Shown here in pieces: positions 1-64,000 of a stretch of 64,000 nucleotides of DNA. Under the pieces are notes generated by a model, which saw nothing but the letters and a program-made list of their open reading frames with translations, was not told the origin of the DNA and did no database searches. The DNA lies in NCBI RefSeq assembly GCF_030505395.1, contig NZ_CP130044.1, positions 543,001 to 607,000 of the forward strand, read 5' to 3'. The position numbers were made by a program, and so were the translations under genes. Positions within the stretch are counted from its first letter, which is position 1. Each line of letters starts with the position of its first letter. This DNA is from Asticcacaulis sp. ZE23SCel15. GTDB taxonomy: Bacteria; Pseudomonadota; Alphaproteobacteria; Caulobacterales; Caulobacteraceae.

Positions 1-1218
1 CCGCAGAGCCGCGGACACCGGTTCACGGGCGTCGAATGACTCAATCGACAGCGTATATTTCTGAGCCTCGATCTTTGAGACATCGAGTACATCATTAATC
101 AGATCAAGCACATGCTGGCCCGACTCGAAGATAAGCTGAGAATATTCGGCATATTTCGCCGACAGAGGCCCGAACATCTTCTGGCGCATGATGTCAGAAA
201 AACCGATGACGGCATTGAGCGGCGTGCGCAGTTCGTGGCTCATACCGGCCAGAAACTCGGACTTGGACTGATTAAGGCCCTCGGCCTCGACCTTAGCCTG
301 CTCCAGCGCGACCTCACGGCCATGGGTGAGCGAAGCATCGCTCATCACCCCGTAAAGCCGCCCGTCCGGCCCGCGCCGCAGATTAAGATGCAGATAATGG
401 TCCAGCGCTGCATGGGGCGTAAAGCCGACCTCCGATCGGCCAAGGCTGGTGGCCTGCTCGACCGACAGAGCCACCGCCACCCGGTCAGGCACATGGGCGC
501 AGGCGGTCAGGCCGTGTTCCATCATCAGGCGGATATCAAGGCCCGCCGGGGCCTCACCATAGGCCGACAACACCTGACCGCCTTCGTTAAAGGTCAGGAT
601 CAGGCACGGCTGCTCGGTCAACTGGGTCAGCAGACGTTCATGGGCGTCTTCGGCATCGCGCGCCCGCTCCACCCGCGCCCGCAGGGCGGGCATCAGCGCC
701 AGAGACAGCCCGACGGTTACGCTCAATAGCGACAGGAACGACAGCCAGAACCCTTCCTGATCATCGGGGATGCGGATATTCTGGGACACGCTTAAAAAGG
801 TCGCAATCAGCAAGCACATGAACGACAGGCTGGCCCCCAGCGAGATCAGTACCCTCTGATTAAACGCCACCGCCGCCGCCAGAGGGGCCGCCACCCACAC
901 CGCCAGAGGGCCTGCGACACCGCCGGTTAAGCCCACGGCGATCAGGCTGCACAGGCTCCAGATCCACAGCAATATCTGACGCCTGCGCAAGCTATCGTTC
1001 GACAACAGGAATATACCGCACAGGCCGGGAATGGCGCCTGCCACCATGGCACCTACCACAAATGAGGTCGTGGTGAGAAACAACATCCCCGCCAGCCCCA
1101 TCAGGGCCAGGGTCGACCAGCCCAGATGCCACAGAACGACACTGACCCGCAGCGGGTTGCGGGCCACAGTCAGGCCAGTCAAAGGCGACGACGATGAGGG
1201 TTTCGGCGCATCAATCAT
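1..1218 (-). CDS. Membrane sensor histidine kinase, DivJ/PleC type (3' end outside window)
   Basis: A hybrid-free sensor kinase whose C-terminus is cut off by the window edge; 406 codons are visible. The N-terminal 170 residues or so hold about six hydrophobic segments. A PAS-like region follows, then the dimerisation/phosphoacceptor box with motif [16 protein letters not shown] and His at about residue 328. The stretch after it ([15 protein letters not shown], then [15 protein letters not shown]) is typical of the DivJ/PleC family that controls the DivK-CtrA cell-cycle circuit in Caulobacterales. The multi-span N-terminus without a large periplasmic domain resembles DivJ more than PleC. Assignment to divJ itself is inference. 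It is divergent from a second kinase. The start is ATG at 1218, with an in-frame GTG 12 bases upstream. Confidence 0.85.
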
Positions 1219-1417
1219 AAACTTAAGCACACCACAGAATCTGTGATAAGGCCACCGCCGGTTAAGCTTAACAGAGGCGCAATATCTTATTTTTAACAGA
1301 TGTGACATTAACGAACAAAGTTGAATACAGCCAAAACTCTCACTCATTGGGGGAAAGCGGCGATATATCCATGCCCGCACTTACCCACCGCTTACCCCCG
1401 CAAAAATTGGCCGCAGC

Positions 1418-1432
1418 TTAAACCCCATTTAA
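1418..1432 (+). promoter_or_regulatory. Candidate CtrA box (TTAA-N7-TTAA)
   Basis: TTAA at 1418-1421 and TTAA at 1429-1432 are separated by exactly seven bases, which matches the full CtrA recognition pattern of Caulobacterales. It lies 23 bases upstream of the soluble kinase start at 1456 in the divergent kinase intergenic region. Two further TTAA half-sites occur nearby without the correct spacing. Binding is inferred, not shown. Confidence 0.5.
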
Positions 1433-1455
1433 GCATGTTGTGTTAGGGTGCCCTC

Positions 1456-2244
1456 ATGTCTTTATCCCTGCGACACCTTCAGGCACCGGAAATTACCGAT
1501 AATGCCCCCGCTGCAGAGCCCGGTAACCGCGTGTTATCCGGCGATGATCCGGCCGATGGCGGGCGTGCGTTTCTGCGCATGGTCAGCCACGAACTGAGGA
1601 CGCCGCTCAATTCGATCATCGGCTTTTCCGAAGTGCTGCGTCACGAACATTTCGGCCCGCTGGGCTCGCCGCAGTACCATGAATATGCCGGGATCATTCA
1701 CGACAGCGGCCGCAGGCTTCTGGGGCTGTTTGATGATGTGCTTGAAATCGTGCGCCTGCAAGGCGGCAATGCCGATCTGATCTGCACGACACAGGATGTC
1801 ATGCCCTGCCTGGAAGAGGCCCTGCTCAGTCACGCCGGACGGGCCGAAGCGCGCAATGTCCGTTTCAGTCTGCGACTCAAGGATGAGGGGTTGTGCGGCC
1901 ATTTCGACGCCCGCGCGGTCGGCATCTGCCTTGATCACCTGATCGACAACGCCCTCAACCACGCTCCCGAAGGCTCGCTGATCGAGGTCTCGGCCAAGGC
2001 TGTCGGTGAGGATATCGACATTTGGGTGTTCAATGTCGGGGCGGCGCCCACAACGGAAGAGATCGACCGGCTGATGAAACCGTTTGAACTGGGCTCGACC
2101 GGCCCGGGCCGCAGTCAACCCGGTGCGGGTCTCGGCTGGGCGATCGTGAAGCTCTATTGTCAGGCCATGGGCGGCGATTTTAAGGTCACGACTTCGCCCG
2201 GACTGGGCCTCAAAGCCACTTTGCGCTTGAAATCACAGCCCTGA
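1456..2244 (+). CDS. Soluble histidine kinase (HisKA + HATPase)
   Basis: A short 262-residue kinase with no membrane segment and no recognisable sensory domain. The phosphoacceptor motif [16 protein letters not shown] carries His45. It is followed by FGPLGSPQYHEYAGII, the same signature as in the divergent kinase at 1-1218. The ATP-binding domain occupies about residues 110-260, with an N-box near DHLIDNALNHAPEG and a G-box near GAGLGWAIVKLYCQAMGG. It may need a partner protein for sensing. A CtrA-type box lies just upstream, which suggests cell-cycle control (inference). sufE follows 39 bases downstream on the same strand. Confidence 0.88.
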   Translation: MSLSLRHLQAPEITDNAPAAEPGNRVLSGDDPADGGRAFLRMVSHELRTPLNSIIGFSEVLRHEHFGPLGSPQYHEYAGIIHDSGRRLLGLFDDVLEIVRLQGGNADLICTTQDVMPCLEEALLSHAGRAEARNVRFSLRLKDEGLCGHFDARAVGICLDHLIDNALNHAPEGSLIEVSAKAVGEDIDIWVFNVGAAPTTEEIDRLMKPFELGSTGPGRSQPGAGLGWAIVKLYCQAMGGDFKVTTSPGLGLKATLRLKSQP

Positions 2245-2283
2245 AGGGTCACATCCGGGGAAAGTATATAGGTCCCCCTGAAT

Positions 2284-2694
2284 ATGTCTGAATTTACTGC
2301 GCGCCTCGATGATCTCTATGATGAATTTGAACTCTTCGACGACTGGGAAGAGCGCTATAAATATATCATCGATCTGGGCAAGGACATGGCCCCTCTGACC
2401 CTGGCCGAAAAGACCGAGGCCCATAAGGTGCGCGGCTGCGCCAGTCAGGTCTGGCTGGTCATTGATGAGGCACCTAGCGGCATTTTAAAGTTTCGCGGCG
2501 ATTCCGATGCCTTTATCGTCAAGGGACTGATTGCGTTGCTGTCGCGTCTGCTGAACGGCCTGTCGCACGAAGAGATCCAAGGTTTTTCGATCCGCGATAC
2601 GCTCAATAAACTCGGCCTGAATGAAGCTTTGTCGTCCCAGCGCACCAATGGCCTGATGTCGATGGTCGAGCGCCTGAAACACGCCACGGCTTGA
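2284..2694 (+). CDS. sufE: SufE family sulfur acceptor protein
   Basis: 136 residues, the usual SufE length. SufE accepts the persulfide sulfur from cysteine desulfurase SufS and stimulates it for iron-sulfur cluster assembly in the cytoplasm. The fold signature is clear: LYDEFELFDDWEERYKYIIDLG at the start, then KVRGCASQVWLV, whose Cys52 is the expected persulfide-accepting residue, and a C-terminal ISPLR-like region. No sufS or scaffold gene is next to it here. It could instead be the CsdE paralogue, which cannot be separated from sequence alone. Confidence 0.93.
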   Translation: MSEFTARLDDLYDEFELFDDWEERYKYIIDLGKDMAPLTLAEKTEAHKVRGCASQVWLVIDEAPSGILKFRGDSDAFIVKGLIALLSRLLNGLSHEEIQGFSIRDTLNKLGLNEALSSQRTNGLMSMVERLKHATA

Positions 2695-2775
2695 GTGGAA
2701 TGATTTTCCGCTCAAGCCGCCATTGAGGCGGCGGCCAAGGTGGCGTAGCCACCGCCCGGCGAGGGACTTAATGAA

Positions 2776-3294
2776 TTATATCCCGTAATAAACGGCCAGC
2801 CGCTCCAGCGCGTCGCGGACGGAGACCTTACCCTGACCACGCGGCAGGCTGTAATCGCGCTCCAGAACCGGCAGGGTCAGGCCCTCTTGCATCAGACGGC
2901 GGATCATATCGCCTGACGGATGGCCCAGATGGCAGATCGCCCCTTCATAGGCCGCCCGCGCCTTAAGGCGGAACATCGGCTCATCAACCCTTAAGCGCGC
3001 CGGATTGCCATCGGCGCCAAAGGCCCGCCAGTCCGTGCCAGCCGGGGCGGTGATAAATCCGGCCCGAAAATCGCGGGCCAGAGCTTCAAACGCTGCCTTA
3101 TGCCGCATCTGTAGCAAGGGCCCGCCTTCGGCGCTTTTTAACCGCGCCAAGGCCGACAAAGGACGCGGAGCCAGGATTTCCGATGGCGCGGGTTCGGGCG
3201 AAAGCGGTTGGGCGTCACGGCGCTGTCCGATCGATTGCAACAGTTTAAACATGACACCCGCTCGTCTTAAAATCTGTGATTTATCATAGGCCAA
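2776..3294 (-). CDS. DUF6456-like protein
   Basis: 172 residues, no signal peptide or membrane segment. The middle (LLQMRHKAAFEALARDFRAG) and the C-terminus (QGKVSVRDALERLAVYYGI) resemble the small alphaproteobacterial DUF6456 family, which has a helix-turn-helix-like C-terminal part. The family assignment is from memory of the pattern and is moderate. It sits directly downstream of, and on the same strand as, the DnaA domain IV-like gene, so both are probably co-transcribed. An internal ATG at residue 15 (MFKLLQSIG) is an alternative start. Function unknown; a DNA-binding or regulatory role is inference. Confidence 0.7.
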   Translation of the reverse strand: MAYDKSQILRRAGVMFKLLQSIGQRRDAQPLSPEPAPSEILAPRPLSALARLKSAEGGPLLQMRHKAAFEALARDFRAGFITAPAGTDWRAFGADGNPARLRVDEPMFRLKARAAYEGAICHLGHPSGDMIRRLMQEGLTLPVLERDYSLPRGQGKVSVRDALERLAVYYGI

Positions 3295-3314
3295 AGAGGT
3301 TAATTTTTAGGCCC

Positions 3315-3746
3315 TCAGCACACTATGGCCAAAGGTTCCGGCGCGTTTTTCAGGCACGCTTCCAGCTTATCCAACTCAAGGTCAAAGCGGCGATCATCAC
3401 GTAAATCCTCGATCAGGCGGCACGCATGACCTGCGGTTGTGCGGTCGCGTTTGAACGCCGCCCCAATCCGCGCCAATGGCCACTGATAGGTGATATAGGC
3501 CAGATACATCGCCACCTGCCGCGCCCGCGCCGCACCGGCATGATTACGCGATGACGATAAAATCTCAGCCGCCGGTATGCCCGTGGCATGCGATACCACA
3601 TCGATGATAAACAGGGCCTTGGCGCGATCCTTCAACGCCTGCATATCCTGCCCGGTCAGGCGCTCCACAGACGCCGCTGCCCCTTCGCCCCGCACCGCGA
3701 CCGCCGCCCTGGCCGCACGGGCGGCACTGAAAATCCCAATTGTCAT
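3315..3746 (-). CDS. DnaA domain IV-like DNA-binding protein
   Basis: A 143-residue protein without the AAA+ ATPase core of DnaA. The region AARARQVAMYLAYITYQW, then LARIGAAFKRDRTTAGHA and CRLIEDLRDD, follows the pattern of the DnaA C-terminal domain that reads DnaA boxes. It can therefore bind DNA, perhaps at DnaA-box-like sites, but cannot form an initiator filament. The start is taken at ATG 3746; a longer form from GTG 3809 is possible. The partner downstream is a DUF6456-like gene with a 20-base gap, suggesting a two-gene unit. The role is unknown; regulation of replication or transcription is inference. Confidence 0.8.
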   Translation of the reverse strand: MTIGIFSAARAARAAVAVRGEGAAASVERLTGQDMQALKDRAKALFIIDVVSHATGIPAAEILSSSRNHAGAARARQVAMYLAYITYQWPLARIGAAFKRDRTTAGHACRLIEDLRDDRRFDLELDKLEACLKNAPEPLAIVC

Positions 3747-3996
3747 TACCACACCATCTTTTATTAAGGCGGCCCGAGCCGCGGTACAAACCACAGCATA
3801 GACACGCACAAAGATTAGAGGATAACTTTCCTATATTAAATAAAAAATAGGCTTAAATGCCTAAATTTAATTCTCGCATAGATTGCCAAACGATTCAAAA
3901 TTATGGAAAAACAATTTTTGATAAATTAGAAATAGGCGAAAAATCCTATTGCGCGCCTGCGGAAGGCCAGCCCATAAGGCCCATGATTAGCCGTGT

Positions 3997-4515
3997 TCAG
4001 GCAGCGCGAATCCCGCTGGTGGGGGCTTCCAGACGCCCGATCATGGCATCATGGCCCAGAATCATGTCGACCTTAACCCCATCGCTGGCCAGCGGCAGCC
4101 GCAACCAGAATAGGCTCAGGCCCCGTGCGCCGCGCCAGGCCATGGAGTGTAAGCCCACATTTGGCTTACGGGTGGTGGCGACCAGCGACAATTCTTCGGC
4201 CCAGTATTGCGCCTCTTCGGCGGTATAGATTTCATCGAAAGTCTTACCGGTGATCTCTGTGCCATAAGCACTGAAAAGCTCAGTACCGGCCAGCCGCTGC
4301 CGGAACGCTTCCGGCGGCAGAACGTGCTGCCCATTGGCCGGATAGCTATCGGAAACATCAATCAGGCTGATGGTCGGCAACAGTTTACGCAGGGCACACG
4401 GGTCAATGTCGGCACGGGCGGGCAGACGCCCCGGCTTACGAAGTCCCTTCCAGTAGCGGAAGATGTCTTCGTGGCCGCGCAAAGCCGATGCCATTTCAGC
4501 CGCTATACCCGCCAT
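3997..4515 (-). CDS. PAS domain protein (PAS_5 type)
   Basis: About 172 residues from ATG 4515; GTG 4557 and ATG 4494 are alternatives. The order is a short helix (ALRGHEDIFRYWKGLRKPG), then RADIDPCALRKLLPTISLIDV, a Gly-Thr turn (RLAGTELFSAYGTEITG), and a C-terminal strand pair ending near residue 160. This matches the single-domain PAS_5 proteins common in alphaproteobacteria, with no output domain attached. The ligand and partner are unknown. It is flanked by AT-rich intergenic DNA and is not obviously in an operon. Confidence 0.8.
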   Translation of the reverse strand: MAGIAAEMASALRGHEDIFRYWKGLRKPGRLPARADIDPCALRKLLPTISLIDVSDSYPANGQHVLPPEAFRQRLAGTELFSAYGTEITGKTFDEIYTAEEAQYWAEELSLVATTRKPNVGLHSMAWRGARGLSLFWLRLPLASDGVKVDMILGHDAMIGRLEAPTSGIRAA

Positions 4516-4703
4516 AACAAAACGCGCCACTACCCCTTTTGCACGGACGATACCCACCGTCCGTCAACCTGCCCCGAATTGCACGCATCACCAGTATCCG
4601 CGCACGATCAAAACGAATCACCTGAATTTACCTTCTCTTAAGGGGTGATTCTTTGGCAAGCAAAAAAGGGTTAACGCGACCTCTCTGATGGTAAAAAGAC
4701 ACA

Positions 4704-4738
4704 AAAAAGCGCCCTAACTTTAAGTTAGAGCGCTTTTG
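4704..4738 (-). terminator. Intrinsic terminator after mucR
   Basis: A hairpin with arms AAAGCGCC-CTAACTT and AAGTTAG-AGCGCTTT lies 33 bases beyond the mucR stop. It has A-rich and T-rich flanks on both sides, so it could work in both directions. Only mucR is positioned to use it. Confidence 0.8.
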
Positions 4739-4769
4739 ACATCAAAATGCGATAATTAATCTACCGCCT

Positions 4770-5198
4770 TTATTTCACGACGCGGGTTTTGCGCGCGACC
4801 TGACGGCCGCCCTGGCCCAGGCCCATCTTTTTGGCCAGATCCGAACGAGCCTTGGCATAGTTTGGCGCCACCATCGGATAGTCCTTGGGCAGGCCCCACT
4901 TGGCGCGATATTCTTCGGGGGACATATTGTACTTAGTGCGCAGGTGACGCTTGAGCGACTTGAACTTGCGACCGTCCTCAAGACAGACAATATGATCAGA
5001 AGAAATCGACTTCTTTACCGATACCGCAGGCTCTTTCGGCGCTTCGATCTTGGTTTCTTCGCCGGTAGTTATGCTGTTGAGGGCGGCATATACATTCTGG
5101 ATCAGGGACGGCAACTCACTGGCCGGCACAGAATTATTACCAACATAGGCCGAAACAATGTCCGCCGTCATATCAATGGTGTCTGTCTTTTTGTCCAT
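4770..5198 (-). CDS. mucR: MucR/Ros family transcriptional regulator
   Basis: 142 residues, the normal MucR length. These regulators act as zinc-finger, H-NS-like silencers. In Caulobacter, MucR works with SciP in the cell-cycle programme. The N-terminal part (MTADIVSAYVGNNSVPASEL) is the conserved oligomerisation region. The DNA-binding core is IVCLEDGRKFKSLKRHLRTK, then YNMSPEEYRAKWGLPKDYPM and VAPNYAKARSDLAKKMGLG. In the zinc-finger position one finds Cys and Asp, then His, but the place usually taken by the next His is Lys (HLRTK). An inverted repeat lies upstream at 5293-5314. Confidence 0.93.
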   Translation of the reverse strand: MDKKTDTIDMTADIVSAYVGNNSVPASELPSLIQNVYAALNSITTGEETKIEAPKEPAVSVKKSISSDHIVCLEDGRKFKSLKRHLRTKYNMSPEEYRAKWGLPKDYPMVAPNYAKARSDLAKKMGLGQGGRQVARKTRVVK

Positions 5199-5292
5199 TA
5201 CACAAATCCCGTGAATTCGCCTGAAATATCAACTTTAGTTCGCGCTTTAACTAAGCCATGACTTTTGATTATTCAAGTCTTCAACAGAAAAA

Positions 5293-5314
5293 ATATTCAC
5301 ATCGTGGTGAATAT
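5293..5314. promoter_or_regulatory. Inverted repeat upstream of mucR
   Basis: ATATTCAC, a six-base spacer and GTGAATAT form a perfect eight-base inverted repeat about 95 bases upstream of the mucR start and 66 bases beyond the DUF2336 stop. A second imperfect pair (ACTTAC/GTAAGT) follows at 5325-5344. There is no T-run, so an operator is more likely than a terminator. The binding protein is unknown; MucR autoregulation is one possibility. Confidence 0.4.
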
Positions 5315-5379
5315 GGGAATGCATTACTTACAAAAACCGTAAGTTGACGCAAGGTCATCCTGCGTAAAAATCATCACTG

Positions 5380-6618
5380 TCAGGCTTTCAGATCCTGAGC
5401 AAAGGCCAGCATTGCCGCACGTTCCGGCACACTCAAGGCATCCAGATCGACCTCTTCGCCTTTACTCAGCGTACGGATCAGAGTGGCGCTTAAGGCCGAA
5501 GACAGCGACCAGTTCCAATAGCGCAATACAGTCTGCGCCCGATCGGTCGCCAGCACGTCATAGGTAATCAGCACATGCTCAAGTTCCGGATGGATCATCC
5601 CGTCAGCCATCTGGGACGGGCGGCGCAGGGCCTGCCACAGGGCGCGTAAGGACGCCTTGGGCAGACCAGTCGCCTTGCACAGCACCGCCAAAGGCTCGCC
5701 GCCCCGGTCGCGCAACATCTTGGCACCGGTTGAGGGCTTGATACCCGCAAGGTAAGATATCTCTTCGGCCAGATGCCGGGTCATGCCCTTACGCGCCGCC
5801 TCATCGATGGCGGCATCCAGACTATCAAACGGACTGCGTGCCAAAGCCGCCCGGTTACGCTGACGCCGCTCAATGAACTGAAGCGCCTTACGCGACATCG
5901 CGTCCTGCCAGCCTTCGTCAGCGGCCATAGCAAACACATCCGAAGCCGCATCCTGCATCACTTCGCGGTTGACTGCAAAACGGCTCAGGATCACGCGCCG
6001 CACCTCGGCATCCGCCCACCAGAACATTACATAGGCCGAACTGGGCCGGATTTCCGGACGTTTGATGATCAGGGGGATCAGTTGCGGCTGGGACTGACTT
6101 AGGACCACCACAGCTTCAACCGCCATTTGCGACAGGGCGGCGCGGGTATTTTTCAGAATGACTTCGATGACCCGCACGTCCTGCTGTTCAATCAGGATTT
6201 CGGTCAGGATGGGGGCCAGATTCTTGCGCGCCGCCAGCAACATCCGGTGCTCATGGCCGCCATTGCGGGCGCAGTAACTCAGATCAGAGTTGTTTAAGGT
6301 CTCACAGTCTTCGATCAGGGCGCGGGCGACGCGCACCTCATCAATGATCAGGCGGCGCACCAGCGAGTTCGGCACTTCAGTCAGATGGGACAGACGTTTG
6401 GCGACGCGGGCGCGGTCTTCAACACCGGCCTCACTGAGCATTTCTACCAGCAAATCCGCCGTCACCGCCCGCTCAAAAGCATTGATCCGGCTTTCGGGCA
6501 GGCACACCACATCGGCCAGCCGCTTAAGCAGGGTCTGGCGCGACAGGCTCACCCGCACGGGCACGCCTGTCACTTGCGCATCCAGATCTTCGATGAAACG
6601 GGACTGAGACTCAGACAT
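5380..6618 (-). CDS. DUF2336 domain-containing protein
   Basis: 412 residues, soluble, largely helical with HEAT-like spacing of hydrophobics. The order SRQTLLKRLADVVCL, LVEMLSEAGVEDRARVAKRL, EVPNSLVRRLIIDEVRVARAL and LLAARKNLAPILTEILIEQ is characteristic of DUF2336, an alphaproteobacterial family. No enzymatic motif is visible. It lies upstream of mucR on the same strand with a 180-base gap containing inverted repeats, so mucR probably has its own promoter. Function unknown. Confidence 0.85.
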   Translation of the reverse strand: MSESQSRFIEDLDAQVTGVPVRVSLSRQTLLKRLADVVCLPESRINAFERAVTADLLVEMLSEAGVEDRARVAKRLSHLTEVPNSLVRRLIIDEVRVARALIEDCETLNNSDLSYCARNGGHEHRMLLAARKNLAPILTEILIEQQDVRVIEVILKNTRAALSQMAVEAVVVLSQSQPQLIPLIIKRPEIRPSSAYVMFWWADAEVRRVILSRFAVNREVMQDAASDVFAMAADEGWQDAMSRKALQFIERRQRNRAALARSPFDSLDAAIDEAARKGMTRHLAEEISYLAGIKPSTGAKMLRDRGGEPLAVLCKATGLPKASLRALWQALRRPSQMADGMIHPELEHVLITYDVLATDRAQTVLRYWNWSLSSALSATLIRTLSKGEEVDLDALSVPERAAMLAFAQDLKA

Positions 6619-6696
6619 GCGCCATCATGCCCGGTCAGGCGTTAATCTTTTGTTATGGGGAATTTCTAGCGCTCACGTTTTAACGCCAAAGCCATG

Positions 6697-6760
6697 AGTG
6701 AGATAATAGCTGGCAAGCGCCGCAGGTACACTTCGTACCTGCAAGCGCAGACCGCGTATT
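6697..6760 (-). repeat. Repeat family A, reduced copy beyond cysK
   Basis: The core GCAGGTAC (6722-6729), a five-base loop and GTACCTGC (6735-6742) is flanked by AAGCGCC and AAGCG, with CAGACCGCG on the right. These blocks also occur at 15079-15179 and 44967-45083, but here the terminal AAATCG/CGATTT blocks are missing. The copy begins 22 bases beyond the cysK stop codon, read on the minus strand. Confidence 0.7.
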
Positions 6761-6781
6761 AGATGACCGTGGATTTGGATG

Positions 6782-7747
6782 TTAAAGGCCGTCAAAGAGG
6801 GCGGTTGAAAGATAACGCTCTGCAAAGCTTGGAATGATCGCCACGATCGTCTTACCGGCATATTCATCCTTTGCCGCCAAACGGAAGGCGACCTCTAACG
6901 CGGCCCCCGACGAAATACCTACCGGCAGGCCTTCGGTGGCCGCAGCCTTGCGGGCCATGGCAAAGGCCGCGTCGTTCGAGACGGTTTCAACGCCATCGAT
7001 CACGCTGCGATCCAGAATGCCCGGCACGAACCCGGCACCAATGCCTTGAATCTTGTGCGGCCCAGGTTCACCACCCGACAGGATGGGCGAAGCTTCGGGT
7101 TCAACGGCGATCATCTTAACGGAGGCTTTTTTCTCTTTCAGGGCTTGACCGATGCCGGTGATCGAACCACCAGTGCCGACGCCGGAGATAACCACATCGA
7201 CCGCGCCGTTGGTGTCATTCCAGATTTCCTGAGCCGTGGAAATGCGGTGAATATAGGGGTTGGCGTCGTTTTCAAACTGCTGCGGCATGACCGAACCCGG
7301 CGTGGCCTCGATGATTTCCAGCGCCTTGGCAATCGCGCCGCGCATGCCTTTTTCAGCCGGGGTCAGTTCAAGTTGCGCGCCCAGCAGCGCCAGCATCTTA
7401 CGGCGCTCCAGCGACATAGATTCCGGCATGCACAGGATCAGTTTGTAACCCTTGGCGGCGGCGACAAACGCCAGCGCAATACCGGTGTTGCCCGATGTCG
7501 GTTCAACGATGGTCGCCCCCGGTGTCAGTTTACCCGAAGCCTCCAGCGCTTCGATCATCGAAATACCGATACGGTCTTTGACGGACGATAAGGGGTTGAA
7601 GAACTCAAGCTTGGCCAGCACATCGGCCTTAGAGCCATATTCCTTCGACAGGCGGGGCAGGCGCACCAGCGGCGTATCGCCCATGGTATCAAGAATGGAC
7701 TCAAAAATCTTACCGCGCCCAGAACGCGACAGTGTGGATTCGGACAT
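6782..7747 (-). CDS. cysK: Cysteine synthase A (O-acetylserine sulfhydrylase)
   Basis: Pyridoxal-phosphate enzyme that makes cysteine from O-acetylserine and sulfide in the cytoplasm. 321 residues, normal for the family. The PLP lysine is Lys57 in NPLSSVKDRIG. The substrate-binding loop is PTSGNTGIALAF, the phosphate-binding glycine loop is SGVGTGGSITG, and GISSGAAL lies near the C-terminus. The ATG at 7747 is preceded by a good ribosome site (GGAGG with eight-base spacing). It is divergent from chpT. Family A repeat DNA lies just beyond the stop codon. Confidence 0.95.
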   Translation of the reverse strand: MSESTLSRSGRGKIFESILDTMGDTPLVRLPRLSKEYGSKADVLAKLEFFNPLSSVKDRIGISMIEALEASGKLTPGATIVEPTSGNTGIALAFVAAAKGYKLILCMPESMSLERRKMLALLGAQLELTPAEKGMRGAIAKALEIIEATPGSVMPQQFENDANPYIHRISTAQEIWNDTNGAVDVVISGVGTGGSITGIGQALKEKKASVKMIAVEPEASPILSGGEPGPHKIQGIGAGFVPGILDRSVIDGVETVSNDAAFAMARKAAATEGLPVGISSGAALEVAFRLAAKDEYAGKTIVAIIPSFAERYLSTALFDGL

Positions 7748-7971
7748 GGAATGAACCTCCGGTGGTCTTTATTTAGGTTGCGCTGTGATTAGCGCACAAA
7801 CCCAAACGGGTAAATGCAAATCGGGGTGAAGCAGGCCTGTGACCGGGGGAGCGCGTGCCATAACCGCGACAAGCCAAACTGAATTTTGACCACCATATCG
7901 CTTAAAATGTTTGCTGATAAGGCAAATCACCTCACATATGGCGTCAAAGAATTTAAACTGAGGATATGGGC

Positions 7972-8670
7972 ATGACCTTCCCTGAAGCCACCGTAGCCGA
8001 CACAATTGATGCCACCGAGGCCGAGGCCACGCCGCCCAGGGCGCTGCCGAACCCTCATGAACTGGCGACCCAGTTGATCGCCAAGCTGTGTCACGATTTT
8101 ATATCGCCTACGGGTGCGATTGTCTCCGGCCTTGACCTGCTTGAGGACCCGTCCGCGCAGGACATGAAGGAAGATGCCATTAACCTGATCAAGGCGTCGT
8201 CGAAAAAGCTGGTGTCGATTGTCTATTTCGCGCGCGTGGCCTTTGGGGCCGCGACCACCGCTGAGGATTTTTCGGTCAAGCAACTGCGCAAGATTCTGGA
8301 CGATATGTTCTCAACCATGCGCGCCACTCTGGATTTGAATATCGACGATGAGATAGTGCTGGAAAAGCCGGTGGCGCGGGCACTGGTCAATCTGGTCTAT
8401 ATTGCGGGAGGGGCCTTGCCTTTGGGTGGGACTGCGAAGATCGATATGGCAAAAGACGGCGACGCCGTCACCTTCACCGCCCTGTCCACCGGCAAAAAGG
8501 CCCGCCTGAAACCCGAAGCGGTTGAGGGCTTAAGCGGTGATCCGCTCGGTGACGGCCTGTCGGGGCAGTGGATTCAGCCCTTCTGGCTCAACAGTGTAGT
8601 AAAGGAAGCCGGCGGCACCCTCACCTTCACCGCCGAAGAAGACCGGCTTGAGATCATTGTTAAGATGTAA
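7972..8670 (+). CDS. chpT: Histidine phosphotransferase ChpT
   Basis: ChpT relays phosphate from the hybrid kinase CckA to the response regulators CtrA and CpdR in Caulobacterales. The protein looks like a degenerate kinase: a two-helix dimerisation region with LIAKLCHDFISPTGAIVSGL, whose His41 is the expected phosphoacceptor, and a C-terminal HATPase-like fold that lacks ATP-binding G-boxes. GAGGA with seven-base spacing favours ATG 7972 over ATG 7966. Length is about 232 residues. A terminator follows at 8679-8716. It is separated from the che operon by one convergent hypothetical gene, so co-regulation is not implied. Confidence 0.9.
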   Translation: MTFPEATVADTIDATEAEATPPRALPNPHELATQLIAKLCHDFISPTGAIVSGLDLLEDPSAQDMKEDAINLIKASSKKLVSIVYFARVAFGAATTAEDFSVKQLRKILDDMFSTMRATLDLNIDDEIVLEKPVARALVNLVYIAGGALPLGGTAKIDMAKDGDAVTFTALSTGKKARLKPEAVEGLSGDPLGDGLSGQWIQPFWLNSVVKEAGGTLTFTAEEDRLEIIVKM

Positions 8671-8678
8671 AATATTCA

Positions 8679-8716
8679 CCGCTTTGGTTAGTCAGGGCGG
8701 TGTTTTTTTGCACGGC
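8679..8716 (+). terminator. Intrinsic terminator after chpT
   Basis: A CACCGC/GCGGTG stem with an intervening loop is followed by a run of seven T, nine bases beyond the chpT stop. It separates chpT from the convergent hypothetical gene at 8750-9211. Confidence 0.75.
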
Positions 8717-8749
8717 GGTTTGCCCCCCTCCGTCACGCAGGAGAGTATG

Positions 8750-9211
8750 TTATCTACTTGCGTTCGCGATCTCTTGTTTTAGTGTGTCCCATTCACGTTT
8801 CAAAATTCGTTGACAAACCTCAACATATTTTGGGTTAGCTGCATATTTCTCAGAGATGACATTAGCATTTAGAAAGCCGTATAAACAATTTTGCAAGTCA
8901 TCAAAGTCAGGATCAGAGGGATTCATAAGCAATTCAATCTTAGTCCCAAGTTCGTAAAATTCTCTTTCTGACGATTGGTTCAAATTTGGTGTAACGCCAT
9001 AAGATTGAAACTTACTCATCGCATCACGCAAATTATTAATCCAAGCCTGTCTCATTTCAGCAATTTTCAATGCATGAGAAGAACGTAATTGTTTATTGAA
9101 ATTACGCCATTGAAAAAGCAAAGTAACTACGACACCAATAAACGCAATCGTGGCAGCTATCAGAGGAACGACCCATATCCAGACAGGGCCGGAATTTGCA
9201 ATTTGGGTCAT
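8750..9211 (-). CDS. Hypothetical membrane-anchored protein
   Basis: Not recognised. About 153 residues from ATG 9211, which has AAAGG upstream; an in-frame TTG at 9229 also exists. One strong membrane segment occupies roughly residues 10-35 (WIWVVPLIAATIAFIGVVV), followed by a basic, charged, largely helical cytoplasmic part. Base composition is clearly more AT-rich than the neighbours, and codon choice differs, which suggests acquisition or relaxed selection. It is convergent with chpT and divergent from cheA. Confidence 0.65.
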   Translation of the reverse strand: MTQIANSGPVWIWVVPLIAATIAFIGVVVTLLFQWRNFNKQLRSSHALKIAEMRQAWINNLRDAMSKFQSYGVTPNLNQSSEREFYELGTKIELLMNPSDPDFDDLQNCLYGFLNANVISEKYAANPKYVEVCQRILKREWDTLKQEIANASR

Positions 9212-9399
9212 TATTTTAATACCTTTCAAAAATTGCGCATTCAGAAGATGTAAGCTTATTTGAATTCACACTGCAATTCACACCTCATTAATCTTTTGCC
9301 AACGGTCTCTTAACCAAACCCTGTCTATACAGTTAATCCGGGGCCAAGGTGCGTCTGTGTAGGACGTACGGCTTAAAGAGTAACCTGACGGGGTATGCT

Positions 9400-11772
9400 G
9401 TGGACGATTTGATTGCCGAATTCCTGACCGAGACCGCCGAAAGCCTTGAGGTTGTCGATAGTGAACTGGTCAAGTTCGAAGCCAACCCTAATGAGCGCAA
9501 GACGCTCGATAATATTTTCCGCCTTGTGCACACGGTCAAAGGGACCTGTGGGTTCTTAGGCCTTGGGCGCCTCGAAGCGGTCGCCCACGCCGGTGAGACC
9601 CTGCTGGGCCGTTTCCGCGATGGCAAGCTGGAGGTCACCTCCGATGCCGTGACACTGGTGCTGCATTCGATCGACCGCATCAAGTTCATCCTGTCGGGTC
9701 TGGAATCGACCGGCAATGAACCGGACGGCGACGACCACGATCTGATCGCCCAACTGGAAGCCATGGCCGAAGGTCAGGCCGTTGACATCTCCGCCGTGCA
9801 GGCCGTCGAAGTGCCGGACCGCCCGATTGGCTCCGAGCCCGATCCGATTCTGGCCCCCGAAGTCGTCCAAAAAGAACCTGAGCGCAATTTGCGTCCCGGC
9901 GAAGTGTCCGAAGCCGAACTCGAAGCCGCCTTTGCGGCTGCCGAAGCCCCCGACTGGATGAACGAAGCCGTCGCCGAGGTTGAGCCTGAGCTGAGCGTCT
10001 CCGAAGTTGCCCCGGCTCCGGTTGCCGCAGCACCTGTGGCCGCCAAGGCCGCCCCCACCGCTTCGGATGCCCCAGCACCTGTAATGGGCGAAGACAATGC
10101 CATCGCCACCACCCAGTCGATCCGCGTGTCGGTCGATGTGCTGGAAGGGCTGATGACGTTGGTGTCGGAAATGGTTCTGACCCGCAACCAGTTGCTGCAA
10201 ATTTCGCGCACCCGTGAAGATTCTGCCTTTGCCACCCCATTACAGCGTCTGTCGACCCTGACCGGTGAGTTGCAGGACAGTGTGATGAAAACCCGCATGC
10301 AGCCGATTGGCGCAGCCTGGAAAAAGCTGCCCCGTCTGGTGCGCGACTTAAGCCACGAACTGGGCAAGAAAATTGATCTGGTCATGGACGGTGAAGGCAC
10401 CGAACTTGATAGACAAGTATTGGAACTTATCCGCGACCCATTGACCCACATGGTCCGCAACTCGGCCGATCACGGTTTGGAGCCAACGGCTGAGCGGGTT
10501 GAGCTGGGCAAACCGGCCAATGGTACGGTCAAGCTGTCGGCCTTCCACGAAGGCGGCTACATCGTTATCCGTATTGCCGATAACGGTCGCGGCCTCAACA
10601 CCGCCCGCATCCGCGAAAAGATCATTGAAAAGGCGCTGGCCCCGCGCAACGAAGTCGAAGCCATGTCGGATCAGCAGATCCACCGCTTCATCTTCGCGCC
10701 CGGCTTCTCGACCGCGGCCAAGGTCACCAACCTGTCGGGCCGCGGCGTCGGCATGGACGTGGTGCGCACCAATATCGAACAAATCGGCGGCCAGATTGAC
10801 CTCGTGTCGATCATGGGCCAGGGCACGACCTTCACTATCAAGATCCCGCTGACCCTGGCTATCGTTTCGGCCCTGATCGTCGGTGCGGGTGGTCAGAAGT
10901 TCGCCGTGCCGCAAACCTCAGTCATGGAACTGGTTCGCACCGGTGCCAATGCCGAGCACAAGATTGAAAAGATCAACGACGCGCTGGTCCTGCGCCTGCG
11001 CGATAAGCTGCTGCCGCTGGTGCAATTAGGCCCAACCATGCAGCTTGAAGCCGCCCAATCTGAGGACCCAACCTTTGTCATGGTCATTCAGGTCGGTGAG
11101 CGTCGTTATGGCCTCGTCGTCAACGATGTTCTCGATACCGAAGAAATTGTGGTCAAGCCGCTGGCCGGTATCTTACGCTCAGTTCAGGCATTTTCGGGCG
11201 CCACTATCCTTGGTGACGGCTCAGTGGTGCTGATCCTCGACCCGAACGCCCTGTCGGAATATGCCGGCAACATCATCGATGAAAAATCAGCCGAAGACGG
11301 TGAGATCGTGGTCGCCTCGACGGAGAATGAAAAAGTGGCCATGCTGCTGTTTAAGGCCGGTTACGGCGCGCCCAAGGCGGTCGAACTGGCGCACATCACG
11401 CGTCTGGAGCACATCGAAGTCGAAAAGATCGAGCGCATGGACGGCCGCGCCGCCCTGCAATATCGTGGCAAGCTGATGCCGATCCTGAATGTCAGCGAAG
11501 GCTCTGGCCTGATGGCCGAAGGTATTCAACCGCTGCTGGTCTTTACCGGCGAAGGCTATGCCATGGCGTTGGCGGTCGATGAGATCGTCGATGTGGTCGA
11601 AGATTCGCTGTCCATCGAACTGTCGCCCGATCGTCAAGGTGTCCGCGGCACCGCCGTTGTCGCCGGTCGTGCCTGTGAAATCCTTGATGTCGATTACTAT
11701 CAATTCCGCGGCCTGGCTGAACATGCCCGCAAAACCACTACTGAATCCGACGCTGGAAAGGTCGCCGCATGA
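9400..11772 (+). CDS. cheA: Chemotaxis histidine kinase CheA
   Basis: Central kinase of chemotaxis: it phosphorylates CheY and CheB in response to receptor arrays. The start is GTG 9400, preceded by GACGGGG at six bases; an in-frame ATG upstream at 9349 lacks this support. About 790 residues. Hpt domain with His44 (VHTVKGTCGFLG), an acidic Ala/Pro linker (about 130-225), dimerisation domain from about 229, HATPase (HMVRNSADHGLE at about 350, then ADNGRG) and a CheW-like domain from about 475. A second CheW-like region fills about 634-780, which is longer than the standard CheA. No CheY-binding P2 domain is obvious. It overlaps cheW by four bases. Confidence 0.95.
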   Translation: MDDLIAEFLTETAESLEVVDSELVKFEANPNERKTLDNIFRLVHTVKGTCGFLGLGRLEAVAHAGETLLGRFRDGKLEVTSDAVTLVLHSIDRIKFILSGLESTGNEPDGDDHDLIAQLEAMAEGQAVDISAVQAVEVPDRPIGSEPDPILAPEVVQKEPERNLRPGEVSEAELEAAFAAAEAPDWMNEAVAEVEPELSVSEVAPAPVAAAPVAAKAAPTASDAPAPVMGEDNAIATTQSIRVSVDVLEGLMTLVSEMVLTRNQLLQISRTREDSAFATPLQRLSTLTGELQDSVMKTRMQPIGAAWKKLPRLVRDLSHELGKKIDLVMDGEGTELDRQVLELIRDPLTHMVRNSADHGLEPTAERVELGKPANGTVKLSAFHEGGYIVIRIADNGRGLNTARIREKIIEKALAPRNEVEAMSDQQIHRFIFAPGFSTAAKVTNLSGRGVGMDVVRTNIEQIGGQIDLVSIMGQGTTFTIKIPLTLAIVSALIVGAGGQKFAVPQTSVMELVRTGANAEHKIEKINDALVLRLRDKLLPLVQLGPTMQLEAAQSEDPTFVMVIQVGERRYGLVVNDVLDTEEIVVKPLAGILRSVQAFSGATILGDGSVVLILDPNALSEYAGNIIDEKSAEDGEIVVASTENEKVAMLLFKAGYGAPKAVELAHITRLEHIEVEKIERMDGRAALQYRGKLMPILNVSEGSGLMAEGIQPLLVFTGEGYAMALAVDEIVDVVEDSLSIELSPDRQGVRGTAVVAGRACEILDVDYYQFRGLAEHARKTTTESDAGKVAA

Positions 11773-12212
11773 GCATCCGTGATTATGTAACCCTGCGTGT
11801 CGGTGGTCAGTTGTTCGGCGTTGATGCCGCCCGTGTCCATGACGTATTCCATCCGCGCGGCTTAACGCCTGTGCCATTGTCGCGCTCTGAAATCGCCGGT
11901 GTGTTGAACCTGCGCGGCCGGATCGTTACCGCTGTGTGTGCCCGCCGTCGTCTGGGTCTTGGCCCACGCGAAGAGGGCGCGCCTGAACCTCTGGCGATTG
12001 GTCTCGAAGTGCATGGTGACAGTTACGGCCTCGTGATCGATTCCGTTGATGAAGTCCTGAAACTAGATGATGAAAAGTTCCACGCCGCGCCTGGCAATTT
12101 ACCGCCGCGCTGGGCAGAAATAATTGTCGGCGTTTATCAATTGGAAAAGGAACTTCTGATAGTGTTGGACCCACACACGCTTTTGGATGCCGGGCATCTC
12201 AAGGCCGCTTAA
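11769..12212 (+). CDS. cheW: Chemotaxis coupling protein CheW
   Basis: 147 residues. It links receptors to CheA in the array. It is a single CheW domain starting with YVTLRVGGQLFGVDAARV, then the conserved IAGVLNLRGRIVTAV and the C-terminal YGLVIDSVDEVLKL. Start ATG 11769 overlaps the cheA stop (ATGA), indicating translational coupling. cheY follows after 28 bases. Confidence 0.95.
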   Translation: MSIRDYVTLRVGGQLFGVDAARVHDVFHPRGLTPVPLSRSEIAGVLNLRGRIVTAVCARRRLGLGPREEGAPEPLAIGLEVHGDSYGLVIDSVDEVLKLDDEKFHAAPGNLPPRWAEIIVGVYQLEKELLIVLDPHTLLDAGHLKAA

Positions 12213-12240
12213 GCAAGCGTAATTTTAGGGGCTTTTTAGA

Positions 12241-12606
12241 ATGAAAACCTGCCTTGTTGTTGATGACAGCCGCGTCATCCGTAAAGTCGCCAGACGTATT
12301 CTGGAGAACCTTCAGTTTGAAGTGCTTGAGGCCGCCGACGGTCAGGAAGCGCTCGATGCCTGTAAGGCCGCCATGCCGAACGCCGTGCTGCTCGACTGGA
12401 ACATGCCGGTCATGGACGGGATCACGTTCCTGAAGCATCTGCGTAAGGAACAGGGTGGCAAAGACCCGATCGTGGTCTTTTGCACCACCGAAAACGATCT
12501 GTCCCACATTACCGAAGCCCTGACCGAAGGGGCCTCCGAATACATAATGAAGCCGTTTGACGGCGATATTCTCGAAGCTAAATTCCAGGAAGTCGGTCTG
12601 ATCTAG
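12241..12606 (+). CDS. cheY: Chemotaxis response regulator CheY
   Basis: 121-residue single-domain receiver. The acidic pocket is VVDDS, the phosphoacceptor is Asp52 in LLDWNMPVMDG, the switch residues are Thr82/Thr83, and Lys104 is in EYIMKPFD. It is the output regulator for the flagellar motor in chemotaxis clusters; other single-domain receivers with the same layout exist. An intrinsic terminator lies right after its stop, before cheB. Confidence 0.92.
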   Translation: MKTCLVVDDSRVIRKVARRILENLQFEVLEAADGQEALDACKAAMPNAVLLDWNMPVMDGITFLKHLRKEQGGKDPIVVFCTTENDLSHITEALTEGASEYIMKPFDGDILEAKFQEVGLI

Positions 12607-12633
12607 GCGTTTTCACAACGCCTATTTTTTTCA
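12604..12633 (+). terminator. Intrinsic terminator between cheY and cheB
   Basis: TAGGCGTT, a five-base loop and AACGCCTA form a perfect eight-base stem followed by seven T. The stem begins at the cheY stop codon. It would split the che operon or lower expression of cheB and cheR. Confidence 0.75.
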
Positions 12634-12669
12634 CGGTAGCCGGTAACCATAATATGAAACAAGCCTCAT

Positions 12670-13866
12670 ATGTCAGCTAATCCCAATCCTGCGGCCTCGT
12701 TGCGGCCCCTGAAAATCATGATCGTCGATGACTCGGCGGTGGTGCGGGGCCTTGTCACGCGCTGGATCGAGCAGGAATTGGACATGGTTCTGGCCGGTTC
12801 CGCCACGGACGGGGCCAAGGCGGTTGAGCGCGTCAAGGACATCCAGCCCGATGTGCTGATCCTCGATATCGAGATGCCGAACATGGGCGGCTTAGAAGCC
12901 CTGCCCAAGCTGATTGCCGCCAAGCCGGGCCTTAAGGTCCTGATGGCCTCGACGCTGACGACGCGCGGTGCCTCGGTCACCATTCGCGCGCTGGAGCTGG
13001 GGGCGGCGGATTATGTCCCTAAGCCCGATTCGTCGCGCATTGGCGGGGCCGACGGTTTCCGCACCGAACTGCTGACCAAGATACGCGCCCTGTGTGGACG
13101 CACCCGTTTGTGGCCCGTGCCGCCCTCTGAGACCAAATCAGAGCCAGCACGGCCATCGTCGCTCGCGCCGTCAGTCACGCCATCACTGGCACCAGCACCG
13201 GCACCGCGCGCGGCCAATATTACACCGCTGAAAACCGGACATGTGGCCGCCCCCTTGCTACGCCCGCGTACCGGCCCCAAGCGCATCGACCTGCTGGTAG
13301 TCGGCTCATCAACCGGCGGCCCGCCCGCCTTGCGTAACTTCCTGTTGGCCCTTGGGCCTGACTGGAAAATTCCAGTGCTGATCGTGCAGCACATGCCCGC
13401 GACCTTCACAACCATTCTGGCGGAACACCTCGATAAGGCGCTGCCGATGACGGTGCGCGAAGCCAAGGACGGGATGCTGATTGAATCGCGCAACGTCTAT
13501 ATCGCGCCCGGCGACTGGCACATGACGATTAAGAACGATCCGATCGTCAAGCAGATCAAGCTCGACCAGAGCCCGCAGGTCAACTGGTGCCGTCCGGCGG
13601 TAGATCCATTGTTTCGCTCCGCCGCCGAAGTCTATAGCCACCATGCGCTCGGCGTTGTGCTGACCGGCATGGGCCATGACGGCCGCGACGGCGCGCAGGC
13701 TCTGGTCAATGTCGGGGCCACCGTGATGGCGCAGGACGAAGCCTCCAGCGTCGTCTGGGGTATGCCGGGTGCAGTCGCAGAGGCTGGCCTTGCTGAACTT
13801 ATTAAACCTATTGAAGGGCTGGCGCAGGCCTGTAAGACTTTTGCGCGCGGGGAAAGACCACAATGA
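12670..13866 (+). CDS. cheB: Chemotaxis methylesterase CheB
   Basis: 398 residues. It removes methyl groups from, and deamidates, chemoreceptors. N-terminal receiver with MIVDDSAVVRGL and Asp66 (LILDIEMPNMGG); a long Pro/Ala linker at about 155-200; C-terminal esterase with GSSTGGPPAL (catalytic Ser), IVQHMPATF (His) and GMGHDGRDGA (Asp). The start has little ribosome-site support and lies 38 bases beyond the terminator at 12604-12633, so it may have its own promoter. It overlaps cheR by four bases. Confidence 0.94.
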   Translation: MSANPNPAASLRPLKIMIVDDSAVVRGLVTRWIEQELDMVLAGSATDGAKAVERVKDIQPDVLILDIEMPNMGGLEALPKLIAAKPGLKVLMASTLTTRGASVTIRALELGAADYVPKPDSSRIGGADGFRTELLTKIRALCGRTRLWPVPPSETKSEPARPSSLAPSVTPSLAPAPAPRAANITPLKTGHVAAPLLRPRTGPKRIDLLVVGSSTGGPPALRNFLLALGPDWKIPVLIVQHMPATFTTILAEHLDKALPMTVREAKDGMLIESRNVYIAPGDWHMTIKNDPIVKQIKLDQSPQVNWCRPAVDPLFRSAAEVYSHHALGVVLTGMGHDGRDGAQALVNVGATVMAQDEASSVVWGMPGAVAEAGLAELIKPIEGLAQACKTFARGERPQ

Positions 13867-14741
13867 CACCTGAAGACATCGAACATCTGGCCGCCCTGCT
13901 CAAAGCCCGCTCCGGTCTCATCCTGGGGGCAGATAAGACCTATCTGATCGAAAGCCGGCTGGCACCGATTGCGCGCAAAGAAGGCTTTGCCAATGTCGCC
14001 GGCCTTCTGACGGCGCTTCGCACCCGTCGCGACGAAAAGGTCATTCTCGCCGTGGTCGATGCCATGACGACCAATGAGACCTTTTTCTTCCGTGACAAAA
14101 CTCCGTTCGACCAGTTCAAGTCCGACGTCCTGCCCGCCTTTGCCAAGTCGCGCATTTCAGGCGACATCAAAGTATGGTGCGCCGCCTGTTCGACCGGTCA
14201 GGAGCCCTATTCGCTGGCCATGATGATGGATGAGGCTCGCGCCCAGTTTCCACGCATCAATCTCGATATTCTGGCGACCGACATTTCCGACCGCTGTCTG
14301 GAAAAGGCACAGGCCGGGCTCTATACCCAGTTTGAGGTTCAGCGCGGTCTGCCCATCACCATGATGGTCAAGAACTTTGAAAAAGTCGATGAGATGTGGC
14401 GCATCTCGCCCAAGATGCGTCAGGGCGTGCGCTTCCGGAAATACAATCTGCTGGATGATCTGCGTGGACTGGGGCGGATGGATGTCATCTATTGCCGCAA
14501 CGTGCTGATCTATTTCGACATTGCCACCAAAAAGCGGGTGCTGGAGCAAATGGCCACCATGCTGGCTGACGACGGTTATCTGTTCCTGGGTGCGGCCGAA
14601 ACGGTTCTGGGCATTACGGACGCTTTCAAGCCGTTGCAGGGCACGCGTGGCCTTTATGTCAAGAACATGAGTGCCTCAGCCTCCCTGCGCCCATCCGCGA
14701 CTTCCAGCCTGCCACCGCTGCGCGCGGCGGGTGCGGCGTAA
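13863..14741 (+). CDS. cheR: Chemoreceptor methyltransferase CheR
   Basis: 292 residues. It uses S-adenosylmethionine to methylate receptor glutamates. The N-terminal helical domain (about 1-70) is followed by NETFFFRDKTPFDQFK, the SAM-binding WCAACSTGQEPYSLAM, LDILATDISDRCLEKA and VIYCRNVLIYFD. The C-terminal 25 residues are a Ser/Ala/Pro-rich tail. It is coupled to cheB by an ATGA overlap. Confidence 0.95.
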   Translation: MTPEDIEHLAALLKARSGLILGADKTYLIESRLAPIARKEGFANVAGLLTALRTRRDEKVILAVVDAMTTNETFFFRDKTPFDQFKSDVLPAFAKSRISGDIKVWCAACSTGQEPYSLAMMMDEARAQFPRINLDILATDISDRCLEKAQAGLYTQFEVQRGLPITMMVKNFEKVDEMWRISPKMRQGVRFRKYNLLDDLRGLGRMDVIYCRNVLIYFDIATKKRVLEQMATMLADDGYLFLGAAETVLGITDAFKPLQGTRGLYVKNMSASASLRPSATSSLPPLRAAGAA

Positions 14742-14747
14742 GGAATT

Positions 14748-14966
14748 ATGTTCCTGCAACCCGGTACGAAGGTACGTTATGATGGCCTTTCACCTGAAGA
14801 CTGCGAACCTGAGTACGGCGTCATTTTATGTTGCTGGTTCGAAGCAACGATAGGCACTCATGACTGCTATGTGGCATTCTTTGGAAAATCGTTGCCAGAC
14901 GGCAAGCCTGAGCAGAAGCCTTACGTCCTTCGATACTCGAGCACATCGTTGGTGGTTATTGATTAG
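14748..14966 (+). CDS. Small hypothetical protein after cheR
   Basis: Not recognised. 72 residues starting with MFLQPGTKVRYDGLS and containing a central GVILCCWFEATIGTHDCYVA. It begins six bases after cheR and has AAGGA seven bases before the ATG, so it is plausibly the last gene of the operon. It has no signal peptide or membrane span and three Cys. It could be a spurious frame, but the ribosome site and position argue for a real gene. Confidence 0.5.
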   Translation: MFLQPGTKVRYDGLSPEDCEPEYGVILCCWFEATIGTHDCYVAFFGKSLPDGKPEQKPYVLRYSSTSLVVID

Positions 14967-14967
14967 T

Positions 14968-15051
14968 GCCCCCACCACCATCTACGCTTCGCTTGATGGT
15001 CCCCGGCACCGGCCACCCGGCTCCCCAGTAAACGGGGGAGGTATGTTCTTA
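14968..15051. repeat. Repeat family B unit (cheR-recR intergenic)
   Basis: The order is GCCCCCACCACCATC, a loop, GATGGTCCCC, a linker, then a CTCCCC/GGGGGAGG hairpin ending in TTCTTA. The terminal G-rich hairpin and the TTCTTA tail recur at 36394-36457 and 56935-57000, with different inner palindromes. It starts just after the stop of the small gene. Confidence 0.6.
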
Positions 15052-15078
15052 GCTTTCAGCTCATACAATTCATATCAT

Positions 15079-15179
15079 AAATCGTGAGATTTGAGTCCAA
15101 TACTAGGCGTCAAGCGCCGCAGGTACACTAAGTACCTGCAAGCGATGACAACGACGTAGTGGGCCAAAGACCGCGATTT
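15079..15179 (-). repeat. Repeat family A, full copy at the recR stop codon
   Basis: 101 bp. It begins AAATCGTGAGATTTG and ends CAAAGACCGCGATTT, so AAATCG/CGATTT are inverted termini. The centre is GCAGGTAC (15119-15126), loop ACTAA, GTACCTGC (15132-15139). Read on the minus strand, the first AA of the element completes the TAA stop codon of recR. It shares blocks with the copies beyond nrdA and cysK. Confidence 0.75.
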
Positions 15180-15792
15180 ATCGGCGTTGCTTGAAGGCGT
15201 GGGATATAGTCCCATCATCCAGCCAGTCGAGTTCACCGCCTACGGGCACACCGCGCGCCAGATAGGTGATCTGAACCCCATTACCCATGTTGTTATTTTG
15301 GGGCTTCAAGCGATCCGCGACATAGTGGGCGGTGGTTTGCCCCTCAACGGTCGCGGGCAAAGCCATGATGACTTCGGTAATGTGACCGCTGCGCACGCGC
15401 TCAACCAACCCGTCAATGCGCAGGTCTTCGGGCCGCACGCCGTCCAGAGCGGACAACAGCCCGCCCAGCACATGATAACGCCCGCTGAACGCGCCCACCC
15501 GTTCCATCGCCCACAGGGCCGAGTCTTCTTCGACCACGCAGATCATGGTTTTGTCGCGTGCCGGATCAGCGCAGGTCGCACACGGATTTTGGGTTGATAA
15601 GGCCCCGCATATCCGACAAGATTCCACCTTATCGGCGGCGTCCTGCATGGCGTTGGTAAGCGGGATCAAAAGCTGTTCACGCCGCTTAAGCAGCGCTAAC
15701 GCGGCCCGTCTGGCTGAGCGCGGCCCAAGCCCCGGCAGCTTAGACAGCAGCGCCATCAGTCGCTCAATTTCAGGGCCTGCGCCAATCGCCAT
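15178..15792 (-). CDS. recR: Recombination protein RecR
   Basis: 204 residues. It acts with RecF/RecO to load RecA at gaps. The helix-hairpin-helix [20 protein letters not shown] is followed by a four-Cys zinc site ([16 protein letters not shown]) and the TOPRIM domain ([18 protein letters not shown], then [20 protein letters not shown]). It forms the conserved dnaX-ybaB-recR string on the minus strand, although 144 bases separate it from ybaB. Its stop codon coincides with the edge of a family A repeat. Confidence 0.95.
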
Positions 15793-15936
15793 GAACAGAA
15801 ACTAACCCCGAATTATCCCGCTATAAGGCGGCGAAAATGATTGGCTTTTCGAGCCACCAAGCGATGTGGACACCAAGTACATGAGCGAAGGTGCGCAGAT
15901 AAGACGGCCATTTGCAGCCCCTTAGAGCGCGGAGAA

Positions 15937-16263
15937 TTAAAATATCTTCGGCATACCGGGGAAATTGGGCATTCCCCCAAACGGGCCTGCGGCTTCTTTC
16001 ATCAGGTTGGCATTGACCTCATCCAGCTTACGGCGGGCATCGGCATGGGCGGCCACGATCAGGTCGCTCAGGATTTCCGGGTCTTCGGACAAAAGGGTGG
16101 GGTCGATTTTAAGCGATAATAATTCGCCCGCCCCTTTGAGATCAAGATTAACCAGCCCCGCCCCCGACGTGCCGGTCACAACCGTAGCACTCATCTTATT
16201 CTGGGCTTCGGAGAATTTCTGCTGCACGGCCTGCGCCTGCTTCATCAAGCTGTTGATATCCAT
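15937..16263 (-). CDS. YbaB/EbfC family nucleoid-associated protein
   Basis: 108 residues. Members form DNA-binding dimers shaped like tweezers. The helix MDINSLMKQAQAVQQKFSEA, then GLVNLDLKGAGELLSLKIDP and SDLIVAAHADARRKLDEV, are the family pattern. The start overlaps the dnaX stop by one base (TGATG), so translation is probably coupled. Its place between dnaX and recR is conserved across bacteria. Confidence 0.93.
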   Translation of the reverse strand: MDINSLMKQAQAVQQKFSEAQNKMSATVVTGTSGAGLVNLDLKGAGELLSLKIDPTLLSEDPEILSDLIVAAHADARRKLDEVNANLMKEAAGPFGGMPNFPGMPKIF

Positions 16264-18101
16264 CAGTCGTCATCCTTATCGGGAGTTTCATCGGCAGATG
16301 TAGGAATTTCAGGCGTAGTGTCAACCGGCTTGGGCTTCTTGCGGAAACCGGTCATTTTAGCGCCGGGGAAGGTGGCCATAAGCTGAGTCATAAACGGATC
16401 GGCCAGCACCGCGGAGCGAGCTTCATCTGATTTACGCTTATCGCGCTCATAGATGGACTTAGCCCCGCCCTGCCCGTCGGTGGCGATCAGCCAGCGCTGC
16501 CCGGTCCATTCTTTGAGACGCAGGGAAAGCTTGCGCACCAGATCAGCGGGCATGTTGGGCGCCGGCTCAAAGGTGATCGCCCCCGGCATAAATGACACCA
16601 GCCGCACATAACGCTCGACATCAACGCGCAACCCGATTTCGCGCTTTTGTTCGATCAGGGCCATCACGTCAGCAAAGCTTTTAAGCTCAACCTGCGGGGC
16701 GGCTTGAACTTGCGGGCGCATCATCACCGCGGCATTGGAATTGGCGCCGCGGTATTGCGAGGTCACCCCGCCCCCGCCGCCGGATGGCCCTTGTGGAGCA
16801 GCACCGGCCAGCAGGTCTTCACCGTTTTGCAGGCGTTTCAGCAAGGCTTCCGGCCCCGGCAAGTCGGACACATAGCAGAACCTAACCAATGCCATTTCAG
16901 TCGCGGCTGCCGGATCGGGTGCCCGGCGCACTTCCTCAAACGCCTTAAGCATCAGGGTCCACAGGCGCGACAAAGTCCCCGCCGACAAAGCCGCCCCCAG
17001 CAGGGTCACCCGCTCGGCGGCCTCCTTGGGCAGGCGAGTGGCCTCCGCCCCCAGCACCTTGGCAACCGAACAGGCATGGCAATATTCCAACATATCGCCC
17101 ATGATCTGCGACGGATCAGCGCCGTAGCCATAAAGCGTGCGGAACCCCAGCAGGGCGTCCTGAATCTGACCAGAGATGATATTTTCAAACAGATTAAGCG
17201 TCGCCGACCTGTCCGCCAGCCCCAGCATATCACGTACCAACTCACCTGATACCGGCTGGCCCTCATCGCCCTGCACCAGCGCCTGATCGAGCAATGATAA
17301 GCTATCGCGCACCGAACCTTCGGCGGCACGGGCAATCAGGGCTATGGCGTCTGGCTCGATCTGCGCGCCTTCGAGGCGGCAGATTTTCTCAAGGTGCGGC
17401 GTTAGCGTTTCCGGCTCAACCCGGCGCAGGTCAAAGCGCTGACAGCGCGATAGGATCGTCACAGGCACCTTGCGGATTTCAGTGGTCGCAAAGATGAACT
17501 TGGCGTGGGGCGGCGGTTCTTCGAGCGTTTTCAAAAGGGCGTTGAACGCGCCTGTGGACAGCATGTGCACTTCGTCGATCACATAGACCTTATAGCGCGC
17601 CTCGACGGGTGCGTAGCGCACGCTCTCCAGCAGTTCGCGCATGGCATCGACGCCGGTGCGCGATGCCGCGTCAAGCTCCAGCACGTCAATGTGGCGGCCT
17701 TCGATGATCGCCTGACAGTGAATACCAAAGGTGGTCAGATCGACGCTTGGGCCGTGTACCGTTTCGGATTCATAGTTGAGTGCGCGCGCCAGCAGACGTG
17801 CCGTCGTGGTCTTGCCTACCCCACGCACCCCGGTCAGCATAAAGGCGTGGGCGATCCGGCCGGTGGCAAAAGCATGGCTTAGGGTACGCACCATCGCTTC
17901 CTGACCGATCAGATCCTCAAAGGTGCGTGGACGGTATTTGCGCGCCAGTACCGTATAGGCCTCAGATGTCAGCGGGGCCGGGGCCGCCACGGCCTTCACA
18001 GGCGCAGCCTCACCGAAAATATTCGCCGTAAGGTCATCACGCTCGAACTCGTCTTCGGGCGCGGCACCAAACGGATCATCGGTTTCAGGAAAATCGGACA
18101 T
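16263..18101 (-). CDS. dnaX: DNA polymerase III subunit gamma/tau
   Basis: About 612 residues from ATG 18101 (MSDFPETDDPFG); an upstream in-frame start at 18140 is less likely. Clamp-loader ATPase. Walker A is GVRGVGKTTTARLLARALN, Walker B is VYVIDEVHML, sensor 1 is FIFATTEIRKVPVTILSRCQRF. The C-terminal tau-like region runs from about residue 400 and ends in a charged tail. The four-Cys zinc module usual after Walker A is not present: only one Cys remains (GIHCQAI), as in other alphaproteobacterial versions I recall. No slippery A-run is obvious, so tau may be the main product. Confidence 0.95.
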   Translation of the reverse strand: MSDFPETDDPFGAAPEDEFERDDLTANIFGEAAPVKAVAAPAPLTSEAYTVLARKYRPRTFEDLIGQEAMVRTLSHAFATGRIAHAFMLTGVRGVGKTTTARLLARALNYESETVHGPSVDLTTFGIHCQAIIEGRHIDVLELDAASRTGVDAMRELLESVRYAPVEARYKVYVIDEVHMLSTGAFNALLKTLEEPPPHAKFIFATTEIRKVPVTILSRCQRFDLRRVEPETLTPHLEKICRLEGAQIEPDAIALIARAAEGSVRDSLSLLDQALVQGDEGQPVSGELVRDMLGLADRSATLNLFENIISGQIQDALLGFRTLYGYGADPSQIMGDMLEYCHACSVAKVLGAEATRLPKEAAERVTLLGAALSAGTLSRLWTLMLKAFEEVRRAPDPAAATEMALVRFCYVSDLPGPEALLKRLQNGEDLLAGAAPQGPSGGGGGVTSQYRGANSNAAVMMRPQVQAAPQVELKSFADVMALIEQKREIGLRVDVERYVRLVSFMPGAITFEPAPNMPADLVRKLSLRLKEWTGQRWLIATDGQGGAKSIYERDKRKSDEARSAVLADPFMTQLMATFPGAKMTGFRKKPKPVDTTPEIPTSADETPDKDDD

Positions 18102-18194
18102 AGCTAGGGTTATATATCCAAACTCAGGCTTTTCCAGCACAAAGCATACGCAGCGATAAGCCGTGTGAGGTGGTCTGTGGAAAATTTCTGGGAA

Positions 18195-18292
18195 TAAGGT
18201 GAGACCGCGCGACCCGAAGGTGAATTCGTTGTGGCTGCTGCCTTCCGGCCCTGACCAGATTGGCGAGGCCTTCGCCCGCGCGATCTCAGGGG
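18195..18292 (-). ncRNA. ffs: 4.5S (signal recognition particle) RNA
   Basis: Read on the minus strand, it contains GGTCAGGGCCGGAAGGCAGC followed by AGCC, the universally conserved Ffh-binding tip with the GGAA tetraloop. The closing helix pairs 18277-18287 with 18201-18211 (GAGATCGCGCG with CGCGCGGTCTC, one G-U pair). Ends are estimated to within about 10 bases. The size of roughly 98 nt fits the small bacterial SRP RNA. The gene lies upstream of dnaX on the same strand. Confidence 0.88.
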
Positions 18293-18429
18293 CTATATGC
18301 GTATTTTGGGGCGTGGATGCAAGAGGGAATCTTAGGGAGCGCTTTACAGCCCGCTTACACCGATCACGAACATGCGTCTTAAAGCCTTACGCCGATGGGC
18401 GTATCATGAGCAAAATAAGGAGGACGACC

Positions 18430-18630
18430 ATGACTGAGCATGCCCATCCTAACAATCAGGACAATATCATCGTCGAAAACTACGATGTCGAACCGGCCCA
18501 TTATAACGAAGATAAGTTGTCGCTGAAACGATCCTATCTGGAATGGATCGGTCTGGGTCTTGCTGTTACAGCGACCGCGTTTCAGACCGTATTTACGGTC
18601 ATTTTTCTGAGCCATTTTTTGACGGTTTAA
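18430..18630 (+). CDS. Small single-span membrane protein
   Basis: Not recognised. 66 residues from ATG 18430, preceded by an ideal ribosome site (AGGAGG, about seven bases). An acidic N-terminal half (residues 1-38) is followed by one membrane helix, WIGLGLAVTATAFQTVFTVI, and a short tail. The strong translation signal supports a real gene. It is divergent from ffs/dnaX and overlaps by four bases the end of the convergent amidotransferase gene. Confidence 0.7.
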   Translation: MTEHAHPNNQDNIIVENYDVEPAHYNEDKLSLKRSYLEWIGLGLAVTATAFQTVFTVIFLSHFLTV

Positions 18631-19388
18631 ATAACCTCGCCACCGCGTAAAATTAGCGTGCTATCTGGCACAACCAACGTCCAGGCTTCGTCGTGGGTTA
18701 AGGGTTGGGTGGCGATAACGATGACCTTATCGTCGGGCGTGGTCTCAGCCGCGAAATCAACCCGCACGTCCTCGTCGATAAGGGTCGCGGTGCCAAACGG
18801 CGCTTCGCGTTTAATATAGCAAAGCTTTTTTGAACAGGACGCATACAGTGAGCGCCCATCGGTCAGCAGGGCATTGAACACGCCCATAGCCCGCACTTGC
18901 GCAAACAGGTCCGAAATTTCCCGATCAAGTACCTTGGGCGGCGGGCATTCCGGGAAGGTCTTGACCAGATAATCCATGACAAAACAAAAGGCATGTTCGG
19001 AATTGGTTGTGCCTATGGGCCGGAAAAAACTTAAAGGCAAATCCTTCACGCCTTTAAGCTGGCCATTGTGGGCAAAGGTCCAGGCCCGTCCCCACAGTTC
19101 GCGGGTAAAGGGATGGGTATTTTCCAGCGCTACGCGGCCACGATTGGCTTTGCGGACATGGGCGATGACCATACGGCTCTTGATCGGATAGTTCTTAACC
19201 AGCGCCGCCAATTCCGACTGGGCCGACGGGTTCGGATCATGAAAGCTGCGGCAGCCTTTATTTTCGTAAAAGCTGATCCCCCAGCCGTCCTTGTGCGGGC
19301 CGGTTTCACCGCCTCGCTTCGCCAGAGCGGCAAAGCTGAACCGGATATCAGTCGGCACATTGGCGTTCATGCCCAGAAGTTCGCACAT
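18627..19388 (-). CDS. Class II glutamine amidotransferase (YafJ-like)
   Basis: 253 residues. The N-terminal nucleophile fold starts with Met-Cys2 (MCELLGMNANVPTDIRFSF). KDGWGISFY, then the conserved VIAHVRKANRG and WTFAHNGQLKG, complete the glutaminase pocket. There is no synthetase domain, so the ammonia acceptor is unknown. Bacterial YafJ-like proteins are broadly spread and uncharacterised. It may be co-transcribed downstream of pheA (two-base gap). Confidence 0.88.
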   Translation of the reverse strand: MCELLGMNANVPTDIRFSFAALAKRGGETGPHKDGWGISFYENKGCRSFHDPNPSAQSELAALVKNYPIKSRMVIAHVRKANRGRVALENTHPFTRELWGRAWTFAHNGQLKGVKDLPLSFFRPIGTTNSEHAFCFVMDYLVKTFPECPPPKVLDREISDLFAQVRAMGVFNALLTDGRSLYASCSKKLCYIKREAPFGTATLIDEDVRVDFAAETTPDDKVIVIATQPLTHDEAWTLVVPDSTLILRGGEVI

Positions 19389-19390
19389 AG

Positions 19391-20236
19391 TTATTTCCTG
19401 CGAAACTCGTCCTGCGGATAGACGCCCAAAATCTCGACATCGGTCGCAAAGAATTTCAGTTCTTCCATGGCCAATTGCAGGGCGCGATCAGAGGGGCGCG
19501 CCTCGACATCGGCATAAAAGAAGGTCACCGAGAACGAGCCGTTTTCCGAATAGCTTTCCAGCTTGGTCATATTGACACCGTTGGTGGCAAACCCGCCCAA
19601 GGCTTTATAGAGCGCTGCCGGAATAGAGCGCACCCGGAATACAAAGGTGGTGACGCAAGGGATTTCGGGGGCCGGATCGACCACGCTTTGCTCGCCCGTC
19701 AGCACCAGAAAGCGCGTGGTGTTATGGCGCGCGTCCTCAAGGTTCGGGCGGATGATCTCAAGGCCGTAAAGCTCTGCGGCCACTTCCGGGGCAATCGCCG
19801 CCCGGTCCATAGCGCCACTTTCTTTCAGGGCGCGGGCCGACCCTGCCGTATCGTGAAACACCTCCGGCAGAATATTCAGTTCGCGCAACGAATTGCGGCA
19901 TTGCATCAGGGCCATAGGGTGAGAAAACGCGACCTTGATGTCGGCAAGTTTCGCGCCCTTATTGACCATCAGGTTCATCTCGATCGGCAAGAACCGCTCA
20001 CCGATAATCTTCAATCCCGAATGGGGCAGCAGGTGATGGACATCCGCCACCCGTCCGGCCAGAGAGTTTTCGACCGGGATCATGCCGAGGTCACACTCAC
20101 CACTGCGCACCGCCGCGAACGCTTCCTCAAAAGTCGGGTGGGCGACCGCTTCGGCACCGGGGAACCAGCGCTTTATGGCCTGATGGCTGAAGGCGCCGGG
20201 TTCGCCCTGAAAGGCGATTCTTTGAGGATTTGACAT
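19391..20236 (-). CDS. pheA: Prephenate dehydratase
   Basis: Converts prephenate to phenylpyruvate in phenylalanine synthesis. About 281 residues from ATG 20236. It begins RIAFQGEPGAFSHQAIKRWF, the family start. The catalytic domain includes NSLAGRVADVHHLL and DTAGSARALKESG. The regulatory ACT domain follows from about residue 190 (TFVFRVRSIPAALYKALGGF, then NMTKLESY). It is a monofunctional enzyme without chorismate mutase. It starts two bases from the kdsB stop, so the two are probably one transcript. Confidence 0.94.
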   Translation of the reverse strand: MSNPQRIAFQGEPGAFSHQAIKRWFPGAEAVAHPTFEEAFAAVRSGECDLGMIPVENSLAGRVADVHHLLPHSGLKIIGERFLPIEMNLMVNKGAKLADIKVAFSHPMALMQCRNSLRELNILPEVFHDTAGSARALKESGAMDRAAIAPEVAAELYGLEIIRPNLEDARHNTTRFLVLTGEQSVVDPAPEIPCVTTFVFRVRSIPAALYKALGGFATNGVNMTKLESYSENGSFSVTFFYADVEARPSDRALQLAMEELKFFATDVEILGVYPQDEFRRK

Positions 20237-20237
20237 A

Positions 20238-20963
20238 TCAGAGTCCGTTAATCTGAGCATAGGCAATGGCGGCATCAAGGTCTGCCGGATTATCGACCGA
20301 CAGGGGCGCGTCCTCTACCACCAGCGCATAGATATTCATATCCATTTCGAGGGCGCGCAGTTGCTCAAGCTTTTCAAGCGTCTCCAGCGGTGATGGCGGG
20401 GCGGCGGTAAAGGCTTCCAGCGCCGCCCGCCGGTAGCCATAGATGCCGATATGCCGCCAGATAGGCGCGTCACCAAACAGGGTCGAGCGCGTGAAGTATA
20501 ATGCCTTACCGGAGGTCGTCAGTACCGCCTTGACCACATCCTTATTGCCACGGTCGGCAGGGGAATGTTCGGTGGCCACAAGGGTAGCGATATCGGCCTT
20601 GGGCTGATCGTTTAACAGCGCCACGGTGCGGCTAATAACGTCAGGATCCACAAACGGCATATCGCCCTGAAGATTGATCACAATGTCATGGCGGCCTTCC
20701 GGATCGACGGCTTTGAGGGCCGCCATGATTTGGTCAGACCCCGACGGCAGGGCCGGATCGGTCAGTACCGCTTCTCCCCCGTGGGCCACAATCGCATCGA
20801 CAATGGCCTGATCACCGGCGGCCACGACCACGCGAACACCGCTGGCTTTCTGCGCCTGCTTCATCACCCGCACGATCATGGGCAGGCCCGCAATATCGGC
20901 CAGAGGCTTATCCGGCAGGCGCGTAGCGGCCATTCGGGCGGGGATAATAACCAGTGATGTCAC
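20238..20963 (-). CDS. kdsB: 3-deoxy-manno-octulosonate cytidylyltransferase
   Basis: Activates Kdo with CTP for lipopolysaccharide inner core. About 241 residues from GTG 20963, with GGAGG ten bases upstream; a longer reading from 21020 adds a poorly conserved leader. Motifs: VIIPARMAATRLPDKPL, LPSGSDQI, NLQGDMPFVDPDVI, HIGIYGYRRAAL and LEKLEQLRALE. It heads a probable kdsB-pheA-amidotransferase transcript. Confidence 0.93.
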   Translation of the reverse strand: MTSLVIIPARMAATRLPDKPLADIAGLPMIVRVMKQAQKASGVRVVVAAGDQAIVDAIVAHGGEAVLTDPALPSGSDQIMAALKAVDPEGRHDIVINLQGDMPFVDPDVISRTVALLNDQPKADIATLVATEHSPADRGNKDVVKAVLTTSGKALYFTRSTLFGDAPIWRHIGIYGYRRAALEAFTAAPPSPLETLEKLEQLRALEMDMNIYALVVEDAPLSVDNPADLDAAIAYAQINGL

Positions 20964-21184
20964 CTTGCAAAAACCTCCGGAGTGCGACGATTTGACACAG
21001 CTTGAGGCCTTTTTCGGCAAAAAGCCGCAAACGCGCCTTGCGTCTTTTGCGGTAGCGTGTCAGACAGCCAGAGGCAAGCCAAATGCAATAATATGCGCCA
21101 ATGGCGGAGGAACATAGTTTTAAGGAATCATCCGATAAAGCTATGGTTGCCACAATGATAAACATATGAGGACGTTTGGGCCCC

Positions 21185-21805
21185 ATGAGCGGTGATCTTA
21201 AACTGAATATGATAATGGGTGCGGGCCTTGCGGCCGCACTGGCCATTATGGGTGTACGTATTGGCGCAGATGCGCTTTACCACACCGAAGCCCCCGAAAA
21301 GCCCGGTTATCTGATCGAAGTGGCTGAGGTCGCCGAAGGTGGCGAAGCGGCGGGTCCTGAAATCTTGCCCGACTGGGGCACGGTTCTGGCGACGGCTGAT
21401 CTGGCCGCCGGTGAAGCCCAGTTCAAGAAATGCATGTCCTGCCATCAGGTCACCGATACCAATGGCACCGGCCCCGGTCTTAATGCCATTGTCGGTCGCC
21501 CGACGGCGGCTCATGCCGGGTTTGCCTATTCCGATGCCATGAAGGCCCATGCCGGTCCTGCGCCAAACTGGACCTATGATGAGCTTTATCACTTCCTCGG
21601 CGCACCGGGTAAGTGGGTCAAGGGCACCAAGATGGCCTTCGCGGGCATCAAAAAACCCGAAGATCGCGTCAACCTGATTGCCTGGCTCAAGAACTCATGG
21701 CTCAGCCGGTTATGCCGTGCCTGCGCCCGATCCGGCACGCCAACCGGGTGCGGCGACCACCGCGGCGGTTCCGGTCGAAGGTGCACCGGCGACGGCTCCG
21801 GCTGA
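21185..21805 (+). CDS. Membrane-anchored cytochrome c, frameshifted tail
   Basis: N-terminal signal anchor (MSGDLKLNMIMGAGLAAALA), then a class I cytochrome c domain with heme site KCMSCHQ and a distal Met in KGTKMAF. This resembles cytochrome c552/CycM-type electron carriers to terminal oxidases. Up to NLIAWLK the frame is normal. After that an extra T at about 21698 shifts the frame. The natural continuation (SAGYAVPAPDPARQPG and an Ala/Pro-rich tail) runs in the next frame to a stop at 21852-21854. The heme domain is intact, so function may survive. It could be a sequencing error. Confidence 0.85.
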   Translation: MSGDLKLNMIMGAGLAAALAIMGVRIGADALYHTEAPEKPGYLIEVAEVAEGGEAAGPEILPDWGTVLATADLAAGEAQFKKCMSCHQVTDTNGTGPGLNAIVGRPTAAHAGFAYSDAMKAHAGPAPNWTYDELYHFLGAPGKWVKGTKMAFAGIKKPEDRVNLIAWLKNSWLSRLCRACARSGTPTGCGDHRGGSGRRCTGDGSG

Positions 21806-21873
21806 AACGCCAGCAGCAGCGCCCGCCCCTCCGGCAGCAACACCCGCCGCTTAAAGCCCACAGACACAGACAT

Positions 21874-21909
21874 TAAAAAGCCCTGCGGATCACTCCACAG
21901 GGCTTTTTA
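21874..21909 (+). terminator. Intrinsic terminator after cytochrome c gene
   Basis: AAAAAGCCCTG and CAGGGCTTTTT flank a 12-base loop. It sits 20 bases after the stop of the unshifted cytochrome frame, which supports that frame as the original end of the gene. Confidence 0.85.
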
Positions 21910-21929
21910 ATGACATAAACAGTAAACTA

Positions 21930-21987
21930 TACCTCCCTGCCTGTGGCGGGGAGGGGGACCATGAACGTCGTGAATGGTGGGGGGGCT
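21930..21987. repeat. Repeat family B unit
   Basis: A CTCCCTGCC/GGCGGGGAG hairpin is followed by GGGGGACCAT, an 11-base loop and ATGGTGGGGGG. It has the G-rich hairpin and inner palindrome of the family, between the cytochrome c terminator and the end of the NlpC gene. Confidence 0.5.
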
Positions 21988-21996
21988 CTTTTAACT

Positions 21997-22863
21997 TTAC
22001 AGGCGACGAAAAACCGTTGGCAGGCCGTTGCCACTGGCCTCAATACGCGCCACCGCGTCTTTCAACGACTTAATCGCCGTTTTCATGTGAAAGGCATTGG
22101 CGTGGATAATGGTTTCCGCATCCATCATGATCGCGACATGGCCCTTCCAGAACACCAGATCACCGCGTTCAAGCCCGCCAAAATCAGGGCCAATCTCGAT
22201 CACGTCCCCAAGCTCAGCCGCCTGCATATAGGTATCGCGCGGGCACGACCGGCCGGTGGCGTAAATCGCCTGCTGCACCAAGCCGGAACAATCAACCCCG
22301 ATGCTTTCACGGCCACCCCATTGATAGGGGGCATGCAAAAAGGTTTCGGCCACATCGACATAATCATCAGCAAAGCGATCAAAGCCGCTCAGGTGCGCCG
22401 TATAGACCCAGCCCAGATCGTTAATGAACGAAAACTTGCCTTCTTCGCGCGTCACGCTGACCAGCGAATTGAGGCTTAAGATCTTCTTGATCGCGGACTT
22501 AATCGACGTATCGGCAAACACAAAGGTGCGTAAGGTCGATACGAAATGGGTCGGCAAATGCCAGTCCGACGTGAAGGCACCGGCATGGACATAACCGACA
22601 TAGCCGTCGCGCATCGACTGTCCCCAGACATAGTCATGCTTACGCTCAATGACCTTAAAACGCTCCCCAAACAGGATCTGGTTCGATTGTTCGGCATGGG
22701 CCCCCGGCTCATCCGACATGGCGGCTGAGGTGACATTGCAGGTCAGAAGTTCACCGACCACATAGCGCGCCGCCGTGATGACGCCTTGCAGGGCAATCTC
22801 GGCCACACCGTCCTTATAGGGGGTGAGACGCGGGTCAAATCGGGGGTCACGTTCATGCGCCAT
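21997..22863 (-). CDS. NlpC/P60 (C40) peptidase
   Basis: About 288 residues from ATG 22863 (MAHERDPRFDPRLTPYKDG, the usual start in alphaproteobacteria). Two SH3-like parts (about 30-150) precede the catalytic domain: GVDCSGLVQQAIYA with the catalytic Cys, GDLVFWKGHVAIM with His, and the final polar residue near HANAF. It likely cleaves peptidoglycan stem peptides. No clear signal peptide is seen, as for many relatives. It lies downstream of the M17 aminopeptidase on the same strand. Confidence 0.9.
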   Translation of the reverse strand: MAHERDPRFDPRLTPYKDGVAEIALQGVITAARYVVGELLTCNVTSAAMSDEPGAHAEQSNQILFGERFKVIERKHDYVWGQSMRDGYVGYVHAGAFTSDWHLPTHFVSTLRTFVFADTSIKSAIKKILSLNSLVSVTREEGKFSFINDLGWVYTAHLSGFDRFADDYVDVAETFLHAPYQWGGRESIGVDCSGLVQQAIYATGRSCPRDTYMQAAELGDVIEIGPDFGGLERGDLVFWKGHVAIMMDAETIIHANAFHMKTAIKSLKDAVARIEASGNGLPTVFRRL

Positions 22864-22978
22864 AAAGCGTCCAAACCTTCTGCTTAAGCTGTACTCTTCA
22901 GCCTCCACCATAGCCCAAGGATACGAAAACCCCGTTAACAGCCAGCCTTAATTTTGTGTGATCACGTGTGGGGACGGA

Positions 22979-24397
22979 TCACAGCCCTTTGATAAGCCGG
23001 TACACCGCCCGCAAGGTATGGGCCGCCGCCCCCGCCGGATAGCCCGGCACGCCGCGCGAGTTCCAGCCATAGATATCAAAATGCGCCCATACGCCGGTGG
23101 TGGGGGCGAAGCGTTGCAGGAACAGGGCTGCGGTTACGGACCCGGCCTGCGCCCAGCCTTGTGGATCGTTGCGGATATCGGCAATGTCGGATTCGAGCGC
23201 GTCCTTATATCCCGCCCACAGCGGCATTCTCCATAAGGGGTCATGTTCGGACAGGCTGGCGATTTCCAGACGGCGCACAATCTCTTCATCATCACAATAG
23301 AACGGCACGACTTCCGGCCCCAAAGCGATCCGCGCCGCCCCGGTCAGGGTCGCGAAATCAAGCGTCAGGTCAGGATTGATCTCCGCCGCCCGCGCCAGAC
23401 CATCAGCCAGCACCAGCCGGCCTTCGGCATCGGTATTGCCAACCTCAATCGTCAAGCCTGCCCGTGAGGACAGCACATCGCCGGGCCGGAAAGCCTCCCC
23501 GCCGATTGAATTTTCCGCCACACATAACAATATCGACAGCCTCACCGGCAGATGGGTCGCCATAATCCAGCGCCCCAGCGCCAGAACGTGCGCGGCCCCG
23601 CCCATATCCTTTTTCATCAGGGCCATACCGGCCCCGCCCTTCATGTTCAGCCCGCCGGTATCAAAGGTAATTCCCTTGCCCACCAGAGCCACAGTCGGAA
23701 GGGGCAAGCCGTCACTGCCAATGGGCGACCAGGTAATCTCTATAAAGCGCGGCGCACGTTGCGGCGGTGCTGCCCGACCGACGGCGTGAATCGCCGGATA
23801 GTTTTGAGTCAATAATTCATCGCCGGTGGTGACGGTAATATCTGCGCCAAACTCATCCGCCACAGTACGGGCGGCGGCCTCAAGCTCTGCGGGCCCCATA
23901 TCCTGCGCCGGGGTATTGATCAGGTCGCGCGCCAGATTATGCGCGGCGACTTCATGACCTACCGCCTCAATCTGCGCCGGCGTCAGATCGGCGGTATCGA
24001 GTTTGACATCATATCTTTGGTTTTTACCGCCTTCACCCTTATAGCGGTCAAAGCCGTAAACCCCCATGCCCCAGGCCGCATGGATGGCGCAGCGATCAAG
24101 GCCTGCATCGGCTTTCAGCAACCAGTTACCCTTGGGCAGTTGTGGTGGCAGAGCGCGAAACAGCAGCGGATTATAGGCCTTACGCACCCCCAGACCATAC
24201 CAGGCCGTCACCCCCTTGCCCTCCGGCAGCAGGATCAGAGTGCCCGCACGGGCCGTAAAGGCGCGCGCTGCGGCATAGGCACGGGTCGCCGGTGACGCCT
24301 CAGACAGCCGGGCCACCAGTTCATCCTCAAACACCGCGATGATCTGATGATCGGGGGCGGACTTGCCAGAGGTATTGGATTTAAGCGGCTTGGCCAT
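22979..24397 (-). CDS. M17 leucyl aminopeptidase family protein
   Basis: 472 residues, cytoplasmic zinc peptidase. The metal and catalytic motifs are LVGKGITFDTGGLNMKG, KKDMGGAAHV and EVGNTDAEGRLVLADGLA, followed by LDFATLTGAARIALG. The N-terminal domain (1-170) is divergent, as usual. The adjacency to an NlpC/P60 gene is common in alphaproteobacteria and suggests a shared role in peptide recycling (inference). Confidence 0.93.
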   Translation of the reverse strand: MAKPLKSNTSGKSAPDHQIIAVFEDELVARLSEASPATRAYAAARAFTARAGTLILLPEGKGVTAWYGLGVRKAYNPLLFRALPPQLPKGNWLLKADAGLDRCAIHAAWGMGVYGFDRYKGEGGKNQRYDVKLDTADLTPAQIEAVGHEVAAHNLARDLINTPAQDMGPAELEAAARTVADEFGADITVTTGDELLTQNYPAIHAVGRAAPPQRAPRFIEITWSPIGSDGLPLPTVALVGKGITFDTGGLNMKGGAGMALMKKDMGGAAHVLALGRWIMATHLPVRLSILLCVAENSIGGEAFRPGDVLSSRAGLTIEVGNTDAEGRLVLADGLARAAEINPDLTLDFATLTGAARIALGPEVVPFYCDDEEIVRRLEIASLSEHDPLWRMPLWAGYKDALESDIADIRNDPQGWAQAGSVTAALFLQRFAPTTGVWAHFDIYGWNSRGVPGYPAGAAAHTLRAVYRLIKGL

Positions 24398-24505
24398 TTT
24401 CGGGTCTCAGGTTTGCGCAGTTTTAACGGTTTTAACCCTATCTTCATCGCTGTCACTGAAATCTTAACGCCGCTGCTCTTTTTGAGTTGTTTCAGGATCT
24501 TGCGC

Positions 24506-25333
24506 ATGGCCTTATTCAAATCCGTTGTCATCGGGGCCGCTGCCGGGTGGATGGTGATGGCCTCCACCGTCATGGCCTTTCCGTTTGGCAAAAAAGCCGA
24601 AGCGCCCGCCGCAGCCCCTTCCAACAAGGCCATGCTGCCGGTTGACCGCGATGAAGCCCTGCGCGCCGACCCGCTGAGCCGTTCCGCCTATTTCGCCCGT
24701 GCCTTTGAGCGCAATCCGACCGATGCGCAGGCCGGCATTGACCTGAGCCATGCACTTCGCGCCCTTGGCCGGTTTGATGAAGCCGCCGATGTCGCCCACC
24801 GCGTCCTGTTGTTTGCGCCCAATAACATTGAGGCCCTGACCGCCGCCGCTCGCGCCCATATCGCCAGCGGCAACGGCTTTTACGCCATTGAACCGCTGGA
24901 TCAGGCACTAAAGTTGAAACCGAGTGACTGGCAAAACTGGTCGCTGATCGGGGTGGCCTATGATCAGTCCAAGCGCGGCGCGGAAGCGCAAGTTGCATGG
25001 GATAAGGCGCTGAGTTTGTCGCCGGAAAACCCGACCGTCCTGACCAATAAGGCCATATCGGCCGCATCGGGCGGCAAACTGGCCGACGCCGAAGCCTTGC
25101 TGCGCCGCGCGGTCGCACAACCTAATGCGACGCTGGCCATGCGGCAAAATCTGGCACTCATCTTAGGGCTTGAGGGCAAGATGACCGAGGCGGAGGCCCT
25201 GCTGCGACGCGACCTGCCGCCAGACATTGCCGATGCCAACCTGGCCTGGCTGCAACACAGCTTAAGCGGCCCGACCAATACCCGCACATGGGATTCGTTG
25301 AAGGCTGGGGAAGCCCTCAAAGCCGGCAGTTGA
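24506..25333 (+). CDS. Exported TPR protein (TadD-like)
   Basis: 275 residues from ATG 24506. Signal peptide of about 25 residues (ALFKSVVIGAAAGWMVMAS, then AFP). At least four tetratricopeptide units follow (residues about 50-250), with repeated N-P-x-A/L-A spacing such as FAPNNIEALTAAARAHIASG. It resembles TadD/CpaI-type pilotin-like proteins of the Tad system, whose main locus lies 9 kb away. The link is inference because it is separated from that locus by unrelated genes. Confidence 0.8.
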   Translation: MALFKSVVIGAAAGWMVMASTVMAFPFGKKAEAPAAAPSNKAMLPVDRDEALRADPLSRSAYFARAFERNPTDAQAGIDLSHALRALGRFDEAADVAHRVLLFAPNNIEALTAAARAHIASGNGFYAIEPLDQALKLKPSDWQNWSLIGVAYDQSKRGAEAQVAWDKALSLSPENPTVLTNKAISAASGGKLADAEALLRRAVAQPNATLAMRQNLALILGLEGKMTEAEALLRRDLPPDIADANLAWLQHSLSGPTNTRTWDSLKAGEALKAGS

Positions 25334-25476
25334 CCCTCAACAATAATGGTCGCACCCTAAAAAATCCGGATGCACACCGCGATCAGCCGTGTTAACGAAT
25401 AGCCGAATTGATCCGCGCGCTCTATGAGTCCCCGTGGTCACAGTGGATAAAATTATCCAAAACCAAACCGACAAAT

Positions 25477-25495
25477 ACACACCATATATAGTTAT
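25477..25495. promoter_or_regulatory. Candidate NrdR box upstream of nrdB
   Basis: ACACACCATATATAGTTAT matches most positions of the AT-centred NrdR palindrome that controls ribonucleotide reductase genes. It lies about 70 bases before the nrdB start. A weaker ATATAG-containing sequence follows 39 bases later, which is not the usual spacing for a box pair. Confidence 0.45.
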
Positions 25496-25564
25496 CGCTC
25501 TAGCCATGCCCACAAATTGTGGTGATATAGGCTAAAGTTTAATCGCGTAGATTTTCGATTCGGG

Positions 25565-26623
25565 ATGTCCAAGACCATGAGCCTAATCACGTCCGCCGCT
25601 TCTTTGCCCGGCCTCCTTACGCCCTCCGCGGCCTATAAGCCGTTCCGTTATCCGTGGGCGTTTGACTACTGGCAAAAGCAGCAGCAGGTGCACTGGCTGC
25701 CCGAAGAAGTGCCGCTGGGCGAGGATTGTAAAGACTGGGCGTCCAAGCTCAATGACAATGAACGCAACCTGCTGACCCAGATTTTCCGTTTCTTCACCCA
25801 ATCCGACATTGAGGTGCAGGACAACTACATGGAAAAATACGGTCGCGTGTTCAAACCGACCGAAATCAAGATGATGCTGGCCGCGTTCGGTAATATGGAA
25901 ACCGTCCATATCGCCGCCTATGCACTGCTGCTTGAGACCATCGGCATGCCGGAATCGGAATTTGGCGCGTTCATGCAGTATCAGGCCATGCGCGATAAGC
26001 ACGATTTCATGCAGAAATTCGGCGTTGAGACCAATGCCGATATTGCCCGCACACTGGCTATGTTCGGCGGCTTTACCGAAGGTCTGCAATTGTTTGCGTC
26101 ATTCGCCATGCTGATGAACTTCCCGCGCTTCAACAAGATGAAGGGCATGGGCCAGATCGTGTCGTGGTCCGTGCGCGATGAAAGCCTGCACTGCGAAGGT
26201 ATCATCAAGCTTTATCATGCCTTCAACAAGGAAACCGGCGCGGTCACCAAGGCCGTGGCCGATGACATCGTCGATTGCTGCAAGAATGTGGTGATGATGG
26301 AGGATAACTTCATCGATCTGGCGTTTGAAATGGGCCCGGTTGAGGGCATGACCCCGCACGATATCAAGCAATATATCCGCTACATTGCCGACTGGCGCCT
26401 GCGTCAGTTGGAACTGCCGGAAGTCTACGGCGTCAAGGAAAACCCGTTGCCGTGGTTGCAGGTGCTTTTGTCAGGCGTTGAACACGCCAACTTCTTTGAG
26501 GCGCGCGCGACGGAGTATTCCAAGGCCGCCACCAAGGGTCAGTGGACCGGCGGCGAAGGGGTGTGGGGCGCGTTTGATCAGTTGATGAAAAAACGCTCCG
26601 ACGCCACGCTGGGCACGAACTAA
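25565..26623 (+). CDS. nrdB: Ribonucleotide reductase beta subunit (class Ia)
   Basis: 352 residues, radical-bearing small subunit. The diiron ligands are visible in sequence order: the E of the QSDIEVQ helix, NMETVHIAAYALLLE (Glu, His and the likely radical Tyr), and DESLHCEG. The C-terminus carries the acidic/aromatic tail that binds the alpha subunit. The matching nrdA is 20 kb away on the other strand, with the pilus locus between them. Confidence 0.95.
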   Translation: MSKTMSLITSAASLPGLLTPSAAYKPFRYPWAFDYWQKQQQVHWLPEEVPLGEDCKDWASKLNDNERNLLTQIFRFFTQSDIEVQDNYMEKYGRVFKPTEIKMMLAAFGNMETVHIAAYALLLETIGMPESEFGAFMQYQAMRDKHDFMQKFGVETNADIARTLAMFGGFTEGLQLFASFAMLMNFPRFNKMKGMGQIVSWSVRDESLHCEGIIKLYHAFNKETGAVTKAVADDIVDCCKNVVMMEDNFIDLAFEMGPVEGMTPHDIKQYIRYIADWRLRQLELPEVYGVKENPLPWLQVLLSGVEHANFFEARATEYSKAATKGQWTGGEGVWGAFDQLMKKRSDATLGTN

Positions 26624-26627
26624 TTAG

Positions 26628-26657
26628 AAAAGCCTCCGGAAACGGAGGCTTTTTTTA
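26628..26657 (+). terminator. Intrinsic terminator after nrdB
   Basis: AGCCTCCG, GAAA loop and CGGAGGCT form a perfect stem with seven T after it, five bases beyond the nrdB stop. Confidence 0.93.
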
Positions 26658-26830
26658 TCCCTCAATCACAACTCGCCGCCCCATGTTGCGATTCACACCC
26701 TCAACAACACATGGAACATATAGTGAAAATTAGGATTCCATTAACCATGAATCCTCTTATTTTTCATTATGTTGCGCATTTAGATTCTGCAATGTTGCAA
26801 GGCAACTAAAACTCTGATATAAATGACGTC

Positions 26831-27352
26831 ATGAAGGTAATCACGGCTCTACTCGAACGCAAAAAGGAACTTCAGTCCCAGATTGAAGCTGCGCATGAAG
26901 AGCTGCGGGTGATTGAAATTTCCCTTAGTGCCTTTGAAAATATAGGCTTATCTACCAATATAAAAGCATCGCTTGCACCACAGGCCGATTTATTTGCACC
27001 TAAGTTTCGACGCAAAACCCCAGCAATAACGATCAAAGAAATGATCCTAACCGTGCTTGCAGAATCCAATTACGGACTCGATGCTCAAGCAATCTTAAAA
27101 GAGATTAACGATCGCTGGAAAAAAGACTTAGTCCGATCAAGCCTTAGCCCGCAACTGTCTCGCCTCAAGCAAAGCGGGCATTTGATTTATGCTAATCAAA
27201 AATGGTTGCTGGCCCAACAACACGAAGCCTCGGATGGTGAGACATCCGAGGCTCGTGACGGGGAGGTATTCACAAACACCAACCCGAATTCCATCAAGCT
27301 TCCCCTGACAGGGCCCAATTCGGTGGCACCGAATAGGAAGGAGGACGAGTGA
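26831..27352 (+). CDS. Coiled-coil / winged-helix-like hypothetical protein
   Basis: Not recognised. 173 residues. Residues 1-38 form a heptad-patterned helix (ALLERKKELQSQIEAAHEEL). Residues about 65-130 look like a winged helix: ITIKEMILTVLAESNYGLDA, then ILKEINDRW and SLSPQLSRLKQSGHLIYA. The C-terminus is polar. It is AT-rich compared with flanking genes and stands alone between nrdB and a frameshifted mini-gene, suggesting acquired DNA. It is probably a DNA-binding protein (inference). Confidence 0.65.
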   Translation: MKVITALLERKKELQSQIEAAHEELRVIEISLSAFENIGLSTNIKASLAPQADLFAPKFRRKTPAITIKEMILTVLAESNYGLDAQAILKEINDRWKKDLVRSSLSPQLSRLKQSGHLIYANQKWLLAQQHEASDGETSEARDGEVFTNTNPNSIKLPLTGPNSVAPNRKEDE

Positions 27353-27458
27353 TGTGGCGCATCACCTATAGAAGATAGGCTATTTGCCGAGAGCATAACC
27401 CTCTCGGCCTCCATACCTGAGTTTTAAGTAACTGTCATTTCAATTATTGGAGGGCCGC

Positions 27459-27595
27459 ATGGCCAATAAACAAACAAGTTCTAAAATTTCCACATTAGCT
27501 TCAAAAGTGCTCAGTGGGGCCAAAAAGCCACAGCACCTGAGATTAAAGCGTTAGCAGCGAGCGTTCTTTCTCAAGACGAGAAAAAAGGCAAATAA
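27459..27595 (+). pseudogene. Frameshifted small conserved protein
   Basis: ATG 27459 has a strong ribosome site (GGAGGG, five bases). The first frame reads MANKQTSSKISTLASKVLSG and stops at 27552-27554 after 31 codons. From the A-run near 27520 the -1 frame continues ATAPEIKALAASVLSQDEKK and ends at 27593-27595. Joined, they give a 45-residue protein of a pattern I recall as a widespread uncharacterised small protein. Either one A was lost from a run of six, or a -1 ribosomal frameshift at C-AAA-AAG restores the product. Confidence 0.6.
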
Positions 27596-27638
27596 GGTAT
27601 GCCGTTAGATGTAAGTCTCACGGCACTTTCAAACCTCT

Positions 27639-27698
27639 TCTCCTCCCCTGCACAGCGGGGGAGGTGGATGCAAGCGTAGCGCAGCAGACGGAGGGGGC
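27639..27698. repeat. Repeat family B unit upstream of DUF559 gene
   Basis: A CTCCCC/CGGGGGAG hairpin is followed by a GCAAGCGTAGCGC-type inner segment and GACGGAGGGGGC. It ends directly at the DUF559 start codon. Confidence 0.6.
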
Positions 27699-28058
27699 AT
27701 GCGCCCACAGATTAAACTCCCCCTCGCCCGTAAACTTCGCCGCGAAATGACACCCCCAGAAGTCATGATCTGGTCGCGTCTAAAAGGCACACCCAACAGC
27801 GAACTCCGCTTTCGCAGGCAACATCCCGTTGGGCCTTATGTGCTGGATTTTTATTGCGCCAAAGCTCGGTTAGCTATCGAGATTGATGGGCAGGTTCACG
27901 GACTGGATCATGTGGTGCATAAGGACGAGCGACGCGACACATGGCTGCTGTCGCAAGGCATCGGCGTGATCCGCATAAACGCTGTCGATGTGATGGCGGA
28001 TGCAGATGCCGTCGCGGGGATTATTTGGGATAGCGCTAGCGCCAGATTACAGCGCTAA
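27699..28058 (+). CDS. DUF559 endonuclease-like protein
   Basis: 119 residues. DUF559 proteins are PD-(D/E)XK-fold proteins related to very-short-patch repair nucleases. The expected order is visible: KLRREMTPPEVMIWSRLKG, FRRQHPVGPYVLDFYC, ARLAIEIDGQVHGLD and DERRDTWLLSQGIGVIRINA. The active-site acids are D in VLDFYC and E-x-D in IEIDG. No methylase or restriction partner is nearby. Family B repeats touch both ends of the gene: one ends at its start codon, the other begins right after its stop. Confidence 0.88.
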   Translation: MRPQIKLPLARKLRREMTPPEVMIWSRLKGTPNSELRFRRQHPVGPYVLDFYCAKARLAIEIDGQVHGLDHVVHKDERRDTWLLSQGIGVIRINAVDVMADADAVAGIIWDSASARLQR

Positions 28059-28124
28059 TGCCCCCTCCACCACGCCCCCTTGTGGGCGCGCGGTCCCCCT
28101 CCCCCGCTACGCAAGGGAGGAAAT
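28059..28124. repeat. Repeat family B unit downstream of DUF559 gene
   Basis: GCCCCCTCCACCACGCCCCC, a TTGTGGGCGCGCGGT segment, then a CCCCCTCCCCC...AGGGAGG block. It begins immediately after the DUF559 stop codon, in opposite general orientation to the upstream unit. Confidence 0.6.
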
Positions 28125-28126
28125 AG

Positions 28127-28387
28127 CTACCCCTGCGAAAACAGCATCAGCCCAAACAGTACCGCCGCGCCGACCACATAGCCGACCTTGACGGAGGCAA
28201 AGCGCGGGGTCAGCAGGACGCGCGCCACATGCAGTGCCAACACCAGCCCCAAAAGCTGAAACGACAGGCCGGCATTGAACCCGAACGACGTAAAGGCCAC
28301 AAACACATAGATCAGGCTCAACAGCCAGAACAGCGTCACCGACACCACCGTCAGCGAATGCCACATTGCCTGACCGAGTTCTTTCAT
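28127..28387 (-). CDS. Small membrane protein, hypothetical
   Basis: Not recognised. 86 residues with about three hydrophobic segments: LTVVSVTLFWLLSLIYVFVA, SFQLLGLVLALHVARVLL and VGYVVGAAVLFGLMLF. The codon pattern and continuous membrane character favour this frame over an overlapping one at 28107-28364. It is followed by family B repeat DNA. Confidence 0.6.
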   Translation of the reverse strand: MKELGQAMWHSLTVVSVTLFWLLSLIYVFVAFTSFGFNAGLSFQLLGLVLALHVARVLLTPRFASVKVGYVVGAAVLFGLMLFSQG

Positions 28388-28544
28388 AACCGTCCTCCGT
28401 GACTGTGCGTCATATAGACCATCCCGCGAACAGGCACAGCCCCTGTCGCGCGCAGGTTCTCATCGCTTTCTTACGACCGCCGACTTAGCGTGGACGTATA
28501 TCACGGCCATAATCCAAATCCGTCCCCGACACGTAAGCCTTTAT

Positions 28545-29396
28545 ATGAATAAACGTCGCTTTTTATCGCTTATCGGCTTGTCGGGACTAGCCACAGCGCT
28601 TGCGGGTTGCAACACCTTAAGCGCGTTCAACACCTTAACACCCAAGGACGGTGACAGCGAGCGGCTGGCTCAAGGCATCAGCTATGGCGGTGGGCCGCGT
28701 CAAACTTATGACGTTTACGGCCCGCGTAAAGGGGCCAAAAACTTACCCGTGATCGTATTCTTTTACGGTGGCGGCTGGGATTCCGGCTCAAAAGACGACT
28801 ACGCCTGGATGGGGCGATCACTGGCGGCTTTGGGCTATATAGTCGCCGTGCCCGATTACCGGTTGGTGCCGCAGGTGCGCTATCCCGATTTTCTGACCGA
28901 TAGTGCGGCGGCGGTTCGCCATGTCCACACCCATATCCGCGACTATGGCGGCGATCCTGAACAACTGATCCTGATGGGTCATTCGGCGGGGGCCTATAAC
29001 GCCATGATGCTGACGCTTGATCCGCAATACATCCCTGATATCGCCGTCAAAGCCATGATCGGGCTGGCTGGCCCCTATGATTTTTATCCCTACGATGTCA
29101 ACTCGACCATCAACGCCTTCGGTCAGTGGCCGCGCCCGCAGGAAACCCAACCCATCCATCATGTGCGAAAGTTGGATACGCGCTTTTTGCTGATCCACAG
29201 CCGCGCCGACACTATTGCCCGCGTGCGCAATTCCGAAGTCATGGCCCAAAAACTGAGCGCGTCAGGCAATGCGGTGACGTTGAAACTCTATGACGGTATC
29301 AGCCATCAGGACACCGCCGCCGCCTTTTCTGTCCCGTTCCGTAATAAGGCTCCGGTGCGAAAAGACGTGGCTGATTTTCTGATGGCTATGGGTTAG
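28545..29396 (+). CDS. Alpha/beta hydrolase lipoprotein (esterase)
   Basis: 283 residues. Lipoprotein signal with lipobox ALAGC (Cys at about residue 22), so probably membrane-anchored in the periplasm. The oxyanion region VIVFFYGGGWDSGSKDDY resembles the HGGG loop of carboxylesterases with Tyr for His. The nucleophile elbow is LMGHSAGAYNAM, with a late acid (SRADTIA) and His (GISHQDTA). The substrate is unknown. Confidence 0.88.
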   Translation: MNKRRFLSLIGLSGLATALAGCNTLSAFNTLTPKDGDSERLAQGISYGGGPRQTYDVYGPRKGAKNLPVIVFFYGGGWDSGSKDDYAWMGRSLAALGYIVAVPDYRLVPQVRYPDFLTDSAAAVRHVHTHIRDYGGDPEQLILMGHSAGAYNAMMLTLDPQYIPDIAVKAMIGLAGPYDFYPYDVNSTINAFGQWPRPQETQPIHHVRKLDTRFLLIHSRADTIARVRNSEVMAQKLSASGNAVTLKLYDGISHQDTAAAFSVPFRNKAPVRKDVADFLMAMG

Positions 29397-29816
29397 TTAC
29401 TGAACGGCTGCGACCGCCGGAACCTCATCAGCTTTTTCAAGCTTAACGATCAGCGGATTGGGCACCAGATCCTTCATGGCCCCGGACGATCCGTCAACCG
29501 CCGCGCCAATAATCCCGCCGACCAGAACATTGCCCGCCATAGCTGCCCCGCCTCCGCCTGAGATTTTGTTGGTCACATGGCCGGTCCAGGTCTTGTAACC
29601 GGCCTTGGTGATGGTGACATCGAACTCAGATTTACGCGGCATTTTGAACGAACACGGCGTCGCGTCGCAGGCAAAGCCGTGCGTGGTCTTAACCGCAGCC
29701 CCGATCGGATCGGTTTCAACGACGAACACATCATTGGTGCCGCGCGTGATGGTGGCGCAGCCCGACAAAGCGGCCAGCGCAGCACCGGCTGCGGCCACGA
29801 GAACTAATTTTTTCAT
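29397..29816 (-). CDS. Lipoprotein with PEGA-like domain
   Basis: 139 residues. Lipobox LSGC at about residue 19 (GAALAALSGCATITRGTND). The mature part has a PEGA-like strand pattern (TDPIGAAVKTTHGFACDATP, then FDVTITKAGYKTWTG), followed by a glycine-rich hydrophobic stretch (GGGGAAMAGNVLVGGIIGAA) that may enter the membrane. It is convergent with the esterase, with stop codons adjacent. Function unknown; cell-envelope role is inference. Confidence 0.75.
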   Translation of the reverse strand: MKKLVLVAAAGAALAALSGCATITRGTNDVFVVETDPIGAAVKTTHGFACDATPCSFKMPRKSEFDVTITKAGYKTWTGHVTNKISGGGGAAMAGNVLVGGIIGAAVDGSSGAMKDLVPNPLIVKLEKADEVPAVAAVQ

Positions 29817-30016
29817 GTTTATAACCCCTTACGAGCCCCGCCCCTAACCTTATGTATCGAATCGGGCCCGGCAAATGGCTACCAGAACATCCGGGGGCAC
29901 GCCAATAAACTTCCCTCAAAGGCTGCATATTAATGATAATCGCGCCACATGACTGAGACATATTCAGCGTAGCTTAGGCTACTGGTCAAAACCAAAATCG
30001 CGTGATAGGTATCGCC

Positions 30017-31519
30017 ATGACACTGCAAAATATAACAACACACGCAACGGCCCATGATGCCGTAACTCACCTCAAAACCCTGTATCAGACTTCGGTGACG
30101 CAGCTACAGGCTGACCTACAGTCCTATCTGGCTGATAAGACCAAGCCGTCAAAGGCTATGCGCGCTGAGGGCCGTTACTGTTACCCCAAGCTGATCGTGA
30201 CCTGGAACGGCGTCGATGAAGACGACGACGGAGACACACCTGTGCTGGGCCACCGCCATCCGTTCGTCAACCGCGCCTTTGCCCGCTTTTCGCGCCCCGG
30301 CGTCTATGCCGGTTCGATCACCCGCCCTGACCTTTATGGCGACTTCATCGAAGAACAGATCGAACTGATGCAAAAGGATTACGACATCACCATCGAAGTC
30401 GGATTGTCGGATCAGGAAATCCCCTACCCCTATGTGCTGGACGGCGCCGATCTTGATCTCAACAGCGTTTCCGCCGTTGATCTGGCACGGTTTTTCCCGG
30501 CGACCGAATTGGCCCTGATCGGCAACGAAGTCGCCGACGGCCACGAAGTCCGCAATGCCGATGGCTCGCACCCGCTGTCTTTGTTTGATGGCCTGCGATC
30601 CGATTTTTCGCTGGCCCGCCTTAAGCACTATACCGGCACCCCGGCGGAACACACCCAGGGCTATATTCTGATGACCAACTATCATCGCTATGTCGATGTG
30701 TTCGTCAAATATGCGCTGGAGCAGCTTCAGGATCCCGACAGCCCCTACACAGCCTTGTCGTGCTGCGGCAATCTGCTGATCACGCGCGACACTGAAAACC
30801 CACTGGAGCTGATCGCGAATTCGCCGTGGCGTAAGCACCAGATGCCGGCCTATCACCTGCTGGCCCCGAACCGTCAGGGCATTACGCTGGTCAATATCGG
30901 GGTCGGCCCGTCGAATGCCAAGACCATCACCGACCATCTGGCGGTCACCCGCCCGCAGGCCTGGCTGATGATCGGCCACTGCGGCGGATTGCGTCCGTCT
31001 CAGAGCATTGGCGATTATGTGCTGGCCCATGCCTATCTTCGTGACGATCATGTGCTGGATGATGTACTGCCGGTGGAAATTCCAATCCCCGCCATTGCCG
31101 AAGTTCAGGTTGCTTTGCAACAGGCCTGCGTCGAAGTCACCGGCGAAAACCCCGATCAACTTAAGCGCCGCCTGCGCACCGGCACGGTCGTCACCACCGA
31201 TGACCGCAACTGGGAACTGAGATATTCCTTAAGCGCTATCCGCTTTTCGCAGTCGCGCGCTGTGGCCATCGATATGGAAAGTGCGACGCTGGCCGCGCAA
31301 GGGTATCGCTTCCGGGTGCCTTACGGGACGCTGTTGTGCGTGTCGGATAAGCCGCTGCACGGCGAACTGAAATTGCCGGGTCAAGCTAACCATTTCTATG
31401 AACGGGCGATTTCGGAGCACATCGATATCGGCATCAAGACGATGGATATCCTGCGCGATGCCGGGTCGCGGCTGCATTCGCGCAAGCTGCGGGCCTTCGA
31501 CGAGCCGCCGTTTCGGTGA
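30017..31519 (+). CDS. amn: AMP nucleosidase
   Basis: About 500 residues from ATG 30017 (GTG/ATG at 30002 possible). It hydrolyses AMP to adenine and ribose 5-phosphate. The N-terminal Amn-specific domain (about 1-190) precedes the nucleoside-phosphorylase fold: TLVNIGVGPSNAKTITDHLA, WLMIGHCGGLRPSQSIGDYV, AVAIDMESATLAAQGYRFRV and the final DKPLHGELK. The length matches the family. It stands alone, with a hairpin-rich spacer before pabB. Confidence 0.93.
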   Translation: MTLQNITTHATAHDAVTHLKTLYQTSVTQLQADLQSYLADKTKPSKAMRAEGRYCYPKLIVTWNGVDEDDDGDTPVLGHRHPFVNRAFARFSRPGVYAGSITRPDLYGDFIEEQIELMQKDYDITIEVGLSDQEIPYPYVLDGADLDLNSVSAVDLARFFPATELALIGNEVADGHEVRNADGSHPLSLFDGLRSDFSLARLKHYTGTPAEHTQGYILMTNYHRYVDVFVKYALEQLQDPDSPYTALSCCGNLLITRDTENPLELIANSPWRKHQMPAYHLLAPNRQGITLVNIGVGPSNAKTITDHLAVTRPQAWLMIGHCGGLRPSQSIGDYVLAHAYLRDDHVLDDVLPVEIPIPAIAEVQVALQQACVEVTGENPDQLKRRLRTGTVVTTDDRNWELRYSLSAIRFSQSRAVAIDMESATLAAQGYRFRVPYGTLLCVSDKPLHGELKLPGQANHFYERAISEHIDIGIKTMDILRDAGSRLHSRKLRAFDEPPFR

Positions 31520-31523
31520 TGCT

Positions 31524-31564
31524 CACCCGAAAGTTTGGCGCAAAGCGCCAATACCTTTAGGGTG
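31524..31564. repeat. Repeat family C, copy 1
   Basis: CACCC, AAAG, TTGGCGC, loop AAA, GCGCCAA, then CTTT and GGGTG make a long nested hairpin. The blocks AAAGTTTG and ATAC-CTTT also occur in the copies at 31620-31653 (inverted) and 44851-44894. Confidence 0.6.
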
Positions 31565-31619
31565 GAAAAGCCAAATCTAAGCGAAGAACCGCTTCGAGCT
31601 TCGATTTGACCGTATGCCC

Positions 31620-31653
31620 CACCCCAAAGTACCCGAAGGGCAACTTTGGGGTG
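31620..31653. repeat. Repeat family C, copy 2 (inverted)
   Basis: ACCCCAAAGT (31621-31630) pairs with ACTTTGGGGT (31643-31652) around CCC-GAA-GGG. Read on the minus strand it has the AAAGTTG...TACTTT layout of copy 1. The two lie 55 bases apart in opposite orientation. Confidence 0.6.
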
Positions 31654-31668
31654 ATAAACATAAAAATA

Positions 31669-31699
31669 TGCGCCCGAAATCTGCTATGATTTGGGCGCA
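31669..31699. other. Strong hairpin between amn and pabB
   Basis: TGCGCCC-G-AAATC and GATTT-G-GGCGCA form a 12-base-pair stem with one mismatch and a six-base loop. No T-run follows on either strand, so termination is uncertain. Confidence 0.5.
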
Positions 31700-31702
31700 C
31701 AC

Positions 31703-31805
31703 AAGGATCAATGGACCTCCATCCATAGGCTTAAGGCTCCATATGACAATACCAAGAGAGGGCAGTTGCGGAAAGGGGCTTTAACCTAGTATTAGTGTGA
31801 TCCTT
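31703..31805 (+). promoter_or_regulatory. Possible structured leader of pabB
   Basis: AAGGATCA (31703-31710) is complementary to TGATCCTT (31798-31805), which would close an 87-base domain ending 32 bases before the pabB start. Inside, ATGGA/TCCAT and AAAG/CTTT hairpins can form. It resembles the layout of a regulatory RNA but matches no class I know. An eight-base repeat at this distance could arise by chance. Confidence 0.3.
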
Positions 31806-31837
31806 CAAATGCTTATAATCGAATCAAGTTGTTGTGA

Positions 31838-33265
31838 ATGTCGGCTTTTGCCACGCCCCTGACCCACCTGTATGTGATCCGGCTGCCGTTCGTGGCGCCG
31901 GAGACTTTGTTTGAGGCGTGGTTTGAAACCGACCATAGTGTGGGCCTGATTTCCGATGGCGGTCCGCAAGGGCGGTGGTCGTATCTAAGCTGCTATCCTG
32001 ACGGCGTGACCACGCTGGAATTTGATGACGACACCGACCCAAAAGTGCTTCTGAAACAAGCCATTGCGCCGTTTAAAACGGCGGCCCACCCCGCCCATAT
32101 CGGCGGCGATGCTGTCACCGACCTGCCCCCCTTTACCGGCGGGGTGATCGCGCTGGCGTCGTTCGAGATGGGGATGCGGTTCGAACATTTAAAAAAACGC
32201 CCGTTCCGTGTCGAAGGGCGCAAGGCCTGGCCGGAACTGCATATCCTGCGCTACCCGGCGGTGCTCGCTTTCGATCACAGTACGCGCACGCTTTTGTCAT
32301 TGGGCCGCGGTCGCGACGACTATGCCGCCCGCAATGCCGCCGACACCATGCGCAAGGCCTTTAACGCCGCGCTTAAGCATCCGGCGACCGGCCTGATCCG
32401 AAACGGCCCGTTGGTTTGTGCGCCGCTTACGCTTGAGACCAGCGATCAGGTTCACGAAGACAAGGTGTCTAACCTGATCCAGCAAATTCACGCCGGCGAC
32501 CTGTTTCAGGCCAATCTGGCGCGCGGCTGGCAGGGCACGCTGAAAGAGGATGTCACCTTGGGCCGGGTCTTACGTGACCTCAACCGGGCAGGTTCTGCGC
32601 CCTTTGGGGCGGGCTTACGCCTAAAAGGGCGGGCCATCATTTCCAACAGCCCGGAACGGTTCATATCTTTACGACCCGACGGCCATCTGGAAACCCGCCC
32701 GATCAAAGGCACCCGCCCGCGCGGCACTACCCCCGCCACCGATAAGACCTTAAGTGACGCCTTGCTGAAAAGCCCCAAGGACCGGGCTGAAAATCTGATG
32801 ATTGTCGATCTGATGCGCCATGATTTGTCTAAGGTCAGCGAAGTCGGATCGGTTAAGGTCACCGAGCTTAATGCCCTTGAAACTTACCCCAGCGTTCATC
32901 ATCTGGTCTCGACCGTGACCGGGCAGCTCTCGCCCGGTCTTGATGCCGCCGATGTCATCTGCGCCACCTTCCCGCCGGGGTCGATTTCCGGTGCGCCCAA
33001 GGTGCAGGCGATGAAGGTCATTCAGGAGTTAGAGGCCCCGCGCGGCCCCTATTGCGGGTCATTGATGATCATAGATGCCGAAGGCGGCATGGACTCCAGC
33101 GTGCTGATTTGCACCATAGCGCTTGAAAAAGACGATCACAGCGTCTGGCATTTGCGGGTGTGCGCGGGGGGCGGGATTGTCGCCGATAGCGTGCCGCATG
33201 AGGAGCGCATCGAGACGGAAACCAAGCTTAAACTGATCCGGTCAGTGCTTGAAGGCACGAGCTAA
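31838..33265 (+). CDS. pabB: Aminodeoxychorismate synthase component I
   Basis: 475 residues. It makes 4-amino-4-deoxychorismate from chorismate for folate. The chorismate-binding domain includes FISLRPDGHLETRPIKGTRP (the Lys of PIKGT marks aminodeoxychorismate rather than anthranilate synthase), MIVDLMRHDLSKV and TFPPGSISGAPKVQAM. The glutaminase PabA and lyase PabC are not in the window. It is convergent with the TadE-like gene, seven bases apart. Confidence 0.93.
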   Translation: MSAFATPLTHLYVIRLPFVAPETLFEAWFETDHSVGLISDGGPQGRWSYLSCYPDGVTTLEFDDDTDPKVLLKQAIAPFKTAAHPAHIGGDAVTDLPPFTGGVIALASFEMGMRFEHLKKRPFRVEGRKAWPELHILRYPAVLAFDHSTRTLLSLGRGRDDYAARNAADTMRKAFNAALKHPATGLIRNGPLVCAPLTLETSDQVHEDKVSNLIQQIHAGDLFQANLARGWQGTLKEDVTLGRVLRDLNRAGSAPFGAGLRLKGRAIISNSPERFISLRPDGHLETRPIKGTRPRGTTPATDKTLSDALLKSPKDRAENLMIVDLMRHDLSKVSEVGSVKVTELNALETYPSVHHLVSTVTGQLSPGLDAADVICATFPPGSISGAPKVQAMKVIQELEAPRGPYCGSLMIIDAEGGMDSSVLICTIALEKDDHSVWHLRVCAGGGIVADSVPHEERIETETKLKLIRSVLEGTS

Positions 33266-33272
33266 CCGCGCT

Positions 33273-33845
33273 TTAAGACGTTTTTCTCACCACCACACTG
33301 CCGTTACGGGGGTGGTGATAGAATGTATCCTTAAACTGGCTTTGCGCCGGCAAAAAGCTGTGCAGCGGCGAGTTGTAATCATACTCGACCTCGGTCACGA
33401 TCAGACTCTGCCCCACCGGAAGCTGCGCCGTAGTGATCGCCGACACGACCGGCGAGTTGTTGGTGTTCTTTTGGGTCCAGATATGCGGATCGCTCCAGAT
33501 GACCTTGGCCTTATTGTCGGTCTTGTCCATAGTCACGCAGGTCACGCGCACCTTTAGCGCAGCACCGCCATCAAACGGGGCGATGATGCTGTCGCCGATT
33601 TCAAACAGATCGGTCATATTGGCATTGGTCAGGCTTTCCGACTGGGCAGCCAAATCACCGATCGAGGCCGCCAGGTGCGACGCCTTACGCGACGCCATCA
33701 TGGCCAGCGTCAATTCCGCCAGCCCCAGATAAAGCGTAATCAGAATGGGCGCGATCAGCGCAAACTCCACCGCCGACACACCCCGGCGGTCTTTGGCGAA
33801 CCGGCGCAGCGTATTAAACGGATTGAGTGCACGCAAAATACCCAT
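33273..33845 (-). CDS. TadE/F-like pseudopilin
   Basis: 190 residues. The N-terminal segment DRRGVSAVEFALIAPILITL, with Glu at the fifth position of the hydrophobic stretch, is the prepilin-like signature cleaved by CpaA-type peptidases. The rest is a periplasmic domain with two Cys-poor strands. Minor pseudopilins TadE/TadF support Flp pilus assembly. It is one base from the second TadE-like gene, so the two are coupled. Confidence 0.85.
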   Translation of the reverse strand: MGILRALNPFNTLRRFAKDRRGVSAVEFALIAPILITLYLGLAELTLAMMASRKASHLAASIGDLAAQSESLTNANMTDLFEIGDSIIAPFDGGAALKVRVTCVTMDKTDNKAKVIWSDPHIWTQKNTNNSPVVSAITTAQLPVGQSLIVTEVEYDYNSPLHSFLPAQSQFKDTFYHHPRNGSVVVRKTS

Positions 33846-34405
33846 TAGAACGGCTCGTTTCTAAAAATGACCTGGGTGGTCAGAACCGCATCCCCATTGG
33901 ACAGAGTTGCCATACCGGAGCTAAGGATCGGCGTGATCAGGCTGTAGGAATAATAGGCGCTGACCAGTTGGATACTGCTCGATCCGCCCAGATCGTAGCT
34001 GAAATTGGCCTCTTCGAACTCACCCTCCACGATCGGCGGTGTCAGGTCGACCCCGGTGAAGTTGTCAAAGGTTTCGACATCGATCTGAAGGTCATTCATG
34101 CAGGTGGCCGCGACCCAGCCCATATTGTCGCAGATTTGCTGACGAAAGCTGGTGGCGTCGGAATTTTCACCGGTCAGTATGCCCATACGGATTTCGCGCG
34201 CCGCCGCCTGGGTGGCATTATCCAGCAACACGCTGACGATAATAAACAGCGCCAGTTCCAGACAGCCGAAAATCAGCAGGATCAGCGGCCCGGCGATCAA
34301 GGCAAATTCGACCGCCGCACTGCCTTTGCGGTCGCGCAGTCCCGCGCTCGCCCGTCGCCGCGCCGCTGTCAGCCATGATCTGTAACGCCGCACCGCATTG
34401 AACAT
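33845..34405 (-). CDS. TadE-like pseudopilin
   Basis: 186 residues. GSAAVEFALIAGPLILLIFG, then CLELALFIIVSVLLDNATQA and AAREIRMG, is the typical TadE N-terminus: a basic leader, the Glu+5 motif and one membrane helix, then a periplasmic domain. It overlaps the next TadE/F-like gene at one base and lies four bases after the CpaC-N-domain gene, forming a three-gene minus-strand unit divergent from the pilins. Confidence 0.88.
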   Translation of the reverse strand: MFNAVRRYRSWLTAARRRASAGLRDRKGSAAVEFALIAGPLILLIFGCLELALFIIVSVLLDNATQAAAREIRMGILTGENSDATSFRQQICDNMGWVAATCMNDLQIDVETFDNFTGVDLTPPIVEGEFEEANFSYDLGGSSSIQLVSAYYSYSLITPILSSGMATLSNGDAVLTTQVIFRNEPF

Positions 34406-34408
34406 GAT

Positions 34409-34834
34409 TTAGGGAACCGAGGCCACTTCGGTAGAGGTCACAACGCCCGACGCATCTTCCTGCGTCTGGCAGGTGGCGGCGCAAACGACCGATGATGATT
34501 TCAAGCCCTTATAGACGGTGACGACGCCCTTGGCGTTCGAGGCTTGAGCCACAACGACATCGCCGTCAAAGATCACTCGGCCATACTTATCGGTGATGGT
34601 GACACCTGAGCGCCCAAAGCTGCGGCCGACAATGAATATAGTGCGCGTATCGACCACGGTGACATCGGCGATATCGGGATTACCGACAATGACATTCCCC
34701 GCCGGTGCCGATAAGGCGATGCGGGTGGCATGGTTCTTTTCGATCTGAAGCTTTTGCGCCGCCTGCACCGGAGCCGCCGCCATAAGCGCGCAGACACCAA
34801 GCACAGATAGGGCCGCTTTAAGTTTACGGGTCAT
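34409..34834 (-). CDS. Stand-alone CpaC N-domain pilus protein
   Basis: About 141 residues from ATG 34834 (ATG 34846 possible). A signal peptide of about 25 residues ends at AAPVQA. The mature part (LQIEKNHATRIALSAPAGNV, then VGNPDIADVTVVDTRTIFIV and RSGVTITDKYGRVIFDGD) matches the N-terminal domain of secretin CpaC, encoded at 37542-38978, but there is no secretin core. It is the first gene of the divergent TadE-like unit and may help assemble or gate the secretin (inference). Confidence 0.8.
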   Translation of the reverse strand: MTRKLKAALSVLGVCALMAAAPVQAAQKLQIEKNHATRIALSAPAGNVIVGNPDIADVTVVDTRTIFIVGRSFGRSGVTITDKYGRVIFDGDVVVAQASNAKGVVTVYKGLKSSSVVCAATCQTQEDASGVVTSTEVASVP

Positions 34835-35209
34835 ATAAGAATCCATTCTGGTCTCAAAAAGGCCCCCCTTAAGGCGGGCGCGTGACATCACTATAGTCCG
34901 AACCCCTAAGCGTCCGGTTTAGAAAAAGGGTAAACAAAAAATATTTAAAAATACTAAATGCAATATTAACGCGGAAAATATGATTTAATTCATGCGTAAA
35001 CATGTTTAATCAAAATTAAACTTAACACAAGTTCATAGTAAACACCTGTTAACTATAGAAAATTTTGCAAAAATCTTATTTATTTACTCGTAATTAATCA
35101 CGCTGCGTTAAATTCAATCTCGTGTTCGGGAGACATTGACCCATTTACAGGGGCCCGAAACAAGTAAATGGATCAACAACCCCAAATCTAACCTTTAAGG
35201 AAATTCCTC
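34835..35209. promoter_or_regulatory. AT-rich divergent promoter region of the pilus locus
   Basis: 375 bases without a gene, between the minus-strand pseudopilin unit and the pilin genes. It is strongly AT-rich. TTAA half-sites occur near 34985, 35006, 35016, 35022, 35049, 35094 and 35108, but none of the pairs has the seven-base CtrA spacing. Pilin promoters of Caulobacter are CtrA-controlled, so this remains a plausible but unproven control region. Confidence 0.5.
35141..35171 (+). promoter_or_regulatory. Hairpin in the pilA leader
   Basis: CCATTTAC (35141-35148) and GTAAATGG (35164-35171) can pair around a 15-base loop containing GGGGCCC. It ends 38 bases before the pilin start and lies within the probable untranslated leader. 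A role in mRNA stability or translation is inference. Confidence 0.4.
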
Positions 35210-35401
35210 ATGATCAAGTTTGTAAAGTCTTTCGCCAAGAACGAATCCGGCGCCACGGCCATTGAATATGGTCTGATCGCCGCCCTGATCGCCGTCGCTC
35301 TGATCACCGTGCTGACGTCTTTGGGTGGCAAGCTGGAAGACACCTTCAAGTCGGTTGAAGACGGTCTGCCGACCGCTGCCGCTCCGGCGGCCGCTGGTTA
35401 A
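35210..35401 (+). CDS. pilA: Flp/PilA-type pilin
   Basis: 63 residues, major subunit of Flp pili. A short basic leader (MIKFVKSFAKNESG) is followed by ATAIEYGLIAALIAVALITV, with Glu+5 and Tyr+6 after the processing Gly, and a short tail ending in AAAPAAAG. AAGGAAA supports ATG 35210. It is separated from the second pilin by 117 bases and heads the plus-strand pilus cluster. Confidence 0.94.
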   Translation: MIKFVKSFAKNESGATAIEYGLIAALIAVALITVLTSLGGKLEDTFKSVEDGLPTAAAPAAAG

Positions 35402-35518
35402 GGCTAGCTTGCCCTTAACTTAGACTGAATAGCTTTAGGCCGCAGATACGCAGTTGTCTGCGGCCTTTACTTTATCGGCGTACGCGGCGCGCGACCTTGC
35501 TTTCAACGAGAATCCCTC

Positions 35519-35704
35519 ATGATCAAGACATTCATCCGCGATGAACGCGGCGCCACGGCCATAGAATACGGGTTGATCTGCGCCCTGATATTCCTTGCCA
35601 TCGTTACCGCCATCGGCAGTTACTCCGAGAAAACGGATGGCATGTATAATTATATTGGCGACACAATCGATGAAGCCATCGGCGGCGAAACCGACGCGTC
35701 CTAA
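35519..35704 (+). CDS. Second Flp-type pilin
   Basis: 61 residues. MIKTFIRDERG leader, then ATAIEYGLICALIFLAIVTA. It keeps the Glu/Tyr signature of the Flp family but has a Cys in the hydrophobic helix and an acidic tail (DTIDEAIGGETDAS), unlike the Ala/Pro tail of the first pilin. It may be a minor or alternative subunit. GAGAATCC precedes the ATG. Confidence 0.88.
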   Translation: MIKTFIRDERGATAIEYGLICALIFLAIVTAIGSYSEKTDGMYNYIGDTIDEAIGGETDAS

Positions 35705-35799
35705 GCTTAAGCAATTGTTCAATACCCTGTCTTAGATTTGGGGCCTTAGAATTGCTCTTAGATTTGAGCTGACATAAATTGCCCCAGGTAGATATATCC

Positions 35800-36309
35800 A
35801 TGAACATCGCCGGTATCGTCTTTATGCTTTTATTTCCGGCCTGCCTGATCTGGGCGGCGATAAGCGACCTGCGTACCATGACCATTTCCAACAGCCTGTG
35901 CCTTATTCTGGCCGGCGGTTTTTATCCGGCCGCCCTGTTGCTGGGCCTGAACCCCATACTGATCGGTCTTCATACCCTTCTGGCCTTTGCCGTGCTTTTG
36001 GCCGGCATGGCAATGTTCGCCGCCGGATGGATGGGTGGCGGCGACGCCAAGCTGATGACGGCGGCCAGTCTATGGCTCGGCCTGAGTGCCGCCCTGCCGT
36101 TCGTGTTTTATGTCGCCCTGATGGGCGGGGCCCTGACCGTGATCTTCCTGATCCTGCGCAAACTGTTTAAACGCCATACCGACACCATGTCCGGCTGGCA
36201 GCAGCGCCTGATGACCGATAAGGGCGGCATCCCTTATGGGGTTGCCATTTTCGCGGGCGCCCTGCTCGCTGCCCCCAGCGGTGCGCTGTTTAAGCTGGCG
36301 GGGCTGTAA
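35800..36309 (+). CDS. cpaA: Prepilin peptidase CpaA
   Basis: 169 residues from ATG 35800, integral membrane aspartic peptidase (A24) that cleaves pilin leaders. The catalytic aspartates are in AAISDLRTMTISN and MGGGDAKLM. There are about five membrane helices. It is followed by 318 bases of repeat DNA before cpaB, an unusual break in the operon. Confidence 0.92.
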   Translation: MNIAGIVFMLLFPACLIWAAISDLRTMTISNSLCLILAGGFYPAALLLGLNPILIGLHTLLAFAVLLAGMAMFAAGWMGGGDAKLMTAASLWLGLSAALPFVFYVALMGGALTVIFLILRKLFKRHTDTMSGWQQRLMTDKGGIPYGVAIFAGALLAAPSGALFKLAGL

Positions 36310-36314
36310 TCGAA

Positions 36315-36378
36315 AAGAACTCCCTCTGATGCAGGGGGAGCTTTGGGTTAAGTGGGCTTAACCCAAAGAGGGGGTTAA
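36315..36378. repeat. Repeat family B unit (cpaA-cpaB, first)
   Basis: AAGAACTCCC...GGGGGAG, then the perfect 12-base palindrome CTTTGGGTTAAG / CTTAACCCAAAG (36341-36352, 36357-36368), then AGGGGGTTAA. It is a mirror-ordered version of the unit at 56935-57000. Confidence 0.65.
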
Positions 36379-36393
36379 TCTTCGAGCCGTGGT

Positions 36394-36457
36394 TTACCCC
36401 ACCTTCCGGTCTGATAAATCAGACCTCCCTCCTCCCCTGCAACAGGGGAGGTTCTTA
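36394..36457. repeat. Repeat family B unit (cpaA-cpaB, second)
   Basis: TACCCCACCTTCC, palindrome GGTCTGAT/ATCAGACC (36408-36425), then TCCCTCCTCCCC...GGGGAGGTTCTTA. It is in opposite order to the preceding unit. The remaining 36458-36627 has TTAA pairs at 36524/36534 (six-base spacing) and probably the cpaB promoter, but nothing firm. Confidence 0.65.
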
Positions 36458-36627
36458 AGATACAGCGAAAAAACACCATCAAATTAAGAAATTAACGCAT
36501 CGCCGTCTTTCTTTAGGCAGACGTTAACCACCCTTAAGACATGGTCAACCTGGATTGATTCACATGTGCGCCATAGCTCGGCCCACAGCCCAAGGTCAAA
36601 ACCAAGGGCAAACTAGGGATAGACTTC

Positions 36628-37545
36628 ATGAAGGCATCACGCATCGTCGTGTTCGGGGTGGCTGCGATCGCAGCACTACTGCTGGCCTTTGTCGTGCGCG
36701 GACTGGTCGCCGGTAAGGGCTCGAAAGCCGCCTCCGCTCAGGTAGCGGTCGCTGCCGTGCAGGTGCCAACCGTCAAGGTTCTGGTTGCCGCCCGCGATCT
36801 CAAGCCCGGTGAACGTCTGGCCGAAGCCGACCTGACCTGGATGGAATGGCCCGAAGCCTCACTTGTCCCCGCCTATATCACCGATGGCGAAGTCACCACC
36901 CCTCTGCCGCCCGAAGAAGAAACCAAGGTCGAGGCCAAGGTCAAAACCGCCGCCAAAAAAGCCGGTGATGCCGCTGAAAAAGCAATGGCTCCCACCGCGG
37001 GCATGGAAGCCTATCTGAACGGCGTGGTCCGCGAAGAAATCACCAAGAACGAACCGATCACTGATCGCAAGATCGTCCGCGCCGACGAAGGTGGCTTCAT
37101 GGCCGTCATGCTGGAATCCGGTAAGCGCGCGATGGCCGTGCCAATTTCGGCTGAGAATGCCGCCGCAGGCTTCGTCCTGCCCGGCGACCGGGTCGACATC
37201 ATGGTCAGCCGTGAAATCCCGCGCGCCAATGGCAACGGCAATATGCAGGTGGTTGAGCCGGTCTTACGCAACATCAAGGTTCTGGCCATCGACCAGAACC
37301 TTCAGGCCGCCGCCGATCAGCAAACCGTTATTGGCGCGACCGCCACACTGGAGCTTAGCCCCGAAGATGGTCAGGCTCTGGCCCTGGCTCGCTCGCAGGG
37401 GTCTTTGTCGCTGATGCTGCGCTCCTACGCCGATGCCGGTGGCGCCAGTGGCCGTGTCACCCCCGAAGATACCAGTCAAATGACGTCAAATACAGTGCGT
37501 GTCTTCCGCAACGGACAGGCCTCGGAGGTCACAGTTTCGCGATGA
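36628..37545 (+). CDS. cpaB: Flp pilus assembly protein CpaB
   Basis: 305 residues. One N-terminal membrane helix (IVVFGVAAIAALLLAFVVRG), then an SAF-like domain (VKVLVAARDLKPGERL, then ADLTWMEWPEASLVPAYI). A Lys/Ala/Glu-rich insert at about 95-120 separates it from VREEITKNEPITDRKIV and the conserved KRAMAVPISAENAAAGFVLP, then GDRVDIMVSR. CpaB helps assemble the outer-membrane secretin channel. It overlaps cpaC by four bases (ATGA). Confidence 0.93.
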   Translation: MKASRIVVFGVAAIAALLLAFVVRGLVAGKGSKAASAQVAVAAVQVPTVKVLVAARDLKPGERLAEADLTWMEWPEASLVPAYITDGEVTTPLPPEEETKVEAKVKTAAKKAGDAAEKAMAPTAGMEAYLNGVVREEITKNEPITDRKIVRADEGGFMAVMLESGKRAMAVPISAENAAAGFVLPGDRVDIMVSREIPRANGNGNMQVVEPVLRNIKVLAIDQNLQAAADQQTVIGATATLELSPEDGQALALARSQGSLSLMLRSYADAGGASGRVTPEDTSQMTSNTVRVFRNGQASEVTVSR

Positions 37546-38978
37546 TCAGACTGAAACCTTTCATACTTCCTGCCCTTATGGCCGCCGCAGCCCTCGCCTG
37601 CGCCGGCCATCAAGCGTCTGCGCAATCCACTCAGGGTATGGGCGTCACCACCCAAAGCGGCAATGTCAAAACTCAGGTACTCAACCTGCCCAAGGGTCGC
37701 TCCGCCATAGTCGATCTGCCGGTCGAAGCGCGCGACGTGTTCGTTTCCAACCCCGCCGTGGCTGATGCCGTGCTGAAAACGCCTAAGCGCATTTTCGTGC
37801 TGGGTGTGGCTCCGGGTCAGTCTGACGCCATCTTTTTCGACGGTCTGGGCCGTCAGATCCTCAACCTCAATATCCGTGTCGATGCGCCGACCGATCAGTT
37901 GAGCGACACTATTTCACGCCTGTTCCCGGGCGCTCAGGTCGAAGCCCAAAGCCTGAACGGCAAGATCCTGCTGTCGGGTCTGGTGTCCAACAATGGCGAG
38001 GCCGAGCAGATCCAGCGTCTGGCCGCCTCCTTCGTGACCAAGCCCGAAGACGTCATCAACATGCTGTCCATCCGCGGGCAGGATCAGGTGATGCTTAAGG
38101 TCCGCGTGGCCGAGGTACAGCGCTCGACCATCAAGCAGTTAGGCTTTGACACCAACGCCATTATCGGACGGCTGGGCGGCGATACATTTACCTTCGCCAA
38201 CAGCCCCGGCTACAGCATCAACGGCACCTTATCGGGCGGCGCATCGGGCAACTATGTCCAGAGCGACCCGACCAGCAGTGGCTTGCGCAACGTCGACGCC
38301 ACCATCGAAGCCTTTGAGCGCGTCGGCCTGCTGCGTACCCTGGCAGAGCCCAACCTGACCGCCGTATCGGGCGAAGCCGCCAAGTTTCTGGCCGGTGGTG
38401 AATTCCCTGTGCCTACGGGTCAGGACAATCAGGGCCGCGTGTCGGTTGAATTCAAACCCTTCGGTGTGGGCTTAGGCTTTACGCCGGTCGTGCTGTCCAG
38501 CGGCCGCATTTCGCTTAAACTCTCGACCGAAGTATCGGAACTGTCCGCCAACGGATCGATCTCGATTACCGATACCTTAAGCGTGCCCGCCATCTCGGTG
38601 CGCCGGGTTGAAACCAGCGTGGAAATGGCCTCCGGCTCGTCGCTGATGATCGCCGGCCTGTTGCAATCAGAATATCGTCAGGCGGTCGATGCCCTGCCCG
38701 GCATGACCACTCTGCCGGTTATCGGCACCCTGTTCCGGTCGCGCGACTTCCTGAACCGTGAAACGGAACTGGTGGTCATCGTAACCCCCTATCTGGTGTC
38801 GCCGACCCGCCCTGATGCTCTGCAAACCCCGGCGGATAATCTGCAAATCGCCCACGACCTGTCGAGCACCTTCATCGGCAATATGAACAAGGTCATCAAG
38901 GATCGCGGTGGCTATCCGCAATCGTCATCCCCCTCCGGCGCCCCTTATCAGGCGCCGGTCGGTTATGTGATTGAATAG
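37542..38978 (+). CDS. cpaC: Flp pilus secretin CpaC
   Basis: 478 residues. Signal peptide (about 1-25, ending AGHQASAQ), N-terminal pilus domain (LPKGRSAIVDLPVEARDVFV, then SNPAVADAVLKTPKRIFVLG), a BON-like part, and the secretin core from about 200 to 430 (VRVAEVQRSTIKQLGF, LRTLAEPNLTAVSGEAAKFL, then AGGEFPVP and GLGFTPVVLSSGRISL). It forms the outer-membrane pore for the pilus. Coupled to cpaB. Confidence 0.94.
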   Translation: MIRLKPFILPALMAAAALACAGHQASAQSTQGMGVTTQSGNVKTQVLNLPKGRSAIVDLPVEARDVFVSNPAVADAVLKTPKRIFVLGVAPGQSDAIFFDGLGRQILNLNIRVDAPTDQLSDTISRLFPGAQVEAQSLNGKILLSGLVSNNGEAEQIQRLAASFVTKPEDVINMLSIRGQDQVMLKVRVAEVQRSTIKQLGFDTNAIIGRLGGDTFTFANSPGYSINGTLSGGASGNYVQSDPTSSGLRNVDATIEAFERVGLLRTLAEPNLTAVSGEAAKFLAGGEFPVPTGQDNQGRVSVEFKPFGVGLGFTPVVLSSGRISLKLSTEVSELSANGSISITDTLSVPAISVRRVETSVEMASGSSLMIAGLLQSEYRQAVDALPGMTTLPVIGTLFRSRDFLNRETELVVIVTPYLVSPTRPDALQTPADNLQIAHDLSSTFIGNMNKVIKDRGGYPQSSSPSGAPYQAPVGYVIE

Positions 38979-38987
38979 GAGATCAGG

Positions 38988-39641
38988 ATGAAACACCTAT
39001 TTTTTCCGGCGATTATCCTTGGTGCATTTACGCTGACGGCCTGCGCCAGCGATGGCCAGCCGACCGCCGTGGCGCCGCTTTTGCCAACCTCCCAATACAA
39101 CTTAGAGGCGCAAGCTCGCGAAGACGCACCGGTACATTTGCGCTTTTCTGCGGATCGCCTGTCGACCAATCAGATGACCGCGCTCGATAAACTCAGTGCA
39201 CGGTCGGACAGCACCGACATCATCATCACCACCGGCCCGCGCCCCACTTCGGAAAGCTATGGCCGTCTGGTGTCTGACTATCTTGTGTCCCAAGGGGTCG
39301 ACCCGCGCTCGGTCAGCTATCGCACCGTAGTGGAGCACCCTGCCGATATCGTCTCGCTTACACTGGTCAGCTACCGCGCCCGCAACCTTGACTGCAACCG
39401 TTCGTGGGAGAACCTGTCGCGCACCGCCAGTAACTCCCCGCACAGCAATTTCGGCTGCGCGGTTACGGCCAACATGGCCGCTCAGATTGCCGATCCGCGT
39501 GACATTGCCGCCCCGACCGCCCCGACCCCGTCTGATGCGGGCCGCAAAACGACGATCATCGACAAGTACCGTAAGGGCGAAGTCACCTCATCTGCCGATA
39601 ATGCCGCCGCGACCTCCGCCATTTCCGACGCGGTCAAGTAA
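38988..39641 (+). CDS. cpaD: Pilus assembly lipoprotein CpaD
   Basis: 217 residues. Lipobox LTAC at about residue 19. The conserved core is VHLRFSADRLSTNQM, then ITTGPRPTSESYGRLVSDYL and SVSYRTVVEHPADIVSLTLV, and NFGCAVTANMAAQIADPRD. CpaD is a secretin-associated lipoprotein of the Tad system. The C-terminal 45 residues are low complexity. Nine bases from cpaC. Confidence 0.92.
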   Translation: MKHLFFPAIILGAFTLTACASDGQPTAVAPLLPTSQYNLEAQAREDAPVHLRFSADRLSTNQMTALDKLSARSDSTDIIITTGPRPTSESYGRLVSDYLVSQGVDPRSVSYRTVVEHPADIVSLTLVSYRARNLDCNRSWENLSRTASNSPHSNFGCAVTANMAAQIADPRDIAAPTAPTPSDAGRKTTIIDKYRKGEVTSSADNAAATSAISDAVK

Positions 39642-39653
39642 GGTAAGTCAAAC

Positions 39654-41204
39654 ATGTCTGCGAAACCTAAACCCGACAGCCGCATAAAAGACCCCTTCGA
39701 AGACGATGCCTTTGACGGTGTCGGTGGCGTGCCCGATCCATTTGACAGTTTCGACGAACCCCCTGGCGGACACGGTGGAACCGCGACACATTATGATTTC
39801 GACGAATCCTATGACGGCGATCTTGACCTGATTACACCTGACCGGCCGGTTGAACTGGCACCACAGGCCTTATCCCGTGTTGAAGCCACCGCCCGCGACG
39901 GCATCATTGATCCGTTCGCAGACGAATCCCTGATGCCGCTCAAATCTCAGGCCCCGTCGCCTGCCTACAGCGCCCCATCGCTAAATCCGTTCATGGATGA
40001 TGAGGATTACGACACGGTATCGATCCCCCGCATCGGCATCCACTTCTTCCTCGAATCCGACGACAGCGCTCAGGTCTGTGAAACCGTGGCCGCCGATCGC
40101 CGCATGACCCGCGCTCAATGTATGGTGCGTCAGGGTGGCGTCGCTGAAGCCATCCACGCCTATGGTGATCAGCCGACCCCGTCGTTGATTATCGTCGAAA
40201 GCCATTCACGTGGCCGCGATTTGATGAATGAACTGACCGATCTGGCTCAGGTCTGCGACGCCGGTACTAAGGTCGTTGTCATTGGTGCTCACAACGACAT
40301 CCAACTTTACCGCGAGCTGATGCGTCAGGGTGTCAGCGAATATATGGTGGCACCTGTTCAGCCGCTGCAAGTCATTAAGTCGATCGCCTCCCTGTTCACC
40401 GACCCCGACACCCCGTTTATCGGGCGCGCGATTGCCTTTGTTGGCGCGCGCGGCGGGGCGGGATCATCGTCGCTGGCCCACAATTTTGCCTATAACCTGT
40501 CGGAAAGCCTTCAGGCCAACACGGTCATTGTCGATTACGATCTGCCGTTCGGCACCGCCGGTCTCGATTTCAATCAGGACCCGCTGCAGGGCATGGCCGA
40601 TGCGCTCAATGAGCCCGACCGCCTCGATCCGGTGCTGCTTGACCGCATGCTGACCAAGTGCGGGGAGCGTCTGTCGCTGTTTTCAGCCCCCGCTTCGCTG
40701 GATCAGGACTATACCGCCGGTGAAGACGCCTATGAGGACGTGACGCGTAAAATCCGCTCCTCCGCGCCCTATATCGTCATGGACCTGCCCCATGTCTGGA
40801 CGCCGTGGCTTAAGAAAAACCTGATCACCGCCGATGATGTGGTCATTGTCGCAACGCCGGATCTGGCGTCACTGCGCAATGCCAAAAACATTGTCGACCT
40901 GTTAAAAACCTACCGCCCCAATGACGCAGCCCCTAAGCTGGTGCTCAATCAAACCGACATGCCGGGCCGTCCGGAAATTCCGGTCAAGGACTTCACCGCC
41001 GCGATTGGCCTGACGCCTTCCGCCGTGATTCCCTTCGATGCCAAGCTGTTCGGTCAGGCGTCCAACAACGGTCAGATGATTGCCGAATGTGCCCCGACCT
41101 CAAAAGTGCATGAGGCCATGACCCAGTTAACGGCGACCCTTACCGGACGCCAGGTCGAGGTCAAGGCCCCGAAATCCCTTTTCGCCAAGCTGTTCAGGAA
41201 GTGA
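39654..41204 (+). CDS. cpaE: Pilus localisation ATPase CpaE
   Basis: 516 residues. An acidic disordered N-terminus (about 1-120) precedes an atypical receiver-like domain (about 125-255) and a ParA/MinD-like ATPase. The ATPase has a deviant Walker A, GARGGAGSSSLAHNFAYNL, and VIVDYDLPFGTAGLDFNQD. CpaE places the pilus machine at the pole in Caulobacter. It lies between cpaD and cpaF. Confidence 0.93.
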   Translation: MSAKPKPDSRIKDPFEDDAFDGVGGVPDPFDSFDEPPGGHGGTATHYDFDESYDGDLDLITPDRPVELAPQALSRVEATARDGIIDPFADESLMPLKSQAPSPAYSAPSLNPFMDDEDYDTVSIPRIGIHFFLESDDSAQVCETVAADRRMTRAQCMVRQGGVAEAIHAYGDQPTPSLIIVESHSRGRDLMNELTDLAQVCDAGTKVVVIGAHNDIQLYRELMRQGVSEYMVAPVQPLQVIKSIASLFTDPDTPFIGRAIAFVGARGGAGSSSLAHNFAYNLSESLQANTVIVDYDLPFGTAGLDFNQDPLQGMADALNEPDRLDPVLLDRMLTKCGERLSLFSAPASLDQDYTAGEDAYEDVTRKIRSSAPYIVMDLPHVWTPWLKKNLITADDVVIVATPDLASLRNAKNIVDLLKTYRPNDAAPKLVLNQTDMPGRPEIPVKDFTAAIGLTPSAVIPFDAKLFGQASNNGQMIAECAPTSKVHEAMTQLTATLTGRQVEVKAPKSLFAKLFRK

Positions 41205-41212
41205 GCCTTTAA

Positions 41213-42787
41213 GTGTTCGGAAAGCGTCCCGGCGATCAGGTAAAAAGCGGCTTCGGCAGCAAGCCCGCGCCCTCGGCGGCAGGCGCCCCCGTGGCTGTGG
41301 CCGAGCCCAAGCCTGCGCCGGAACCTGCGGCCACACGCACCCAAGCTTTGGGCGGAAAACCCTCTGCGGAAAAAGCCACAGCCTCCGAAAAGCCTGTTCG
41401 CAAACCAGACGCGGCGCCTGAAAAACGTGAAACCGTCCCCGCGACCGCTAAACTCGCGCAAGGCCTTGATCAACTACATAAGGCGCAGGCGGTCACCGAG
41501 ATCGTGCGTGAGCAGTCCGACTATTATCACGCCACCAAGACCGCTATTTTCAACGCTCTGCTGAATACAATCGACCTGAGCCAACTGGCCCAGTTGGATC
41601 ATAAGGCGGCTGCCGAAGAAATCCGCGATATCGTTGCCGAACTGGTCGCCATCAAAAACGTCTCCATGTCGGTGTCCGAGCAGGACAACCTGATTCAGGA
41701 CATTATCAACGATGTTCTGGGCTACGGGCCGCTGGAGCCGCTGCTGGCGCGTGATGACATCGCCGATATTATGGTCAACGGTGCCCAGCGCGTGTTCATC
41801 GAAGTCGGCGGCAAGGTACAACTGACCAATGTCCGCTTTCGCGACAATCAGCAACTGATGAACATCTGCCAGCGAATTGTCTCTCAGGTCGGCCGCCGGG
41901 TGGATGAATCGTCCCCCATCTGTGACGCCCGCTTGCCGGACGGATCGCGGGTCAACGTCATCGCGCCGCCGCTGGCGCTGGATGGCCCGACGCTGACCAT
42001 TCGTAAGTTCAAAAAAGACAAGCTGACCATGCGCAATCTGGTGGAATTTAAATCCATCAGTCCCGAAGGCGCGCGCGTTTTGGGCGTCATCGGGGCCTCG
42101 CGCTGTAATATCCTCATTTCCGGCGGTACGGGTTCGGGCAAGACAACTTTGCTCAATACCCTGACGGCGTTCATTGACCCGACCGAGCGGGTCGTGACCT
42201 GCGAAGACGCCGCCGAATTGCAACTCCAGCAGCCGCACGTCGTGCGCCTTGAAACCCGGCCACCCAATCTCGAAGGCCAGGGCATGATTACCATGCGCGA
42301 TCTGGTCAAGAACTGCCTGCGGATGCGGCCAGAACGCATCATCGTCGGCGAAGTCCGCGGCCCCGAAGCGTTCGATTTGCTTCAGGCCATGAACACTGGC
42401 CACGATGGGTCTATGGGGACGCTGCACGCCAACTCACCGCGCGAAGCCATCTCGCGTCTGGAATTGATGATCACCATGGGCGGCTACGGCCTGCCTTCGC
42501 GCACCATTCGCGAAATGATCGTCGGCTCAATTGATATCATTGTGCAGGCCGCCCGCCTGCGTGACGGTTCGCGCCGCATCACCCATGTCACCGAAGTTCT
42601 GGGCCTCGAAGGCGATGTCATCATCACTCAGGATCTGTTCGTCTATGAAATCGAAGGCGAGGACAAGGATGGCAAGATCATAGGCCGCCACCGCTCGACC
42701 GGCATCGGCCGCCCGCGCTTTTGGGACCGCGCTCGCTATTACGGCCTTGAGCGCGAACTGGCGGAGGCACTTGATGCTGCCGAGTAA
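41213..42787 (+). CDS. cpaF: Pilus assembly motor ATPase CpaF
   Basis: 524 residues starting at GTG 41213. The N-terminal Pro/Ala-rich part (1-80) is followed by the type II/IV secretion ATPase core: [33 protein letters not shown] (Walker A), the Asp box [16 protein letters not shown] and [16 protein letters not shown] (Walker B). [11 protein letters not shown] is the His box. It energises pilus extension and retraction. Confidence 0.95.
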
Positions 42788-42897
42788 AGCCCTCAAACAG
42801 CGAAGCGATAGGGCAAAAAAAATACCCGCGCTCAAGAAGCGAACGGGGCCGTCCCACGGCGTTAGCGCACTTAAAAAAGACGCGGCGGAATAAACCC

Positions 42898-43875
42898 ATG
42901 CTCACCACAATCCTCATCGCGGTCTTAAGCTTCATCGTTCTGGCCAGCCTGGGCTATGTGTTGACGTCCGACGGCAATGGCTCTCAGGTTGCCGTGAAGC
43001 GCGCTCAGGCCATTGCCTCTGCCGATCCCAGTCGTGCCAAACGCCAGAAAAGCCAGAACCGCACGCCCGAAGAACGCCGCAAACAAATTATGCTGCAGCT
43101 CAAGGAGTCTGAGCGGCAGGAACGCAAAGCCCGCCTGACCCTGACCGCTCGCATGACTTACGCTGGCATTACCCCGAACCTGACTCGCTTCTGGATCATC
43201 AGTGGGATTTTGGGCGTCGTCTTCGCCATAGGTGTATTTCTGCTGAAACCCAACGCTTTGGTGGCTTTGGGCGCAGGCTTTGCTGCCGGCTATGGTTTGC
43301 CGCGCTGGGTATTGGGGTTCATGGCGGGGGGGCGCCAGAAAAAGTTTACGCGGGACTTCCCGGACGCCCTCGATATTCTGACGCGCGGCATAAAATCGGG
43401 CCTGCCCATTCACGATTCGATCAAGGTCATCGCCCGCGAAGGGGCAGCCCCCCTGGGCCCTGAGTTTCAGCGTCTGGTCGATAATATCGGTGGTGGCCGC
43501 ACCATTATCGAAGCGCTCGACATCATGTACGATCGTATTCCGACGGCTGAGCTAAAATTCTTCACCATTGTTCTGGCGATCCAGCAAAAGACCGGCGGCA
43601 ATCTGGCCGAAGCGCTCAACAACCTGTCGACGGTATTGCGCGCCCGTAAGATGATGCGCGAAAAGGTCAAGGCCCTGTCATCCGAAGCCATTGCCTCGGC
43701 CTCGATCATCGGCTCCCTGCCGCCGGGGGTGGCAATCATGATCTTCCTGTCGCGGCCTGACTATATCCGCGTCATGTTCACTGATCCGCGCGGTCAGATG
43801 ATGCTGGCGGCCGGTCTGGTTTGGATGCTGCTCGGCATATTGTCGATGCGCAAAATGATTAACTTCAAGATGTAG
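42898..43875 (+). CDS. cpaG: Pilus inner-membrane protein CpaG/TadB
   Basis: 325 residues. N-terminal anchor, a basic linker (residues 40-90), membrane helices at about 95-145, then the type II secretion F domain (FTRDFPDALDILTRGIKSGL, then QQKTGGNLAEALNNLSTVLR) and two C-terminal helices. TadB-type platform protein, used with CpaH. A 110-base gap separates it from cpaF. Confidence 0.92.
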   Translation: MLTTILIAVLSFIVLASLGYVLTSDGNGSQVAVKRAQAIASADPSRAKRQKSQNRTPEERRKQIMLQLKESERQERKARLTLTARMTYAGITPNLTRFWIISGILGVVFAIGVFLLKPNALVALGAGFAAGYGLPRWVLGFMAGGRQKKFTRDFPDALDILTRGIKSGLPIHDSIKVIAREGAAPLGPEFQRLVDNIGGGRTIIEALDIMYDRIPTAELKFFTIVLAIQQKTGGNLAEALNNLSTVLRARKMMREKVKALSSEAIASASIIGSLPPGVAIMIFLSRPDYIRVMFTDPRGQMMLAAGLVWMLLGILSMRKMINFKM

Positions 43876-43878
43876 CTC

Positions 43879-44847
43879 ATGACCGAATTTGCCGCGCTCA
43901 TCATGGAACCGGGTAACCTGATCGCGATCGGGGTGGCGGTGCTTGTCTTCTTTACGTGCATGACCATTGGCAAGAGCCTCATTACGGGCCAGGAACTGGA
44001 TAAGCGGATGAAGGCCGTCGCCCATCGCCGCGACGAACTGCGCCGTCAATCGCGCCTGAGCATAAATAAGGATTCTGGCCTCAGACAGCGCGACGAAGGC
44101 CTTTATAAACAGATCGTTGAGCGTCTGAACCTCAAAACCTTGCTGGAAGACCCCAAGGTGGTCGACAGTCTGGCTATGGCCGGGTTTCGCGGCCCGCGCC
44201 CAGTTTCGACTTTTTACTTCTTCCGCTTTGTTATGCCGTTTGCGCTGGCAGCGGCCGCTGCGCTTTATGTGCTGGTGATCAATCCGGGCGCACTTCAACC
44301 GAACATAAAGCTTTTGGTGGTCGTGGGCGCACTGGTCGCTGGTTACTACGCCCCGAATATTTACATTCAAAATCTGGCCTCAAAGCGCCGGGATTCAATC
44401 GTCGCGGCCTTTCCCGATGCGCTGGATTTGCTGCTGATCAGTGTCGAGGCCGGTATGTCGGTCGAAAGCGCCCTTCAGAAAGTGTCTCAGGAAATTGGTT
44501 CCAGTTCGATCGAACTGGCCGAAGAACTGTCTTTGCTGGTGGCGGAGCTATCCTACCTGCCTGAACGGCGCATGGCTTACGAAGGCCTGTCGCGGCGTAC
44601 CAACCATCCCGGCATCAAATCAGTATGTACGGCGATGATTCAGGCGGAAAAATTCGGCACGCCGCTGGGGTCGGCTTTGCGGGTCATGGCCAAGGAAAAC
44701 CGCGAAATGCGCATGTCCGCCGCAGAGAAAAAGGCCGCCGCACTGCCCGCGCAGTTGACCGTGCCGATGATCGTGTTCTTTCTGCCCGTGCTGTTTCTGG
44801 TGATCCTTGGGCCGGTCGCACTCAAGATCATGGATATGAAGAAGTGA
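43879..44847 (+). CDS. cpaH: Pilus inner-membrane protein CpaH/TadC
   Basis: 322 residues, second platform protein. The F domain includes AAFPDALDLLLISVEAGMSV, then ESALQKVSQEIGSSSIEL and AEKFGTPLGSALRVMAKENR. Helices lie near residues 15-35, 115-160 and 285-318. Three bases after cpaG, the last gene of the plus-strand pilus cluster. A hairpin pair follows. Confidence 0.92.
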   Translation: MTEFAALIMEPGNLIAIGVAVLVFFTCMTIGKSLITGQELDKRMKAVAHRRDELRRQSRLSINKDSGLRQRDEGLYKQIVERLNLKTLLEDPKVVDSLAMAGFRGPRPVSTFYFFRFVMPFALAAAAALYVLVINPGALQPNIKLLVVVGALVAGYYAPNIYIQNLASKRRDSIVAAFPDALDLLLISVEAGMSVESALQKVSQEIGSSSIELAEELSLLVAELSYLPERRMAYEGLSRRTNHPGIKSVCTAMIQAEKFGTPLGSALRVMAKENREMRMSAAEKKAAALPAQLTVPMIVFFLPVLFLVILGPVALKIMDMKK

Positions 44848-44850
44848 TTT

Positions 44851-44894
44851 CATCTCAAAGTTTGTGGCCCTTCGGGCCAAAATACTTTGAGATG
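44851..44894 (+). repeat. Repeat family C, copy 3 (after cpaH)
   Basis: CATCTCAAAGT (44851-44861) pairs with ACTTTGAGATG (44884-44894); inside, GGCCC pairs with GGGCC around TTC. The AAAGTTTG...AATACTTT blocks match copy 1 at 31524-31564, while the outer arms differ but stay complementary. Confidence 0.6.
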
Positions 44895-44905
44895 GGTCAA
44901 TAACG

Positions 44906-44941
44906 AAAAAATCCCCTAGGGGCGGCCCTTCGGGGATTTTT
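44906..44941 (+). terminator. Intrinsic terminator after cpaH
   Basis: AAAAATCCCC and GGGGATTTTT flank a 15-base loop, 59 bases after the cpaH stop. A- and T-runs on both sides allow bidirectional use, though the nrdA side already carries a family A repeat. Confidence 0.75.
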
Positions 44942-44966
44942 GCTTTAATATTATTGCGCTGATTAA

Positions 44967-45083
44967 AAATCGTGAGATTTGCGGGGAGTATTAGGCGCCT
45001 AGCGCCGCAGGTACAGATAGTACCTGCAAGCGACGGTAACGACATAATCGTCGACACGGGCCGCCCCGCAAAGACCGCGATTT
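44967..45083 (-). repeat. Repeat family A, full copy after nrdA
   Basis: 117 bp. It begins AAATCGTGAGATTTG and ends CAAAGACCGCGATTT, identical to the recR copy in these blocks. Inner hairpin GCAGGTAC (45007-45014), loop AGATA, GTACCTGC (45020-45027). An additional stem TTTGCGGGG / CCCCGCAAA is complete here. Read on the minus strand it starts right after the nrdA TAA. Confidence 0.78.
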
Positions 45084-46958
45084 TTACTGGCAGGCGAGGC
45101 ATTCTTCATAGTCAGTCTTCGCGGCATCAATCATCGAAACGCTGGCTGCCTTAGCCTCGCCGCCGGCGAACGCCGCGCGTTGTACCGACTTGGAGCGCAG
45201 ATAATAGAGCGATTTGACGCCCTGCTCCCACGCCGTCCAGTGCAGCATGTGCAGGTCCCATTTATCGACATCGCCAGCCAAAAAGATGTTGAGCGACTGC
45301 GACTGACAGATTTCCGGGGCGCGGTCAGCCGCCAGTTCAACCACCCAGCGCTGATCGATCTCAAACGCGGTTTTGAAGATATCCTTTTCGTCGGCACTTA
45401 AGGCATCCAGATGCTGGATCGAGCCTTCGTGCTCAACGATCGAATCCCAGACTTCGAGCGTATCGAGGCCCTTTTCGACCAGCAGCGCCTTAAGATACGG
45501 GTTCTTAACCGCGAATGAGCCCGACAGGGTCTTATGGGTATAGATATTGGCCGGGATCGGCTCGATGCCCGCCGAAGTCCCACCGCAGATGATGGAAATC
45601 GACGCGGTCGGCGCAATGGCCAACTTGTGCGAGAAGCGCTCCATGACACCGCGCTCGGCAGCATCGAGGCAGGCGCCGCGCTCTTCGGCCAGTTTCACCG
45701 AGGCCTTATCGGCTTCGCGGCGCAGGTGCTTGAACAGGCGCAGATTCCAAGACTTGGCCATTGCCGATTCAAACGCGACACCTTGTGCCTGAAGGAAGGA
45801 ATGGAAACCCATCAGGCCAAGACCGACCGAGCGTTCGCGCTGGGCGGAATAGATAGCGGCTTCCATAGAATTGGGCGCGCTTTGGATAAAGTCCTCAAGC
45901 ACGTTGTCGAGGAAGCGCATGATGTCTTCGACGAAACGCGGATGATCGCGCCACTCAAGGAAGGTTTCGGCATTGACCGACGACAGGCAGCACACGGCGG
46001 TGCGGTCGCGGCCCAAATGATCGGCGCCGGTGTGCAGCATGATTTCCGCACAAAGGTTGGACTGACGCACCTTCAGGCCCAGTTCGCGCTGGTGCTGCGG
46101 CATGGCGCGGTTAACGGTGTCGGCAAAGATTAGATAGGGCTCGCCCGTCTGCATCCGGATTTCAAGGATCTTTTGCCACAGAGCACGGGCATCAACGAAC
46201 TTGATGACCTCATTATTCTTGGGCGAGCGCAGCCCAAACGGATTGCCGTCACGCACCGCTTCCATAAATTCGTCGGTGATCGAAATTCCGTGGTGCAGGT
46301 TGAGCGCCTTACGGTTGAAGTCGCCTGACGGCTTACGGATTTCGAGAAATTCTTCGATTTCGGGGTGGTGAATGTCGATATAGACCGCCGCCGACCCGCG
46401 GCGCAGGGAGCCTTGGCTGATCGCCAGCGTCAGCGAATCCATCACGCGGATAAAGGGGATGATGCCAGAAGTCTGGCCCGCGCCCTTGACCTTTTCACCG
46501 ATGGAACGCACGCCGCCCCAATAGGTGCCAATGCCACCGCCGTTTGAGGCCAGCGCCACATTTTCGTTCCAGGTGCCGACAATACCTTCGAGGCTGTCAG
46601 GCACCGAGTTCAAGAAGCACGAGATCGGCAGACCGCGCGCCGCGCCGCCGTTCGACAGCACCGGCGTCGCCGGCATGAACCACAATTGCGAAATATAGTC
46701 ATAGATGCGCTGGGCGTGTTCGGCATCGTCGGCATAGGTTGTGGCCACGCGCGCGAACATATCTTGGTAGCCTTCGCCCGGCATCAGGTAGCGGTCATCG
46801 AGGGTCTTCTTGCCGAAGTCAGTCAGCACCGCATCGCGCGACGGATCGGTAACCACCTGTTTTACAAGCTTGAATTCGGCGCGCGCCTTGGGGCGCACCT
46901 CCATAAAGGACTTCATCATCGGCACAGCTTCACGTTTGACGGCATCATTTACGGACAT
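45084..46958 (-). CDS. nrdA: Ribonucleotide reductase alpha subunit (class Ia)
   Basis: About 624 residues from ATG 46958, with GGTGAG upstream; an open leader to 47069 is not conserved. It reduces ribonucleotides. Motifs: PATPVLSNGGAARGLPISCF (substrate-site Cys), NLCAEIMLHT, AVCCLSSVN (radical-region Cys) and a C-terminal Cys pair in DYEECLACQ. There is no N-terminal ATP-cone, as expected for the short alphaproteobacterial form. Its partner nrdB is on the other strand 18 kb away. Confidence 0.94.
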   Translation of the reverse strand: MSVNDAVKREAVPMMKSFMEVRPKARAEFKLVKQVVTDPSRDAVLTDFGKKTLDDRYLMPGEGYQDMFARVATTYADDAEHAQRIYDYISQLWFMPATPVLSNGGAARGLPISCFLNSVPDSLEGIVGTWNENVALASNGGGIGTYWGGVRSIGEKVKGAGQTSGIIPFIRVMDSLTLAISQGSLRRGSAAVYIDIHHPEIEEFLEIRKPSGDFNRKALNLHHGISITDEFMEAVRDGNPFGLRSPKNNEVIKFVDARALWQKILEIRMQTGEPYLIFADTVNRAMPQHQRELGLKVRQSNLCAEIMLHTGADHLGRDRTAVCCLSSVNAETFLEWRDHPRFVEDIMRFLDNVLEDFIQSAPNSMEAAIYSAQRERSVGLGLMGFHSFLQAQGVAFESAMAKSWNLRLFKHLRREADKASVKLAEERGACLDAAERGVMERFSHKLAIAPTASISIICGGTSAGIEPIPANIYTHKTLSGSFAVKNPYLKALLVEKGLDTLEVWDSIVEHEGSIQHLDALSADEKDIFKTAFEIDQRWVVELAADRAPEICQSQSLNIFLAGDVDKWDLHMLHWTAWEQGVKSLYYLRSKSVQRAAFAGGEAKAASVSMIDAAKTDYEECLACQ

Positions 46959-47048
46959 ATAACTCACCCAGATAACTTTTACGGCCCAGCCCCGGACCCG
47001 GTTTGGAAGATCGCCAGCAACTACATCTAGTGGGAAGCGACATCCTCT

Positions 47049-47066
47049 TGCCCACATATAGCGCCA
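47049..47066. promoter_or_regulatory. Weak candidate NrdR box upstream of nrdA
   Basis: TGCCCACATATAGCGCCA shares the central ATATAG and flanking C/G positions with the box upstream of nrdB. It lies about 90 bases before the nrdA start. The match is partial. Confidence 0.3.
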
Positions 47067-47193
47067 CAACCGGACTCTGCCGTCAAACGGTTTTTGGTTA
47101 AAAAAGTCCTAACATCGTGCATAACCCTGTGAGTGAATATCCAAGGCCTTACAGGGCTTGGGATCGGCAATTTCCCCTGCGACGTGTACGGAT

Positions 47194-47568
47194 TTAAAGA
47201 ATTGTCGAGGGGGTTTCCGACAGGTACCGGTCAAGCTTGTTTTCACGGTCAACCAGCACGACTCTGGGGACAACTGGATCAGAGGTCAATTCGAAACCCA
47301 TGATGATAATCTGCTCGGATTCGGCAATCAGATGCGCCGCCGCGCCATTCATGGCGATCTTGCCCGATCCGCGCTCACCGGTAATGACGTAGGTTTCAAG
47401 CCGCGCGCCGGATGTGTTGGACACCACCAATACCTTTTCACCTTCCCACAGCCCGACAGCGTCCATCAGGTCTTCGTCAATGGTGATCGAACCGATATAG
47501 GCCAGATTGGCTTCGGTCACATAGGCATTGTGGATTTTGGAACGGAGCAGAAAACGCATAAGAGCCAC
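47194..47568 (-). CDS. panD: Aspartate 1-decarboxylase
   Basis: 124 residues. It makes beta-alanine for pantothenate. The proenzyme self-cleaves at Gly26-Ser27 in [16 protein letters not shown] to create the pyruvoyl group. The following [20 protein letters not shown] and [20 protein letters not shown] match the family. It lies beyond the nrdA promoter region on the same strand. Confidence 0.93.
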
Positions 47569-47646
47569 AGGATCTGATTAGGAAAGGGGCCGGAAATACC
47601 AGCTATGCCCCGTTGAGGCCAGCCGTTTTTGGGGGTCAGTCGATTC

Positions 47647-48195
47647 TCAGCCCGCAAAGCCGCCGTCAGCCAGAAACGCGGCTTCCTCACGCGTTGTTTC
47701 GCGTCCCAGCACCGCGTTGCGGTGGGGAAAGCGCCCAAACCGGACAATAATATCGCGGTGTTCTATGGCATAGGCCAGACTATCCCCGCCCAGAGGCTCA
47801 TTCTGCCGCACGCTGCGTTCCTGATCAGCAAGGTCTTCTGAATGCATCAACGGCAAATAGATAAAGCCGCGCAGCAGGGGCTCAATCTCCATATCCTGAC
47901 CGGCGGCAATGGCCGTGTCCGCCACCGTGCGCGCCAGCGGGTCCGTAGCGAACATATGGGCCGTGCCGCGAAAGGCATTACGCGGAAACTGATCAAGCAA
48001 GATCAATAGCGCCAGTGTACCGTCCGCCGTCTGCGCCCAGTCATCCAGCGTGCGGGCGGCTGCCTTCATATGCAGATCGTGGCAAAAGGCCGTAAACCGG
48101 GCATCGAAGTCATCGTTTTTGGCAAACCATGCCTGCGGCCCGGCCTCGCGCCAGAAGGCCACAACGTCTGAGGGCTTAATCAACCCAAAGATCAT
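47647..48195 (-). CDS. DUF924 family protein
   Basis: 182 residues from ATG 48195 (MIFGLIKPSDVVAFW); the start overlaps the end of the TetR gene by 20 bases. The family core is visible: WFAKNDDFDARFTAFCHDL, LALLILLDQFPRNAFRGTAH, MFATDPLARTVA, FIYLPLMHSEDLADQERSV and VRFGRFPHRNAVLGRETT. It is a helical TPR-like fold of unknown function, found widely in proteobacteria. Confidence 0.9.
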   Translation of the reverse strand: MIFGLIKPSDVVAFWREAGPQAWFAKNDDFDARFTAFCHDLHMKAAARTLDDWAQTADGTLALLILLDQFPRNAFRGTAHMFATDPLARTVADTAIAAGQDMEIEPLLRGFIYLPLMHSEDLADQERSVRQNEPLGGDSLAYAIEHRDIIVRFGRFPHRNAVLGRETTREEAAFLADGGFAG

Positions 48196-48844
48196 GCACA
48201 TCGCCCTTACGGTTGAGCATATGCAGGGCGCGTTTAATAACATTGATCAGGTTTTCAACCCGTTCGGGCTGATCATAGGTTAGGGCCGCACGGTGCAGAC
48301 CATCGAGGGCAAAGCGCGCCAGATCGCGGCTGGCCTGAAAGCGGGCATCGATCCCCGCCGTGATAAAGCCCGGTGTGGCATTACCCATGGCGCCCTGATC
48401 AAAGGCTTCCTGAGCCGGACGAATGGCCTTGGCGACATCAGCATCCTGACGGGCCGCGCGCTCCAGCGCCAGAAAGGCCGAAAACGGCACGGACGACAGC
48501 AGGCGCCAATAGGCATCTACCGCCCCGTCAAGCGCGTCTTGCCCCGGTTTAAGCTTGGCGGCCTCAGCCTCGAACATAGCTTCGCGAGCGGCGTGAATAT
48601 GCCAGGCCGCCGCCTCAACCAGAGCTTCACGGGTCGGAAAATGATACAGCATCGCCCCGCGCGTCAGGCCGCAGGCTTCGGCGATGGCGGCATTGCCGGC
48701 GCGGTCATAGCCCAGTTCGGCAAACAGCCGCATTGAGGTGTCGAGAATCTGCAACCGCGTACGACGCGACTTCGGCGTGTCCCGCGGGGTCACATCCTTC
48801 GAAGCCGGGTCCTTAACGGGCATGTCTTTGCGGCGATCGCTCAT
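48176..48844 (-). CDS. TetR/AcrR family regulator
   Basis: About 222 residues. The DNA-binding domain is RRTRLQILDTSMRLFAELGY, then AAIAEACGLTRGAMLYHFPT. The remaining helical ligand domain is not recognisable. It precedes the DUF924 gene with an overlap, so the two are likely one transcript. Targets are unknown. Confidence 0.88.
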   Translation of the reverse strand: MSDRRKDMPVKDPASKDVTPRDTPKSRRTRLQILDTSMRLFAELGYDRAGNAAIAEACGLTRGAMLYHFPTREALVEAAAWHIHAAREAMFEAEAAKLKPGQDALDGAVDAYWRLLSSVPFSAFLALERAARQDADVAKAIRPAQEAFDQGAMGNATPGFITAGIDARFQASRDLARFALDGLHRAALTYDQPERVENLINVIKRALHMLNRKGDVHDLWVD

Positions 48845-49146
48845 GGCAGGTCTTTGAAACAACTTTCTTTAGGGCTTGTACCACATTATACCGATGTCGC
48901 GGCTAAATTTACATATTGTGCAGTGCAAACCTTGGCTTATCCTTTCTAATTAAGGCATTTGCGCGGTGTGGCAAGCTTGCATTTCAACAAATTCACACGC
49001 AACTGCCGCTTTATACGCATTTTCAGTCTACCCTATGTCGTAAATATGAGAAATAACTCTGACATAGCGGATCATCTTAAGCTATACGACGGGGGACATC
49101 GTGATGTTACAAACTGTATCTATCTTCGACGTCGTGTTCATTTCGG
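48845..49146. other. Intergenic region, no gene seen
   Basis: 302 bases between the divergent TetR regulator and the glycosyltransferase. It is AT-rich in the middle. I see no coding frame, no strong hairpin and no clear operator; it presumably carries both promoters. Confidence 0.5.
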
Positions 49147-50241
49147 GTGAGAGGGAAGCTTAAAGCCTTGCGTATCTTGCTGGCCACCGATGCATGGGAA
49201 CCCCAGGTCAACGGGGTCGTGACCACATTGAAGCGCACGCTCGACGAATGCCGCGCTCTGGGTCATGACTTTGAAATCATTCAATATAATGAGTTCAAAA
49301 CCGTTTCCTGGCCTGATTACAAAGAAGTCAAGCTGGCGCTCGGCTGCTACGAAGAGGTGCGCGAGCGCATCCTGATGTACGCGCCCGATGCCGTTCACAT
49401 CGCCACCGAAGGCCCGGTAGGGCTGGCCGCGCGCCGGGTGTGCGTCGAATGGGGCCTGCCGTTTACCACCAGCTATCATACGAAATTCCCGGAATATGTC
49501 TCGGCGCGCCTGCCGCTGCCACTCAGTGTCGGCTATGCCTATATGCGCTGGTTCCATAAGCCGTCAGGCCGGGTCATGGTGGCGACACCGACCCTGCAAA
49601 AGGATCTTGAGGCCCACGGCATCAAAAACGTCTCCCCGTGGACCCGCGGCGTCGATACCGTCATGTTCCGCCCCGATCTTGAGCCCATCTATGGTGACCT
49701 GCCCCGCCCGATCATGGCCTATGTCGGGCGTGTGGCGGTCGAAAAGAATATCGAAGCCTTTTTGTCGCTCGATGTCCCCGGCACCAAGGTCATCGTGGGC
49801 GGCGGCCCGCAGCTTGAAGAGCTTAAGGTCAAATATCCCAAGACCGTGTTTACCGGCCCGCGTTTCGGTGACGAACTGGCGCGGTCCTATGCCGATGCCG
49901 ATGTCTTTGTGTTCCCTTCTCTGACCGACACCTTTGGGCTGGTAATCCTTGAGGCCATGGCGACCGGCACACCTGTCGCGGCTTTCCCGGCGCATGGGCC
50001 GATCGATATCATTCCGGGCTCAAACGCCGGCGTCATTAACGACGACCTGAAAATCGCCATCGAAGAGGCGCTGAAACTCGATCCGAAAAATGTACGCGCC
50101 TATGCTGAGAAGTTCTCCTGGCGGGCCTGTGCCGAAGAGTTCGTGCGCAATCTCCAGCCCCTGCCTCAGCCGGAAAAGGCCCGTATCTGGACTCGGCTTA
50201 AGGCGCTCAATCCGATCCGCAAACGGCGTAAAACCGCTTAG
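49147..50241 (+). CDS. Family 4 glycosyltransferase
   Basis: 364 residues (GTG 49147, or TTG 49168, which has GAGGGAAG ten bases upstream). GT-B fold: N-terminal LLATDAWEPQVNGVVTTLKR, nucleotide-sugar site GRVAVEKNIEAFLSLD, VGGGPQLEELKVKYP, and the acidic SLTDTFGLVILEAMATGTPV. It resembles glycan-forming mannosyltransferases of glycolipids (inference). It is convergent with the pstS paralogue, with only two bases between stops. Confidence 0.88.
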   Translation: MRGKLKALRILLATDAWEPQVNGVVTTLKRTLDECRALGHDFEIIQYNEFKTVSWPDYKEVKLALGCYEEVRERILMYAPDAVHIATEGPVGLAARRVCVEWGLPFTTSYHTKFPEYVSARLPLPLSVGYAYMRWFHKPSGRVMVATPTLQKDLEAHGIKNVSPWTRGVDTVMFRPDLEPIYGDLPRPIMAYVGRVAVEKNIEAFLSLDVPGTKVIVGGGPQLEELKVKYPKTVFTGPRFGDELARSYADADVFVFPSLTDTFGLVILEAMATGTPVAAFPAHGPIDIIPGSNAGVINDDLKIAIEEALKLDPKNVRAYAEKFSWRACAEEFVRNLQPLPQPEKARIWTRLKALNPIRKRRKTA

Positions 50242-50243
50242 AT

Positions 50244-51296
50244 TTAATGACTGTCAGGTGCGGCCATCACCACCTGCGTACGGGCAGCCTGCTTGACCTT
50301 ATCATGCAGGCTGTCATCCAGCGTGATCAAGCCGCGCCCTTTGAGATAACCGCCCTTCCCCGCCGCGGCGTCGGACACAAACTCGTTCATATAGCCCTCT
50401 AAGCCCGGCACGAACTTTAAGTGCGCCTTCTTGACATAGATGAACAGGGACCGGGCCAGAGGATACCGGCCGGAGGCAATGTCCGTGGGCGTGGGCTTTA
50501 CACCGTCGATTTTGGCGACCTTCACCTTGTCCTTGTTTTCCTCATAGAAGGAATAACCGAACACACCGAGCGAATCCGGCGTCTTGGTCAGCACGCTTAA
50601 GGTCGCATTGTCGTTTTCACCGGCATTGACGTAGCGGCCATCTTCGCGGATCGAGCCGGTCAGTTGCTTAAAACGCTTTTCATTGCGGCCCTTAATGTCC
50701 TTAAGCAGCGGATAGGCCGCCCCACCGCTTTCCATGCCCAGTTCCACAAAGGCATCGCGCGTACCCGACGTCGACGGCGGGCCGTACACCAGTATTTTGC
50801 GGTCCGGCAATCCGGCCGAAATCTGGCTCCAGCGCACATAGGGGTTGGGGTCGAACGCGCCGTAGCGCAGCACGTCCTTTGATAAGGCCAAATAAAGCAT
50901 ATCCAGCCGGAAATCGTAGTCAGGGTTTTGTTTATTCATGGCGATGACCACGCCGTCATAGCCGATTTGAAGTTCAATTATCTCACCGACGCCGTTCTTT
51001 TGGCACATCTCATACTCAGACGGCTTCATGGGCCGAGACGCATTGGCAACGTCCGGGGTACTGCCGCCTAAGCCTGAGCAGAACAGCTTGATACCGCCGC
51101 CGGTGCCGAGCGATTCGATCTTGGGGGCCTTGGTGCCATATTTGCGCATGTAATATTCGGCGACGCGCGTCGCGAACGGAAACACCGTCGATGACCCCGC
51201 CGCCCACACATAGTCGCGTTGCATCTGGGCGGAAGCCGACACGGGCGACACAGCTACCATGAGAGCAACAGACAGGGACAAAAGCGACTTATACAT
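50244..51296 (-). CDS. PstS-like phosphate-binding protein, copy 1
   Basis: About 350 residues from ATG 51296. Signal peptide MYKSLLSLSVALMVAVSPVS, then ASAQ. The mature start RDYVWAAGSSTVFPFATRVA, GTGGGIKLFCSG and DVANASRPMKPSEYEMC match the periplasmic PstS family. A tandem paralogue lies upstream. Its own PhoB-type box sits at 51330-51347. No PstC/A/B permease genes are in the window. Confidence 0.9.
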   Translation of the reverse strand: MYKSLLSLSVALMVAVSPVSASAQMQRDYVWAAGSSTVFPFATRVAEYYMRKYGTKAPKIESLGTGGGIKLFCSGLGGSTPDVANASRPMKPSEYEMCQKNGVGEIIELQIGYDGVVIAMNKQNPDYDFRLDMLYLALSKDVLRYGAFDPNPYVRWSQISAGLPDRKILVYGPPSTSGTRDAFVELGMESGGAAYPLLKDIKGRNEKRFKQLTGSIREDGRYVNAGENDNATLSVLTKTPDSLGVFGYSFYEENKDKVKVAKIDGVKPTPTDIASGRYPLARSLFIYVKKAHLKFVPGLEGYMNEFVSDAAAGKGGYLKGRGLITLDDSLHDKVKQAARTQVVMAAPDSH

Positions 51297-51329
51297 AGGA
51301 CAGCGGTTCCGTGAGTGAGGCCGCTTCAT

Positions 51330-51347
51330 ATGACAGTTTCGTGACAA
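51330..51347 (-). promoter_or_regulatory. Candidate PhoB box, pstS copy 1
   Basis: On the minus strand TTGTCAC-GAAA-CTGTCAT gives two seven-base half-sites 11 bases apart, close to the PhoB consensus. It ends about 33 bases before the start codon. It predicts induction by phosphate limitation. Confidence 0.7.
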
Positions 51348-51360
51348 AAACCAGTCACAG

Positions 51361-51401
51361 AAAAAAGCCGCCCCCACCACGATGCAGGGACGGCTTCGAT
51401 T
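51361..51401 (-). terminator. Intrinsic terminator between the pstS paralogues
   Basis: Minus-strand AAGCCG-TCCC and GGGGGCGGCTT pair around the loop, followed by a T-run, 20 bases beyond the stop of copy 2. It makes the two pstS genes separate units. Confidence 0.7.
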
Positions 51402-51420
51402 TCATCCGCTCAAGTCGCCC

Positions 51421-52467
51421 TTACGACTTAGGGCGCGCCATCGGCTTCAAGGTCTTGATGCCGCCCTTAATGGCCGCATGTTCGGCGGCTGGCAGCGGGA
51501 TCAGACCACGTTGTTGCAGGTAGCCGCCCTTACCTGTGGCCGCATCCGAAACATATTCGTTGATGAAAGCATCAAGACCTGGCGTGACGCCGATATGGGC
51601 CTTTTTGACGTAGATATAGAGCGAACGCGACACCGGATATTTGCCGGTGGCGATAGTTTCCGGGGTCGGGGCCACACCGTTGATGGTGGCCACCTTCACC
51701 TTATCCATGTTCTCCTCAAAGAAGGAGTAACCGAACACGCCCAGAGCGCCCGGCGTCTTGGTCAGGGTGCCGATGATGGCGTTATCGTTTTCACCGGAAT
51801 CGACCCACACGCCATCTTCGCGAATGGCCGAGCCCATTTCCTTGAACTTCTTTTCGTCCGAGGCCTTGAGCGCCTTCAGCGCCGGGAACTTGGCCGCACC
51901 AGCTTCGAGCGCCAGTTCGTTCCAGGAATTGCGGGTGCCGGAGGTGGTGGGCGGCCCGTACATCAGGATCTTGCTTTTGGGCAGGTTCGGATTGATCTGA
52001 TGCCAGCCCTTATAGGGGTTCTTCACATACTGACCGTAGCGCAGAACGTCCTTGGACAGGGCCAGATAGAAATCGACATCGCGGAAAGCATAGTCCTTGC
52101 CCGTCTTAGCAGTGGCGATAACGATGCCGTCATAGCCGATCTTGATTTCCAGAATATCGTTGACGCCCTTGGCCTTACAGGCGTCGAATTCCGATTTCTT
52201 CATCGGACGTGAGGCGTTAGCAACATCGGGCGTGCCCGCGCCAATACCGGCGCAGAAGGCTTTGAAACCGCCACCGGTGCCTAAAGATTCAACCTTCGGG
52301 GCCTTAGCGCCGCTCTTGCGGCCATAGTTTTCCGCGACGCGCGTGGTGAACGGGAACACGGTCGATGAGCCGGCTGCCCAGACGTAATCGCGTGAGGCCT
52401 GCGCAGAGGCGGAACCGGCGACGGCAAAGGCAGCCACGGCGGCGACGGCCAAAATGATCTTTTTCAT
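51421..52467 (-). CDS. PstS-like phosphate-binding protein, copy 2
   Basis: About 348 residues from ATG 52467, with AGGAGAG upstream. Signal peptide IILAVAAVAAFAVAGSAS, then AQA. RDYVWAAGSSTVFPFTTRVA, GTGGGFKAFCAG and MYGPPTTSGTRNSWNEL show the same fold as copy 1; many segments are identical, so they arose by duplication. It follows phnE by a 97-base gap that holds an inverted repeat. Confidence 0.9.
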   Translation of the reverse strand: MKKIILAVAAVAAFAVAGSASAQASRDYVWAAGSSTVFPFTTRVAENYGRKSGAKAPKVESLGTGGGFKAFCAGIGAGTPDVANASRPMKKSEFDACKAKGVNDILEIKIGYDGIVIATAKTGKDYAFRDVDFYLALSKDVLRYGQYVKNPYKGWHQINPNLPKSKILMYGPPTTSGTRNSWNELALEAGAAKFPALKALKASDEKKFKEMGSAIREDGVWVDSGENDNAIIGTLTKTPGALGVFGYSFFEENMDKVKVATINGVAPTPETIATGKYPVSRSLYIYVKKAHIGVTPGLDAFINEYVSDAATGKGGYLQQRGLIPLPAAEHAAIKGGIKTLKPMARPKS

Positions 52468-52505
52468 GGAAACTCTCCTGATGCCCGGCGCTTTTACTCC
52501 CGCTA

Positions 52506-52534
52506 TGTGACAATTCAATGAAGCTATTGTCACA
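52506..52534. promoter_or_regulatory. Inverted repeat / possible PhoB site, pstS copy 2
   Basis: TGTGACAAT (52506-52514), an 11-base spacer and ATTGTCACA (52526-52534) form a perfect nine-base inverted repeat. The minus-strand run GCTTCATTGAATTGTCACA (52506-52524) also resembles a PhoB box with one weak half-site. Operator, PhoB box or phnE terminator are all possible; there is no T-run. Confidence 0.45.
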
Positions 52535-52564
52535 TTTCTCAGAGTTTTGTCCGCGTTCGGAGAA

Positions 52565-53392
52565 TTACAGCAACCGCTTACGGATGGCCTGCGACAGGAA
52601 GTCGATGGCGGTCACGGCCACCACGATCACAATCGCAATCGCGGAGGTGCGGGCATAGTCAAAGCTGTTGAGATTATCAAACAGCACCTGCCCGATACCG
52701 CCTGCCCCGATCAGGCCCAGCACGGTGGCCGAACGCGCACTCGATTCAAACCGGTAGAGCGCAAACGAGGTCCATAGCGGGGCCACCTGCGGAAACACCC
52801 CCCAGACAATTTCATGCAGCCGGTTGCCACCGGTGGCTCTTACACCTTCGACAGGGGCCTTATCAATCGCTTCCACAGCCTCGGAAAACAACTTGGCCAA
52901 AACCCCAGCATTGTGCAACGATAACGCCAAAACACCCGCCAAAGCGCCTGGCCCAACAGCTACTAGAAATAATGTAGCCAAAACCAGTTCATTGACCGAC
53001 CGTAAGATATCCATCAGGCGGCGAGCGATCTGCACGATCCACTGCGGGGCTATGTTTGAGGCGCATAGCAGACTAAACGGTACAGCCATAATGACGGAAG
53101 CCACCGTCCCCCAGATGGCGATCTGGATCGTCAACCACATCTTATCGACATAGTTGCGCCAGTCCGAGAAGTCGGGATGCATGTACTCTTTTAAAAGGGT
53201 CTGGGTGTTGGCAGAATTGGTAAACAGCTTAGGGAGATTGTCCATCTCCACAGCCTTAAAACTGATTGCCAGCACAAATATCAACACCGCCCAGCCACCA
53301 TAGGTAATCAGGCGCGACATGAACGAGGTCGTAGGCGGGGCCAAATGGGCCATATTCAGGGAGGCTTGGTCAGACGCTGCGGTTTTGGACAT
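52565..53392 (-). CDS. phnE: Phosphonate-type ABC permease PhnE
   Basis: 275 residues. Six or so membrane helices and the permease EAA loop near residue 170 (EAVEAIDKAPVEGVRATGGN). FESSARSATVLGLIGAGGIG is typical of PhnE. It partners PhnC and PhnD for uptake of phosphonate, phosphite or a phosphate ester; the substrate cannot be read from sequence. Nine bases after phnD on the minus strand. Confidence 0.92.
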   Translation of the reverse strand: MSKTAASDQASLNMAHLAPPTTSFMSRLITYGGWAVLIFVLAISFKAVEMDNLPKLFTNSANTQTLLKEYMHPDFSDWRNYVDKMWLTIQIAIWGTVASVIMAVPFSLLCASNIAPQWIVQIARRLMDILRSVNELVLATLFLVAVGPGALAGVLALSLHNAGVLAKLFSEAVEAIDKAPVEGVRATGGNRLHEIVWGVFPQVAPLWTSFALYRFESSARSATVLGLIGAGGIGQVLFDNLNSFDYARTSAIAIVIVVAVTAIDFLSQAIRKRLL

Positions 53393-53401
53393 GAAACTCT
53401 C

Positions 53402-54451
53402 TTATTGAGCCACAGCAGAAGCATCCGCCTTAGCCTGAACCGGCGGCGCTTTTTTGATATAGGCAGCCTCTTCGACCTTGAGGGCGTCATAGGCGGCCTG
53501 AGCCTTGTCTATCGCCGCCGTATCCCCGGCATTTTTGGCCTGCTGCAAGACCTGAGTGGCCTCCATCAAACGCACCGGAATGAAGTGGTTATTGTCGTCC
53601 GGTTTGAAATTCCCGAAATAAAGGGCGCGCAGCACGGCCCGCTGACGGTCGGCCTCAGCGCCCTCGCCCGTGCCATAGGTCAGGAAAAATGAGCGCAGCT
53701 TTTCCTTAGCCGCCGGATCGAGATCCTTACGGTAGATCAGCACATCATTGGGCAGAACCGGTGAGTTCCAGATCACCTTGATCTTGGCGAACTTCTCCGG
53801 ATTGGTTTCTTCCAGTTCCCACAGCGCCGTCGAATTATTGGTCGCCGCATCAATCACACCGGCCGCCACAGCTTCGATATTAGCCTGATGGGAGGCGGAG
53901 CGCACATTTTTGAAGCAGGTATTGGGCTCCTTGCCCTGCGGAAGGAAGAAATAGGTCAGCGGCGCCAGTGTACCCGACGTTGACTTCACATCGCCCATAC
54001 CAAAATTGAGCGTTTTATCGCATTTCAGCAATTGCTCCGCGGTAAGCGTCGATTTGGCGGGGACAATGATGACCGAGGTATAGCCTTCGACCCCATCAGG
54101 ATAGGTCGAATGGGCGAACACTTCGCCCTCGGCGCGGCGAATGGCCTCAAGCCCGGCGGCATTGGAGAACCAGCCCGCCTGAACCTGATTGAAACGCATC
54201 CCTTCGATCAGGGTGGTGTAGTTCGACGAATAAAACGGGCGAATGTTCAGGCCGGTCTCTTTGCGCATATCCTCAAACAGCGGCGTCCACAGTTTCTCAA
54301 GATCCTGCGCCTTTTCAACCGACAGCACCGAGAACGCGATTTCCGGATTGGCCGCGGCCTCATCGGGCTTTGAGCATGACGACAGGCCAAGCAGTCCCGC
54401 CCCCGCCACAGCGGCCATCGCGCTTAAGATAAAATGTTTGCGCTTCAGCAT
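53402..54451 (-). CDS. phnD: Phosphonate ABC substrate-binding lipoprotein PhnD
   Basis: 349 residues. Lipobox LSSC at about residue 26. Core motifs: GLNIRPFYSSNYTTLIEGMR, VQAGWFSNAAGLEAI, GMGDVKSTSGTLAPLTYFFL and VRSASHQANIEAVAAGVIDA, typical PhnD. The C-terminal 50 residues are a charged Ala/Lys-rich tail. It abuts phnC (one-base overlap). Confidence 0.92.
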   Translation of the reverse strand: MLKRKHFILSAMAAVAGAGLLGLSSCSKPDEAAANPEIAFSVLSVEKAQDLEKLWTPLFEDMRKETGLNIRPFYSSNYTTLIEGMRFNQVQAGWFSNAAGLEAIRRAEGEVFAHSTYPDGVEGYTSVIIVPAKSTLTAEQLLKCDKTLNFGMGDVKSTSGTLAPLTYFFLPQGKEPNTCFKNVRSASHQANIEAVAAGVIDAATNNSTALWELEETNPEKFAKIKVIWNSPVLPNDVLIYRKDLDPAAKEKLRSFFLTYGTGEGAEADRQRAVLRALYFGNFKPDDNNHFIPVRLMEATQVLQQAKNAGDTAAIDKAQAAYDALKVEEAAYIKKAPPVQAKADASAVAQ

Positions 54452-55272
54452 CAGGATACCGCTCCTTCCCAGTAGGCGTCTTCGATCTCTTCGCCGTAGA
54501 TGTCTTTGAGTTTGTCTCCGCTCAGGCCCCCGGACGGGCCATCATAGACGATAACCCCGTCCTTGAGCGCCAGTATCCGGTCACAATAGCGTTTGGCATA
54601 GTCAACCTGGTGCAGGGTGACAATCACCCCGACCTTATCCTCAGTATTGACCTTAACCAGTAATTCCATGACCTTGCGCGCCGTCACCGGATCAAGCGAC
54701 GCCACCGGCTCATCGGCCAGAATGACCTTAGCATCCTGAACGATGGCACGCGCAATCGCCCCGCGCTGCTGCTGACCGCCGGATAAGGTATTGGCGCGCT
54801 GATTGGCTTTTGAGGCCACCCCGACATGATCAAGGGCGCGCATCACCGCCATTTTCTCATCCTTCGACCACAGGCCGAAAAAGCCACGCAGGCCATTGAC
54901 CTTCCCCAGATGCCCCAGCGCGGCATTGGTAAACAGCGACAACCGCCCGACCAGATTAAACTGTTGGGCGATCATACCGAGATTCATGCGCGCCTGACGG
55001 ACATTGCCCGCCAGACGGCCTTTGGACTGAATGGCCTGCCCCATGACCTTGATCTCACCGCTTGAGGCATCATCGATCAGCAGACCGCCGATCGAGCGTA
55101 GCAGGGTTGATTTGCCTGATCCCGACGGCCCGATCAGGGCAATGCGCTCAGGCTTATCCATGGTGAAGGAGACATTGTTGAGGGCCTTAAGCGTTCCGCG
55201 CGGTTTGGCACCGTCGGCCTTGATCGTATAGGTTTTGGAGACAGCGCTCACCTCGACCAGCGGCTGCGGCAT
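54451..55272 (-). CDS. phnC: Phosphonate ABC ATP-binding protein PhnC
   Basis: About 273 residues from ATG 55272. Walker A IGPSGSGKSTLLRSIGG, signature LSGGQQQRGAIARAIVQDAK, Walker B VILADEPVASLDP, and switch His in VIVTLHQVDYAK. First gene of a phnC-phnD-phnE transcript. No phosphonate-degrading genes are present nearby, so it may be an uptake-only system. Confidence 0.92.
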   Translation of the reverse strand: MPQPLVEVSAVSKTYTIKADGAKPRGTLKALNNVSFTMDKPERIALIGPSGSGKSTLLRSIGGLLIDDASSGEIKVMGQAIQSKGRLAGNVRQARMNLGMIAQQFNLVGRLSLFTNAALGHLGKVNGLRGFFGLWSKDEKMAVMRALDHVGVASKANQRANTLSGGQQQRGAIARAIVQDAKVILADEPVASLDPVTARKVMELLVKVNTEDKVGVIVTLHQVDYAKRYCDRILALKDGVIVYDGPSGGLSGDKLKDIYGEEIEDAYWEGAVS

Positions 55273-55529
55273 ATTTATACCCCCAAATTCCACGCAAAAC
55301 CACGCTGCGGCTTAAACGACAGCGTCACCAAATGATTAACGTCCCTACCCTTGCCCAAGTTTTGTAGTTTTGGCAACCACTTCGGTATGTCAGGGCCGCC
55401 AAAAGCGTCACCGCGCTACATCCAAAACCTGCGAACTTTCAAAAGCGGATCATAAGGTTATTTGAATAACATTGTTATATGAAACTTCACATTTCTGGCC
55501 TTTACACCGGGGCCTATATCTATATATTC
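55273..55529. other. Intergenic region between phnC and the decarboxylase leader
   Basis: About 257 bases. It must hold the divergent promoters. A single CTGTC half-site occurs near 55320 but no complete PhoB box. No coding frame is convincing. Confidence 0.5.
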
Positions 55530-55604
55530 CGCGCTTCCGGCGGACCCCGAAACATGCGGTCTCATGTGGGTCCAGATACGTTGATAAGGTATCTGGCATG
55601 AGAC
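55530..55604 (+). promoter_or_regulatory. Structured decarboxylase leader, speF-motif-like
   Basis: Hairpin 1: GGACCC and ACATG (55542-55556) with CATGTGGGTCC (55563-55573). Hairpin 2: CCAGATAC (55572-55579) with GTATCTGG (55589-55596). In addition GTCTCATG (55559-55566) is fully complementary to CATGAGAC (55597-55604), so that pairing and hairpin 1 exclude each other. Alphaproteobacterial ornithine decarboxylase genes are known to have a conserved leader called the speF motif. Position and architecture fit it. It ends 58 bases before the gene. Confidence 0.6.
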
Positions 55605-55662
55605 TAGAGAAACACTCTGCTAACGTCGGTCTGGGTTTAAACTTTATCTTGGGTGTCTGTGG

Positions 55663-56931
55663 ATGGAAATCTTCCCTACGGCCCTGGACCTGGTCCGCAA
55701 GCAGTCTCCGGAACGTCCCGTCGCCATGGTGCGACGTGCTGCTGTTTCCGTCGCGGCCCAATGGTTTCAGGCAAATTTCAAAGGCGATGTCTTTTATGCC
55801 GTTAAGGCCAATCCGTCGGCGTGGGTGATTGAAACCCTGCGCGATGCGGGGATTTCATCGTTCGATGTGGCGTCACTGGGCGAAGTCGAACTGGTGCGTT
55901 CCTTAGCACCCGAAGCGCGCCTCGCCTTCATGCATCCGGTCAAGAGCCGCTCAGCCATTACCCGCGCCTATTTTGATTACGGCGTGCGTACCTTCAGCCT
56001 CGATACCCATGACGAACTGCGCAAGATTCTGGATGCCACCGGCAATGCCAAGGACCTGAACCTGATCGTGCGTCTGGCGACTTCCGGCGAAGGCTCGAAC
56101 CTGCCACTGACCAATAAGTTTGGCGCTCAGGCTCACGAAGCCCCCGCCCTGCTGCTGGCCACACGTCAGGCTACCCAAGACCTGATGGGCATTTCGTTCC
56201 ACGTAGGTTCGCAATGTATGCGCCCAACCGCCTATGCCGCCGCCATGTCTGCCGCCTCGCGCTCACTGGTGCGGGCTGGTGTGTTTGCCGATATCGTCGA
56301 TGTCGGCGGTGGCTTTCCGTCGGTTTACCCCGGCATGGTGCCACCGGCTTTGGCCGAATATATGGATGTCATCGACCGCGCCTTTGAGGACATGAAGGTC
56401 CACGAAACGACTGAGCTGTGGGCCGAGCCCGGCCGCTCGCTGGTGGCGGAATCGACATCGGTGCTGACGCGCGTTGAACTGCGCAAGGGCGATGCCCTGT
56501 ACCTCAATGACGGCTCCTACGGCACCCTATTTGACGCCACCCACGCCAAATGGCCGTTCCCGGTTAAACTGGTGCGGGCTGACGGCACCGATGCTGAGGG
56601 CGAACTGCGCCCGTTCCGTTTCTATGGCCCGACCTGTGATTCCATCGACCATATGCCGGGACCATTCTGGCTGCCGGCTGATGTGCGCGAAGGCGACTAT
56701 ATCGAAATCGGTATGCTGGGTGCTTACGGTGTCGCTATGGCGACCGGCTTTAACGGCTATGGTCAGACCGACACTGTGTTCATGGACGATGCGCCGATGG
56801 CGTCGCTGTTCGGCCTTGGCCCGCGCCATATATCCACCCCGCGCAGCGCCTATGACACCTATGAAGATAATAAGGTCGTGCGCCTGAACCGCCCCAAGGG
56901 CGGTAAACGCGGTAAGAAGCGCAGCAAGTAA
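55663..56931 (+). CDS. Fold-III PLP ornithine/lysine decarboxylase
   Basis: 422 residues. The PLP lysine is Lys48 in DVFYAVKANPSAWVI; the glycine loop is DIVDVGGGFPSVYPG; the AEPGRSLVAES motif and the catalytic Cys in FYGPTCDSIDHM match eukaryote-like ornithine decarboxylases. It makes putrescine (or cadaverine). The basic tail (GGKRGKKRSK) is unusual. It is followed, after repeat DNA, by a deoxyhypusine synthase-like gene. Specificity for ornithine versus lysine cannot be settled here. Confidence 0.88.
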   Translation: MEIFPTALDLVRKQSPERPVAMVRRAAVSVAAQWFQANFKGDVFYAVKANPSAWVIETLRDAGISSFDVASLGEVELVRSLAPEARLAFMHPVKSRSAITRAYFDYGVRTFSLDTHDELRKILDATGNAKDLNLIVRLATSGEGSNLPLTNKFGAQAHEAPALLLATRQATQDLMGISFHVGSQCMRPTAYAAAMSAASRSLVRAGVFADIVDVGGGFPSVYPGMVPPALAEYMDVIDRAFEDMKVHETTELWAEPGRSLVAESTSVLTRVELRKGDALYLNDGSYGTLFDATHAKWPFPVKLVRADGTDAEGELRPFRFYGPTCDSIDHMPGPFWLPADVREGDYIEIGMLGAYGVAMATGFNGYGQTDTVFMDDAPMASLFGLGPRHISTPRSAYDTYEDNKVVRLNRPKGGKRGKKRSK

Positions 56932-56934
56932 GGA

Positions 56935-57000
56935 TACCCCCTCTGACACTTTAAGCTTTGCTTAAAATGTCAGCTCCCCCTGCCACAGGGGGAGTTCTTA
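56935..57000. repeat. Repeat family B unit
   Basis: ACCCCCT, then a palindrome (CTGACA, TTTAAGC and their complements around TTT), then CTCCCCC...GGGGGAGTTCTTA. The tail equals that at 36394-36457. The rest of 57001-57147 has no convincing gene. Confidence 0.65.
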
Positions 57001-57147
57001 TAGGCGTCACAAAACACTCATCAAAACCTTATTTGCCAAAGCCTTTCGCTTGGTTTATAGGAGCCGCAGTTTTTATCTTAGTTGTACTAACGCTCCGCTT
57101 CTTGAGCACAGATTTGCCTCCCCATCGCGCCGTCTGGGGGATTACGG

Positions 57148-57207
57148 GCACTCCCTCTCCGCAAAGGGAAGGGGGCGCATGGGGGAAACTGGTTTCCCCC
57201 ATGATGT
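57148..57207. repeat. Repeat family B unit
   Basis: CACTCCC...GGGAAGGGGG, then the palindrome ATGGGGGAAAC-TG-GTTTCCCCCAT (57179-57202). Lies 44 bases before the deoxyhypusine synthase-like gene. Confidence 0.6.
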
Positions 57208-57250
57208 AATGACGGGCGTCCACCTTAATCTCCTCTCAAAGGACCAAGAG

Positions 57251-58303
57251 ATGAACGCTGATACCCCCCAATCAAACACCAAAGCCGCCCTGCTCGCTGA
57301 GACGGTAGAGCACGTCGATATGACCTCGTTCGACGCGCGCCCGATCATTGACGCCATGCGCAAAATGTCATTCTCGTCGCGCGATACCGCCCGCGCCGCC
57401 GATATCTTCAACATGGCCCTCGAAGACAAGGCTTGCTCGCCCTGGCTGATCCTGGCCGGCTCGACCTCGGCGGGCGGCTGCATGCACGTTTATCGCGACA
57501 TGGTGAAGTTCGGCATGATCGACGCAGTTGTGGCCACCGGCGCTTCGATCGTCGACATGGATTTTTTTGAAGCCCTCGGCTTCAAGCACTATCAGGCCGC
57601 CGGTCAGGTGGACGACAATGTCCTGCGCGAGAACTATATCGACCGCATCTACGACACCTATATCGACGAAGAAGAGCTTCAGGCCTGCGATCACACGATT
57701 CTGGAAATCTGCAACCGCCTTGAGCCGCGCGGCTATTCCTCGCGTGAGTTCATCTGGGAAATGGGCAAGTGGCTGTCGGAAGGCAATGCTAAAAAACCCG
57801 GTTCACTGATCCAGACCGCCTATGAGAACAATGTGCCGATCTTCTGCCCGGCGTTTGTCGACTCATCCGCCGGTTTCGGCCTCGTCAAGCATCAGAAAGA
57901 GCGCATTGCCGCAAAGCAGCCTTACCTGATGATCGACGCAGTCGCCGACTTCCGCGAACTGACCGACATCAAGATCGCAGCCGGCACCACCGGCCTGTTT
58001 ATGGTCGGCGGCGGCGTACCCAAGAACTTTGCTCAGGACACGGTCGTCTGCGCTGAAATCCTCGGCGTCGAAGCCGATATGCACAAATATGCGGTGCAGA
58101 TCACGGTCGCTGATGTACGCGACGGCGCCTGCTCGTCCTCAACGCTTAAGGAAGCCGCTTCGTGGGGCAAGGTCGATACCACCTATGAACAAATGGTCTT
58201 CGCAGAAGCGACAACGGTCGTGCCGCTGATCGCCTCGGACGCCTATCACCGCGGCGCCTGGAAGAACCGCGAAGCCCGCGGCTGGGCCAAGCTGTTCTTA
58301 TAA
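57251..58303 (+). CDS. Deoxyhypusine synthase-like enzyme
   Basis: 350 residues from ATG 57251 (AAGGA upstream). NAD-dependent aminobutyl transferase family. The C-terminal DGACSSSTLKEAASWGKVDT aligns with the catalytic-lysine segment of deoxyhypusine synthase; Lys307 is the expected imine-forming residue. GSTSAGGCMHVYRDMV and GATGASIVDMDFF-type NAD loops are present. Bacteria lack hypusine, so homospermidine or spermidine formation from putrescine is the likely role (inference from family and neighbours). Confidence 0.88.
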   Translation: MNADTPQSNTKAALLAETVEHVDMTSFDARPIIDAMRKMSFSSRDTARAADIFNMALEDKACSPWLILAGSTSAGGCMHVYRDMVKFGMIDAVVATGASIVDMDFFEALGFKHYQAAGQVDDNVLRENYIDRIYDTYIDEEELQACDHTILEICNRLEPRGYSSREFIWEMGKWLSEGNAKKPGSLIQTAYENNVPIFCPAFVDSSAGFGLVKHQKERIAAKQPYLMIDAVADFRELTDIKIAAGTTGLFMVGGGVPKNFAQDTVVCAEILGVEADMHKYAVQITVADVRDGACSSSTLKEAASWGKVDTTYEQMVFAEATTVVPLIASDAYHRGAWKNREARGWAKLFL

Positions 58304-58312
58304 AAATGTCAT

Positions 58313-58337
58313 AAAAAATGAGGATTTTCTCATTTTA
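58313..58337 (+). terminator. Terminator after the deoxyhypusine synthase-like gene
   Basis: AAAATGAG, loop GATTTT, CTCATTTT: an eight-base stem with A/T-rich flanks, ten bases beyond the stop. Confidence 0.7.
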
Positions 58338-58387
58338 CCTCTTTCCTTTTTGGGATTAGGACTTATGTAACATCCATCGGCTATGAT

Positions 58388-58498
58388 GTATCGCAATAGC
58401 GAAATTATAGCCCACAAGTCAGTCGCCGGAATCATCCCCCCCTCGAAACCGGCGACATGCGCGGCCGTCCTTGCCCCCCAAGGACGGCCGTTTCTATT
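58388..58498 (+). ncRNA. Candidate C-rich small RNA
   Basis: Two strong stem-loops in a gene-free stretch. Stem 1 is GTCGCCGG/CCGGCGAC (58422-58429, 58449-58456) with a loop holding seven C. Stem 2 is CGGCCGTCCTT/AAGGACGGCCG (58462-58472, 58480-58490) with loop GCCCCCC and a T-rich tail: a Rho-independent terminator. TATGAT at 58382-58387 could be the -10 element. Exposed C-rich loops are typical of alphaproteobacterial regulatory RNAs that pair with G-rich ribosome sites. The 5' end is estimated. Confidence 0.55.
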
Positions 58499-58540
58499 GC
58501 GGCGAGGCGCCGCGGCCGATACTTGGAGTGGGTGGACAGG

Positions 58541-59983
58541 TCAGCGCTTTAAAATGACCACGCCATTCAAGTGTCGCTGAATTGTTAGCGGGACTCGCTC
58601 ACGATTGGTCAGGTTAAGCCGTTCCAGCAGTAATGCCTCATCCGTAGTTTCGCTGATAAAGCCGCTATGTTCGACCCAAGCCACGATCCGGCAATTGATA
58701 TCAGAGACATCGGCCACCTGATCTGAGCCTGTGACCTTAAGCCCTGTGCCGCGCAGCAGATACTCATAGGTGAACGGAAAAATCGGCTGCACCTTGGCAT
58801 CAGGATAGATCAGGCCGCGTATCGTCTGTGAGGGACAGGCCTGCGCATTGGTCCTCACGACCTCAGCCCCGCGCCAGACAGGCTTGGCGGTCAGTTCCAC
58901 CCACGACACCGGCAGGCTCATCACCACCGGGATCAGCACAAGTATAGCTGCCGCCCCTTTGCGCAACCGCGACGGCTCCGCACGCCAGACCTCACAAACC
59001 GCCATCGCCAGCAGCAGCATCAGCGCCGGAAAGCCCACCGCGAAATAACGATAATGTAGGATCGGCACCTTGGCCGAAATCGCGAACGGCCCTATCATAA
59101 AGATCACCGCCACCACCGCGACCATCAACCCGGACCGGCGAAACACGGGCGAGCTTAAGGCCAAGATCAGCGCCATCACCCAGATGATCACCACCCACAC
59201 CGGCCCGACAAATACCCGCACAATCCCGTCGATCGTGCTTTTGATATGCTCAGGCGCAAAGCTGATCCAACCGATATTGCGCAGGGTTCCGCCTTCCTGA
59301 TGACTGACACCCACAAACCAGATCAGAAACGGTACACTGCACGCCACCCCAAGGATCAGGCCCGCCCGCCACACCTCCGTGCGCCGGAAAACCAGACCTT
59401 CAATCACCAGCGCCGCCGCCAAGGCCCCCGCAAACAGCGCACCGTAGACATGACTTAAACCCGTCACCGCGCCGAGTACCGCCAACAGCGCAACCCGCCC
59501 GCGTCCCTGCGCGATAAACCGCATGACCAGCACCGCCAGCACCGCACAAAGTCCCAGCGCCAGCATATAGGCGCGCACTTCCTGCACATAGATCAGCGTC
59601 GCGGTATTGAGCAAAAACAGGATCGCCAGTGCGTAACCCAGCCAAGCCCGACCATCACGGCGCATCGTCATGACAATCGCGGCAACCGTCGCTACAACCA
59701 CCGTAAAATTCAGGATTAAACCCGCCACACGCGCCTCCGGCACAACTTGCCTTAAGCCATACAGCAGCCAGAAATGCAGCGGCGGGTTGGTCTCATAGCG
59801 CAGGCGGTCAAACTGAAGCTGCCACGGGTTAATCGACGGGTCAGTGGCCCAGACGGTAAATAACTCATCGGTCCACAGTCCGCCACGGCGGGCATTGACC
59901 ACGAACATAACTAAAAAAACGGTTCCGGCCAGAGCACACAGTCCCAGCCAAAACCGTTCATTATTTATGTCTTTGCAATCCAT
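58541..59983 (-). CDS. Membrane glycosyltransferase, GT39/ArnT-like
   Basis: 480 residues with about 11 membrane helices. After the first helix comes GGLWTDELFTVWATDPSINP (acidic pair in the first periplasmic loop), then RYETNPPLHFWLLYGLRQV, the pattern of dolichyl- or undecaprenyl-phosphate-sugar-dependent transferases. A C-terminal periplasmic domain follows from about residue 360. Acceptor unknown. It stands alone on the minus strand among polyamine genes. Confidence 0.85.
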   Translation of the reverse strand: MDCKDINNERFWLGLCALAGTVFLVMFVVNARRGGLWTDELFTVWATDPSINPWQLQFDRLRYETNPPLHFWLLYGLRQVVPEARVAGLILNFTVVVATVAAIVMTMRRDGRAWLGYALAILFLLNTATLIYVQEVRAYMLALGLCAVLAVLVMRFIAQGRGRVALLAVLGAVTGLSHVYGALFAGALAAALVIEGLVFRRTEVWRAGLILGVACSVPFLIWFVGVSHQEGGTLRNIGWISFAPEHIKSTIDGIVRVFVGPVWVVIIWVMALILALSSPVFRRSGLMVAVVAVIFMIGPFAISAKVPILHYRYFAVGFPALMLLLAMAVCEVWRAEPSRLRKGAAAILVLIPVVMSLPVSWVELTAKPVWRGAEVVRTNAQACPSQTIRGLIYPDAKVQPIFPFTYEYLLRGTGLKVTGSDQVADVSDINCRIVAWVEHSGFISETTDEALLLERLNLTNRERVPLTIQRHLNGVVILKR

Positions 59984-60036
59984 GCCCTGAGCATTTCTCA
60001 GGGCTGGCGGGAAAGCAATATAATTATGCCAAATAC

Positions 60037-60906
60037 TTAAGCTGGTCGACCCGACGCCAGAGGCCCATAAAGATCGGTGCGGCGGTCGCGGAAAAAGCCC
60101 CAGGCAGCACGGTGGGTATGCAGATAATCCAGATCAAATGTGTGCACCAGCACACCTTCATCCTTAGCCCCAAACAGTTCGACCAGATCGCCGCGATGAT
60201 TGGCGATAAAACTGTGACCATAGAAGGTCTGACCGGCTTCGGTGACCTGCTCATGACCGATGCGGTTTGAGGCCACTACCGGCACCACATTGGATACGGC
60301 ATGGCCCTGCATGGCGCGCTGCCACGGGGCGGCGGTATCGAGCGAGGTATCGTGCGGCTCAGAGCCAATCGCGGTCGGGTACATCAAAATCTCCGCGCCC
60401 ATCAGCATCATCGAACGCGCCGTTTCCGGATACCACTGATCCCAGCAGATACCGACGCCGATCTTGGCGAATTTGGTGTCCCAGACCTTGAAACCCGTAT
60501 CGCCCGGCCGGAAATAGTATTTTTCCTGATAGCCCGGCCCGTCAGGGATATGGCTCTTGCGGTAAACGCCCAGGGCTTCACCGCCCGCGTCGATCATGAC
60601 CAGGCTGTTGAAATAGTGCGGGCCTTCGCGCTCATAGATCGAGACCGGAATGGCGACATTCAGTTCCCGCGCCAGCTCAGCCATAGCGATCACCGCCGGA
60701 TGGGTGCGCCATTCATAGGCGGTCGCGAACCATTTTTCCTCTTGCGAGACACAAAAATACGGCCCCTGAAACAGCTCCGACGGCAGGATGACTTGGGCAC
60801 CTTTGCTGGCGGCTTCGCGCACAAAATCTGCGGTCTTTTTGATATTGGCAGCCATGTCATCGCCGTAAGACGTCTGGATGGCGGCTACGGTTACGGTTCG
60901 GGTCAT
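60037..60906 (-). CDS. aguB: N-carbamoylputrescine amidase
   Basis: 289 residues from ATG 60906, with AAGGAA upstream. Nitrilase-superfamily enzyme converting N-carbamoylputrescine to putrescine. The Glu-Lys-Cys triad is visible: VILPSELFQGPYFC, YRKSHIPDGPGYQEKYYF and GVGICWDQWYPETARSMML. Downstream of aguA on the same strand but separated by 173 bases of family B repeat DNA. Confidence 0.94.
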   Translation of the reverse strand: MTRTVTVAAIQTSYGDDMAANIKKTADFVREAASKGAQVILPSELFQGPYFCVSQEEKWFATAYEWRTHPAVIAMAELARELNVAIPVSIYEREGPHYFNSLVMIDAGGEALGVYRKSHIPDGPGYQEKYYFRPGDTGFKVWDTKFAKIGVGICWDQWYPETARSMMLMGAEILMYPTAIGSEPHDTSLDTAAPWQRAMQGHAVSNVVPVVASNRIGHEQVTEAGQTFYGHSFIANHRGDLVELFGAKDEGVLVHTFDLDYLHTHRAAWGFFRDRRTDLYGPLASGRPA

Positions 60907-60919
60907 GCGGTAATTCCTT

Positions 60920-61076
60920 AAACTCTCTCCGCCCCACATTGTGGGGAGGGGGACCGCGAAGCGGTGGAGGGGTATAAAACCGTAGTTCCCCCTCCGTCAT
61001 CTTCGCCTTTGATTCGATGGCACGGCTCGGGCCGTCCCGCTCCCCATCTGCGCCGAAACGCTTGATAGGGAGGAGA
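60920..61076. repeat. Repeat family B pair between aguB and aguA
   Basis: First unit: CTCTCCGCCCCACATTGTGG with GGGAGGGGG, then GCGAAGCGG and TGGAGGGG. Second unit: CCCCCTCCGTC, an inner CGGCTCGGGCCG segment, then CTCCCC...GGGAGGAG. The two fill the gap upstream of aguB almost completely. Confidence 0.55.
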
Positions 61077-61079
61077 TTT

Positions 61080-62147
61080 CTAAGCGCGGATTAACGGCAC
61101 TTGCTGGCTGATACAGTGAAACGATCCCCCGCCGGTCAGAATGGCTTCGGACGACAGGCCAAGCACCGTCCGCTCCGGGAACAGACTCTGGATCGCTTCC
61201 ACCGCCATTTCGCCGGGACGGTCATTATAGATCGGCACGACCACGCAGTCATTGGCGATCAGAAAGTTCATATGGGAAGCCGGAATGATTTCGCCATCTT
61301 CATCCAGCGTTTTTCCAGGCGACGGGATGCGCACGACCTGAATTGGCATACCGCGGGCATCGGTTTGCTGGCTTAAGAATTTGGCCGTAGCATCGTAGAT
61401 TTCGGCATTGGGGTCATCCACGCCAAACGCAACCGGGCAGGCCACCACGCCGGGGGCCACAAAGCGCGCCAGATTGTCGATATGGCCGTCAGTATGGTCA
61501 TTGAGCAAACCATCGCCCAGCCAGATGATCTTCTTGGCCCCCAGCGCCTCGGCCAGAGCCTGCTCCGCCGTCGATTGCGTCCAGTCCGGGTTGCGGTTCG
61601 GGTTGAGCAGGCACTGACGCGTGGTCAGCACCGTGCCAAAGCCATCGTGATCCAGTGATCCACCTTCGAGAATAAATTCATGTAATTCAGACGCATGGCC
61701 ATCCGCCGTGGTGATCTGGGCGGCGACCTGATCGTCATATTTCAGATGGTACTTGCCCCCCCAGCCGTTGTTCAGAAAGCTGATCGGGCGGGCGGCGTGA
61801 TGATCCTTACCGTCCTTATCGAGCGAGACATAGATCGGGCCGGTATCGCGAAACCAGATATCGCCGAATTTACCGTCGATAATCTCAACCTTTTTGAGGT
61901 CACCCAGCATGTCTTCGGCGGCTTTGCGCGCCGCCTCCCCCATGACCATCAGCTTGACATGCTCATCACCAGCTTCGGCTAGCACCCGCGCCAAGGCGGC
62001 CACTTCGGCCTGAGCCGGGATCAGGTCTTCCTGCCACAGGTTCTCATGGCTGGGAAAGCCCAGCCACATGGCCTGATGCGGTTCCCACTCCGCCGGCACA
62101 ACGCGGTCGTCGGAAAAGCCGTTAGCGGCGGGCACATTCTTGGTCAT
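61080..62147 (-). CDS. aguA: Agmatine deiminase
   Basis: 355 residues. It hydrolyses agmatine to N-carbamoylputrescine. Peptidyl-arginine deiminase fold: MWLGFPSHENLWQEDL, DIWFRDTGPIYV, FILEGGSLDHDGFGTVLTTR, NDHTDGHIDNLARFV, and the catalytic Cys near the end in TGGGSFHCISQQ. With aguB it provides agmatine to putrescine conversion; an arginine decarboxylase is not obvious in the window. Confidence 0.95.
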   Translation of the reverse strand: MTKNVPAANGFSDDRVVPAEWEPHQAMWLGFPSHENLWQEDLIPAQAEVAALARVLAEAGDEHVKLMVMGEAARKAAEDMLGDLKKVEIIDGKFGDIWFRDTGPIYVSLDKDGKDHHAARPISFLNNGWGGKYHLKYDDQVAAQITTADGHASELHEFILEGGSLDHDGFGTVLTTRQCLLNPNRNPDWTQSTAEQALAEALGAKKIIWLGDGLLNDHTDGHIDNLARFVAPGVVACPVAFGVDDPNAEIYDATAKFLSQQTDARGMPIQVVRIPSPGKTLDEDGEIIPASHMNFLIANDCVVVPIYNDRPGEMAVEAIQSLFPERTVLGLSSEAILTGGGSFHCISQQVPLIRA

Positions 62148-62317
62148 TCAAAACGTCCGGTCTATGCGGGTAAATTGTGCGGTCATTTATACGTCTGACC
62201 TTATGATATCCTCTTTAAGCGCCTCATACACATAAGAAAAGGTCTTGCCTATGGCCAGACGCGCTCGCGCACAAAAAAACACAAGTGCGTGTCTCCGTTG
62301 CACAAACCGGGCTGCAC

Positions 62318-62352
62318 AAAAAAGCGGCCCCTGCACAAAACAGGAGCCGCTG
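62318..62352 (-). terminator. Intrinsic terminator after the TonB-dependent receptor
   Basis: On the minus strand AGCGGCTCCTG, loop TTTTGTG, CAGGGGCCGCT is followed by six T, about 25 bases beyond the receptor stop. Confidence 0.9.
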
Positions 62353-62377
62353 ATTTTAGGTCAAAGATCAGATGATC

Positions 62378-64000
62378 TTAGAACTGGGTACGCAGGGTCA
62401 GAGACACCGTACGTGGCGCGCCCAGTTGGTAGAACACTGTGCCTGCGTTTACGTTCAGGCCCTCGTTATCAACGAACGCCTTAGCGTTATTCTGATAGCC
62501 CGTGCCATGCAGATACTGCTCATCAAACAGGTTGACGACGTTCAGTTGGACGTAGGTACCTTGGCGGAATTGCTCCAGATCGTAACGTACAGCGGCATTC
62601 CACAGGGTGTAGCGCGGGGCGATTTCGTCGTTGACATAGGTGTAATAGCGGTCACCGACGTACTTGGCATTCAGGTTCAGGTTCAGGTTCGACGTGATGT
62701 CGTAGTTCATACCGAAGGTCCACATCCATTCCGGCATACCGGTCAGTTGCTTACCCTTGGTTGGCAGAAGACGCTGATCGCCACCCAGAAGCACAGATGT
62801 CAGACCGTTGACGATATCTTCCTGAAGCTCAGTGTCAGTCCAAGTAGCACTGGCGCTAAGTACGAGGTTGTCAACCGGGCTGTAGTTTCCGCTGGCTTCA
62901 ACACCTTTACGCTTAACTTCACCGACGTTGGTGAAGGTCGAATAACCCGCCAAGTCCGTAGAGTCCTGAACAAAGGCTTCAACCAAACGATCTTGATCCT
63001 TGGCCGAGAATACCGTCACAGTACCATTGAAGTTAGAGGCGCTGTAGCGGTAGCCCAGTTCGACCGTTTGCGAGGTTTCCGGAGCCGGATTACGGGTAAC
63101 CACCGTGTTGTTTTCCAGCTTGACGTCATAAAGAGCGTCGGTACGCGGTGCCGACAGGGACTCAGCGTAGGTTGCAAACAATTGGCCACCATGCTCGAAA
63201 TTCCAGGTCAGACCGAGGTTTGGCAGAGTCTTGGTGAACTCAAGGCTACGGCTGTAAGGCGTGATGTAGCGCGTCGTGCCTTGTCCCTGCAAGGTTACAA
63301 CGCTGATGGTTGGATCTGTCGTAGCCGTCGTCGTCAACACATTCTGAGTCGTACAAACTGGGTTGATAGACGCGTTGGTGCCAAGTTGCGAATAGCAGTT
63401 CTGGTTCAGTTCGCGTGACAGCGTCTGATGACGGACGCCAACCGAGACGAACAGTTTTTCATCAAGGAAGCGGCCCAGATATTCAGCCGAGAATACATCA
63501 ACATCAGCGTAAGACAGACGGTCACGGCGGCGCAAGATGCTGCCATCGGCGGTCGCGATACGCAGGTCATGATTGACCTTACCGGAGAAGACATCTTGCG
63601 GTGAACCATCAGCATTGCGAAGGGTGATTTCACCGGATTGACGGTGACGGGCACGGTCGATCGAGGCGTTGACGCGGATCGTGTGCAGATCCGTCAGACG
63701 ATAAATCGCCGAGGATTGCAGAGAATAACGCATCGTATTGGTGATATTCGGGCGATACAATTGCAGAGTGGTCGGCGTTCCGCTTCCATCAACATCCACA
63801 TACGGAACCGTCGAGAACAAGGCGCCGCGAAGCTGGCCGCTGGTTTCTGCCAATGTTCCGGTAGAGCCACCTAAAGCGAGTGTATACTGATAGGTCGGAT
63901 CAACCGTGATGGTCAGCTTATCCGTGATAACCCACTTCGACTTGATACGGACGTTGCCTGTATCAGACGGGTTAACCGAACCACGGGTATTGAAGAAATC
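62378..64000 (-). CDS. TonB-dependent receptor (5' end outside window)
   Basis: 540 codons of the C-terminal beta-barrel are visible; the frame is open through the window edge, so the plug domain and TonB box lie outside. Barrel strands alternate aromatic and polar residues; TYAESLSAPRTDALYDVKLE and VELGYRYSASNFNGTVTVFS fit TonB receptors, and the protein ends in the outer-membrane signature SLTLRTQF with terminal Phe. Ligand unknown. Such receptors are numerous in Caulobacterales. Confidence 0.92.
   Translation of the reverse strand, partial: DFFNTRGSVNPSDTGNVRIKSKWVITDKLTITVDPTYQYTLALGGSTGTLAETSGQLRGALFSTVPYVDVDGSGTPTTLQLYRPNITNTMRYSLQSSAIYRLTDLHTIRVNASIDRARHRQSGEITLRNADGSPQDVFSGKVNHDLRIATADGSILRRRDRLSYADVDVFSAEYLGRFLDEKLFVSVGVRHQTLSRELNQNCYSQLGTNASINPVCTTQNVLTTTATTDPTISVVTLQGQGTTRYITPYSRSLEFTKTLPNLGLTWNFEHGGQLFATYAESLSAPRTDALYDVKLENNTVVTRNPAPETSQTVELGYRYSASNFNGTVTVFSAKDQDRLVEAFVQDSTDLAGYSTFTNVGEVKRKGVEASGNYSPVDNLVLSASATWTDTELQEDIVNGLTSVLLGGDQRLLPTKGKQLTGMPEWMWTFGMNYDITSNLNLNLNAKYVGDRYYTYVNDEIAPRYTLWNAAVRYDLEQFRQGTYVQLNVVNLFDEQYLHGTGYQNNAKAFVDNEGLNVNAGTVFYQLGAPRTVSLTLRTQF

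What the first reader, a model, noticed from the sequence alone, without database searches (positions are those of the whole stretch)
15079..15179. Repeat family A is locked to stop codons
Two full copies (15079-15179 and 44967-45083) share the terminal blocks AAATCGTGAGATTTG and CAAAGACCGCGATTT and the hairpin GCAGGTAC/GTACCTGC with different five-base loops. Read on the minus strand, one begins at the recR TAA, using its last two bases, and one begins directly after the nrdA TAA. A reduced copy lies 22 bases after the cysK stop. Insertion or retention exactly at stop codons suggests a mobile palindrome with end preference, or a functional 3'UTR structure. The conserved arms with changing loops favour structure.
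Basis: partly seen in the sequence, partly recalled or inferred. Interest (0 to 1): 0.7.

Follow-up and report, generated by a model that had tools for sequence, protein, structure and literature searches.

The report
Palindromic repeats locked onto stop codons
A roughly 105-base hairpin-forming repeat with about twenty copies in this bacterium sits, nearly always the same way round, right on the stop codon of the gene before it, so that the stop codon forms the foot of the hairpin; why it is kept there is not yet known.

Summary
The window copies belong to a family of 101-107 bp single-hairpin repeats: 20 copies in the own genome, and copies in 25 of 25 genomes of the genus, Asticcacaulis. 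Of 169 copies with a clear upstream gene, 147 place its stop codon at -4..+7 of the hairpin foot (108 at +3..+5); in 15 more the ORF runs into the repeat; at the far end 1 of 96 does. The stop is in the stem: all three bases pair in 73 of 129. Homologues in another family of the order begin at the ends of serA, ilvC and argS. The cysK copy is full length and also on its stop.
The arms covary massively, but mostly in blocks with few G-U pairs. One copy is inverted with homogenised arms, and remnants of older copies lie downstream of newer ones. Turnover is thus DNA-level replacement anchored at the stop, while unswapped copies are more conserved than neighbouring coding DNA. Best guess, inferred: a hairpin acting on terminating ribosomes or mRNA 3' ends, spread by DNA copying.

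The parts
15076..15182 (-). full copy at recR (invariant unit 15079-15179, 101 bp; outermost pairs reach 15077/15181)
   Evidence: E 1.1e-28; DNA fold z -4.2, RNA fold z -6.2
15178..15180 (-). recR stop codon TAA, inside the 5' foot of the hairpin
15181..15765 (-). recR coding sequence (195 aa tested)
   Evidence: TIGR00615, 196 bits
44964..45086 (-). full copy at nrdA (unit 44967-45083, with a 16-bp nested insert)
   Evidence: (E 2.7e-21)
45084..45086 (-). nrdA stop codon TAA, paired with TTA at the far end
   Evidence: NrdA by NCBIfam
45053..45068 (-). 16-bp nested insert CGGGGCGGCCCGTGTC after the conserved TTTG; this type of insert occurs in 5 of 188 copies
   Evidence: (E 1.2e-13)
6782..6784 (-). 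cysK in-frame stop codon TAA, inside the copy
   Evidence: CysK by NCBIfam
44906..44941 (-). terminator-like hairpin with T-run beyond the nrdA copy, so the copy lies between stop and terminator

Best explanation
An old family of about 105-bp imperfect palindromes in Asticcacaulis and a related lineage. Each copy typically begins on the stop codon of the gene before it, in one orientation, so that the stop codon lies in the foot of one long hairpin just after the coding region. Shown from sequence: position, polarity, pairing of the stop, conservation across a genus and into another family, and DNA-level turnover (blocks or whole copies are replaced from the stop codon outward, some 3' remnants remain downstream, one copy is inverted, near-identical units occur at different genes). 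Inferred: the hairpin is transcribed, and its position is kept because it acts where ribosomes terminate (slowing termination or recycling, or fixing or protecting the mRNA 3' end), as reported for REP hairpins close to stop codons in E. coli. The repeats spread and renew themselves by ectopic DNA copying, which also keeps the two arms complementary.
For: 147 of 169 copies with a clear ORF have the stop at -4..+7, 108 at +3..+5; distal end 1 of 96; 39 of 49 gene groups have a locked copy. Own genome: 16 of 20 locked, 2 run in, 2 without a clear ORF. Pairing starts sharply at the foot: 86% at model position 2, 17% at position 0; all three stop bases paired in 73 of 129. Homologues in another family begin at the ends of serA, ilvC and argS. 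95.1% of pair cells are standard pairs, against 77.2% shuffled, on an alignment fitted to the model. Unswapped orthologous copies are 97.5% identical, against 91.0% for 300 nt of adjacent coding DNA and 87.0% for 60 nt downstream; above coding in 49 of 50 comparisons, above downstream in 39 of 50. Older copies or remnants at E up to 1e-4: 11 of 188 downstream, 3 of 188 upstream, the 3 being themselves second or third members of tandems. Swaps leave upstream identity at 0.90-0.91 but lower downstream identity to 0.74-0.75.
Against: No expression, ribosome or 3'-end data were available. Presence at a given gene is not conserved: by eye, recR lacks it in 12 of 24 relatives in the genus, and one more gave no RecR match. 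Recent stem changes do not favour G-U over mismatch, which argues against strong RNA-pairing selection in single copies. The genes share no obvious pathway. The conservation figure comes from a class chosen by absence of double changes, and comparisons are not independent.
Confidence: 0.42

Rival explanations
1. Purely selfish mobile palindrome whose unknown mobilising enzyme prefers 3' ends of genes or stop-codon-like sites; the hairpin serves movement as single-stranded or cruciform DNA and has no host function.
For: Near-identical 101-bp units at different genes with different flanks (pgsA-like gene and rodA in G013, 98.0% over 101 bp). Few G-U pairs. Tail motif GGTG 3-10 bases after the hairpin in 41 of 184, against 2 and 5 at two control places. 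New copies at the same stop as older remnants. Losses and decay.
Against: No target-site duplication over permuted pairs: mean 4.29 against 4.24, sd 0.07. Y1 transposases of the RAYT type in only 4 of 25 genomes and not the own one. No match in the plasmid and phage collections. A T-purine-A target alone would not pick in-frame stops in one orientation. Unswapped copies evolve more slowly than coding DNA.
Confidence: 0.3
2. Fossil anchoring: the repeats were placed at stops long ago; what is seen now is only ectopic gene conversion and template switching at already occupied sites, with the resident 5' arm next to the stop as fixed left border.
For: Same genes carry it across the genus with different subtypes (groups of 13, 12, 12, 10 and 10 genomes for the pgsA-like, pyrC, DnaJ-domain, fabI and fliE genes). 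Left border fixed, right border variable. Block swaps.
Against: Subtypes A, B, C and D share little arm sequence (by eye). A different gene set in the second family, still at stops. It does not explain the original placement.
Confidence: 0.15
3. mRNA 3' structure conserved by ordinary stepwise compensatory mutation.
For: 558 double-changed cells against 136 in shuffles; RNA folds far below shuffles; 14 unique one-sided changes to G-U and a few single double changes do occur.
Against: Orthologous same-type pairs in five close genomes show 0 double changes in 49 of 94, 1 in 1 and 2-11 in 44. G-U cells are 1.4% outside one pair position, 3.0% with it, against 60 of 624 in SRP RNA of the same genus, where one-sided changes (12) outnumber double changes (6).
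Confidence: 0.08
4. Intrinsic transcription terminators.
For: Strong hairpins after stop codons; 88 of 184 have four T in a row at the end of the 3' arm or just beyond.
Against: Only 3 of 184 have five or more T in the eight bases from the end of the stem. At nrdA, ptsP and pyrC a separate terminator-like hairpin follows (by eye, sequences). The foot overlaps the stop.
Confidence: 0.03
5. DNA-level protein-binding or cruciform site (nucleoid protein, gyrase, replication-related).
For: Watson-Crick pairing with few G-U, invariant ends in most own-genome copies, inversion of one copy.
Against: It gives no reason for exact stop codons and one orientation.
Confidence: 0.08

Closest known systems
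REP (repetitive extragenic palindromes), GTAG- and CGTC-tagged; stop-proximal REPs in E. coli
   Same: Palindromic, extragenic, often 3' of genes. GTAG REP ends often supply the TAG stop (PMC3733652, passages). REPs within 15 nt of a stop are reported to stall ribosomes (PMC12306157, passages, citing earlier work not read here).
   Different: 100+ bp instead of 20-40 bp. Stop codon inside the stem in most copies, whereas 446 of 4,072 E. coli REPs lie within 15 nt of a stop in PMC12306157 (passages). Nearly one orientation. No Y1 transposase match in 21 of 25 genomes. Tags GTAG and CGTC rare here.
CIR elements of Caulobacter (CcrM-associated intergenic repeats)
   Same: About 110 bp, alphaproteobacteria, intergenic (PMC2229807 and PMC10969869, passages; original paper not read).
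   Different: CIRs are described as two arms joined by a linker with an exposed GANTC. Here there is one hairpin with paired ends, and GANTC in 65 of 184, as expected for shuffled sequence. CIR sequences themselves were not at hand for comparison.
MITE-like repeats (ERIC, RUP, NEMIS, RPE)
   Same: About 100 bp, terminal inverted arms; some ORF ends read into the repeat (argF, folP-like and AcrB-family genes here).
   Different: No detectable target-site duplication; strict stop-codon placement and polarity.
Template-switch correction of inverted repeats
   Same: Arm homogenisation and spacer inversion (PMC8604942, abstract) and multibase compensatory changes (PMC8794818, abstract and opening text) resemble copy L179 and the block changes.
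   Different: A mutational process, not an element family; it does not explain the stop-codon lock.

Membership tests
REP | 20-40 bp palindrome | tested here: not met
   unit 101-107 bp
REP | GTAG or CGTC tag beside the palindrome | tested here: not met
   within 12 bases: GTAG 2 and CGTC 14 of 184 on the distal side; 4 and 7 on the proximal side
REP | associated Y1 (RAYT) transposase | tested here: not met
   PF01797 in 4 of 25 genomes, not in the own genome
REP-like translational control | hairpin within 15 nt of the stop | tested here: met
   147 of 169 at -4..+7
REP-like translational control | ribosome stalling at the stop | not testable with these tools
   needs ribosome profiling
CIR | two inverted repeats joined by a linker | tested here: not met
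   single long hairpin with paired ends
CIR | conserved GANTC | tested here: not met
   65 of 184, 62.9 expected in shuffles; 60 of the sites fall at one place
MITE | terminal inverted repeats | tested here: met
   outer helix 94.3% paired, on an alignment fitted to the model
MITE | target-site duplication | tested here: not met
   no excess of the mean over permuted pairs
MITE | related autonomous transposon | tested here: inconclusive
   only the Y1 family was searched for; no plasmid or phage match
intrinsic terminator | U-run after the stem | tested here: not met
   3 of 184 with five T in eight bases; 88 of 184 have TTTT within the last six model bases and first six after
integron attC | RYYYAAC ... 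GTTRRRY core sites (motif recalled) | tested here: not met
   0 of 184
known Rfam RNA | match to any of 4227 families | tested here: not met
   at gathering scores over the window (only SRP); on the recR copy, two sub-threshold hits with E above 8

The most novel reading that the evidence does not exclude
A new class of genetic element that reads translation termination: a palindrome whose insertion or retention is tied to in-frame stop codons, uses the stop codon as its own first base pairs, is renewed at the same stops by incoming copies, and controls termination or mRNA ends of housekeeping and cell-cycle genes (recR, nrdA, fabI, pyrC, gcrA, a PleD-like response regulator).
Probability: 0.3. 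Interest if true: 0.9.

Novelty: new variant of a known kind. Interest (0 to 1): 0.7.

Why it matters
Bacterial palindromic repeats are common, but their placement is usually loose and their function disputed. A family fixed to the stop codon to within a few bases, in nearly one orientation, across a genus and into a second family, with the stop codon inside the stem, makes the question of whether such repeats act on terminating ribosomes directly testable. It also gives a clear natural case where covariation, the usual proof of RNA structure, arises largely through DNA-level block replacement.

Tried and rejected
Target-site duplication of the stop region looked convincing by eye in several copies (ptsP, pyrC, DnaJ-domain gene) but the mean does not exceed permuted pairs (170 records, 4.29 observed; 4.24, sd 0.07, permuted). 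Scores of 7 were in excess (10 against 3.5 expected), so a few real cases are not excluded.

RAYT-type transposase as mover: PF01797 in 4 of 25 genomes only. Plasmid or phage carriage: no match. Rfam. CIR, REP, attC and terminator membership.

The genome-collection scan gave 73 stretches: 34 Asticcacaulis, 39 others. The 39 are no more than chance (about 58 expected by my own arithmetic) and none scores above 14.1 bits with the model.

Empty-site comparison: a clean site without the repeat exists at ptsP in G004 and G009, but the five-genome tree does not let gain be told from loss. nrdA in G013, pleD-like in G009 and dinB-like in G009 are too changed to read junctions.

Some downstream remnants are weak: the 15-nt matches at recR in G002, G004 and G013 have E 0.003, and at E up to 1 the hits are as frequent upstream (68 of 188) as downstream (67 of 188). 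Only matches at E up to 1e-4 are leaned on. At a cckA-like gene (G002, G004, G009) a 12-base duplicate of the foot lies upstream, between stop and repeat.

A terminator scan missed the hairpin seen by eye after nrdA. The SRP control for G-U pairs (24 of 25 sequences aligned, L390 left out) has only 18 changed cells.

Literature: searches listed no paper on such a repeat in Asticcacaulis or on stop-anchored repeats of this size among the listed results; the library lacks most subscription journals. Seen: passages of PMC2229807, PMC10969869, PMC3733652, PMC12306157, PMC1590033; outline with abstract of PMC8604942 and PMC8794818. Chen and Shapiro 2003 and the original E. coli REP-ribosome paper were not read.

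Full report
What was checked. A hairpin search finds three places in the window, against 0.16 expected, and a DNA search of the own genome (3.77 Mb, one contig) finds many more. Fourteen copies with both ends were aligned in gene orientation. They form one long hairpin, AAATCGCGGTCTTTG ... CAAATCTCACGATTT, with three exchangeable middle blocks and different apical stems. A covariance model (R1) finds 20 copies in the own genome at E up to 1.7e-12; 4 further rows are the same places on the other strand.

Correction on cysK. The third window copy (6679-6786) is full length. Its outer arms read TTTAAC/GTTAAA, and the in-frame cysK stop TAA is within its first five bases. All three window copies are therefore on stop codons. 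RecR, NrdA and CysK were confirmed by NCBIfam.

Distribution. With R1, 25 of 25 genomes of the genus (own included) are positive with 1 to 22 matches, 0 of 12 genomes of other genera of the family, and 1 of 24 from the rest of the order. A second model (R2, from 103 matches) was run over 398 genomes of the order, with only 9 candidates scored per genome, so absence there is soft. It gave 13 positive genomes: 5 Asticcacaulis, 5 of one genus of another family, 1 of a further genus of that family, and two weak single hits. A closer search of 9 genomes returned the same copies.

Stop-codon lock. I analysed 188 of about 219 distinct places (187 in the genus, 1 in G042); the rest were mostly the weakest or were not fetched. 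Three tandem or partial records were dropped, leaving 185. Genes were called by open frames scored with a codon model trained on window ORFs. 169 had a clear ORF ending between -300 and +60. Of these, 147 end at -4..+7 relative to the model start, with 25, 46 and 37 at +3, +4 and +5. In 15 the ORF runs 12-28 bases into the repeat (argF, a folP-like and an AcrB-family gene). 7 lie further upstream; these include the inverted copy L179, three cckA-like copies with a 12-base duplicated foot, and L072, L162 and L109. 16 records had no clear ORF. At the distal end, 96 had a convergent ORF in the same range and 1 was at -4..+7. Stops used: TAA 94, TGA 29, TAG 24. 39 of 49 gene groups have a locked copy. 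In the own genome 16 of 20 are locked, 2 run in and 2 have no clear ORF. Counts are not independent, because relatives share copies.

The stop is in the stem. Complementarity of the two ends is 95-99% at model positions 3-6, 86% at position 2, 47% at position 1 and 17% at position 0, where chance is about 25% (161 distinct records). All three stop bases are Watson-Crick paired in 73 of 129. Between species the paired partner sometimes follows the stop, for example fliE TGA with TCA in two species and TAA with TTA in one, but not at every fliE copy.

Second family. Copies begin at the ends of serA (+3), ilvC (+1) and argS (+2); two genes with weak matches to FAD-dependent oxidoreductases (+9, +6) and a phosphoglycerate kinase gene (+15) are looser. 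Three more copies lie at ORFs of 61-69 codons (+1, -4, +27). The copy in the further genus ends an ORF of 74 codons, cut by the contig start, at -1; of the two weak hits one has a long ORF ending at -10 and one has none.

Genes. By profile search: recR, nrdA, cysK, rodA, pyrC, fabI, argF, a ptsP-like gene, gcrA, fliE, a PleD-like receiver-GGDEF gene, a hybrid kinase (cckA-like), a CDP-alcohol phosphatidyltransferase (called pgsA-like), a Y-family polymerase (dinB-like), a pterin-binding enzyme (folP-like), a DnaJ-domain gene, dcd, an AcrB-family gene and a thioredoxin-fold gene. The exact gene names with '-like' are my reading.

How it changes. On 102 distinct sequences, in an alignment fitted to the model, 95.1% of pair cells are standard, against 77.2% in shuffles, with 558 double-changed cells against 136. 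Excluding one pair position that is mostly G-U, G-U makes up 85 of 6168 cells (1.4%; 3.0% with it included). In SRP RNA of the same genus 60 of 624 cells are G-U, and one-sided changes (12) exceed double ones (6). Among orthologous same-type copies in the five closest genomes, 49 of 94 comparisons show no double change, 1 shows one and 44 show two to eleven; a further 34 comparisons differ in type. Unique one-sided changes involving a Watson-Crick pair go to mismatch 39 times and to G-U 14 times, close to my own neutral estimate of about a quarter. So pairing changes come mainly as blocks, with some single ones.

Direct signs of copying. pgsA-like and rodA copies in G013 are 98.0% identical over the 101-bp unit, with different flanks. 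In G002 the rodA copy is inverted, with both arms alike, the signature described for template switching (PMC8604942, abstract). The flanks of all copies were compared with all copies: at E up to 1e-4, 11 of 188 have a match within 250 bases downstream and 3 of 188 upstream, the 3 being second or third members of tandems. Downstream cases include recR in G009 (20 nt, E 3.6e-6), dcd in G009 (19 nt, 1.4e-5), rodA in G003 (38 nt, 1.6e-14), pyrC in G020 (32 nt, 3.6e-6), and tandem 5'-truncated copies at fabI in G020, the pgsA-like gene in G015 and G020, and serA in G042; one (L201) is only the nested insert. Type changes and block swaps go with lower identity of the 60 bases downstream (0.74-0.75 against 0.87) but not of the 300 bases upstream (0.90-0.91). 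Replacement is therefore anchored at the stop.

Constraint. In the 50 unswapped comparisons the copy is 97.5% identical, adjacent coding DNA 91.0% and the downstream 60 bases 87.0%; the copy is above coding in 49 and above downstream in 39. The class is chosen by absence of double changes, which biases it upward, but it suggests that copies in place are under selection.

Presence at one gene. recR carries the repeat at its stop in 12 of 25 Asticcacaulis (decayed in one), 12 have none by eye and one gave no RecR match; six other Caulobacteraceae have none. Four subtypes occur at this one stop. argF without the repeat mostly ends WCF or WCL plus one or two residues; with it the frame runs on into the arm.

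Reading. Position, polarity, age and DNA-level turnover are shown from sequence. A role at terminating ribosomes or mRNA ends is inferred, with E. coli REPs near stops as precedent (PMC12306157, passages). A selfish element with a stop-codon preference remains a close rival; no mover was found.

Noticed in passing
window 36315-36342, 56972-56999, 21932-21960, 28092-28120 and about 15020-15043: A second, G+C-rich palindromic repeat family (CTCCCC/GGGGAG type) appears here and downstream of many copies in relatives.
   Followed up: no
window 45053-45068: The 16-bp nested insert in the nrdA copy, or a close variant, also occurs in copies L188 and L191 (G009), L116 (G023) and L186 (G002): 5 of 188 copies. 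A related stretch is in fliE of G013.
   Followed up: partly
L179 (G002, rodA): Copy inverted relative to its gene, with both outer arms made alike.
   Followed up: yes
L111 1201-1548 (G020, fabI): Three tandem copies; the second and third lack the normal 5' arm.
   Followed up: partly
L072 and L162 (G007): Two copies of one genome lie 32 and 52 bases after the nearest clear stop, the main exceptions to the lock.
   Followed up: no
184 copies, bases 3-10 after the hairpin: A weak tail motif GGTG follows the hairpin in 41 of 184, against 2 and 5 at two control positions; it may mark the true end of the copied unit.
   Followed up: partly
window 18195-18290 (-): Bacterial small SRP RNA gene (Rfam RF00169).
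   Followed up: no
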